The position numbers were made by a program, and so were the translations under genes. 35,474 nucleotides of DNA from Gemmatimonadota bacterium (GTDB lineage: Bacteria > Gemmatimonadota > Gemmatimonadetes > Gemmatimonadales > Gemmatimonadaceae). Below are positions 1 to 35,474 of this stretch, in pieces. The first letter of the stretch is position 1. Each line of letters starts with the position of its first letter. Location: NCBI GenBank assembly GCA_947461225.1, contig CANHJV010000019.1, forward strand, positions 1-35,474, written 5' to 3'. Below the pieces are notes generated by a model. That model saw nothing but the letters and a program-made list of their open reading frames with translations, had not been told where the DNA came from and made no database searches.

Positions 1-2334
1 ACATCCGCCGGTGGATCGTTCGTGATCTACTGGATGCGCACGGCCGTGCGGGCCCACGAGAACCCGGCGCTCGACGTGGCGCTGACCGCCGGCCAGCGCC
101 TTGGGCTGCCGGTGTTCGTGTATCACGCGCTGTCCGAGAAGTATCCGTACGCGTCGGATCGGCACCACACCTTCATCCTCGAGGGCGCACGTGACGTCGA
201 GGCGGAATGCGCGGCGCGTGGGATCGGCTACGCCTTCCATCTCGAGCGTCCCGGCCATCGCGAGCCGGCGCTGCGGTTGCTCGCGGCGCGCGCTGCGCTG
301 GTCGTGACGGAGACATTGCCAGTGGCACCGCTCGACTGGCTGACGGACTCGCTGGCCGAGGCCACGCGCTGTCCGGTGTGGAGTGTCGACACCGCATGCG
401 TGGTGCCGATGCCGCTGGTCGGGAAGGCCCACACACGCGCGTTCGCGTTTCGGGACGACACCGCCGCCCTTCGGGCGGAGCGGCTCGTGCGGACGTGGCA
501 AGATGTGGCCACGCATACGCCGCCGTTCACCCCTGATGCCCTGCCCTTCGATCCAATAGCACTGGCCGAGGCTGACATCCCATCGCTGGTGGCGCTCTGC
601 GAGATCGATCACGGCGTGGCGCCGGTGCCCCATACCCGCGGCGGTACGACGGCCGGCTATGCGCGGTGGCGTGCGTTCGTGAGCGCGGGCCGTCTCGATC
701 GCTATGCGGCCAAGCGCAACGATGCGACGATCGACGGTGTGAGCCGGATGTCGGCGTATTTTCACTACGGCATGGTGTCCACATTCCGCATCGTACAGGA
801 GTGTGTGGCGCGCGGTGGTGCCGGCCCGGATAAGTATCTCGACGAGCTGCTCGTGTGGCGCGAACTGGCGTATGCCTTTTGTTACTGGCACGACGCCCCC
901 GACACGCTCGACGCGATTCCGGGGTGGGCCCGGGAGACGCTGGCCCGCCACGAGTCGGATACGCGCACGCGGCACTCGTGGGAGACGCTCTCGCGCAGTG
1001 CCACCGGCGACGAACTCTGGGACACCGCGCAGCAGTCGCTGCGTGTGCACGGCGAGTTGCACAACAATGTGCGCATGACGTGGGGAAAGGCGATTCCCAT
1101 GTGGTCGTCGGATGCACCCGAGTCATTGGAGCGTCTGATCGACCTGAATCATCGGTACGCGCTCGACGGGCGTGACCCAGCGTCGTACGGCGGCCTGCTC
1201 TGGTGCCTGGGGCAGTTCGATCGCCCGTTCTCACCGGAGGTCGCGGTGCTGGGCACGGTTCGGCCACGCCGGAGCGACGAGCACCAACAGCGCATGAACT
1301 TCCCGGCGTATCGGGCGCATGTGAGTCGCTCCGCCGGTCTGTCGCCGCATGTGACTGTGATCGGCGCGGGTATCTCTGGGCTCGCGTGTGCCCGCACGCT
1401 GCATGATCATGGCCTCACCGTGACCGTGCTCGACAAGAGCCGCGGCGTGGGGGGACGCATGAGCACCCGCCGCGAAGGGCGCTGGCAATTCGACCACGGT
1501 GCCACCTCGATCCGCCTCGATGATCCCCGTCTCGCGCGTCTCGCAGACTCGTGGGTGCAGGATGGAATCCTGTATCCGATACTGAACGGTGAATTCGTGG
1601 GCAGTCGCGGCATGAACACGCTGCCCAAGCACGTCGCGAGCGATCTGACCGTCAAGACCGGCGTACACGTGGCATCCATGGTGCGGGCGGGCACAGGATG
1701 GACGATTGTGGACCGCGACGGCGTGTCGATTGACACGGATATCGTGCTGCTGGCCACGCCCGCTCCGCAGACGTCCGCGCTGTTGCGCACGATCGCCGAG
1801 CCGGTAGCGTTCGCGCCAGCACTGGCCGAGGTCCGCATGCTCCCGTGCTGGAGCAGCATGATCGTGTTCGACGGGCCACCACCAACCGTGGTGAGCGACG
1901 CATTGATCGGCGGCGAACTGCGCACCGATGCGCCGCTCCTGCATCGGGCGTGGCGACAATCCGCGCGCGCGGGCCGCTCAACCGATGAGGCTTGGGTGGT
2001 GCACAGCGAAGGGGCCTGGAGCGCCGAGCACGTCGAGGAGGACTCGGCGGTGATCGCGGCGAAGGTCTCCGAGGCGCTGCGGGCGCAACTGCAGATTGCC
2101 GGCGACATCGTGCACGCGGTCGCCCATCGTTGGCGCTACGCCAGGGTGCAGACGGGCCTCGACGACGCGTGCGTGTTCGACGCGTTGCGAGGGATTGGTG
2201 CGTGCGGGGACTGGGGGGCCGCCAGTGCCACGCGACGCTCGCACCCTTCGGTGGAGCGCGCGTGGCTCAGTGGCATCGCGCTGGCGGGGCGAGTATTGAG
2301 TCGGGCTACTTCGCGATCCCGTCGGGCGCCTTGA
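1..2334 (+). CDS. Class II CPD photolyase fused to renalase-like FAD oxidoreductase (5' partial)
   Basis: The N-terminal ~430 residues resemble class II cyclobutane pyrimidine dimer photolyases, flavoproteins that use light to split UV dimers in DNA. Seen here: an opening VIYWM strand, LDELLVWRELAYAFCYW, HNNVRMTWGK and ALDGRDPASYGG, all in class II order. From about residue 444 (counted from the GTG at 22) a second flavin domain starts with a Rossmann GAGISG motif, then DKSRGVGGRMSTRR and FDHGA. These are typical of COG3380/renalase-like NAD/FAD oxidoreductases, which often lie beside photolyase genes. The frame is open from base 1 to the GTG at 22, and class II enzymes have residues before this strand, so the true start is probably outside the window. 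The 3' end overlaps the convergent gene by 29 bases. Photolyase identity is strong; the substrate of the C-terminal domain is unknown. Confidence 0.9.
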   Translation, partial: TSAGGSFVIYWMRTAVRAHENPALDVALTAGQRLGLPVFVYHALSEKYPYASDRHHTFILEGARDVEAECAARGIGYAFHLERPGHREPALRLLAARAALVVTETLPVAPLDWLTDSLAEATRCPVWSVDTACVVPMPLVGKAHTRAFAFRDDTAALRAERLVRTWQDVATHTPPFTPDALPFDPIALAEADIPSLVALCEIDHGVAPVPHTRGGTTAGYARWRAFVSAGRLDRYAAKRNDATIDGVSRMSAYFHYGMVSTFRIVQECVARGGAGPDKYLDELLVWRELAYAFCYWHDAPDTLDAIPGWARETLARHESDTRTRHSWETLSRSATGDELWDTAQQSLRVHGELHNNVRMTWGKAIPMWSSDAPESLERLIDLNHRYALDGRDPASYGGLLWCLGQFDRPFSPEVAVLGTVRPRRSDEHQQRMNFPAYRAHVSRSAGLSPHVTVIGAGISGLACARTLHDHGLTVTVLDKSRGVGGRMSTRREGRWQFDHGATSIRLDDPRLARLADSWVQDGILYPILNGEFVGSRGMNTLPKHVASDLTVKTGVHVASMVRAGTGWTIVDRDGVSIDTDIVLLATPAPQTSALLRTIAEPVAFAPALAEVRMLPCWSSMIVFDGPPPTVVSDALIGGELRTDAPLLHRAWRQSARAGRSTDEAWVVHSEGAWSAEHVEEDSAVIAAKVSEALRAQLQIAGDIVHAVAHRWRYARVQTGLDDACVFDALRGIGACGDWGAASATRRSHPSVERAWLSGIALAGRVLSRATSRSRRAP

Positions 2335-3025
2335 ACAGCGACGGATCGGGCGGCGTGAACGACACTTCCGCCGTCGTGAGAATTACGTCGCCCTGCGGGG
2401 TGACCTGCACGACCTTCGTGGCGATCTGCTTGCCGTCGAACGCTTTGTAATCGCGGAACATCGACTTCTGTTCGCCCATCGGCGTCTTCGTGACGGCACC
2501 ACGGCGGAGGCCGGTCGCGACCTCGAAATATTCGGTGCGCTCTTCGCCAAGCTTGGACGTGATCGACACCTTGTAGCATTCCACGCCATCAAACGTTTCC
2601 TTGGCATCGACCGAGGCCTTCGAAAAACGGCTGACATCGAGGAACGCGGCGCCGACTTGCATCGATTCACTGAGGGACTTCTCTTGGTCGGCGGGCATGC
2701 GCTGTGCCTGGCCGGTGGGCTGCGCCGCCCAGCCTACGGTGCCGTCGAAGCCCTGATCGACCTTGGCCATGCCGAGGTCGATGATCATGCGCATTTTATT
2801 GGGCGCGCCACTGTGCCGTTCGTAGGTGCCCGAGATGCCGGCGAAGGTGATATCGGCCGTGCCCTTATCGCTGCGCCCTTGCACCTTCGCCCACGCGTCG
2901 CGCCCACCGACCGCCGTGGCGAACTTGTCGAAGACCTGCTGAACGGTGGGCAGCTGCGCCTCGGCGCGCGCGGAGACCGCGCTGAGTACCAGTGCCGCCA
3001 CGCCGACGTGTCGTACGAATCGCAT
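2306..3025 (-). CDS. Secreted outer-membrane lipoprotein-sorting-like protein
   Basis: A 239-residue protein with a clear Sec signal peptide (MRFVRHV, hydrophobic core, then AEAQ) and a mature part rich in beta strands. It resembles hypothetical periplasmic proteins with a LolA/LolB-like fold annotated as outer membrane lipoprotein-sorting proteins (inference; no diagnostic motif). The mature part opens with TVQQVFDKFATAVGG, a pattern common at the start of that group. I chose the ATG at 3025 rather than the upstream one at 3049. It has a GGAG Shine-Dalgarno six bases ahead, and the eight extra residues would spoil the signal peptide. It sits just downstream of the M3 peptidase gene in the same direction, with a gap of about 70 bases. 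Its 3' end overlaps the convergent photolyase-fusion gene. Confidence 0.8.
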   Translation of the reverse strand: MRFVRHVGVAALVLSAVSARAEAQLPTVQQVFDKFATAVGGRDAWAKVQGRSDKGTADITFAGISGTYERHSGAPNKMRMIIDLGMAKVDQGFDGTVGWAAQPTGQAQRMPADQEKSLSESMQVGAAFLDVSRFSKASVDAKETFDGVECYKVSITSKLGEERTEYFEVATGLRRGAVTKTPMGEQKSMFRDYKAFDGKQIATKVVQVTPQGDVILTTAEVSFTPPDPSLFKAPDGIAK

Positions 3026-3097
3026 TGAAGCTCCGAGAGAGAGGGTCATGTCCCGGATACGATTTCGAAGGGCAAAAGTTTCGTGGTGCCGAGCCGG

Positions 3098-4861
3098 TCA
3101 GCCCGGCATGACCCCACGGAACGGCGCATCGGCCCCGGCGCGCAGCGCGGCAATCCGCTCCTCGGCGAATGCGACCAGCTCCGCCATGGTCTCCGCATCG
3201 AACACCAGCTTCACACCGGCCGCCGCGTACAGCTCCGGCAGCGGACGCGTGCCCCCAAGCGCGAGGAAGCGCTTGTACGCGACCACGGCATCACCGGCGT
3301 CGGCGACCGCATTGCGGAACACCTGCAGCGCCCCCAGCTGCGCCAGCCCGTACTCGATGTAGTAGAACGGCAGCTCGAAGATGTGCAACTGGCGATACCA
3401 TCGGCCGACCCGCTCCCGTTCGAGCCCCGTCCAGTCGACGCCCGATTCGAATTCCGTGCGGAGTTCGAGCCACTTGGCGTCACGCGCCTCGCGATCGCCC
3501 CCTGCGGGATCGGTGTAGATCCACGCTTGGAAGGCATCGACGCTGGCGATGTGCACGAGACTCCCCAGCACATCTTCGAGATGTTCAAGCCACGCCACGC
3601 GCGCCTGATCGGGCGTGTAGTAGCCGTCGGGTGCGACGAAATACGGCATGGCGAGCAGTTCCATGCTCATCGACGCCAGCTCGGCGGCTTCATGTCCGGT
3701 ACGCCGCTGCCACGTGAACGGCAGCGCGTGCGTAGCGAAGTCGTGGAAGCAATGTCCCGCTTCATGCACGAGCGTCTGCACGTCGTCGGGCACGCCGACG
3801 GCATTCATGAAAATGAACGGACGTCCGCGGAACGACAGATCTGTGCAGTACCCACCTGGCGCCTTACCGGGCCGGCTTTCGAGATCGAGCAGCTTCTCGT
3901 CGGCCATGATGCGGAACTGTGCGCCCAACCCGGGATCGACGCGCTGGAAGATGTTCTTGGCGCGATCGATGAACGTCTCGACGTCGGCGAACGGCTTGAG
4001 CGGCTCGTCGGCGTTCAAGTCGACGGTGACATCCCACGGGCGAAGCACGTCGACGCCAAGCGACGCACGGCGATGTTCCATGAGACGGGCGACGGCCGGC
4101 GTGACGGTTTTCTTGACGGCGTCGTGAAAGCGCGCCGTGTCTTCCGGCGTGTAGTCAAAGCGATGCTTGGCCGCGAAGCAGTAGCGTTGGTAGTCTGGGA
4201 AACCGGCTTCCTTGGCGACCGCATCGCGCAGCACGTACATGTTGTCGAACAGGTCGGCGAACTCGTCGCGCTTGACCATGTACGCATCGGCGCCCAGGCG
4301 GAACGCGCGCTCGCGTTCGGCACGGTCCGCGGACTTGAGATACGGCTGCAGCTGCGGAATCGTTTTCGGCGTACCGTCCCAGTCGACGCTCAGCCCACCC
4401 GTGATCTTCTGGTAACCGGCGGACAGTTCCTCGATCTGCGAGAAGCGCGCGACGTTGGCCTCGCGAAAAATCTCGATATCGGTACGGAAACGCCGAATGG
4501 TGGTGTCGAGATCGGGGCGCGACCACCCGAGGGCGATCAGGCGCTTGGCGAGTCGGACGCCCTGCTCTTCCAGCTTGGGGAAGATCTCCATTGAGAAACG
4601 GAGATAGGCCGTCTCGGCCGCCGTGTCGGCCGTGTTCCCGGTATAGGCGATCATGGCGAGCGTGCCGGCCTCACCGACCAATGTATCGAGCCGCGACCAC
4701 GTGCCGAGCCACGACTCGACGACGGTCGATGTCGCGTCGAGGGCCATGGTGGCGAGCTGTTCGTAAAACGGCAGGATGTCGTCCCATGCCGCGTCGCGGA
4801 AAGCCTCGGGGGAGGCCGGGAGTTCGATCATGATGTCGGAGATGGGTCGCATGTACCGCAC
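3098..4861 (-). CDS. M3 family oligoendopeptidase (PepF-like)
   Basis: A 587-residue zinc metallopeptidase of the M3 (thimet/PepF) family, which hydrolyses short peptides in the cytoplasm. The zinc site is HEAGH at residues 366-370, within TLVHEAGHCFHDF. The third ligand is probably the Glu of the following AAELASMSMELLAMPYF segment, which is standard M3 spacing. Length matches the usual ~600 residues, and no signal peptide is visible. Two starts are possible: a GTG at 4861 and an ATG at 4852 (fourth residue). Neither has a convincing Shine-Dalgarno. Bases 4862-4932 separate it from the ALDH gene upstream and contain a small GC-rich hairpin, so it may have its own promoter. Family assignment is firm; the exact peptide substrates are unknown. 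Confidence 0.95.
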   Translation of the reverse strand: MRYMRPISDIMIELPASPEAFRDAAWDDILPFYEQLATMALDATSTVVESWLGTWSRLDTLVGEAGTLAMIAYTGNTADTAAETAYLRFSMEIFPKLEEQGVRLAKRLIALGWSRPDLDTTIRRFRTDIEIFREANVARFSQIEELSAGYQKITGGLSVDWDGTPKTIPQLQPYLKSADRAERERAFRLGADAYMVKRDEFADLFDNMYVLRDAVAKEAGFPDYQRYCFAAKHRFDYTPEDTARFHDAVKKTVTPAVARLMEHRRASLGVDVLRPWDVTVDLNADEPLKPFADVETFIDRAKNIFQRVDPGLGAQFRIMADEKLLDLESRPGKAPGGYCTDLSFRGRPFIFMNAVGVPDDVQTLVHEAGHCFHDFATHALPFTWQRRTGHEAAELASMSMELLAMPYFVAPDGYYTPDQARVAWLEHLEDVLGSLVHIASVDAFQAWIYTDPAGGDREARDAKWLELRTEFESGVDWTGLERERVGRWYRQLHIFELPFYYIEYGLAQLGALQVFRNAVADAGDAVVAYKRFLALGGTRPLPELYAAAGVKLVFDAETMAELVAFAEERIAALRAGADAPFRGVMPG

Positions 4862-4892
4862 ACTACGTCATGGCGTCGCCGTCGCGTCAGCG

Positions 4893-4914
4893 GAGCGCGT
4901 TGATGTGCGCGCTC
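4893..4914 (-). terminator. Possible hairpin terminator after the ALDH gene
   Basis: Perfect 7-bp stem (gagcgcg / cgcgctc) with an 8-base loop, about 20 bases past the ALDH stop codon on the minus strand. There is no T tract, so it may act only as a pause or Rho-linked site. Confidence 0.3.
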
Positions 4915-4932
4915 TCGCATGCCGGAGTGGCG

Positions 4933-7380
4933 TTACTCGCCGTAGGGAATCCAGATGTTCTTGACCTGCACCGCGCGCCGCAGGAATTCACGGCCTTCGC
5001 CCACTCGCGGATCCAGCCATTCACGCCCGTCCCATTCGGTCCACGTGCGCTTGAGGTTGGCGGCCGACGCCTTCTCTACGGCGGTGGCACCTGCCCTCGA
5101 TCCAACGTACCACATCGCATCGACGTCGTCATGCTCCGCCAACACTTTCGCCAGCGCATCGCGCGGGCCCGTCACGATGTTTACCACACCGGCCGGCACG
5201 TCGGAGGTCTCAAGCACGCTGTAGAAGTCGGTTGCCGACAACGGGTACCGCTCCGACGGCACGGCAATGACCCGATTGCCGGTGGCCAAGAGCGGAGCAA
5301 TGAGTGAAACCAGACCGAGCAACGGGTACGGGTCGGGACAGGCCACGCCGACCACGCCGATCGGCTCGTGCATCGCCAGCGCCACCCCGCGCACGGGCAC
5401 GTCGTGAACCGCACCATCGTGCTTGTCCGCCCATGCTCCGTACGTGAACAGCCGCGAAATCGACGCCTCGACTTCGCGCACGGCATCGGCCGCCGATGCA
5501 CCCGTCATGGCCGACAGTCGAGCGGCGAATTCCTGCTCGCGGGCGGACAGATTTTCTGCGATATAGAAAAGAATCTGCGATCGCTGGTGACCGGTGAGTT
5601 TCGACCAGCCGACGCCGGCATGTGCCGCCTCGACCGCGTTCCGCAGATCCTTCCGGTTGCCGTCACCGACTTCCCCGACCACACGGCCATTCGCCCCCAG
5701 CACGCGACGCGAGTAGCCCGAGTCGCTGCGCGTTTGCTTGCCGCCGATGAACAGCTTGGGGGTCCGATCGATCGCGGGGAGCGTGGATCCGGTCATGCCC
5801 GCATCGGCCGCGCTGTCATCACCATCCGACGACCGCGATGGCGCCTCAGCGACGACGGGCGACGGGGCACCCTCGTGCGGGCGCACGGACTTGAGATACT
5901 CGCCGAGCCCTTCGCGACCGCCTTCACGGCCGAATCCGGACTCGCGATATCCTCCAAAACCCGCCGCCGCGTCGAACAAGTTCGTGCTGTTCACCCAGAC
6001 GACGCCGCACTTGAGCTTCGGCGCGATATCGAGCGCCAGATTGATGTTTTCGCTCCACACGCTGGCGGCGAGTCCAAAGGGCGTGTTGTTGGCGAGTGCG
6101 ACCGCTTCGTCCGGCGTGCGAAAGGTCATGCTGACGAGCACGGGGCCGAAGATCTCGACCTGCGCGATCGTGGCCGACGGCGCGACGTTCGTGAACAGCG
6201 TGGGCGGATAGAACGACCCTTCGGCGGGCGTGGCCCAGGAGGGCTGCCAGCAGGTGGCCCCTTCCTCGATCCCCTGCGCGCACAACTGCTTGATGCGCTC
6301 GAGCTGCACGGGGGCGACGATGGCACCCATGTCGATGGTTTTATCGAGCGGCGAGCCGATACGGAGCCGCTCCATGCGATCGCGGAGCTTGCCGATGAGC
6401 TGATCGGCCACGCCTTCCTGCACCAGCAGTCGCGAACCGGCGCAGCACACCTGTCCCTGGTTGAACCAAATCGCGTCGACGACGCCCTCAACGACGCTAT
6501 CAAGATCGGCGTCTTCGAACACGAGGAACGGGCTTTTTCCGCCCAGTTCGAGCGACAGCCCCTTCCCTGAGCCGGCGGTCGCCACGCGAATGGCACGACC
6601 GACCTCGGTGCTGCCAGTGAAGGCGATCTTGTCGACATCGGGGTGGTCGACGATCGCCGCCCCCGTGCGTCCGTCGCCGGTGACGAGATTGAACACGCCC
6701 GGCGGCAGGCCGATCTCATGCATCAGCTCCGCGAAGCGCAGCGCGGTGAGCGGCGTGAACTCAGCGGGCTTGAGCACGACGGTGTTCCCGGCGGCGAGGG
6801 CGGGCGCCACCTTCCAGGCCAGCATCAGCAGGGGGAAATTCCACGGGATCACTTGGCCCACGACGCCGTACGCGTGCTGATTCGGGAACTCCGCCGAAAG
6901 AAGCTGCGCCCAGCCGGCGTGATACGAGAAGTGGCGTGCGACGAGCGGAATGTCGATGTCGCGCGTTTCGCGAATCGGCTTGCCGTTGTCGATGGATTCG
7001 AGCACGGCGAAGTGGCGGGCGTGCTTCTGAATGCCACGAGCGATCGCGTAGAGCCAACGCGCGCGGGCATGATCGTCGAGCGCCTGCCAGCCGGGCAACG
7101 CCGCGCGCGCCGCGGCGACCGCGGCATCGACGTCGTGCGCAGTGCCCTGCGCCACGCGGGCCAGCAGGGCACCGGTGGCCGGGTCGTTCACGTCGAAGGA
7201 GTCGCCAGCCGTTGGCTTCGTAAACGCGCCGCCGATGTAGTGCCCGAACGCGCCGCCGTGCTCGGCCAGCCACGTGCGCACGACGGCATCCCCTTCCGGC
7301 GCAGGACCGTAACTCATCGTCTCGAAAATCTCGCGGACGGTACCGCCCGTGTGGGTATTCGTCGTCGCCATGCGGATCAC
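4933..7380 (-). CDS. Two-domain (ALDH16-type) aldehyde dehydrogenase
   Basis: An 815-residue NAD(P)-dependent aldehyde dehydrogenase with an unusual two-domain layout. Domain 1 (about residues 40-510) has the full catalytic set: PWNFP, the general base Glu278 in LSLELGGKSP, and the nucleophile Cys312 in FNQGQVCCAGSR. Domain 2 (about 540-815) is a shortened ALDH fold, with IGVVGVACPDPYPLLG aligning to the cofactor-binding part, but it has no catalytic Cys loop. This layout and length are those of ALDH16 enzymes, whose second domain is structural. The GTG start at 7380 overlaps the deoC stop as GTGA, which suggests translational coupling; an ATG at 7371 is the alternative. Context suggests it oxidises acetaldehyde made by DeoC, which is inference. 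In other bacteria deoC is often followed by ALDH genes. Confidence 0.93.
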   Translation of the reverse strand: MIRMATTNTHTGGTVREIFETMSYGPAPEGDAVVRTWLAEHGGAFGHYIGGAFTKPTAGDSFDVNDPATGALLARVAQGTAHDVDAAVAAARAALPGWQALDDHARARWLYAIARGIQKHARHFAVLESIDNGKPIRETRDIDIPLVARHFSYHAGWAQLLSAEFPNQHAYGVVGQVIPWNFPLLMLAWKVAPALAAGNTVVLKPAEFTPLTALRFAELMHEIGLPPGVFNLVTGDGRTGAAIVDHPDVDKIAFTGSTEVGRAIRVATAGSGKGLSLELGGKSPFLVFEDADLDSVVEGVVDAIWFNQGQVCCAGSRLLVQEGVADQLIGKLRDRMERLRIGSPLDKTIDMGAIVAPVQLERIKQLCAQGIEEGATCWQPSWATPAEGSFYPPTLFTNVAPSATIAQVEIFGPVLVSMTFRTPDEAVALANNTPFGLAASVWSENINLALDIAPKLKCGVVWVNSTNLFDAAAGFGGYRESGFGREGGREGLGEYLKSVRPHEGAPSPVVAEAPSRSSDGDDSAADAGMTGSTLPAIDRTPKLFIGGKQTRSDSGYSRRVLGANGRVVGEVGDGNRKDLRNAVEAAHAGVGWSKLTGHQRSQILFYIAENLSAREQEFAARLSAMTGASAADAVREVEASISRLFTYGAWADKHDGAVHDVPVRGVALAMHEPIGVVGVACPDPYPLLGLVSLIAPLLATGNRVIAVPSERYPLSATDFYSVLETSDVPAGVVNIVTGPRDALAKVLAEHDDVDAMWYVGSRAGATAVEKASAANLKRTWTEWDGREWLDPRVGEGREFLRRAVQVKNIWIPYGE

Positions 7381-8426
7381 ACCATGGGTTGGCGATGAGC
7401 CGCAGCATAGCGACCCGTCACGAAGTGCTCGAGCTGCCGCTCGACGTCGGTGAGCAGACCGCTCGCGCCGAAACGAAACAGATGCGGACGAAGCCAGCGA
7501 TCGCCGAGTTCCTCCTTCATGAGGATCAGCCAGTCGAGCGCCTGCTTCGCCGTACGGATGCCGCCGGCGGGTTTAAAGCCAACCTCGAATCCGGTGCGCG
7601 ATCCGTAGTCGCGGATCATGCGCGTCATGACCAGACCCACCGGGAGCGTGGCGTTCGAGGTTTCCTTGCCGGTGCTGGTCTTGATGAAGTCGGCGCCTGC
7701 CATCATGGCGACCTGACTGGCGCGCGCGACGTTCGTGAGCGTGGCGAGTTCGCCAACCCCGAGGATCGCTTTGAGATGGGCGTCGCCGCAGGCCTCGCGG
7801 AAGGCGCGGACTTCGTCGTAGAGCGCCAGCCAGTTCCCCGTGAGGACGTGCGCGCGCGTGATCACGATGTCGATTTCCATGGCCCCGGCGGCGACCGACG
7901 CATGGATCTCGGCGACGCGCTGTTCGAACGGGGACAAACCCGCGGGGAAGCCGGTGGAGACCGCGGCGACAGGCACGCCCGACCCGTGTAAGGCCTCGAC
8001 GGCGGTGGCGACATACTGGTGATACACGCACACCGCACCGACCGTGATCCCCAGGTCGCGGACGCCGAGGGCCTCCACGATCTCATGGCGCAAGGGATGA
8101 CGGGCCTTCGCGCACAACCGTCGGACGTTGCCCGGGGTGTCGTCGCCGGCCAGGGTGGTGAGGTCCATGCAGGAAATGGCGCGCAGCAGCCACGCCGCCT
8201 GCCATTCCTTCTTGACGGTGCGTCGGCCGCCGAGCGAGGCCACCCGCCGTTCCACCGCGCTGCGGTTCACCTTGGTGGCACGCACTAAGGCGAGATCGAG
8301 GGCGGTGCCAGGGTTCCGGACCGGCGGCGTATCGGGGCCCAATCCAGTGGGCCAGCGAACACCGTCCGGCGCATCGGCGTCGGCGGAGCGGAGTGGCCGC
8401 GGAGCGTGCAAAGGAGTTACGGTCAT
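7377..8426 (-). CDS. deoC: Deoxyribose-phosphate aldolase
   Basis: A class I aldolase (DERA) that cleaves 2-deoxyribose-5-phosphate to acetaldehyde and glyceraldehyde-3-phosphate in deoxynucleoside catabolism. The Schiff-base lysine is K249 in GADFIKTSTGKE. The paired catalytic lysine lies in GFKPAGGIR, and AHLKAILGVGEL is the preceding conserved strand. At 349 residues it is about 100 longer than the short E. coli-type enzyme, the extra length being a proline-rich N-terminus (residues 1-45) and a helical segment up to about residue 85. That long form is common in actinobacteria-like and other high-GC genomes. It is the first gene of a two-gene operon with the ALDH and diverges from the lipoprotein gene at 8555. 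No strong Shine-Dalgarno is seen before the ATG at 8426. Confidence 0.95.
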   Translation of the reverse strand: MTVTPLHAPRPLRSADADAPDGVRWPTGLGPDTPPVRNPGTALDLALVRATKVNRSAVERRVASLGGRRTVKKEWQAAWLLRAISCMDLTTLAGDDTPGNVRRLCAKARHPLRHEIVEALGVRDLGITVGAVCVYHQYVATAVEALHGSGVPVAAVSTGFPAGLSPFEQRVAEIHASVAAGAMEIDIVITRAHVLTGNWLALYDEVRAFREACGDAHLKAILGVGELATLTNVARASQVAMMAGADFIKTSTGKETSNATLPVGLVMTRMIRDYGSRTGFEVGFKPAGGIRTAKQALDWLILMKEELGDRWLRPHLFRFGASGLLTDVERQLEHFVTGRYAAAHRQPMV

Positions 8427-8554
8427 GGCATGACCAATCTAGGTCAGCGCGGGATCCGGCGCTCGAAACGCGTGACGGCGAACGTGGCGCTCAACTTCGC
8501 GGGGCAACCGGCCGATACTAGCAATCGGAGAGGAGTACCCCGACCGACGAGGCC

Positions 8555-9244
8555 ATGCGTTCCGCCCGACCCACACATCTGCTTGCCGTACTGTTTACGG
8601 CCGTCCCGACGCTCTTGGCATTCCCCGGTTGCACCAAGACCGTGGAGGCACCGGCTGCGGCGCAGCTGACGATCGTGCAGGGACATCTGCAGACCGCCGC
8701 TGCGGGGACCCTGCTTCCGACGCCCGTGGTGCTTCGGGTGATCGGCACCGATGGCGCTCCCATCGGCAAGATTCCGGTGAGCTTCAACGTGCTCGCCGGT
8801 GGCGGGTCGGTCGACCCGGGCACCGTGGTCAGCGACGCCAACGGCGAAGTGAAGGCCCGCTGGACCCTCGGGCCCGGGGCGCAAGTGCAGACCATGACCG
8901 GCACGGCGCCGGGGCTGGACCCGGTCACCCTGAGCGCCAACGGCATCCTGCCGAGCGAGTTGGTGATCGCCCAGGGCAACAACCAGACGGCCAAGGCGGG
9001 TACCGCGCTGACCGTGCAGATCGTGCTGCGGGTCACGGGCGGGTTCAACGTCCCGATTCCCGGCCAGACGATCGGCTTGGCCATCACGAGCGGCGGCGGC
9101 AGCATCTCCCCACAGTCGGCGGTGACCAACTCGCTCGGCGAAGTCACGGTGCGCTGGACACTCGGCCCGCAGACCGGCCCGCAGACGGCCACCGCCACCG
9201 CCGGCACACTTGGCCCGATTGCGATCTCGGCGATCGCGAACTGA
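8555..9244 (+). CDS. Ig-like (Big-type) repeat lipoprotein
   Basis: A 229-residue predicted lipoprotein. The N-terminus has a hydrophobic signal ending in FPGC, with Cys26 the likely lipidated residue, so it is probably membrane-anchored. The rest is two tandem bacterial Ig-like domains (about 33-126 and 128-229) that repeat one pattern: an opening VIAQGNNQTAKAGT / IVQGHLQTAAAGT strand, PGTV or PQSAV, then GEVxxRWTLGP near the end. These Big_1-like domains usually act in surface display or adhesion; the actual ligand is unknown. A GGAGAGGAG run lies about 20 bases before the ATG, too far for an ideal ribosome site, so the start is moderately sure. A strong hairpin at 9298-9335 follows the gene. 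Confidence 0.82.
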   Translation: MRSARPTHLLAVLFTAVPTLLAFPGCTKTVEAPAAAQLTIVQGHLQTAAAGTLLPTPVVLRVIGTDGAPIGKIPVSFNVLAGGGSVDPGTVVSDANGEVKARWTLGPGAQVQTMTGTAPGLDPVTLSANGILPSELVIAQGNNQTAKAGTALTVQIVLRVTGGFNVPIPGQTIGLAITSGGGSISPQSAVTNSLGEVTVRWTLGPQTGPQTATATAGTLGPIAISAIAN

Positions 9245-9297
9245 TCGTCACCTGCCCGTGACCTGATCGCCCGATCGCCCGCGTTCCGCGAGCATTC

Positions 9298-9335
9298 ACG
9301 TCGTCGATTCGCCAATTGGTGCGAACCGACGACGT
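9298..9335. terminator. Long hairpin between lipoprotein and SDR genes
   Basis: Arms 9298-9312 and 9321-9335 pair over 15 positions with one mismatch, around an 8-base loop (caattggt). It lies 54 bases past the lipoprotein stop and is followed by the weak T-rich stretch tcttg. It is best read as a terminator, but an operator for the SDR gene is also possible. Confidence 0.55.
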
Positions 9336-9395
9336 TCTTGCATCGTTGCATAGGGGTACGACCCGCCACCGCGCGGCATCCCCCTCACACTGTTT

Positions 9396-10340
9396 ATGGC
9401 GAACGCACCGACATTGCGCACTCTTGCAGGCAAGACCGTGGTGGTAACCGGCGCCAGTGATGGCATCGGCAAGGCCGCGGTGCGCGCCTATGTCGCCGCT
9501 GGCGCGTCGGTGGTCATGATCGGGCGCAACGAGGCGAAGACGGCGGCCGCGGCGCAGGCGATCATGAGCGACGTGGGCGCCATTTCCGGCATCGAGGGCC
9601 GGGGTCGGGCCATCACGTGGGAAATTGCCGACCTGTCGCGTCAGGAGGACGTTCATGACGTGGCCGACCGATTACTGGCGCGCCTCCCACAGATTGACGT
9701 GTTGGCGAACAACGCCGGCGCGATGTTTCTGGACCGCGAGGTCACGCCGGATGGATTCGAGCGCACCTTTGCCCTGAACCATCTGAGCTACTTCACGTTG
9801 ACGCTGCGCCTGCTGGCCCCGCTGGTGGCCGCATCGCGGCCGGGCGCGCCGTCGCGTGTGCTGAGCGTGTCGAGCCGCGCGCATGAGAACGCGCGCCCGG
9901 CGCTCGACGACCTGCAACTGACGCGTCATTTCGGCGGGTGGAAACAGTACGCCAATTCGAAGTTGTACAACATCTGGTTCACGCGCGCCCTCGCGCGTCG
10001 TCTCGATGCGTCGCGCGTGGTGACGCAGGCGCTACACCCGGGCGTGGTGAGCACGCGCTTCGCGACCAACAACGGGCGGATGGGGCGACTGCTCCGGCGG
10101 GTCATGGACGTGGTGTCCGTCACACCGGCCCAGGGAGCCGACACCCTGGTGTGGCTCTCATCGGCGCCGGAGGCGCTCGAAGGGTCGGGTGACTACTGGG
10201 TCAAGCGCCGCCGCGTCGCGCCATCGCGCACGGCGCGCGACGATGCCCGCGCCGAATCCCTATGGGCCACGACGTCACGCCTGACCGGCCTCGATGCCGA
10301 CCGAATCCTCCGCGATGCGATGGCTCATGCCGTGGCGTGA
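9396..10340 (+). CDS. Short-chain dehydrogenase/reductase (retinol dehydrogenase-like)
   Basis: A 314-residue classical SDR oxidoreductase using NAD(P)H. Cofactor motif TGASDGIG is at residues 18-25 and the structural NNAG at 105-108. The catalytic pair Tyr185/Lys189 is in YANSK, and the active-site Ser is in RVLSVSSRAHE. The basic residue after the glycine motif region (IGRNEAK) hints at NADPH preference. The pattern DGFERTFALNHLSYFTLTLRLL and the ~310 length fit the retinol dehydrogenase/WWOX-like branch, whose bacterial substrates are mostly unknown. The last 47 bases overlap the start of the ABC1 kinase gene when that gene's first ATG is used, so the two genes are probably cotranscribed and coupled. 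Confidence 0.9.
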   Translation: MANAPTLRTLAGKTVVVTGASDGIGKAAVRAYVAAGASVVMIGRNEAKTAAAAQAIMSDVGAISGIEGRGRAITWEIADLSRQEDVHDVADRLLARLPQIDVLANNAGAMFLDREVTPDGFERTFALNHLSYFTLTLRLLAPLVAASRPGAPSRVLSVSSRAHENARPALDDLQLTRHFGGWKQYANSKLYNIWFTRALARRLDASRVVTQALHPGVVSTRFATNNGRMGRLLRRVMDVVSVTPAQGADTLVWLSSAPEALEGSGDYWVKRRRVAPSRTARDDARAESLWATTSRLTGLDADRILRDAMAHAVA

Positions 10341-11757
10341 TCTGCCGCGGCTCGCCGCCATTCTCTGGCGCTTGGTGCCGCTCGTGCTGTCGTTCACGCG
10401 GGACCGTCGTCGCTGGATTCGCTGGGGCGGTCCGGCGGCGCGCACGCCCGCGTTCCACGAGCGCCGCGCCCGTCGCATGGTGCACGACATCGCCGTGCTC
10501 GGCCCGGCGTTCGTCAAGCTCGCGCAAATTTTTGCGACGCGAGCCGATCTCGTACCCGAGCCGTATCTCGCCGCCCTTGGTACGTTGACCGACCGCGTGC
10601 CGCCGGTGCCGTGGGCGCAGATCCGTTCGGCGCTGCAGCAGGCGTGGCACGCCGATCCCGACCGCATCGTCGACCAGCTCGACCCGGTGCCCCTGGCCGC
10701 CGGATCACTGGGGCAGGTGCACCGCGCCCGCTATCAGGGTCGCGACGTGGTGGTGAAGGTGCTCCGTCCGAACGTGGAAGCGATCGTGGTGCGCGACGTC
10801 CGACTGGCGCGCGCCATCGTGAACGCCGTGTATGCGCGCTTTCCGCATCACCACGTGCTGGGCTTTCGCGTCGTGCTCGACGAGTTCGATCTGCACGTGC
10901 GCGAGGAAATGGACTTCGAGCGCGAGGCGATGCAGTGCATGCGGATGCGCGAGCGCTTCTCCGATGAGCCGCGGCTGCGCATCCCGCAGGTGGAGACCGC
11001 GCTCACCCGGCGTAACGTGCTGGTGCTCGAGTTCATGGATGGAACGCGCATCGACGCCCTCGACGCCCAGATCGCGCAGGGGCTGGTATCGCCCAAAGCC
11101 CTCGTGGAAACCCTGATCGAGAGTTACGCGCGGATGATGCTGCGCGATGGCGTGTTTCACGCCGATCCGCACCCAGGCAACCTGTTGGTCGACGCCAAAG
11201 GCCGCATCGTACTCCTGGATTTCGGCATGGTGATCGATGTCGGCGTGCCGGTGCGCAAAGCGCTGTTCGACACGATCATCGCGGCCATCAAGCGGGATGC
11301 CGACGCCACGACCGACGGCTTCTTTGCGCTGGGGATGGTGGCCCCCGGGACGACGCGCGAATCGATGCGGGACCTCGTGCGCGTGCTGCTCGACATCGCG
11401 TATCAAGACAGCGCGATGGAGGAGCGCGCGCGCGCCATCGCCGACCGTGTGATGCGGGAGCTGTTCAACTGGCCGATCGTGCTGCCCGGCGAGTTGGTGT
11501 ACTTCGCCCGTACGGCGGCCCTGATCGAGGGCGTGGGCGCGCGATACGATCGCCACTTCAACAGCATCAAGGTGGCGTCGCCGGTGGTGCTGAAGCTCCG
11601 TCGCGAGTTACTGGCCGTGCTGCTGGGCGACGAGGGCACGCGCGAGCCCATTATCACGTTTGCCGCCACACTCGGCGCGCTGGCCGGCGGCGCCACGGCC
11701 GTGATCAGTCGGGCGTGGCGGCGCCTGCAACGCGACAATCCCCCGACGGTTCGATAA
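10294..11757 (+). CDS. ABC1/AarF/UbiB-family atypical kinase
   Basis: A 487-residue member of the ABC1 (UbiB/ADCK) protein-kinase-like family, linked in other bacteria to ubiquinone or other isoprenoid-lipid metabolism. Seen: the Ala/Gly-rich nucleotide loop AGSLGQVHRARYQG, the VVVKVLRP lysine strand, FEREAMQ in the family KxGQ-like region, HADPHPGNLL at about residue 289 and the metal-binding LLDFGMV. The C-terminus carries a hydrophobic segment (about 450-475: ITFAATLGALAGGATAVI), consistent with a membrane anchor. Three ATGs are possible, at 10294, 10315 and 10327; all overlap the SDR gene, so the exact start is open. The stop codon TAA lies in the loop/stem of a terminator hairpin. The substrate is unknown. 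Confidence 0.92.
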   Translation: MPTESSAMRWLMPWRDLPRLAAILWRLVPLVLSFTRDRRRWIRWGGPAARTPAFHERRARRMVHDIAVLGPAFVKLAQIFATRADLVPEPYLAALGTLTDRVPPVPWAQIRSALQQAWHADPDRIVDQLDPVPLAAGSLGQVHRARYQGRDVVVKVLRPNVEAIVVRDVRLARAIVNAVYARFPHHHVLGFRVVLDEFDLHVREEMDFEREAMQCMRMRERFSDEPRLRIPQVETALTRRNVLVLEFMDGTRIDALDAQIAQGLVSPKALVETLIESYARMMLRDGVFHADPHPGNLLVDAKGRIVLLDFGMVIDVGVPVRKALFDTIIAAIKRDADATTDGFFALGMVAPGTTRESMRDLVRVLLDIAYQDSAMEERARAIADRVMRELFNWPIVLPGELVYFARTAALIEGVGARYDRHFNSIKVASPVVLKLRRELLAVLLGDEGTREPIITFAATLGALAGGATAVISRAWRRLQRDNPPTVR

Positions 11758-11768
11758 CCGTTCGGGGG
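11740..11768. terminator. Hairpin at the end of the ABC1 kinase gene
   Basis: Arms cccccgacggtt (11740-11751) and aaccgttcggggg (11756-11768) pair with a single bulged base around a 4-base loop. It includes the kinase stop codon and lies between convergent genes. No T tract follows, so it may work in both directions or only weakly. Confidence 0.5.
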
Positions 11769-11819
11769 ATGTGCTCGGCTCGTGGCGGCGGTACGCCGGG
11801 CCGACGGCGACGGCGACGG

Positions 11820-12530
11820 TCAGGAACGCTTGCGACGGCGGGACACGACCCCGAGCGCCAGCAGTCCAACACCCATGAGCGCATAGGTGGACGGCTCCGG
11901 AACCACCTTCGCCGTAGAGGTAAGGTACTCCTGGCTGGACGATTCCCCGTTCACGTTGTCGTCGGACAAGACATACCAGTTTCGCGAGAGCACGATGGTA
12001 TTCGGCACGGCGAGCGTGAAGAAGTCGCCACTGCCGTTGAACGTGCCGCCGAACATGTTCCAGATCGTGCCCTGAATATTCTCGGCGTTGTAGAGCCCCG
12101 AGCCGGTGAACGCAGCCGTCGGATCGTACTGCTCGATGAGCCACGCGGCCTTCATGTAATCTGCCTGGCTGTTCCGACGCGTCTTCGAGAAGTCGCCGTT
12201 TCCGACGAGGCCGTTCGTGTTGCTCGAGAACGCCGTCGAGAAGTACGAGTCGGCGTTGGAGTTCGCCCAGTGACGGAAGTCGACGCACCAGATGATCGCG
12301 TTGTTCAGCGGCGTGGCGCCGGCCACCCCGAACTGCGCATTGAAACCCGTGAGAGTTCCTTTGTAGGGAGATACGGCGTACCCACCAACCGTGCCGTTGC
12401 TGGACACATCGCCGTTGAAGTCGACGGTTCCGAGCACTGGAGCCTGCGCGGAAAGCGCAGCAGGCACGGCAAGGGACGCGGCGAACAGAAGTGACGCGAG
12501 CAACGGGACAGTGCGTCGACGGATGGACAT
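11820..12530 (-). CDS. PEP-CTERM sorting-domain protein
   Basis: A 236-residue secreted protein with a Sec signal (MSIRRRTVPLL, hydrophobic core, then ALSAQA). It ends with a textbook PEP-CTERM tail at about 209-236: VVPEPSTYALMGVGLLALG followed by the basic RRRKRS. Such tails are cut by an exosortase, and the proteins go to the cell surface or exopolysaccharide matrix. The middle part has no motif I recognise; it is rich in Asn, Ser and Gly and has WCVDFRHW and AAWLIEQYD segments. The ATG at 12530 is preferred over the one at 12584. It starts the signal peptide, and the -12 box of a predicted sigma-54 promoter overlaps 12584. No exosortase gene is in the window. Confidence 0.88.
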   Translation of the reverse strand: MSIRRRTVPLLASLLFAASLAVPAALSAQAPVLGTVDFNGDVSSNGTVGGYAVSPYKGTLTGFNAQFGVAGATPLNNAIIWCVDFRHWANSNADSYFSTAFSSNTNGLVGNGDFSKTRRNSQADYMKAAWLIEQYDPTAAFTGSGLYNAENIQGTIWNMFGGTFNGSGDFFTLAVPNTIVLSRNWYVLSDDNVNGESSSQEYLTSTAKVVPEPSTYALMGVGLLALGVVSRRRKRS

Positions 12531-12579
12531 ATGGATTTGCGTTATTGGAGGACGCGAACCGCTCATGGAAGCATGACGA

Positions 12580-12595
12580 AGCAATCATGATGCCA
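12580..12595 (-). promoter_or_regulatory. Sigma-54 (-24/-12) promoter of the PEP-CTERM gene
   Basis: On the minus strand TGGCAT (12590-12595) and TTGCT (12580-12584) are separated by 5 bases. This matches the consensus TGGCAC-N5-TTGCW except at one base. A start near 12570 would give a leader of about 40 bases before the ATG at 12530. Sigma-54 control of PEP-CTERM genes by the PrsR enhancer-binding protein is known in some bacteria. Confidence 0.65.
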
Positions 12596-12607
12596 GATTC
12601 GCGCTTC

Positions 12608-12661
12608 CGACCTCAACAATTCGCCGGCGACCTCAGCCATTGCAAGTGCATACTCAGCAAC
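12608..12661 (-). repeat. Three phased direct repeats upstream of the sigma-54 promoter
   Basis: On the plus strand cgacctcaacaatt (12608-12621) and cgacctcagccatt (12628-12641) match at 12 of 14 bases. A weaker third copy, actcagcaac, starts at 12652. Spacing is 20 and 21 bases, about two helical turns, so all would face the same side of the DNA. They may be activator sites. Confidence 0.45.
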
Positions 12662-12769
12662 GCTTTATATTTTCCAGATACCGTAACGCCGGGAAGGCCG
12701 TCCGACGGAACGTAGCGCGCTCGCCACAGTGATACGCCACAATGCAAGCTCTACCGTAAAACGCAAAAA

Positions 12770-15700
12770 CTAGAAGATCCACTCGCGGAACAGGTCGAAG
12801 CCGAACTGCAATCGCGGGAAACCATTCGTGCCGAGCTGGGTACACGGCGCCGAACCGGGGTCCATACCCACCTGCCCGGAAAGGCTCCGCGTGATGCGAT
12901 ACTCGGCGGACAGGCCGATCCAGAGCGAGGAACGGGTGGAGGCGGCACCGCCGCGGCAGACGCCCGTATTGGCGCGCAGGAACGTGCGCTCGCCGATCTG
13001 CTTCCCGGCACTGATGCTGAGATTGTCGAGCAGCGACAGCGCCGAAAGATCCTTTTGAGACTGCCCGCCGGCGGTGGTCACCTGGATCGTGTTGATGCCG
13101 GGAAAGAATCGCTGCAGGGCGCCCTCGACGGCGCCTCCGACCGACGGCAGTAGCACGCCTGTCACCGCCCGCACGGTACTCTGCCCTGCTCCGTCGAGGG
13201 CGAACGTGGGCGCGCCGAAGATCAGCAGCGAGATGATTTCCGACTCAGGCGCACTGGCATAGAGCGGGTCGGAACTCGAGAGTGTGAGCACCGGCACGTC
13301 GTAGGTGCCACCAATGTGCACCCGCACCGGGATCGCACTGCCACCTGACACGCGCACGGTATTTGTGGCGCTGATGTCGAGTGTAGGCGCGATGGCGCTG
13401 CTGCCGAAGAAGCGCACGCGCCCCGAGTCCACGGTGAAGCTGCGACTGACGACGCCAAGGTCGAGCCGGTACTGACCACGGTTCGCACTGAGCTCCCCCT
13501 CGAGTGCGAGTCGATCGCCGCTCATCGCGATCGATAGCCCCCCGGACACCTTGACTCGCGACTCCGGTGTCTGCACCCACACCTCATTTCCCAAATCGAC
13601 CCGGGCGTTCTCGACGTTCAGCACGGAGCCGAGTGCGGCCAACGACTGCGCGGCGGTTTCGGCCACCGGCACTTCTTCGGCGCCGAGTAACTCACGTGCG
13701 GCCTCCGAGGAGAGGTCGAGCGCCGTACGTGCCCCGAACGGATCGAACACGAGGTTGGCGCGCGGGATAAAGATCGCGCCGCTGAGCGTGGGTCGTTTGA
13801 GCGGTCCGACCACCGTGACGTTCCCACTGAGGTCGAGGTCCGTTCCATCGCGCTGCCGCGACAGCATCGCATTGTTGGCCGAGACCTTCAGTGCGATCGT
13901 GGACGGCTCGCCCGTGTGAAAATGCATCGCGCCCGAGGCACCGATCGTGTCGAGGGTACCGCCGCTGCGGATACGCAACGTTTCGAGAATGAGGGAGTCT
14001 TCGGCGGCGCGCAGCACCATACGACCGTCGGCGGGCTCGATATTGAGATCGCGGAAGAAGGCACCAACCCCGTCGGCGGTCATGGAGCCGCGGGCGACGG
14101 GACGATCCATATTGCCGCTCAGGGCCAGTTGCCCCGTCACCCGTCCACGGAGTCGTTGTACCCCGTCGATCGTGAGCGGTAAGCCATCGAGACGGAGCGA
14201 GTCCGCCGTGATCTGGGCATCGACCTGATCGGACAGCAGGCGTTTCTCGACCGAGGCGATGGCGAGATCGATCGGCACCCGTGCTTCCGCTCGCAGCGCT
14301 CCGCCGAGGGAGTCGGTAAGCACGACCGAGGCAACAAGCGTGCGATCGGCGTATCGTCCCGTCGAATTGATGGACGGCAGGCGGAACCCGCCAAAACCGA
14401 GCGAATCGCCACGCAGCGTCCACGATAGCAGCGGCATCGGGCGCGTACCCGTGAGCTCAGCCGTTCCGCTCAGCGTCCCGGCGAACCGTGGCGTGCCCGC
14501 GAGCAGCGCGGCTATCTCACCGACGGGGAATTGCTCGAGTCGGATCGAACCGGTGATCGGGCGACCGCTCGGAACATCGGCGACCGCGTTGACCACGCCG
14601 GCGGCGTTCGATCGCAGTTCGGCCGGGAAGAGGTGAAAGCCCGTAGAATCCTGCTGCAGCGTAATCGGCTTCGTACTCCGCCACATGACATCGGCGTGGG
14701 ACAGGTGCAGCGAATCGATCGCCACCGCGAACTGCGCCGGAGACCGCGTATACGCGCCACGCGCTAACAGGTGCGCGTCGGTCTGCGAGCTGACGTCCAG
14801 CACGAGCAGACCGCTGTCGGCGTTCGCCTTCTCGACGCGGAACCCGATGGCCTGCAGTCGGATCGCCCCGAGGCCATCGATTTCGTCGGCGGTCGCGGCT
14901 CCTTCGAAGGCGGGACGCGTGAACACGTGATCGGCCGTCGCCGAACCGAAAACCCGTCCGACCCGAACCGAACCTACCTGCATGGCGCGGGCACCGATGG
15001 CCGCGGTGGCGCCGGCGTCGGTCAGACTGCCGTAGAGATAGCCGGAGAGCGACGCATCTCCTTCGAGCGTATCGGCAGCGAGACGGCGCAACGCCGTCGC
15101 GGCCGAGGTATCGACCACCTGAATCATCGCGGCAAGCCGACCCAATTCCGCACGGACCGCGCCGAGCGAGTCGGCGCGCGCCGACAAGACGAGCGTATCG
15201 ACCTTGCGAGCGTCGCGCGCCAGGGCGCCGCGCGCATCAAAGGTGACGCCCCCGATGTGCGCGGTGGCCGAGTCGACCAGCAGACGCTCGGCCCCGAGCG
15301 ATAGCGTACCCAGAAAATCAAAGGCGGGCCGATCCTCCGCGGCCGACTGCTTCCAGTCGGCCACCAATCGCCCGTCGAAGAGCGCGAGGCTTGCGCGATC
15401 GCTCGCGCTATCGCTTGCGCTATCGCTCGCGGAAGCACCCGCCACGGGGCGCGGTCCCCGTGCCGACAGCGACACCGTACCGTCCACGGCGGTGGAGGGT
15501 ACGGTCGCCCGTCCGACCCATTGGCGGACATCGAATTGATTGAGCACGCCGGTGGCCGTGAGCTGCCAGGTGGCGGCCGTGACGGCGGCCGTTCCTTGCA
15601 TCGTGACGACGCTCGCCTGCGCGGTCGTGTTGTGCGGGGCCACAACGCCGGTGCCGTCCGCGGCACGGAGGGCGGCCGTCCAGCGCATGCCATCGGTGCG

Positions 15701-17449
15701 GCCATCGAGCGTGACCTGCCCGAAAATGGCCCCGCGAATCGGCAGCGTCGTGTCGATGCGCGCGAGCGCGCGCATGGAGAGGGGATCGAGCTGCAACGCG
15801 GCATTCACCAGCGGCGCGCTGGCGTTCGCGCCGCCGTATCGCGCGCGGATCGTACCGCGGATCGCGGACACGTTCCCCACCGCATCGGTCCAGGTGAGCC
15901 CGACGTTCGTCAGGTCGGCCGCGTCGAGATCAGCCGAGCGGATCACGCCGCGCGCCGTGAGGATGCCGTCGATCGCCGGCATCTCAGGAATGAGCGCTGG
16001 TGAGAGGGCCCGAATCGACCGTACGTCCACGCGAGCGTCATCGACGGTCATCCCCCACGCCCGCGGACGCGCACCCATCTCCACCATGCCACGCAGCTTC
16101 GCGCTGGAGACGGCGCCACCGGGCACGAGTGCATCGGCGAAGCGCGCGTCGAGCAGATCCATTTTGAAGGCGGTGAGCGGACCGCCGTCACGCGCCACCA
16201 GTGTACCGGTGAACGTGCCGCGAATCGCTGGCGGCAGCGCCTCATAGCTGATCCGTCGCAACAGGTCACTCTGCAGCGGCACGAAGGCGAGGTCGACCCG
16301 CTGCAGCAGCATTTGGTCCGGCTTGAGCACGACATCGATCCCGCCGGTGATGCGCGAGGCACCGCTCTTCACGTCCAAGGCGGAGAGGGCGAACTCGACG
16401 TCATCCGGATTCTCCAGCGTGCGCATGCGGACGATGGCCGATCCGCGTCCCTCGGCGGGCAGCACATCCCAGATCCACTGGAGATCGGTGAGGCCCGCGT
16501 TGGCCTTGATGACGACGTCGTAGCGCAGCGGCCCCGGGTGATGCCAATCGATCGTGCCAAGGGCCGTGCCGGTTGATGCTGGCAGTCGCACATCCCCAAG
16601 GTTGAGCTGCAGCGAGTCGCCCGTCCAGCGAATGCGACCGGCGGCCTGCGCGATGCGAATCGGTGGATCGGACACGACGCCGCTCAGCGTGTCGATCTGC
16701 ATTGAGGCCGGGCGCTTCTCGACATCGACGATGATCGCGTCGCGCGCACGGACCCGTTCAAGCACCACCAGCCGACGCTCGAAGAAGGTGCCCGCCGGTG
16801 TGCGGACGAGATCGTGCAGGCTGTCCTTCACCGCGATGACGCTATCCCGCGCCGCGCCGACAAAGACGGGATGCGGCGCCCACGGCGCGATGGAAGCAAT
16901 GCGCCCCCCGTCGACCATCAGCGAGTCGACGCGGATATCGTCGCCGAAGCCGGGCGTGGCGCGCGGGGTCGCCTTGAGCGTATCACCGGAAATGATGTAG
17001 GCGATGTTCCACGGGCCCTGCTCATCGCGCTTGAGATCGACCCGGAGGCCACGCACGGCGAGCCGCCGGAGGTGGATCGCCTTGTCGAGCAGGTCGCGAA
17101 TGGCGATCGACCCTTCCAGGCGCTGCGCGGTGACGACGGGCACCCCGGCCGTATCGACCAGCGATACGTTTTCGGCCACGAGGTGGGTGGGACTGATTGA
17201 TCGCAGCACCCCGACGCGCAGCGTCCCACGCCCGCCGAACAAGCCGTTCGCGCTGGAGATCATGGTGCTGAGCAGCCATCGGCGGCCGCTCTCGGTGTTG
17301 ACCGCGCAATAGTACGCGATGCCCAAGCCACCGAGCGCTCCGAGGATGATCCCGGCCGCCCAGCGGACGCGCCGCTGACGCGACGACAGGTCTCGCGACG
17401 ACATGCCCCGCGGCGCATCCGGGACGGCATTCGCGCCAGGCGACGTCAT
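12770..17449 (-). CDS. tamB: TamB-like translocation/assembly protein (DUF490)
   Basis: A 1559-residue AsmA/TamB-type protein that would span the periplasm from an inner-membrane anchor (about residues 29-48, WAAGIILGALGGLGIAYYC). TamB-like proteins form long beta-taco grooves for lipid transport or outer-membrane assembly with an Omp85 partner. The body is repetitive beta structure. The C-terminal ~350 residues carry the TamB domain pattern, such as LSGNVTVVGPLKRPTLSG, VRVHIGGTYDVPVLTLSS and ISLLIFGAP, and the protein ends LQFGFDLFREWIF. The start at 17449 shares one base with the TamA-like stop (TGATG), so the two are coupled. An in-frame longer reading to 17533 exists but lies inside the upstream gene. 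A low-complexity Ser-Asp-Ser-Ala stretch is encoded by a 12-bp repeat at 15389-15436. The symbol is by homology class only. Confidence 0.9.
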   Translation of the reverse strand: MTSPGANAVPDAPRGMSSRDLSSRQRRVRWAAGIILGALGGLGIAYYCAVNTESGRRWLLSTMISSANGLFGGRGTLRVGVLRSISPTHLVAENVSLVDTAGVPVVTAQRLEGSIAIRDLLDKAIHLRRLAVRGLRVDLKRDEQGPWNIAYIISGDTLKATPRATPGFGDDIRVDSLMVDGGRIASIAPWAPHPVFVGAARDSVIAVKDSLHDLVRTPAGTFFERRLVVLERVRARDAIIVDVEKRPASMQIDTLSGVVSDPPIRIAQAAGRIRWTGDSLQLNLGDVRLPASTGTALGTIDWHHPGPLRYDVVIKANAGLTDLQWIWDVLPAEGRGSAIVRMRTLENPDDVEFALSALDVKSGASRITGGIDVVLKPDQMLLQRVDLAFVPLQSDLLRRISYEALPPAIRGTFTGTLVARDGGPLTAFKMDLLDARFADALVPGGAVSSAKLRGMVEMGARPRAWGMTVDDARVDVRSIRALSPALIPEMPAIDGILTARGVIRSADLDAADLTNVGLTWTDAVGNVSAIRGTIRARYGGANASAPLVNAALQLDPLSMRALARIDTTLPIRGAIFGQVTLDGRTDGMRWTAALRAADGTGVVAPHNTTAQASVVTMQGTAAVTAATWQLTATGVLNQFDVRQWVGRATVPSTAVDGTVSLSARGPRPVAGASASDSASDSASDRASLALFDGRLVADWKQSAAEDRPAFDFLGTLSLGAERLLVDSATAHIGGVTFDARGALARDARKVDTLVLSARADSLGAVRAELGRLAAMIQVVDTSAATALRRLAADTLEGDASLSGYLYGSLTDAGATAAIGARAMQVGSVRVGRVFGSATADHVFTRPAFEGAATADEIDGLGAIRLQAIGFRVEKANADSGLLVLDVSSQTDAHLLARGAYTRSPAQFAVAIDSLHLSHADVMWRSTKPITLQQDSTGFHLFPAELRSNAAGVVNAVADVPSGRPITGSIRLEQFPVGEIAALLAGTPRFAGTLSGTAELTGTRPMPLLSWTLRGDSLGFGGFRLPSINSTGRYADRTLVASVVLTDSLGGALRAEARVPIDLAIASVEKRLLSDQVDAQITADSLRLDGLPLTIDGVQRLRGRVTGQLALSGNMDRPVARGSMTADGVGAFFRDLNIEPADGRMVLRAAEDSLILETLRIRSGGTLDTIGASGAMHFHTGEPSTIALKVSANNAMLSRQRDGTDLDLSGNVTVVGPLKRPTLSGAIFIPRANLVFDPFGARTALDLSSEAARELLGAEEVPVAETAAQSLAALGSVLNVENARVDLGNEVWVQTPESRVKVSGGLSIAMSGDRLALEGELSANRGQYRLDLGVVSRSFTVDSGRVRFFGSSAIAPTLDISATNTVRVSGGSAIPVRVHIGGTYDVPVLTLSSSDPLYASAPESEIISLLIFGAPTFALDGAGQSTVRAVTGVLLPSVGGAVEGALQRFFPGINTIQVTTAGGQSQKDLSALSLLDNLSISAGKQIGERTFLRANTGVCRGGAASTRSSLWIGLSAEYRITRSLSGQVGMDPGSAPCTQLGTNGFPRLQFGFDLFREWIF
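15389..15436 (-). repeat. Four 12-bp tandem repeats inside tamB
   Basis: Units at 15389, 15401, 15413 and 15425 are variants of gctcgcgctatc. The unit is a multiple of three, so copy-number change would lengthen or shorten a Ser/Asp/Ala linker without a frameshift. Confidence 0.75.
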
Positions 17450-19692
17450 CAGAACGCCTGGCCGAGGCCGAAGTGGAACGTGAGTCGAGAGAGTACACCG
17501 CGGCCGGTCGTCGGGCGGTATGTACTGGGGCACTCGAAAATGTCACTGGCGCGTGGATCGCTGATATCGCGCGGACTCGCGCAGAGAATGTCGCCGGTCG
17601 TGCCCTTGTTGTCGCCGGCGGTAAAGAACAGGGCCCGACCGGCCCGTGGCTCGTAGGGCTGATAGCCGACATCCATGCGGAAGGGGCCCAGCGGGGTCAC
17701 GACGCGCAGGCCGAGGCCGGGCGTTGCCCGAAGGTTGCCCCAGCGGAAACCTTCGGAATGCGTTTCCCACACATTGCCGGCGTCGACGAAGGCCGCGAAT
17801 TGCAGGTCTTCGGCGATGAAGCGGAATCCGCGACGCCACTCGAGATTGGCGACGACCATGGCGGTGCCGCCACGCGGCACGGCGCGATCGTAGCCGGCGC
17901 CATCTTTCACAACGACCACGCGTGCGCCGTTGGCGCCCACGGTGTCGAGCACGCTGGCGGCCGACACGACGTACACCAGCGGCCCCAGCAGATTCTGCTG
18001 GTAGCCACGCACCGAGTTCTGCCCGCCGGCGAAGATGCGCTCCTGCTGCGGGATCAACGGCGATCCATCAACGAGTTCGGCGCCAGGAGCAAACGCGCGC
18101 GACATCTGCACCCGCGTGCCGATCACGCCGCCCGCGAAGCGGAAGTAGGTGGACGCTTCTCCGGTGCCACGATAGAACGTGAGCGACTTGACGAGCGGCG
18201 AGAACGTCTGGCCGGCCCGGACATCGCCGCGCACGCGCGAACCGCGCGAGGGATCGACGGCATTGTTGGTACGATCGTGCGACGCGCTGGTGCTGAGAAT
18301 CCCGACGCTGCGACCAAACAGGGAGAGGACAAAGTCCTCCGGGCGGCACTGGCCGAATCGCGCGCACGACACGGCAGGATCGGTGATCGTCTTGCCGTTC
18401 TCGTACTGAAAGCCGGCGGTGCCAGCCGTGCGCGGCGTGAACTGCCGAGCGAGTTCGACGAGCGCACCGACCGTCGTTTCACGCAAGTACGCGAACGGTT
18501 CACCGCGACGCTCGCTGTACACCGTGAGCACCGGCTGGACGGGCCAGCCGAACAGGCGCGTATTCGACAGGGTCGATCCGACGTAGTAGTTCAGCTTTTC
18601 ACTGAACGGATCGAGCCGCAGCGCGCCGGAGCAGAGCGCGGGGGCGAAATCCGTTGGGGTGCCGACTCCGATCTTGGATGCGCGCGCCGAGAGCTCAACC
18701 CGACGACCAACACCGAGGAAGCCCCGGTCGGTGACGCGCCCTTGCATTCGGATGCAGTCCTGCGTGGCCCACCCCATGCCGACGCGAGCGGCGCGGGTCC
18801 GCGCTTCAGCGACGGCGACCTTGAGGTCCAGTACGCTGTCGCGGACGCCCGTCAGGGGTGTGAGGGTGTCGATCAACACCAGTCGAAAGGCTTCGGAGCG
18901 ATACAGATCGCGCTGCGCATCGAGGATGGCGCTGGCCTTGAACCGATCCCCCGAGCGGATCGAGACCAGGCGCGCCACGTCGGACGAGTCGACGCGCGCG
19001 CTCCCTTCCCGCAGTGGCTGGACCTCGATCTGCACGGTGCCGATCGACACCAGCTGGCCCACGGTGAAGCGCAGCGTCAGCGTCGCGCGTGCGGCGGCGG
19101 AATCGATGGCTACGCTACTCTGCGGGCGCGCGGCACGGGCGTAGCCCGCGTCCCGGAGGCGCGAGAGGACCTGATCGATCGTGGTGTCGACGCGCGTGCG
19201 ATCGAAGCGCTTATGCTCGAGGGCACGCAGCGGCGCGTCGAAGCCGCGCTTGCCGGCGGCGGCCTCGGGCAGTCCCTGGATCAGCACCGTGTCGAGGACC
19301 GCCTCGGGGCCCGGGGTGATCGCGAACAGCAGCCGCACCCCATTGCGACGACGATCGATGGTCGGGGTGACGGAGGCCTGAAACCACCCGACCTGCCGAT
19401 GCATGACGGCCAGGCGCAGGGCATCGCGGCGGAGTTCGAGCGAGTCGAGGCAGGGGGCGGCGCCAATGCGAAACCATCGCGTCTTCATCCCCGGCTCGCG
19501 CGAAACGATGCTGGCAGCGAGCGTGATCGCGTCAAACCGCGGACTGCCGGCAAACTTGACCGACCGCACGCGCTGGGTGACATCGCATCGGGACATGCGC
19601 TGCGCACTCGCGGACAGCGGCCAGAGCGCCGCCGCCATGATGAGCAGAGCGAAGGAAATCGAAGAAAGGGGGAATACGTGAGGGCGGCGCAT
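17449..19692 (-). CDS. BamA/TamA-family outer membrane protein
   Basis: A 747-residue Omp85-family protein with a signal peptide (MRRPHVFPLSS, hydrophobic core, ASAQ), POTRA-like repeats over about residues 25-370, and a D15-type 16-strand barrel in the C-terminal half. POTRA-type segments include VRSVKFAGSPRFDAITLAASI and LVSIGTVQIEVQPL. Barrel motifs include NSVRGYQQNLLGP, the conserved VRGY of BamA/TamA loop L6, and PLGPFRMDVGYQPYEPRAG. It ends in LTFHFGLGQAF, with the terminal Phe typical of outer-membrane barrels. Directly followed by the TamB-like gene, it most likely acts as the TamA partner rather than as the essential BamA. The ATG at 19692 was chosen because it begins the signal peptide; no clear Shine-Dalgarno precedes it. 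Confidence 0.92.
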   Translation of the reverse strand: MRRPHVFPLSSISFALLIMAAALWPLSASAQRMSRCDVTQRVRSVKFAGSPRFDAITLAASIVSREPGMKTRWFRIGAAPCLDSLELRRDALRLAVMHRQVGWFQASVTPTIDRRRNGVRLLFAITPGPEAVLDTVLIQGLPEAAAGKRGFDAPLRALEHKRFDRTRVDTTIDQVLSRLRDAGYARAARPQSSVAIDSAAARATLTLRFTVGQLVSIGTVQIEVQPLREGSARVDSSDVARLVSIRSGDRFKASAILDAQRDLYRSEAFRLVLIDTLTPLTGVRDSVLDLKVAVAEARTRAARVGMGWATQDCIRMQGRVTDRGFLGVGRRVELSARASKIGVGTPTDFAPALCSGALRLDPFSEKLNYYVGSTLSNTRLFGWPVQPVLTVYSERRGEPFAYLRETTVGALVELARQFTPRTAGTAGFQYENGKTITDPAVSCARFGQCRPEDFVLSLFGRSVGILSTSASHDRTNNAVDPSRGSRVRGDVRAGQTFSPLVKSLTFYRGTGEASTYFRFAGGVIGTRVQMSRAFAPGAELVDGSPLIPQQERIFAGGQNSVRGYQQNLLGPLVYVVSAASVLDTVGANGARVVVVKDGAGYDRAVPRGGTAMVVANLEWRRGFRFIAEDLQFAAFVDAGNVWETHSEGFRWGNLRATPGLGLRVVTPLGPFRMDVGYQPYEPRAGRALFFTAGDNKGTTGDILCASPRDISDPRASDIFECPSTYRPTTGRGVLSRLTFHFGLGQAF

Positions 19693-19752
19693 GCGTCTAG
19701 AGAATGTAATTCGAGGCCGTTTCCGCGCCTCGCAGCCGGCCCCCACGTTTCG

Positions 19753-19774
19753 GTTGGTGCGCCAGCGCACCAAC
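19753..19774. promoter_or_regulatory. 22-bp palindrome between divergent tamA-like and Rieske operons
   Basis: Perfect 10-bp arms gttggtgcgc / gcgcaccaac around a 2-base centre. It lies about 60 bases before the tamA-like ATG and about 118 bases before the ATG at 19892. The size and symmetry suit a dimeric repressor operator; a hairpin in RNA is also possible. Confidence 0.5.
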
Positions 19775-19891
19775 GGGACTGACGAGGACTGGGGAACGTG
19801 CTCGCCGCGGTGTTCACCGTTCATAGACTGTTCATCACGCCGGACTAGATTCCAGCAGCGAGTTCTTTCCGTCATCCATTGGAGCGCCTGC

Positions 19892-20506
19892 ATGATCCCG
19901 ATCACCGACGTTGCCGTTGGCTTTCTCATGGCGTGGCAGACCGCTGTGACTCCCGGGCCGGTGCCCCTCGCCCTGCCGGTGGACTCCCTCCCGCAGCCGC
20001 GGGCGGCCACCGTCGCGCAGCCGGTCGGACTGACGATGCTCTCTGCGGATACCGTGCCACGCGTTCGCCGCAAGGCGGTCGTGTACAGCGATGGGTACGC
20101 CACGCGCGTGCGCATCCACAAGATGCTGAGCTGGGGAATGATTCCGTTGTTCGCGGCGTCCTACTTCTCGGGCGACCAGCTGCTCGAGAACGGCACCGAC
20201 GCCCCCGCGTGGGCGCGCACCATGCACGGTCCGGCCGCCACGGGGAGCGCCATCCTGTTCGGCGCGAACACCGTGACCGGCGGGTGGAACCTCTGGGAAG
20301 GGCGAAAGGATCCCAATGGGCGCACCCGCCGCATCCTCCATAGCGTGCTCTTCACCGCGGCGAGCGGCGGGTTCGCCTACGCCGGGACGAAGCTCGCAGA
20401 CGACGCCGAGCAAGACCTGAACGCGCGTCGCAAGCATCGCAACGTGGCGATCGGTTCTATGGGTGTTTCGACCGTGAGCTGGCTGATCATGTTGATCGGC
20501 AACTGA
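19892..20506 (+). CDS. Four-helix membrane protein with one His per helix (possible heme b)
   Basis: A 204-residue protein of unrecognised name. After a 60-residue N-terminal region with a weak signal-like start come four hydrophobic segments, each opened by a histidine. These are H76 in RIHKMLSWGMIPLF, H112 in RTMHGPAATGSAILFG, H150 in RILHSVLFTAASGG and H182 in KHRNVAIGSMGVSTVSW. Four helices with four such His residues recall diheme cytochrome b-like folds (inference). The motif WNLWEGRKDPNGRTRR joins helices 2 and 3. I chose the ATG at 19892 because GGAG lies seven bases ahead; the longer frame from 19691 has no signal and crosses the promoter region. It begins a same-strand run with a second membrane protein and two Rieske proteins, which supports an electron-transfer role. 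Confidence 0.8.
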   Translation: MIPITDVAVGFLMAWQTAVTPGPVPLALPVDSLPQPRAATVAQPVGLTMLSADTVPRVRRKAVVYSDGYATRVRIHKMLSWGMIPLFAASYFSGDQLLENGTDAPAWARTMHGPAATGSAILFGANTVTGGWNLWEGRKDPNGRTRRILHSVLFTAASGGFAYAGTKLADDAEQDLNARRKHRNVAIGSMGVSTVSWLIMLIGN

Positions 20507-20530
20507 CCCTTCTCCCGCCAACGCCACCCG

Positions 20531-21061
20531 ATGCTTGAAACGCTGACGACCCTGCTCCTCCCCTGGTCGGAACTCTATGCCGACAGCGCTTGGATTCCCA
20601 CCACGGTCCTTGCCGTGCACGTACTGGCGCTCTTCGCTGGCGGCGGCATCGCGATCGCCGCGGATCGTCGCGTGCTGCGGTCCACTCCGGGCACGCGCGA
20701 GGCATATCAGGCGGCGGCGGAAGATCTGCGCGGCACGCACGCCATCGTGATCGGTTCGCTCGCACTGATGGTGGTGAGCGGCGTCGCATTGGCGACGTCC
20801 GACATCGGGACCTTTGCCGTCTCGAAAGTGTTTTGGGCTAAGATGGCGACGTTTACGGTGCTCATCGCAAACGGCGCCTTCATGCGGCGTACGGAATCGC
20901 GGGTGCTCACCGCGGCGACTGATGCCGGTGTGGCGATCGATCAGACGACCCAGTGGCCAAGTCCACACCTGCCGTGGGCCGTCCTGAAGCGATCGGCGAC
21001 GGTGAGCCTGGTGTCGTGGTTCCTCGTCGTCCTACTGGGTGTCGTGCTCTCCGATATCTAA
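20531..21061 (+). CDS. Four-TM integral membrane protein in the Rieske cluster
   Basis: A 176-residue membrane protein, not recognised. Four hydrophobic stretches are visible: about 24-44 (TTVLAVHVLALFAGGGIAIA), 69-89 (THAIVIGSLALMVVSGVAL), 98-117 (FWAKMATFTVLIANGAF) and 156-173 (ATVSLVSWFLVVLLGVVL). H30 lies in helix 1 and H70 at the start of helix 2, with H146 just before helix 4. Two such helices could ligate one heme b, but this is inference. It follows the first membrane gene by 24 bases and precedes the first Rieske gene by 39, all in the same direction. No Shine-Dalgarno is obvious before the ATG at 20531. Alternatively it may be a quinone-site or structural subunit. Confidence 0.82.
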   Translation: MLETLTTLLLPWSELYADSAWIPTTVLAVHVLALFAGGGIAIAADRRVLRSTPGTREAYQAAAEDLRGTHAIVIGSLALMVVSGVALATSDIGTFAVSKVFWAKMATFTVLIANGAFMRRTESRVLTAATDAGVAIDQTTQWPSPHLPWAVLKRSATVSLVSWFLVVLLGVVLSDI

Positions 21062-21100
21062 GGTTACTTCCCTGTCCCTTTCGCCACGGAACGCCGTCGT

Positions 21101-21589
21101 ATGACTGATTCCCCATCGCCCTGCACCGGCTGTTCGGGACGCCGAGATTTCCTGCGCACGGCCCTCACGGGCGCGGCGTCCATCGCGGCCCTCTCCGCCC
21201 TCGGTCCGGTCAACGCGATCGCTGCGATCGCCCCTCGCACCCCGGGTGGCGCCGTGCGCTACGCGTTGCCGGCAGCCGATGGCGTGTCGATCGACAGCGC
21301 CAACGAGGTGATTCTCTGTCGCTCCAACGGCGACGTCTTCGCGTTCGCGCTGTCGTGCCCGCACCAGAACACGGCGCTGAAAACCATGCCCAAGAATGCC
21401 GGCTTTCAGTGCCCGCGCCACAAGTCGAAGTACCTGCCGAATGGGACATTCGTGAGCGGGCGCGCCACGCGGAACATGGACCGGTTGCAGATCACGCGCG
21501 ACGGCGCGCAGATCGTCGTGGACCCGGACATCGCGTTCGAGAGCGACGTCGACCCGGCGAAGTGGGCGGCGGCATTGGTCAAGGTCTGA
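21101..21589 (+). CDS. Tat-exported Rieske 2Fe-2S protein
   Basis: A 162-residue Rieske iron-sulfur protein. The cluster ligands are Cys86/His88 in CPHQNTALK and Cys104/His107 in CPRHKSKY. The disulfide cysteines of bc1-type Rieske proteins are absent, which usually means a lower potential. The N-terminus has a twin-arginine motif RRDFLR followed by a hydrophobic stretch to about residue 44. It should therefore be exported folded and either released or kept by its uncleaved helix. Before the twin arginines is a CTGCSG motif, echoed in the next gene. It probably shuttles electrons with the two membrane proteins upstream (inference from context). It is unlikely to be a dioxygenase ferredoxin, because it is exported and no oxygenase is nearby. 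Confidence 0.92.
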   Translation: MTDSPSPCTGCSGRRDFLRTALTGAASIAALSALGPVNAIAAIAPRTPGGAVRYALPAADGVSIDSANEVILCRSNGDVFAFALSCPHQNTALKTMPKNAGFQCPRHKSKYLPNGTFVSGRATRNMDRLQITRDGAQIVVDPDIAFESDVDPAKWAAALVKV

Positions 21590-21627
21590 GCCAGTCCGGC
21601 CAGATCACTTCTCTACACGGGGGCATC

Positions 21628-22080
21628 ATGTCTGACTGCACGAACTGCCGGGGCGCCGGCGTGAACCGACGGGCGTTTCTGGCCACGAGTTCGGCGCTGG
21701 CGATCACCGCCGTCCTGGCCGCCTGCGGTAGCGACAGCGAGGAGGGTTCCACGATGACCGGGCCGCGCAACGTGAACGCGACCGTGACGCTGGCCAACTA
21801 CGCCGCCCTCGGCACCGTCGGCGGGATCGCCGTGATCAGCGGCGCGGGTACCCCCATCGCCGTGGTGCGCGCCTCCGCGACCCAGTACCGGGCGTTTTCG
21901 CTGATCTGCCCGCATGCCGGCACCACCGTCGCGATCAGCGGCACGGGCTTCCGTTGCCCGAACCATGGCGCCACGTTCAATGCGAGCGGCGCGTGGACCG
22001 GTGGCGAGCGAACCACCGGTCTGTTCGAATTCACCGTCGCCTCGAATACCACCGCCGGCACCATCACGATTATCTCCTGA
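21628..22080 (+). CDS. Tat-exported Rieske 2Fe-2S lipoprotein
   Basis: A 150-residue second Rieske protein. Ligands are Cys94/His96 in CPHAGTT and Cys110/His113 in CPNHGATF; again no disulfide pair. The N-terminus has CTNCRG, then NRRAFLATSSALAITAVLAAC. This combines a twin-arginine motif with a lipobox whose Cys33 would be lipidated, so it is probably a membrane-anchored, Tat-exported lipoprotein. I chose the ATG at 21628 because the longer reading from 21355 overlaps the previous Rieske gene, and a G-rich stretch (cggggg) lies just ahead. It starts 38 bases after the first Rieske gene. The two Rieske proteins have different ligand loops and are not a simple recent duplication. Confidence 0.92.
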   Translation: MSDCTNCRGAGVNRRAFLATSSALAITAVLAACGSDSEEGSTMTGPRNVNATVTLANYAALGTVGGIAVISGAGTPIAVVRASATQYRAFSLICPHAGTTVAISGTGFRCPNHGATFNASGAWTGGERTTGLFEFTVASNTTAGTITIIS

Positions 22081-22084
22081 CGTC

Positions 22085-23425
22085 ATGCCCACACTCGTTT
22101 CGCCTCGCAGCGCCGGCACCACGATCCCGGCGCTGTTGTCGTTTCTGACCCTCTCGCTGGCGTCGCCGAGCATCGGCCACGCGCAGCAGCCGAAGGGCGC
22201 CGCCAAGGCCGCGGCCAAGGCCACGCCGACTGAGGCGGCACTCGATCGCCTCGCCAAGCAGCCGGTCATGGTGAAGGCCATGGCCGCCCTGCAGTCCGAG
22301 AACGAGTGGACGCTGACCGAACAGGCCGCGCTCTGCGAGATTCCGGCGCCGCCGTTTAAAGAAGCGGCGCGCGCCGCGGCGTTCCGCGACAAGCTCGCCG
22401 CCCTGGGCGTACAGAAGCTGCGCATCGACCGCGAAGGAAACGTGATCGGTGAGATCACGGGCACCGGGCCAGGACCGACGCTCGTGTTGAGCGGTCACCT
22501 GGACACCGTGTTCCCCGAAGGGACGAATGTGACGGTGAAGCGCGAGGGGACCAAGCTCACCGCCCCCGGCATCGGTGACGACTGCCGTGGATTGGCGGCG
22601 GTGCTGGCCACCACACGGCAGATCACCGCCAACAAGATCCCGTTCGCCGGCCGGATTCTGGTGGTCGGCACCATGGGTGAGGAAGGCCCGGGTAATCTGC
22701 GCGGCGTGCGGGCGCTGTTCAGCGGCCCGCTCAAGGATTCGATCGACATGTTCATCTCGATCGACGGCACCGGCTTCGGTATCACGAACGGCGCCGTGGG
22801 CAGCAATCGCTATCGCGTGTCCTACAAGGGCCCGGGCGGGCACAGCTACGGCGCGTTCGGCATGCCGAATCCGATTCACGCCATGGGCCGTGCGATCGCG
22901 AAGATTGCCGATCTCGAAGCGTCGTCGAACCCGAAGGTCACCTTCAACGTCGGTCTCGTGTCCGGCGGCACGTCGGTGAACTCCATCTCGGCCGAAGGCG
23001 TGATGGACATCGACCTGCGGAGTGAATCGGCGGCCGCGTTGGCCGACATCGACGCCCGCTTGCAGACGGCGCTGCGTCAGGCCCTCGCCGAAGAGAAGGC
23101 GCGCTGGCCCAAGTCGACCGTGCCGCTGGCGCTGGTGATCGACACGACCGGCCTGCGTCCAGCCGGCACGACGGCAGACACCTCGTTCATCGTGCGCACC
23201 TCGTTGGCCGCGGCCCGTACGATGAACGTGTATGCCCCGCTCACGATTTCGAGCACGGACGCGAACATCCCGATTTCCAAGGGCATCGCCGCGGTGACGC
23301 TCGATGGCGGCGGCGTGGGCCGCGGTGCGCACTCGCTTGACGAGTCGTACGACGATCGCACCGACGGCTACAAAGGCCCGCAGTGGATTCTGTTGGTCGT
23401 GATCGGCCTGCTAACCACACGCTAA
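22085..23425 (+). CDS. Secreted M20-family metallopeptidase
   Basis: A 446-residue M20/M25/M40 family di-zinc peptidase with a signal peptide (residues 1-33, ending GHAQQ), so it probably acts in the periplasm. Zinc-site motifs: SGHLDTVF (His138, Asp140), APGIGDDCRG (Asp165) and GTMGEEGPG (catalytic Glu199 and ligand Glu200). A C-terminal His lies in GRGAHSLDES. Dimerisation-domain features follow the lid around SYKGPGGHSYGAFGMPNP. The closest group by motif is the peptidase T-like branch, which takes di- or tripeptides. The ATG at 22085 is four bases after the Rieske lipoprotein stop, so it is cotranscribed, but its role in that module is unclear. Its stop overlaps gluQ on the other strand by four bases. 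Confidence 0.92.
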   Translation: MPTLVSPRSAGTTIPALLSFLTLSLASPSIGHAQQPKGAAKAAAKATPTEAALDRLAKQPVMVKAMAALQSENEWTLTEQAALCEIPAPPFKEAARAAAFRDKLAALGVQKLRIDREGNVIGEITGTGPGPTLVLSGHLDTVFPEGTNVTVKREGTKLTAPGIGDDCRGLAAVLATTRQITANKIPFAGRILVVGTMGEEGPGNLRGVRALFSGPLKDSIDMFISIDGTGFGITNGAVGSNRYRVSYKGPGGHSYGAFGMPNPIHAMGRAIAKIADLEASSNPKVTFNVGLVSGGTSVNSISAEGVMDIDLRSESAAALADIDARLQTALRQALAEEKARWPKSTVPLALVIDTTGLRPAGTTADTSFIVRTSLAAARTMNVYAPLTISSTDANIPISKGIAAVTLDGGGVGRGAHSLDESYDDRTDGYKGPQWILLVVIGLLTTR

Positions 23426-24318
23426 CGAAAAAGCGCCGGCAGCTCGTCGATCGACAGATCACGCGCTGCCGGCAGTAGTCCCGCCAGGAACGCCGCCTCA
23501 CCGAGCAACGCCTCCGCGTAGGCACCGGCCGCCCGGCGCTCGCGAATGGATGTATCGTGATTGGCCTTGCTGAGTTTACGACCATCCGCATGCACGAGCA
23601 GCGGATGATGCCACCACTGCAGTGGCCGCTCACGACCCAGCAGTGCGGCCAGACGCAGCTGTCGGCCCGTACTGGCCAGCAGGTCCTCGCCGCGTATCAC
23701 GACGTCGATGTCGTGCGCCATGTCATCGACGACGACGGCGAATTGATACGTCCACTGGCCGTGTCGATCGCGCACAAGCAGGTCGCCGCACTGCGCTGCG
23801 GGTGACTGCCGCATCGGGCCCAGTCGCCGATCATCGAACGGGATGACGCCGTCGACCATGCGCACCCGACGCGCCAGCGATTCGCCAGCGGTATGCCGAG
23901 CGTCTCGACACGTACCCGGATAGCGGGGCTCCTCCCCCGCGGCATGCGGCACGTGTCGCGCGACATCGCGTCGGGTGCAGGTGCACACGTACGTGAGGTC
24001 GCGGGCACTCAGGGCGGCGAGGACGGCGGCGTAGCGGGCCTCGTTCTCCGACTGTCGCTGTGGATGCGGCTGGCCGTGTGGCGCCGCGCGAAAACTGTCG
24101 GTGCGGCCGATGTCCGGCACGAAGCCGAGCCAGTCGAGGTCATCGAGCAGCGCGTCTTCGTATTCACGGCGGCACCGCGTGCGATCGTGGTCCTCGATGC
24201 GCAGCAGGACCTCGCCGCCGAACGCCCGCGCGATGCCCCACACGTGGATCGCGTTGACGATGTGGCCGAGGTGCAAATACCCGGTCGGTGCCGGCGCGAA
24301 GCGGGTGCGCCACGCCAC
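23422..24318 (-). CDS. gluQ: Glutamyl-Q tRNA(Asp) synthetase
   Basis: A 298-residue truncated glutamyl-tRNA synthetase paralogue that attaches glutamate to queuosine at the anticodon of tRNA(Asp). Seen: the HIGH-type HLGH at residues 16-19, the KMSKS-type KLSKANHD at 248-255, and zinc-ligand cysteines in CTC (112, 114) with YPGTC (Cys137). The anticodon-binding C-terminal domain of GltX is absent, which is the mark of GluQ. It begins with GTG three bases after the stop of the pseudopilin gene, so the two are coupled. Within the window there is no queuosine-synthesis gene. Family assignment is firm. Confidence 0.94.
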   Translation of the reverse strand: MAWRTRFAPAPTGYLHLGHIVNAIHVWGIARAFGGEVLLRIEDHDRTRCRREYEDALLDDLDWLGFVPDIGRTDSFRAAPHGQPHPQRQSENEARYAAVLAALSARDLTYVCTCTRRDVARHVPHAAGEEPRYPGTCRDARHTAGESLARRVRMVDGVIPFDDRRLGPMRQSPAAQCGDLLVRDRHGQWTYQFAVVVDDMAHDIDVVIRGEDLLASTGRQLRLAALLGRERPLQWWHHPLLVHADGRKLSKANHDTSIRERRAAGAYAEALLGEAAFLAGLLPAARDLSIDELPALFR

Positions 24319-24321
24319 GGG

Positions 24322-24759
24322 CTACTTCCAGCTGGTGACGTCGGCGTTGTCGCCTTCGCCGCCGGGCTGACCGTCGGCGCCGTATGTGAGCAGATCGTAG
24401 CTGGCCGGATTCACCTTGCCGGGCGCGACATACAGGTACGGACGGCCCCATGGATCAACGGGGACCGGCTTGCGCAGGTACGGCTCCGTCCAGCCACTGG
24501 GCGGATCGATCGCCGGCTTCTGCCAGAGCGCGGCAAGCCCCTGCGTGGTGGTCGGGTACCGACCATTGTCGAGCCGATAGCCGTCGAGCGCCGTGCCGAA
24601 GCTCTCGATCTGCGCTTTGGCCGTCGCCACCCGGGCGTCGTTCACATTGCGAAAGAGACTGGGCGCCACGAAGGTGGCGAGCACGGCGATCACGACGATC
24701 ACCACCAGCACTTCGATCAGCGTAAAGGCACGCCGGGAGGGTAACGGGCATCGCTTCAT
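24322..24759 (-). CDS. GspG-type major pseudopilin
   Basis: A 145-residue type II secretion pseudopilin. The prepilin motif RRA/FTLIEVLVV begins at residue 12, with Glu at +5 and a hydrophobic helix to about 32. The C-terminal region has the GspG calcium-loop pattern YDLLTYGADGQPGGEGDNADVTSW and the conserved PWGRPY and RYPTTTQGLAAL. An oddity is Ala rather than Gly before the cut site. Type II secretion genes normally form an operon, yet none adjoins it here. It could serve a dispersed secretion system or another type IV-pilus-like machine. The ATG at 24759 was chosen because a GGAGAG sequence lies about 12 bases ahead and it starts a normal leader. The longer frame from 24879 has no leader. 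Confidence 0.9.
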   Translation of the reverse strand: MKRCPLPSRRAFTLIEVLVVIVVIAVLATFVAPSLFRNVNDARVATAKAQIESFGTALDGYRLDNGRYPTTTQGLAALWQKPAIDPPSGWTEPYLRKPVPVDPWGRPYLYVAPGKVNPASYDLLTYGADGQPGGEGDNADVTSWK

Positions 24760-24817
24760 GGCGTTGGAAGCTCTCCGCCGAGCGCGCACGTGGCAACTCC
24801 CAGGCGAGATCAGCGTC

Positions 24818-24833
24818 GATCCCCGAGGGGATC
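24818..24833. other. Short perfect palindrome between SH3 and gspG genes
   Basis: gatcccc / ggggatc arms with a 2-base centre, in the 85 bases between the two minus-strand genes. No T tract follows, so a terminator role is weak. Confidence 0.3.
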
Positions 24834-24844
24834 CGGACGCGCCA

Positions 24845-25519
24845 TCACTCCCCGCGAATACGGAGCGAATCCGGTGCAAACAGTCGCGGATCGACCCATC
24901 CGTTCACATCGGGAGAACGCACCTGACGCCAGCCGGCCCGATCGGTACCGAGCATGGCCCGCGAGTCGGGCTTGATCACGCCAACCACTTCGCCCCCTCG
25001 ACTCGCATCGTTGCGCACGTTGACCCACGTTCGGGCGACCGCCGGCGTCCATGTGATGCTGTCGATGGCACCAGCCGCCGTCACCGCGAGGCTATCGGCG
25101 AGCGTAGCTGGCCCCGTCGAGGTGGAAAGCTGGGCCGTGCCGGGGGCATTCGATAACGGCGCCACGCGATCGCTCGTGGCGACCTGCGTGAACGGCACCG
25201 ACTTGACGCTGAGCCGCTGCATGACCTCGACGCCCAGGGGTGCGCCGTACCGCCAGGCCACCGCGGCCACCGACACCGAGAGCACCACCGCGGCGGCGGA
25301 GCGCCACACGGTGGGCGACTGCCACGCCGCCGTGGGCAATACGCCGCACCAATGACAGGTGGCGTCGAAGCGGTGCATGATTCCGCAGCCACGGCAACGC
25401 AACAGCTTCACCCGATCACCGCGAGCGTTCTGCAGGTGAAACGGGTGAGCACAGCGCGGACACTGCGACGCAGCGACCAGCGCTTTGGAACCACATGCGG
25501 TGCAGCGGAGAAAGGCCAT
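24845..25519 (-). CDS. Double zinc-ribbon, TM and SH3-like domain protein
   Basis: A 224-residue protein not recognised as a named family. Two zinc-ribbon knuckle pairs occupy the N-terminus: Cys6, Cys9, Cys20, Cys23, then Cys42, Cys45, Cys55, Cys58. One transmembrane helix follows (about 71-90, WRSAAAVVLSVSVAAVAW). A Ser/Thr/Ala-rich linker leads to a C-terminal bacterial SH3-like domain (about 160-215: WVNVRNDASRGGEVVGVI, then WRQVRSPDVNGWVDPRLF). The likely topology is cytoplasmic zinc ribbons with an external SH3 domain that could bind peptidoglycan or a partner (inference). The ATG at 25519 was chosen because it begins the zinc-ribbon; no Shine-Dalgarno is clear, and an upstream start at 25666 cannot be ruled out. 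Confidence 0.8.
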   Translation of the reverse strand: MAFLRCTACGSKALVAASQCPRCAHPFHLQNARGDRVKLLRCRGCGIMHRFDATCHWCGVLPTAAWQSPTVWRSAAAVVLSVSVAAVAWRYGAPLGVEVMQRLSVKSVPFTQVATSDRVAPLSNAPGTAQLSTSTGPATLADSLAVTAAGAIDSITWTPAVARTWVNVRNDASRGGEVVGVIKPDSRAMLGTDRAGWRQVRSPDVNGWVDPRLFAPDSLRIRGE

Positions 25520-25740
25520 GTGATCGAGCGACCGAGGAAGCAAAGACGAGAAGAGCGGGCTACGAATACCGCCGACCTGTGGAGCCGAGCGACTCCCACT
25601 GGGAAGCCATCCAATCGACGGTGGGCGTACGCGACCGAATCCAATGGATGAAGGATTGGTCACCACGCCGATTCTCGCTACGTGACGGCGAGCAAGCGGG
25701 ACAAGAATTTTCGCCGCCGTTACAGCTGGGCGCCCACCGC

Positions 25741-25795
25741 GTTCAGGCGGCGTTCAGGCGGCGTTCAGGCGGCGTTCAGGCGGCGTTTAGGTGCC
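25741..25795 (-). repeat. 11-bp minisatellite across the HDOD stop codon
   Basis: Four perfect copies of gttcaggcggc (25741-25784) and a decayed fifth (25785-25795). The HDOD stop codon at 25776-25778 lies in the fourth copy. The unit is not a multiple of three. Confidence 0.9.
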
Positions 25796-26864
25796 GGCCC
25801 AGGATGCCGCGGCACTGGTGCTGATCCGCGTGGAGCTCCCCAAGGGTCCAAATGCCGTCGAAATCGAACGGGGTTCCCGTGCGCCGGGCGTGATCGGCCC
25901 GCTCGGCCAGATATAGGACTTCCGCCAGCGGATGCCTGCAGGCGGGGCGTTCCTTCCGGTGATGCAGGCCGATGGCGTCCGCCGCGGCCGGACCAAGCCC
26001 CCACTGGTGGGCGGCCAGCGCCCCGAGGGGCTCATGCAGGTGCGCCAAGGCGAGCGAGAGCCAGTCGTCCGGCAGCCGAATGGCCCGACGACGTGCGGTG
26101 CGGAGCGCGGAGATCCGGTCGAACATGACCAATTTGCCGACGTCGTGGAGGAGGGCGACGGCGAACGCCTCTTCCGGGTCGGCACCGCACGCCACCGCGA
26201 GCGGACGCGCCAATGGTGCCGTGCTGACCATGTGCGACCAGACGTCGGCCACCATGCCATCGTACACCCCGCCCGGCTTGCTGAGCAGGCCATCCACACA
26301 CGTGGAGAGCACAATGGCCTGGGTTCCGACAAGGCCAATGCGATCGACGGCCGCGTCGAGCCGGAGCACGGACTGGAGCCCCGCGGCGTACAACGCCCCA
26401 TTCGCCGCCTTGAGCAGCGACTGCACGAGCGCGGGGTCGGTGGACAGGCGATCGGCCAGCTGGGCACGCGACAGGGACTCGTCGTCGCACAGCCCCATCG
26501 CGTCACGCGCGGCGGCGGGCAGCTGACGAATGACATCGGCCGGCTCTTCGCCAAGCAACTGGAGTAGTCCTTCCACATCGGGCCACTTCGCCGCGTTGTC
26601 GCTCGCCCGCCATTCTGCTTCGAGCTTCGCGATCACGTGGTCGCGACGGTCTACCCAGAAGCCGATATCGCGTGCCACCCACGCTTTCGGTGTGGCGTCG
26701 TCGAGATCGTGAACGGCTCGTTCCGGCCGAGTGCGGAGTCCCAGAGCCGGAGCGGGGGCGCGAACGGGGGTGGATGCACGACGGAAGAGACGGCGAACGA
26801 GAGTCAGCAGCACGATGGACGAGTACCGGCGCGGTGCGATCGACCACGCTCCGCAGTACAGCAT
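25776..26864 (-). CDS. HDOD domain protein
   Basis: A 362-residue protein with an HDOD domain (about residues 108-320), a degenerate HD-superfamily fold found in signalling and stress proteins. Visible marks are LSTDPALVQSLLKAANGALY, a helix-rich core, and VALLHDVGKLVMF with His240/Asp241. No GGDEF, EAL or receiver domain is attached, so it is a stand-alone HDOD protein, possibly tied to chemotaxis, twitching or cyclic-di-GMP circuits (inference). The first ~40 residues are basic and low in conservation. The start at 26864 is uncertain; a GTG about 16-17 codons in is an alternative. The C-terminus ends inside an 11-bp tandem repeat (LNAA then stop). Confidence 0.85.
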   Translation of the reverse strand: MLYCGAWSIAPRRYSSIVLLTLVRRLFRRASTPVRAPAPALGLRTRPERAVHDLDDATPKAWVARDIGFWVDRRDHVIAKLEAEWRASDNAAKWPDVEGLLQLLGEEPADVIRQLPAAARDAMGLCDDESLSRAQLADRLSTDPALVQSLLKAANGALYAAGLQSVLRLDAAVDRIGLVGTQAIVLSTCVDGLLSKPGGVYDGMVADVWSHMVSTAPLARPLAVACGADPEEAFAVALLHDVGKLVMFDRISALRTARRRAIRLPDDWLSLALAHLHEPLGALAAHQWGLGPAAADAIGLHHRKERPACRHPLAEVLYLAERADHARRTGTPFDFDGIWTLGELHADQHQCRGILGRHLNAA

Positions 26865-26903
26865 CGGCCTCTGCCCGTGACTCCTGTACTACGACATCGC
26901 CCT

Positions 26904-26933
26904 ATCCGCATCCGGCATATCCGCATTCGGCAT
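26904..26933. repeat. Two 15-bp tandem repeats
   Basis: atccgcatccggcat (26904-26918) and atccgcattcggcat (26919-26933) differ at one base. They lie in the short gap between the small membrane gene and the HDOD gene. Confidence 0.7.
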
Positions 26934-26940
26934 CCGCGCG

Positions 26941-27150
26941 TCATGCTCCATGGTGCGCGTTCGCTCCCTCATCCCCGTCGTCATCTGCCCGGGGATACAC
27001 CACGGCACGGTCGTGACCGAAGAGGGGCAATGCCTCATGGGAGCGCCGACGTGAGGAGATCGGCCGACGCATCCACCAGACGAGGCCGCCGACGATCCCG
27101 ACGAACACCAGCACGGCGGTCAGCGCGCCGAAGACGAGGCCATAGGACAT
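26941..27150 (-). CDS. Small single-TM membrane protein
   Basis: A predicted 69-residue protein, not recognised. Residues 3-26 form one hydrophobic helix (GLVFGALTAVLVFVGIVGGLVW). It is followed by a basic patch, RRPISSRRRSH, and an acidic, His-ending tail, as expected for an N-out/C-in single-span protein by the positive-inside rule. It sits between tspO and the HDOD gene on the same strand, with gaps of about 43 and 76 bases. A weak G-rich ribosome site (caggcggg) precedes the ATG. It is short, so it could still be a chance frame, but the clean helix and charge pattern favour a real gene. Confidence 0.55.
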   Translation of the reverse strand: MSYGLVFGALTAVLVFVGIVGGLVWWMRRPISSRRRSHEALPLFGHDRAVVYPRADDDGDEGANAHHGA

Positions 27151-27193
27151 GCCCGCCTGCTAGCGCAACTTTCATCCCCCCGGGCGGCTGGTG

Positions 27194-27673
27194 CTACAGC
27201 AGCTTGGGATTGAGGCGCCACACGGACACGGTGAGTGCCGTGGCGAAGCTGACCCACGCGAGATACGGCACGAAGAGCACGCCGGCGATCGTGTCGCGAC
27301 GCCAGAACAGCACCAGCGTGATCGTAATCGTGATCCACAGGCACACGACCTCGATCATCGCTTCCACTCCGCTGCGCCGGACGAAGAAGAAGTAGCTCCA
27401 GGCCATGTTCAAGACGAGCTGCACGAAGTAGAACGACAGCTCGAGCTTGGCGCCGCCGAACCCCGCCTGCGACCAGATGCGCCAGGCGGCGGTGCCCATC
27501 ACAATGTACAAGACCGTCCATGCAGGACCGAAGAGCCATGCGGGCGGCGCCCAGGCGGGCTTCTGGAGCATCGCGTAGAACTCCGCGGCCGCCTTGGCCG
27601 TGACCGCGCCGCCGACGGCGGCGATGCTGGTGCCAAAGATCCAGGCGAGCAGGCTCGGTAATGATTGCGACAT
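27194..27673 (-). CDS. tspO: TspO/MBR family tryptophan-rich sensory protein
   Basis: A 159-residue five-helix membrane protein of the TspO/peripheral benzodiazepine receptor family, which binds porphyrins and cholesterol-like ligands. The hallmark is YAMLQKPAWAPPAWLFGPAW (about 33-52), followed by TVLYIVMGTAAW. Other conserved parts are LVLNMAWSYFFF and, near the C-terminus, VPYLAWVSFATALTVSVWRLN. Length is usual. In photosynthetic bacteria TspO controls pigment genes, but none are in this window. The ATG at 27673 begins the first helix; the longer frame from 27739 is not needed. It diverges from the metalloprotease gene at 27829 over a 155-base gap in which I see no strong promoter. Confidence 0.93.
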   Translation of the reverse strand: MSQSLPSLLAWIFGTSIAAVGGAVTAKAAAEFYAMLQKPAWAPPAWLFGPAWTVLYIVMGTAAWRIWSQAGFGGAKLELSFYFVQLVLNMAWSYFFFVRRSGVEAMIEVVCLWITITITLVLFWRRDTIAGVLFVPYLAWVSFATALTVSVWRLNPKLL

Positions 27674-27828
27674 GATCGGAAGATGGTGGAAGGTGACCGC
27701 CAGCGTCAGGGACGCTCGGCTTTCCCGGCCATGGAGCACGTTCCATCAGACCACGTTGCTGGTGCGTATAGCGGGTGGCACTATTGCCGGGCGCTTTCGG
27801 CCCGACCTGTCCCCCGTACCGGATCTTT

Positions 27829-30366
27829 ATGCATCTCCCTCGTGAATTCCTCGTTGGCGTCCTGTTCACTGTCGCCGCGAGCACCGCCACGGCGCCGGTC
27901 GCCCACGCGCAGCAGACCCCGCCGGCCGGGGCTGCCGCGCAGCCTCCCGCTGAAGGCGCGGCCGGCGCTGGTGCCGGCGCGGCCGCCCGTCGCGGTCCAC
28001 GCCCCTATGCTCAGGTGATCACGGCGCGGGCGCACACCGAGCGTGGCGGCGTCACGGTGCACCGCGTGGATGACCGTTACTTCTTCGAGGTCCCGGATTC
28101 GCTCGTGGGGCGCGACTTCCTGATGGTGACGCGCGTGGCCGGCGTGCCAGCGGGCGCAGGCGGGTTCCAGAGCGCCGGCAGCTCGCTGAATGAGCGGCTG
28201 ATCCGCTGGGAGCGCGTGAACGACCGCGTACTGCTAAAGAGCGTGAGCACAGGAGCCGTGGCCGACGACTCGCTGCCGATCGCGCGCAGTGTGGCCCAGA
28301 ACAACTATCCGGCCATCATCGGCGCCTTTCCGATTGCGGCGTTCGGGCGCGACAGCGCGGCATACGTGATCGACGTGACCGACTTCTTTGCCAACGACAA
28401 TCCCGCCACCTCTGGTCTCGACGCCAATGCGCGTCGTAGCTACGGGGTCCGTCGGTACGACGCGGCGCGCAGCTACATCAGCAGCGTGCGCGGGTTTCCG
28501 ATCAACATCGAAGTGCGCCAGGTGCAGACGTTCGACGCGGCGACGCCGCCCGCCGATGCCGATGGGGCGACGGTCACGATGGAGACGCGGCAGTCGTTCG
28601 TGCTGCTGCCCAAGACGCCGATGCGTCCACGCTACGCCGACGCGCGCGTAGGCTACTTCTCGGTGGACCGCGTGAACTACGGCCTCGACGTGCAGAAGGC
28701 CGAGAGTCAGGAGTTCATCACGCGCTGGCGCCTCGAGCCGAAGGATCCGGCGGCGTATGCGCGGGGTGAGCTGGTGGAGCCGATCAAGCCCATCGTGTAC
28801 TACCTCGACCCCGCGACCCCGACGCGGTGGAAGCGGTACGTGCGCGAAGGCGTGGAGAACTGGCAGAAGGTATTCGAGAAGGCCGGGTTCAAGAACGCCA
28901 TCCTCGCCAAGGATGCCCCGTCGAAGACGGACGATCCGGATTTCGATCTCGACGATGCGCGCTACTCCATTGTGCGCTGGGCGGCGAGCCTCACGCGCAA
29001 CGCCACCGGTCCACACACGCACGATCCGCGTTCCGGTGAGATCATCAACAGCGAAATCACGTGGTATCACAACCACATGCGGTCGTACCGCAATTGGCTC
29101 ATGATGGAGACGGGTGCCGCGAACCCGTCGGCGCGCACGCTCGACATTCCGGAAGAGCTGATGGGCGAGACGATGCGTCAGGTGATCACGCACGAAATCG
29201 GTCACGCGCTGGGGCTGCAGCACAACATGATCGCGTCGGCGTCATTCCCGGTGGACTCGCTGCGCAGTCCGTCGTTCACGCGCGTGTACGGCGTGAGTGC
29301 CACCATCATGGACTACGCGCGGCAGAACTATGTGGCGCAGCCGGGTGACGGCCTGCGGCCCAAGGACTTCATCCGTCGCGTGGGACCGTTCGACGACTTC
29401 GCGATCAACTGGGGATATCGCGTGATTGCGGCACCGACGGCCGAAGCCGAGCGGGCCACGTTGCATCGATGGCTCACGCAGCAGTCGGGCCCGTTCCCGT
29501 ACCGCTTCGCGTCGCAACAACTCGCGGCGGGCGACCCGCGCAACCAGACGGAAGATCTGGGCGACGATCCGATCAAGGCGTCGACGTTCTCGACGATGAA
29601 CTACAAGCGCGTGCTCCCGAACCTGGTGGCATGGACCTCAACGCCGGGTGAGGACTACACCGAGCTGCGGGAGCTGTACGAGGAGACGGTGTCGCGGTGG
29701 TTCGGCAACATGAACCACGTGGCCACGATGCTGGGCGGCGTTGAGGTCGACCTGAAGACGTCCGAGCAGACCGGTGCGGTGTATCGCGTGTTGCCGAAAG
29801 CGCGCCAGCAGGCGGCGCTGGCGTTTCTCTCGGCCAACGTGATGACGACCCCCAGCTGGCTGTCGCCGCCGGGCATCGCCCAGCGCATCGGCCCGAGCAA
29901 CGTCGTGTCCACGCGTCAGGCTGGCGTGCTGACGTCGCTGCTCACGCCGGCGCGACTTGGACGCTTGGCGGAGTCGGAGAAGTACGATGCCGTGAACGCG
30001 TATCCGCTGGCCGAGTACCTGGCCGATCTCAAGCGCACGGTGTTCAGCGGTAACGCGCCCGACGCCGGTCGTCGTCAGTTGCAGCGCGTGTACGTGCAGC
30101 GGCTGGAGGCGCTCGTGTCTCCGCCCACGACACCGACCGCCGGCCCGCCGGGTGGCGGCGGTGGTGGTGGCGCCGGCGCGCGATTCACGCCGTTCGTGAC
30201 GGCTCCCGTGCTCGCGCAGAGTGACCTCCCCGCACTGGCGCGGCTGCAATTGCGTGAGATCCAGCGCGACGCCCGCGCTGCGGCGCAAGCGTCGGCCGGC
30301 ACGACCAGTCGCGCCCACTGGAGCGACATCGCGGATCGCGTGAGCGCGATCCTGGAACCGAAGTAA
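27829..30366 (+). CDS. Secreted zinc-dependent metalloprotease (DUF5117/DUF4953-type)
   Basis: An 845-residue secreted metalloprotease with a signal peptide (MHLPREFLVGVLF, ending VAHAQQ). The metzincin-like zinc site HEIGHALGLQH is at residues 455-465: His455, Glu456, His459, with His465 as third ligand. The N-terminal part (about 75-420) matches the DUF5117 style, such as YFFEVPDSLVGRDFLMVTRV and PIKPIVYYLDPATPTRWKRYVREGV. The region after the zinc site, including ATIMDYARQNYVAQPGD, fits DUF4953. A Gly-rich linker with a GGGGGGGAG run sits near residue 780. These proteins are abundant in Bacteroidota and Gemmatimonadota and often lie by SusCD pairs, as here. They probably act in the periplasm or at the surface. 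The ATG at 27829 begins the signal; an upstream in-frame start at 27775 adds a non-signal stretch. Confidence 0.92.
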   Translation: MHLPREFLVGVLFTVAASTATAPVAHAQQTPPAGAAAQPPAEGAAGAGAGAAARRGPRPYAQVITARAHTERGGVTVHRVDDRYFFEVPDSLVGRDFLMVTRVAGVPAGAGGFQSAGSSLNERLIRWERVNDRVLLKSVSTGAVADDSLPIARSVAQNNYPAIIGAFPIAAFGRDSAAYVIDVTDFFANDNPATSGLDANARRSYGVRRYDAARSYISSVRGFPINIEVRQVQTFDAATPPADADGATVTMETRQSFVLLPKTPMRPRYADARVGYFSVDRVNYGLDVQKAESQEFITRWRLEPKDPAAYARGELVEPIKPIVYYLDPATPTRWKRYVREGVENWQKVFEKAGFKNAILAKDAPSKTDDPDFDLDDARYSIVRWAASLTRNATGPHTHDPRSGEIINSEITWYHNHMRSYRNWLMMETGAANPSARTLDIPEELMGETMRQVITHEIGHALGLQHNMIASASFPVDSLRSPSFTRVYGVSATIMDYARQNYVAQPGDGLRPKDFIRRVGPFDDFAINWGYRVIAAPTAEAERATLHRWLTQQSGPFPYRFASQQLAAGDPRNQTEDLGDDPIKASTFSTMNYKRVLPNLVAWTSTPGEDYTELRELYEETVSRWFGNMNHVATMLGGVEVDLKTSEQTGAVYRVLPKARQQAALAFLSANVMTTPSWLSPPGIAQRIGPSNVVSTRQAGVLTSLLTPARLGRLAESEKYDAVNAYPLAEYLADLKRTVFSGNAPDAGRRQLQRVYVQRLEALVSPPTTPTAGPPGGGGGGGAGARFTPFVTAPVLAQSDLPALARLQLREIQRDARAAAQASAGTTSRAHWSDIADRVSAILEPK

Positions 30367-30408
30367 GTAAGGGGTATGGAGTAAGGGGTACGGAGTAAGG
30401 AGTAGGCG
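30367..30408. repeat. Tandem 14-mers, left side of the terminator
   Basis: gtaaggggtatgga (30367-30380), gtaaggggtacgga (30381-30394) and gtaaggagtaggcg (30395-30408). They are inverted relative to the right-hand pair at 30458-30485. Confidence 0.85.
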
Positions 30409-30418
30409 GTATCACGCA

Positions 30419-30456
30419 CGAAGGGCCCCGAACAGCACATCGTTCGGGGCCCTTCG
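30419..30456. terminator. Bidirectional terminator between convergent genes
   Basis: A perfect 15-bp stem (30419-30433 with 30442-30456, including gaagggccccgaac) and an 8-base loop. It lies between the convergent metalloprotease and SusD genes. An outer arm pair, 30388-30404 with 30459-30475 (17 bases), can extend the structure. Confidence 0.85.
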
Positions 30457-30457
30457 C

Positions 30458-30485
30458 GTACTCCTTACTCCGTACTCCTTACTAC
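30458..30485. repeat. Tandem 14-mers, right side of the terminator
   Basis: gtactccttactcc (30458-30471) and gtactccttactac (30472-30485), reverse complements in style of the left-hand array. Confidence 0.85.
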
Positions 30486-30492
30486 GCCGTCA

Positions 30493-31890
30493 TCACGGGA
30501 GCCGATCGGTGCAACCCTTGAAGTTCGGGTTGTTCCGCTCGTCGGTGACGACGGGGAGATTGACGTCTCCGCCGTAGTTTCCGCCCTTGTAGTGCACGCC
30601 CTGCGGGAAGACCTGATCGACCGTGCGACCGTACTGGCGCACGAGGCGACGCATGTCGCCGAGGCGCTGGCCGCGGCTGAACGTCCAGAAGGCCTTCTCA
30701 CGGAAGTGCAGCGATACGCGAGCCGCTTCCGAGCCGGGATCGACCAGCGGCGCCATCGCCGTCGGCTGAATATCGGCCAGCTTTGGCGGCGCCGCGCGCA
30801 GCGCGTTGTGAATCGCGAGCCACCCGGCGGTGTTACCGGCCTTGAGCGCGGCTTCGGCTTCGATCATGCGCGCATCGACGCCGTTGGCCACGTCCACCGC
30901 CGTGAACTGCCCCCACATCGTGGTGGTGCGGGTGTACGTCAGACCGTCCTGACCGTTCACCGAGCCCGACGTGGGCGTGACCACCGGCAAGCGCGGATCA
31001 CGCGCCGACGCGAAGGGGATGGCGTTACGCACGAGGATGAGGCGCGCATTGCCCTCGGCGCTGTCACCCACGCTGTAGCGACGCGAGCTGAGCCCCTGTC
31101 CCCAGATGGTGTTCGTACCAGCGTTGGCCGAGAACGTGTGCTGATACAGGAACGAGGTCGGCACGCCCGTGACCAACGTGCCGGCACCGGCGAAGTCACC
31201 GCGGGCCAGCGCGACACGCGCGCGGGTGACCCGGAGCGCCCGATTCATCAGCACGCTGGCGGCGTCGGTGCCGTTCGCGTACGTGAGCCCGGAGTCGAGG
31301 GAGGCGGCCGCGATGGCGAACAGCTCCTGATTCGTCTTCGGTACGCCGTTTTCCGGCAGCGGCACCGCGTTGCCGTTACCAATCGGCACACCGTTGCAGA
31401 AGTCGGACGCCATCTGCATCTCGGCGTAGCCACGCGCCAGATACATCTCGGCGATCAGTGCGCGCGCGTCGGGACGCACGGCATTCAACGCCGTAATGGC
31501 CTGATCGGCGCGCGTACGCACGCGATACAGATTGCGGAGCATACCGGTGATCGAGGAGTTGAACTCCTGAATCTGCCGCTGGTCGGTCTCGTCGTTCTGG
31601 ATGAACGTGGAGCTGGTCGACCATTCATCGGCCAACAGGCCGCCGAAGAGCCACGTGCTCTCGCCGGCGCCCGTGGTGGTGCGGAACGTGGCAATCGCGC
31701 CGTTGGCGACGGCAACAGCCGCTTCCGGAGAGACGACGTCGGACGGATTGATGATGTCCGGGTCGGTGACCTGGAGGAGCTGGTTATTCGCTTCCTGACA
31801 GGCAGTGGCCGAGATGGCCAGTGCCAGGGTGAGTCCGGTACCCAGGCGTCGCGGCATGGTGGACCGGCCCGTGGTGTGTTTCTGAGTCAT
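30493..31890 (-). CDS. RagB/SusD-family outer-membrane lipoprotein
   Basis: A 465-residue SusD-like surface substrate-binding lipoprotein that works with the SusC transporter. The N-terminus has a basic start, a hydrophobic signal and a lipobox ending at Cys31 (SATAC). The body is helical and typical of SusD, with the opening VTDPDIINPSDVVSPEAAVAVANGAI (first residues of TPR-like repeats), EMYLARGYAEMQMASDFCNGVPIG and a C-terminal REKAFWTFSRGQRLGDMRRL. The ATG at 31890 has AGGAG eight bases ahead, and this site overlaps the susC stop codon, so translation is coupled. The gap is 11 bases. No glycoside hydrolase is next to it; a secreted protease is. The cargo may therefore be peptide rather than glycan (inference). 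Confidence 0.92.
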   Translation of the reverse strand: MTQKHTTGRSTMPRRLGTGLTLALAISATACQEANNQLLQVTDPDIINPSDVVSPEAAVAVANGAIATFRTTTGAGESTWLFGGLLADEWSTSSTFIQNDETDQRQIQEFNSSITGMLRNLYRVRTRADQAITALNAVRPDARALIAEMYLARGYAEMQMASDFCNGVPIGNGNAVPLPENGVPKTNQELFAIAAASLDSGLTYANGTDAASVLMNRALRVTRARVALARGDFAGAGTLVTGVPTSFLYQHTFSANAGTNTIWGQGLSSRRYSVGDSAEGNARLILVRNAIPFASARDPRLPVVTPTSGSVNGQDGLTYTRTTTMWGQFTAVDVANGVDARMIEAEAALKAGNTAGWLAIHNALRAAPPKLADIQPTAMAPLVDPGSEAARVSLHFREKAFWTFSRGQRLGDMRRLVRQYGRTVDQVFPQGVHYKGGNYGGDVNLPVVTDERNNPNFKGCTDRLP

Positions 31891-31901
31891 GGGCTGTTCT
31901 C

Positions 31902-34900
31902 CTAGTAGCCGACGTTGACGCGGAAAATGAAGTAGCTCGGCGGCCCGACGGTCTGGAACTCCTGCGGTGCTTCGCCAGCGCCGGTGGTGTTGAAGCCCGA
32001 CTCCGGATCGGTGCCGCGGTACTTCGTCTTGAGGTACAGGTTACGGCCCGTGAACACCACGGACAGCGACTTGGCTCCCGTGAGCTTCGACGCGAGTTCC
32101 GGCGACATCGTGTACTGCACCGACATTTCGCGCAGACGGACGAACGCGCCCGGCTGGAAGAAGCCGTCGAGGGTGCGGGCGGGATGCTCGTTGGCCGCGA
32201 TGTTCGTGGCCTGGTCGATGAGGTCGCCCTTGAGATTCAGACGGCCGGAGCAGTTCGGACGCGTGCAGCGGATGCGTTCCGTGTTGTTGTACCACTTGTT
32301 GCCACCGCGGTAGTCGAACATGGTGCTGATGCGCAGCTTGCGGGAGAAGAGATCCCAGCCCGAGCCCATCGTGACCATGTAACGCGGCGTGGGGTAGCCA
32401 CGGAAGATCGCCGAGTCACCAACGAACACTTCGTTCTTGGCCGCGTCGGCCCAGTACGTGAGGAGTCCGTCGCCGTTCTTGTCCTCGTAGCCCGTGATCG
32501 GACGGGCCCAGAGTCCCGAGATCGGATAGCCGGCCACGACGCGCGACGTGGTGCCGACCTGTGGCGGGTTGTTGCCGAGCGAGACCACCTTATTCTCGTT
32601 GGCGGAACCGGACAGGTTGATGTCCCAGCCGAGCTTGTCGCCCTGCAAGATCTGCGCGTTAATCGCGACTTCGACACCGGCGTTCTTCACCGAGCCGAGG
32701 TTGCGCAGCTGCGACGCCACCGAGCCGTAGGACGGCGGGAGCACGGCGCTGATGAGCGCGTCCTTGGTGATCTTGCTGTAGTACGTGGCGTCGAGGTTGA
32801 TGCGCTGGTTGAACATCTGCACTTCGAAACCCGTTTCCTGCTCAGCCGACCGTTCCGGCTTGAGGTTGTCGTTGCCGAGCGCCGCCTGCGTGACGGTGGG
32901 CTGGTCGACACCCTGGATGTTCGTGCTGGACGCCGTGAAGAAGCGGAGGGCGTCGTTGGGGCCAGGCTGGACGCCCGACTGCCCGTAAGCGTAGCGGAGA
33001 CGCACCGAGTTCACGAACGCCGGCGCCTTCCACCAATCTTCCTGCGAGATCAGATACGAGGCCGAGGCCTTCGGATACAGGATGCTCTGGAAGTTGGTAC
33101 CGAACGCCGAGTTCTGGTCGCTGCGGACGGCGGCCGTGAGGAACAGGCGATCGCCGACATTGAGCGCCTGCTCGATGAACACACCGAACGTCTTCTGAAT
33201 CGTCGTGGCTTCGCTGACCGACGGGACGGTGCCCGATCCAACGATCTGCGAGCCCGGCGCCAGCTGCGTCGAGCCCGTCGCGGCCCCCGCGAAGCGATAG
33301 CCGATGTACTGCGCACCGACCGTCGTCTTCATGGCGAACTGGGACAGCGTGTACGACGCCGTGGAGCCGACATCAACCGTGGTGTTGCTGATGTTCACGC
33401 GATTGATGCCGCGGGCACCGAGACGCGTGGTGGCGGTGAGCGGCGGGCCTTCGCCACGGAGCAGCAGGTTTTCGTCGCTGCGGCCGGTGAAGTCGTTACC
33501 GACCGTGGCGCGGTTCGCGAGCCAGCTGAACGGACGCCAGTTGGCGCTGCCCGACCAGATGAAGCGATTCACGTCCTGGCTGGTCTTTTCCTGCCACATG
33601 TAGCCGGGGGTCCAGGCGCGGTAGCCCAACAGCGGCGTGCCGAGGCCGGAGACCGTGCCGTTGTCGCGCGTGCCCGGACCACCGAACAGGTGCGAGCCGA
33701 GACCGGCGGTGGCGTTGGATTCGAGCGAGTACCGCTGCGCGATGTTGATGAAGTTCGTCGCGACGGCGAGGTCGAGCTTCGGCGAGAGCGCCGAATTCAG
33801 GTTCATGCGGAGCGACTTACGCGCCATCACATTGGGATGGCTCGTCCACGGGCGCAGCGGAAGGTTCGACGCGGCGAACCGGTCGCGCTCGAACTGCGGC
33901 AGCGAGAGGACGCCCGTTTCCTTTTCATCTTCGGCCGAGAAGAAGTAGCGGACCGCTTCGGTACCACCCGACACCTGCGCACCCATCTGGCGGCGCATGC
34001 CGGTGCCGATCGGCGTGAGGTCCTTCTCGTTGAAGATGTTGAGCGAGACGGTGGAGTCGGCCACGCAGACGCCCGTACCGACCGTCTGCAGGCTGCAGCC
34101 GTTAGTGCGCGACGACGCGGTGGAGGTCCCCGTCTTCGCGAACAAACTGTACGCGTCGGGATAGTAGTTGCGATCGGTGAGGGCTCCCCCTTCACCGTAC
34201 ACGTTCCAGCGGGCGGCGCCGGCACGACCCTTCTTGGTCGTGACCAGGATCACGCCGTTGGCGGCATCGGTGCCGTAGAGCGTGGCGGCCGACGGTCCCT
34301 TCACGATTTCGATGTTCTCGATCTCTTCCGGGTTGAGGTCGCCGACGCGGCTGGCGTTGTTGCCGCCCGTGTCACCACCGCTACCGGTGGCGGTGCTGAA
34401 GCTGGCGTTGTTGCTGGTCATGCGAATGCCGTCGATGATCCAGATCGGCTCGTTGGACAAGCTGACCGAGTTCATGCCGCGCACGCGGATACGGGAGCCG
34501 GTACCGGTTTGCGAGCCGCTGGTCACCGTCACGCCGGGGGCGCGCGAGTTCAGCAGGTCGCTCAGGTTCGACACGGGCGCCGCCTGCAGCACCTTGCTGG
34601 CGTCGATGTTGGCGGTGGCATTGCCGATTTCCACGCGGCGCTGTTCGCCGGTGGCCGTGGTCACGACGGCGGCGAGGTTGACGGCCGCCGTGGCCATCGC
34701 GAACTCGAGGGTGACCGTTTGCCCAGCCGCGATGGGCACGCGCTTTGTCTGCTCGGTATACCCCACGCGCAGCACGCGAATGGTGTACTCGGCAGCGGGA
34801 ATGCCACGCAGGGACAGTCGGCCATCGACACCGGTGGCACCGGCGAAGGTGGTGCCGACGAGAAATACGCGCGCAGCTTCGACCGGTCGCTGGTTCGCAG

Positions 34901-35012
34901 CGTCAGTCACACGGACGGATAGCGTTCCGGGCCCGCTTTGCGCGCGGGCTTGGGGAACGGCTACCGCGATCGTGCCTGCCAGTACCAGCAGGGCACGCCA
35001 AGGGTGTTGCAT
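31902..35012 (-). CDS. SusC/RagA-family TonB-linked outer membrane protein
   Basis: A 1036-residue TonB-dependent transporter. A signal peptide (residues 1-24, ending ARAQ) is followed by a carboxypeptidase-regulatory-like domain (about 29-115: LSVRVTDAANQRPVEAARVFLVG, then YTIRVLRVGYTEQTKRV). A plug domain runs from about 125 to 255, with SDLLNSRAPGVTVTSGS, RIRVRGMNSVSLSNEP, and DAANGVILVTTKKG of the SusC signature. The beta-barrel extends to a final aromatic NVGY. Length is normal for this family. Together with the SusD protein it would import an oligomeric nutrient across the outer membrane using TonB/ExbBD, which are not in the window. The ATG at 35012 has GAGGAG eight bases ahead and starts the signal peptide; a longer frame from 35138 is not used. 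Confidence 0.95.
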   Translation of the reverse strand: MQHPWRALLVLAGTIAVAVPQARAQSGPGTLSVRVTDAANQRPVEAARVFLVGTTFAGATGVDGRLSLRGIPAAEYTIRVLRVGYTEQTKRVPIAAGQTVTLEFAMATAAVNLAAVVTTATGEQRRVEIGNATANIDASKVLQAAPVSNLSDLLNSRAPGVTVTSGSQTGTGSRIRVRGMNSVSLSNEPIWIIDGIRMTSNNASFSTATGSGGDTGGNNASRVGDLNPEEIENIEIVKGPSAATLYGTDAANGVILVTTKKGRAGAARWNVYGEGGALTDRNYYPDAYSLFAKTGTSTASSRTNGCSLQTVGTGVCVADSTVSLNIFNEKDLTPIGTGMRRQMGAQVSGGTEAVRYFFSAEDEKETGVLSLPQFERDRFAASNLPLRPWTSHPNVMARKSLRMNLNSALSPKLDLAVATNFINIAQRYSLESNATAGLGSHLFGGPGTRDNGTVSGLGTPLLGYRAWTPGYMWQEKTSQDVNRFIWSGSANWRPFSWLANRATVGNDFTGRSDENLLLRGEGPPLTATTRLGARGINRVNISNTTVDVGSTASYTLSQFAMKTTVGAQYIGYRFAGAATGSTQLAPGSQIVGSGTVPSVSEATTIQKTFGVFIEQALNVGDRLFLTAAVRSDQNSAFGTNFQSILYPKASASYLISQEDWWKAPAFVNSVRLRYAYGQSGVQPGPNDALRFFTASSTNIQGVDQPTVTQAALGNDNLKPERSAEQETGFEVQMFNQRINLDATYYSKITKDALISAVLPPSYGSVASQLRNLGSVKNAGVEVAINAQILQGDKLGWDINLSGSANENKVVSLGNNPPQVGTTSRVVAGYPISGLWARPITGYEDKNGDGLLTYWADAAKNEVFVGDSAIFRGYPTPRYMVTMGSGWDLFSRKLRISTMFDYRGGNKWYNNTERIRCTRPNCSGRLNLKGDLIDQATNIAANEHPARTLDGFFQPGAFVRLREMSVQYTMSPELASKLTGAKSLSVVFTGRNLYLKTKYRGTDPESGFNTTGAGEAPQEFQTVGPPSYFIFRVNVGY

Positions 35013-35114
35013 GAGCGGGTCTCCTCGTGAGTGGAAAGAAACTGGAACAACAGCGGGCGGTCGCCGATCACGCGGCCGCCGTGGTCCTACGTTCGGTACA
35101 ACGGTCTCCGACAG

Positions 35115-35136
35115 GTATCCAACGCGTAAAGGATAC
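35115..35136. promoter_or_regulatory. Inverted repeat in the susC upstream region
   Basis: gtatcc (35115-35120) and ggatac (35131-35136) around a 10-base spacer that contains the palindrome acgcgt. It lies about 105-125 bases ahead of the susC ATG and could be an operator. Confidence 0.3.
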
Positions 35137-35283
35137 AATGGGTTGCATAACTATGCGAACCGAGGGCCGCTGCCCGCGACAGCACCGAACGTGGGACGCC
35201 GGTGCTATTTTCCTGAATCGCCGCTTCAGCCGGACGGGTCAGAACAGTCTGCTCTCCTCGCCACCGATTTCGCACCGCTCAAC

Positions 35284-35474
35284 GTGCCAACGTCATACTT
35301 ATTCGCTGCCCTGTTGCAGGTCGTGCAGGCGGTGCCCCCCGCGCAGTCGGTGCCTCCCGCCACGCCTCCACTGACCGGAGCGCCGGCCGCCGGGCCCTCC
35401 CCCACCACGAACAGCGCAGGCGGCGGTTCACGTCACGCGGGGGCCGTGTTCCACGGGCGCCGGGGTGAGCTCAC
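35284..35474 (+). CDS. N-terminus of a probable secreted protein (3' partial)
   Basis: An open frame that runs off the right edge. From the GTG at 35284 it reads as a short signal peptide (MPTSYLFAALLQVVQA) and a Pro/Ala-rich linker, then RHAGAVFHGRRGEL. This order resembles the start of carbohydrate-binding family 9-like/DUF5916 secreted proteins common in Gemmatimonadota, but only about 60 residues are visible, so this is a guess. The frame is also open upstream to at least a GTG at 35191, so the start is uncertain; no Shine-Dalgarno is seen at 35284. It would diverge from susC and share the 270-base gap 35013-35283. Confidence 0.45.
   Translation, partial: MPTSYLFAALLQVVQAVPPAQSVPPATPPLTGAPAAGPSPTTNSAGGGSRHAGAVFHGRRGEL

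Follow-up and report, generated by a model that had tools for sequence, protein, structure and literature searches.

Four adjoining genes in a Gemmatimonadota genome probably encode a small membrane-bound electron-transfer module, in which one membrane protein (A) would hold two hemes, a second (B) would provide a quinone or heme site, and two Rieske proteins (R1 and R2) would serve as periplasmic carriers for electrons flowing outward. Judged by its predicted function, the set looks like a small electron-carrying apparatus of the membrane that is kept in many bacteria of one phylum and has apparently not been described so far. The genes lie on the same strand in the order A-B-R1-R2 and span positions 19892-22080 of the window, the 35,474-nucleotide stretch of DNA analyzed here:

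Gene A, 19892..20506, + strand: 204 aa; signal-like hydrophobic segment, Pro-rich linker, predicted four-helix bundle, four invariant His
Gene B, 20531..21061, + strand: 176 aa; membrane protein with four predicted helices; H30, H70 and K104 invariant
Gene R1, 21101..21589, + strand: 162 aa; Rieske protein with twin-arginine motif, without disulfide cysteines
Gene R2, 21628..22080, + strand: 150 aa; Rieske protein with twin-arginine motif and lipobox, here without disulfide cysteines

The coordinates, frames and shared strand given in an earlier note on this DNA were all correct, as was its range of 24-39 bases for the intergenic gaps (A/B 24, B/R1 39 and R1/R2 38 bases). The start codon of gene A was that note's choice, and the true start could lie upstream, in a frame open from 19691. 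Omp85 and TamB genes are located upstream of A on the opposite strand, and an M20 peptidase gene begins 4 bases downstream of R2. In the window, the four genes have no neighbor coding for an oxygenase or for cytochrome b or c, as had been claimed before, and no gene for an electron acceptor was found near the module.

Distribution and conserved gene order

Whole-genome searches for A, which covered the phylum Gemmatimonadota, detected it at genus level in 29 of 30 genomes, at family level in 122 of 179 and, across the phylum, in 90 of the 298 genomes sampled. A search for A and B on plasmids gave no match. Further relatives of A were collected by a scan with one short peptide pattern (152 pattern matches), from which the best 80 of 117 relatives were kept. 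Among the 67 loci with enough downstream sequence, a Rieske gene was found beside A in 65 and B was present in 57, and the exact order A-B-R-R was observed in 36. Eight of these loci contained A and a Rieske gene without B, and two more contained A alone. Since the A-B-R-R order recurs in relatives, a chance neighborhood can be ruled out; the dispersal of the genes among relatives, which the earlier note had named as evidence against a module, was not what we found.

Protein A

The sequence of A contains just four histidines (H76, H112, H150 and H182), all of which were invariant in 41 of 41 sequences. AlphaFold2 predicted a four-helix bundle (helices 69-103, 106-136, 144-172 and 176-202) with one of these residues in each helix, at offsets of 7, 6, 6 and 6 residues from the predicted helix starts. 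The proposal of four helices bearing one His each thus agrees with the model, and the constancy on which it had been made to depend is complete. Taken together, the invariance and the predicted helix offsets give A what is expected of a two-heme four-helix cytochrome, namely one axial His per helix and pairs at two levels. The three invariant phenylalanines (F87, F123 and F161) are all exactly 11 residues past a His and the two invariant glycines (G94 and G130) both 18 residues past one, so that each helix has one conserved face bearing His, Phe and Gly. This His layout, as modeled, corresponds to that of a two-heme cytochrome b, and we propose that A may be a two-heme b-type membrane cytochrome.

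Alternatively, the four His could bind a metal such as copper or iron rather than heme, the module then being a metal-handling or sensing device. Weak matches of five of 30 B members to CopD (best 0.0008) point in this direction; however, the His of A do not cluster but are distributed among all four helices and two levels, and the conserved Phe/Gly stripe would suit porphyrin packing, which makes metal binding of this kind very unlikely.

At its N-terminus A has a signal-like hydrophobic segment followed by a Pro-rich linker of about 45 residues. The helices are less hydrophobic than usual, with a mean best 19-residue hydropathy of 0.86-1.27 compared with 1.63-2.22 for B and 1.73-2.31 for b561, and the median uncharged run in helix 3 is only 13 residues (15 in helix 3 of B). 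A soluble periplasmic A was considered on account of the signal-like N-terminus and the low hydropathy, and was set aside because the variable core positions are hydrophobic: in the helix cores, stretches which we chose ourselves, the variable third of positions was 4% polar with a mean hydropathy of 1.48, compared with 0.53 for the conserved third. Such hydrophobic variable positions, a pattern common to B, are as expected if the outside of the bundle faces lipid. The topology cues for A conflict, as the signal-like N-terminus would place H76 and H150 outside and the charge bias (31 of 38) would place them inside.

No Pfam or NCBIfam family matched A at the curated cut-off. Weak matches among 38 A members were obtained for DUF4079 (PF13301; 30 members, best 5e-6), the non-redox families DUF4235 (function unknown; seven) and Na_H_antiport_1 (six, best 3.6e-6), and prokaryotic cytochrome b561 (PF01292; four, best 0.0025). 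A itself (P0001) scored 14.0 bits against DUF4079, under the cut-off of 31.4, and did not match PF01292. With neither A nor B reaching a curated cut-off, the membership in a known non-redox family that the earlier note had held out as a counterargument was not observed, although six A relatives match the Na+/H+ antiporter family weakly. Searches of the source genome for DUF4079 and DUF2214 gave no match. Profile comparison of A with Gemmatimonadota cytochrome b561 did not support kinship (probability 0.4%, from shallow alignments), nor did that of A with B.

Foldseek against the PDB returned nothing below E 0.001 for either A or B, the best hits being generic helical bundles. Cytochromes of the b561 type are two-heme four-helix membrane cytochromes. 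Compared by sequence with the PDB, the A profile matched best to 4D2, a four-helix bundle designed to carry two hemes (E 0.0024, composed of three weak repeats, no single one of which was significant). Like the layout proposed for A, both b561-type cytochromes and 4D2 have four helices and four His forming two pairs at two levels; A differs from them in its N-terminal signal-like segment and linker and showed no significant homology to either. 4D2 is described as binding two hemes through four His across opposite helices (PMC10400981).

Protein B

B is predicted to form four long helices, with H30 in helix 1 and H70 in helix 2, in agreement with the earlier description as a four-TM protein with His in these two helices. 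H30, H70 and K104 were invariant in 32 of 32 sequences, and the constancy of the two helix His that was to be examined is therefore given; the third His, H146, is variable. D45-R46, N114-G115 and W163 are also invariant. In the model, H30 lies about 9 residues into helix 1 and H70 at the membrane end of the opposite side. A bis-His heme in B, as the earlier heme assignment could be read, is unlikely because the two residues probably sit at different depths and appear near opposite membrane faces.

B likewise reached no Pfam or NCBIfam family at the curated cut-off. Remote resemblance was indicated by weak matches among 30 B members, 22 of which matched DUF2214 and 16 DUF6644, in addition to HemJ and the CopD matches described above. 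B itself (P0002) scored 18.1 bits against DUF2214 (PF09980), under the cut-off of 34.1, and did not match UPF0093, the HemJ family. We considered whether A and B handle heme instead of electrons, with B as a porphyrinogen oxidase resembling HemJ or a factor in heme maturation, A as a heme-holding partner and the Rieske proteins as electron acceptors. Eleven of the 30 members matched UPF0093 weakly (best 0.0014), and by eye the helix 1 His and the helix 3 Lys of B have counterparts in HemJ. However, the source genome has a separate HemJ (contig C173, 163 bits), the profile comparison of B with HemJ yielded 1.7% from shallow alignments and did not support kinship, and the loci with A and Rieske genes or A alone dispense with B, leaving a role in heme handling with a slim chance.

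Rieske proteins R1 and R2

Both R1 (31.8 bits) and R2 (39.7 bits) passed the cut-off of 20.3 of the Pfam Rieske model PF00355 and contain the C-x-H ... C-x-x-H ligands, in the motifs CPHQNT..CPRHKS and CPHAGT..CPNHGA. Each has an RRxFL motif, with 13.5 (R1) and 16.5 bits (R2) in the NCBIfam Tat model, slightly under its cut-off of 16.7, and R2 has a lipobox-like LAAC. Following the second cluster His, R1 keeps a Ser/Tyr pair (HKSKY), where R2 has Ala and Phe (HGATF). By a motif rule, from which 2 of 130 domains lacking a complete motif were left out, this Ser/Tyr pair was kept in 60 of 62 R1-type relatives and disulfide cysteines occurred in none of the 62. The reported lack of disulfide cysteines holds for both window proteins but not as a module-wide property, since 15 of 66 R2-type relatives keep both.

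According to the same rule, an R1-type Rieske gene was present in 59 of 61 B loci. The two loci missed were L116, which is truncated by the end of its contig, and L153, with a Rieske protein that falls within the R1 clade of the tree; by rule and tree combined, every B locus uncut by a contig end has an R1-type Rieske (60/60). The association of B with R1 had a Fisher p of 1e-7, calculated without L116 and uncorrected for relatedness. R1 without B was seen in 3 (rule) or 4 (tree) of 11 B-less loci. The R2-type motif was not found in 12 of the 61 B loci, some of which are cut or split, so that pairing of A with R2 in particular appears loose.

The best solved sequence relatives of R1 were the small Rieske proteins 9rk4 and 9rk3, presumably, by their names, the Kuenenia proteins of PMC12954380, and AioB, the small subunit of arsenite oxidase (six at 3e-7 to 6e-6). 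AioB differs from R1 in belonging to arsenite oxidase, and serves a periplasmic oxidase. The Kuenenia Rieske proteins differ from R1 in being part of Rieske/cytochrome b complexes and in having the disulfide (PMC12954380).

Relation to complex III

In cytochrome b, two helices carry two His each. The module resembles bc1/b6f complexes in combining a presumably exported Rieske protein with membrane b-type heme sites, as proposed here, but differs in its one His per predicted helix of A, in the missing disulfide of the R1 type and in that none of its four genes encodes cytochrome b or c1/f. Neither A nor B matched Pfam cytochrome b at E values of up to 5. No CxxCH gene of the cytochrome c1/f type lies beside the set in the window, and another called CxxCH gene was present in 2 of 69 loci (3 kb before to 4.5 kb after A). 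Elsewhere in the source genome, on contig C221, a cytochrome b gene adjoins a disulfide-type Rieske gene. Across the 179 family genomes, many of which are incomplete drafts, no association of A with canonical cytochrome b (PF13631) was seen (both 65, A only 57, cytochrome b only 24, neither 33; p 0.20). These results support the earlier view that the module is not a standard complex III. There was also no sign that it replaces canonical complex III, A and cytochrome b being unassociated. That the four proteins are an accessory subunit set of a canonical cytochrome bc complex might be suggested by the shared Rieske domains and the cytochrome b/Rieske pair in the same genome, but the missing association and the genomes with A in which no cytochrome b was found disfavor this, and we regard it as extremely unlikely.

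Proposed electron path

In the arrangement we favor, helices 1 and 3 of A would bind a heme through H76 and H150 close to one side of the membrane, and helices 2 and 4 another through H112 and H182 close to the opposite side, so electrons could cross the membrane. B would have two sites, one formed by H30 and K104 close to one membrane face and one formed by H70, D45 and R46 close to the opposite face; these would most likely serve a quinone and/or a single heme. Once exported, R1 and R2 would each carry single electrons in the periplasm, R1 pairing with B and the putative lipoprotein R2 with A. As the likeliest direction, we infer that the quinone pool would donate electrons, which would pass via A and B to both Rieske centers and then to a periplasmic acceptor whose gene lies elsewhere.

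Should this be borne out, annotation would be overlooking a membrane electron route in many Gemmatimonadota, because two of the four proteins match no family above cut-off. A would be a natural single-chain two-heme bundle with one His per helix, as designers built in 4D2, and the pairing of Rieske and b-type heme outside the complex III family would provide a test case for ideas on the origin of complex III. A bolder and quite unlikely reading is a quinol oxidase of a separate Rieske/b-heme kind, with an origin independent of cytochrome b, in which B and R1 would form a quinol oxidation site that splits electrons, one passing to the Rieske centre and the other to the two hemes of A. In that case, electron splitting of the complex III type would have evolved twice, the second time with eight helices.

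Direction of flow and neighboring genes

Electrons could also flow inward, with R1 and R2 collecting a periplasmic reductant's electrons and passing them via A and B to the quinone pool. The retention of the R1-type Ser/Tyr pair and the relatedness of R1 to AioB would fit this direction, which we consider possible but unlikely: no other conserved gene cluster and no conserved fifth partner was found beside the module. When A, B, Rieske genes and the antisense shadow of the Rieske genes are excluded, even the commonest neighbors are seen in no more than 26 of 119 loci, some of which overlap.

The neighbor clusters recorded in these 119 partly overlapping loci were M20 peptidase (26), Omp85 (26) and TamB (22), and all three recurred in each of the ten stretches fetched from the genus.

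Conservation of the gene set

The window contig (C19) belongs to a genome of 3.7 Mb that is 89% complete. Proteins A and B and the Rieske proteins R1 and R2 are encoded with intergenic gaps of 24, 39 and 38 bases (A/B, B/R1 and R1/R2, respectively) in the following surroundings:

Upstream of A, opposite strand, Omp85 gene (113.7 bits)
Upstream of A, opposite strand, TamB gene (151 bits)
19892-20506, + strand, A, predicted four-helix protein
20531-21061, + strand, B, predicted four-helix protein
21101-21589, + strand, R1, Rieske protein
21628-22080, + strand, R2, Rieske protein
22085-23425, + strand, M20 peptidase gene (53.4 bits)

Protein searches detected A in 29 of the 30 genomes of the genus, the window's own included, and in 122 of 179 family genomes (23 of 35 genera), while a profile search recovered it from 90 of 298 genomes sampled evenly across the phylum. 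According to record titles, its named relatives belong to Gemmatimonas and other Gemmatimonadota. We fetched 40 stretches of 4-14 kb, of which 37 surround an A gene and the other three cover further Rieske loci in the own genome; the order A-B-R or A-B-R-R was present in 26 of the 37. A separate scan with one short pattern covered 84,980 species genomes, some of them shared with the searches above, and the best 80 of 117 relatives were kept. Titles of these 80 loci named Gemmatimonadota, two of them Longimicrobiaceae, a family of this phylum, or merely "bacterium", the single short pattern being one that could miss other phyla.

The earlier note had proposed the four genes as a candidate new membrane electron-transfer module, and they are kept together in relatives. 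Among the best 80 of 117 relatives, 67 loci had at least 2.5 kb downstream of A. Exact A-B-R-R was found in 36 of these, followed by A-B-R (9), A-R (7), A-R-B-R (4) and A-R-R-B-R (3); six further patterns, all with at least one Rieske gene, occurred once each and A stood alone in two. A Rieske gene accompanied A in 65 and B accompanied it in 57 of the 67 loci, counts that describe A's companions and not the frequency of B or R without A, since the loci were retrieved via A. When neighbours were clustered over 119 partly overlapping loci, A was represented in 98, Rieske genes in 82, B in 76 and a shadow cluster antisense to the Rieske genes in 41; no additional conserved partner emerged, the next clusters occurring in at most 26 loci. 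A further called gene with CxxCH was located near A in only 2 of 69 loci.

Two types of Rieske protein

From 72 of the 80 scan loci we obtained 130 Rieske domains, 128 of them with a complete motif, which a motif rule split into 62 R1-type and 66 R2-type domains. A tree of 131 tips built with FastTree placed all 62 rule-assigned domains in its best R1 clade (65 tips, support 0.76), together with the window R1 and two domains missed by the rule (L153 and, in L176, the first domain). The lack of disulfide cysteines reported earlier for both window proteins extends to the R1 type (cysteines present in 0/62), in which a Ser/Tyr pair was present in 60 proteins and Ser/Phe in the remaining two, but not across the R2-type relatives, where 15 of 66 have both cysteines and 51 neither. 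One cysteine alone was never observed, so the two cysteines of the R2-type bridge seem to come and go together; the most frequent R2-type pair was Ala/Phe (48/66). The both-or-neither pattern was noted at L137, L155, L160, L163, L164, L169, L173 and others. As yeast mutants show Rieske potentials to be higher by ~130 mV with the Ser and by ~65 mV with the Tyr (PMC12954380), the window R1 would be expected to be the higher-potential and R2 the lower-potential centre.

By the motif rule, R1 was present in 59 of the 61 B-bearing loci among the 72; the exceptions were L116, which is truncated by a contig end, and L153, where the Rieske protein lies inside the R1 tree clade. Five additional B loci without a visible Rieske gene are on contigs ending shortly past B. 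R1 was present in 3 (by rule) or 4 (by tree) of the 11 B-less loci, and B therefore appears tied to R1 (Fisher p 1e-7, L116 left out, shared ancestry uncorrected). A co-occurs with R1, R2 or both. Twelve of the 61 B loci showed no R2-type motif; some of these twelve are cut, and in L112 the motif is split.

Several other features of Rieske proteins were apparent. In L054, L058 and L060, a single protein encoded between A and B combines two Rieske domains. A CxxC/CxxxC site shortly before the twin arginine occurs in 52 of 62 R1-type and 49 of 65 R2-type signal regions (window 21101-21160 and 21628-21680; relatives in L108-L187). On own-genome contig C45, a 492-aa protein (L057:7334-8812, - strand) with a twin-arginine motif and a lipobox carries two Rieske domains separated by ~250 residues in which Pfam matched nothing else, and no A or B gene was found in the 14 kb surrounding it. 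The strongest own-genome Rieske match is a ring-hydroxylating oxygenase alpha subunit gene (contig C149, L001:1387-2472), with no A or B gene found on this 7 kb contig.

Protein A

The four His of protein A (P0001, 204 aa), described earlier as one per predicted helix, proved unvarying in 41 aligned sequences (H76, H112, H150 and H182), and the window protein has no other His. AlphaFold2 (38 sequences; mean pLDDT 82.9, above 90 in each ten-residue block from residue 61 to 200) predicted helices 69-103, 106-136, 144-172 and 176-202, with the His 7, 6, 6 and 6 residues from the helix starts. As adjacent bundle helices are antiparallel, H76/H150 would lie near one membrane face and H112/H182 near the other, and these two pairs, as placed in the predicted helices, would follow the plan of a two-heme bundle. 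Invariant Phe 87, 123 and 161 each lie exactly 11 residues past a His, invariant Gly 94 and 130 lie 18 past a His, and invariant M200 lies 18 past H182; by this spacing each predicted helix bears one conserved stripe.

Where we took the helix cores to lie, the most variable third of residues was 4% polar with a mean hydropathy of 1.48, and the most conserved third 8% polar with 0.53; B showed a similar pattern. The hydrophobic variable core positions argue that A is a membrane protein. Despite this membrane-like pattern, its mean best 19-residue hydropathy was merely 0.86-1.27, and helix 3 was the weakest by uncharged runs. Residue 158, mid-helix 3, is polar in 68% of 38 sequences (mostly Asp by eye, Ser in the genus) and is a possible proton-handling site. 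A signal-like hydrophobic start and, between it and helix 1, a Pro/Ala-rich linker that varies among members, both seen by eye in window 19892-20060 and many relatives, are unusual among four-helix membrane proteins; they argue for an N-terminus outside, while the charge bias (31/38) argues the opposite.

P0001 fell below all family cut-offs. Weak matches of A members were to DUF4079 (30/38, best 5e-6), DUF420 (7/38), prokaryotic cytochrome b561 (4/38), DUF4235 (7/38) and a Na+/H+ antiporter family (6/38, best 3.6e-6). When the A profile was compared with one of 17 b561 proteins from Gemmatimonadota, the probability was 0.4%. The top match of the A profile among PDB sequences was the designed protein 4D2 (E 0.0024, built of three weak repeats). 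According to PMC10400981, 4D2 consists of a single peptide repeated four times in one chain, with complex III cytochrome b as its model, and its four His bind two hemes across opposite helices. Foldseek placed 4D2 seventh (E 0.15) amid generic bundles, with no match below 0.001. A resembles this two-heme bundle in its four His, arranged in two pairs on four predicted helices, which we take as a likeness of plan and not proven descent.

Protein B

For protein B (P0002, 176 aa; mean pLDDT 90.8), long helices were predicted at 21-50, 56-90, 99-131 and 146-171, and H30, H70, K104, D45, R46, D91, N114, G115, S159 and W163 were invariant in 32/32 sequences. The earlier description of four helices with His in the first two therefore stands. 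A bis-His heme between these helices is unlikely, because H30 and K104 lie near the N-terminal face and H70 with D45-R46 near the opposite one, as read from sequence positions. Weak matches of B members were to DUF2214 (22/30), DUF6644 (16/30), HemJ (11/30) and CopD (5/30); against a profile of five HemJ proteins, the probability was 1.7%.

Relation to complex III and proposed electron transfer

A canonical pair is encoded elsewhere in the own genome, on contig C221, where a disulfide-motif Rieske gene (CPHLGC..CPCHRS) adjoins a cytochrome b gene whose product bears cytochrome c domains. Among the 179 family genomes, many of them incomplete drafts, A and PF13631 cytochrome b were not associated (both 65, A only 57, cytochrome b only 24, neither 33; p 0.20), nor were they outside the genus (p 1.0). 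The set thus looks to be neither a component of nor a simple replacement for complex III, in agreement with the earlier view that it is no standard complex III.

With the gene order, residue invariance, predicted folds, membrane-like pattern and B-R1 tie observed here, we infer that A-B-R1-R2 is a membrane electron-transfer module, with putative hemes, quinone, direction and partner. Two hemes in A would carry electrons through the membrane, B would supply a quinone or single-heme site, and R1 and R2 would ferry single electrons outside to a partner presumably encoded elsewhere. A bolder reading, in which a quinol oxidase combining Rieske and b-heme centres arose for a second time in this set, seems improbable to us.

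The set is real and conserved. Its building blocks are of known kinds, and for their combination we found no description in titles and abstract starts on Gemmatimonas/Rieske, DUF4079, DUF2214 and b561, or under Rieske with operon, heme b, quinol, Tat, lipoprotein and four-transmembrane terms, a coverage that subscription journals and preprints mostly escape. A Rieske protein adjoins group 2a hydrogenases according to a passage of PMC7784904, a different context from that of A-B-R1-R2.

The M20 peptidase gene may be co-transcribed with the module, as it starts only 4 bases beyond R2. Its cluster was present in 26 of the 119 partly overlapping loci, including all ten genus stretches, in one of which (L045) the peptidase gene is present though R2 is absent.
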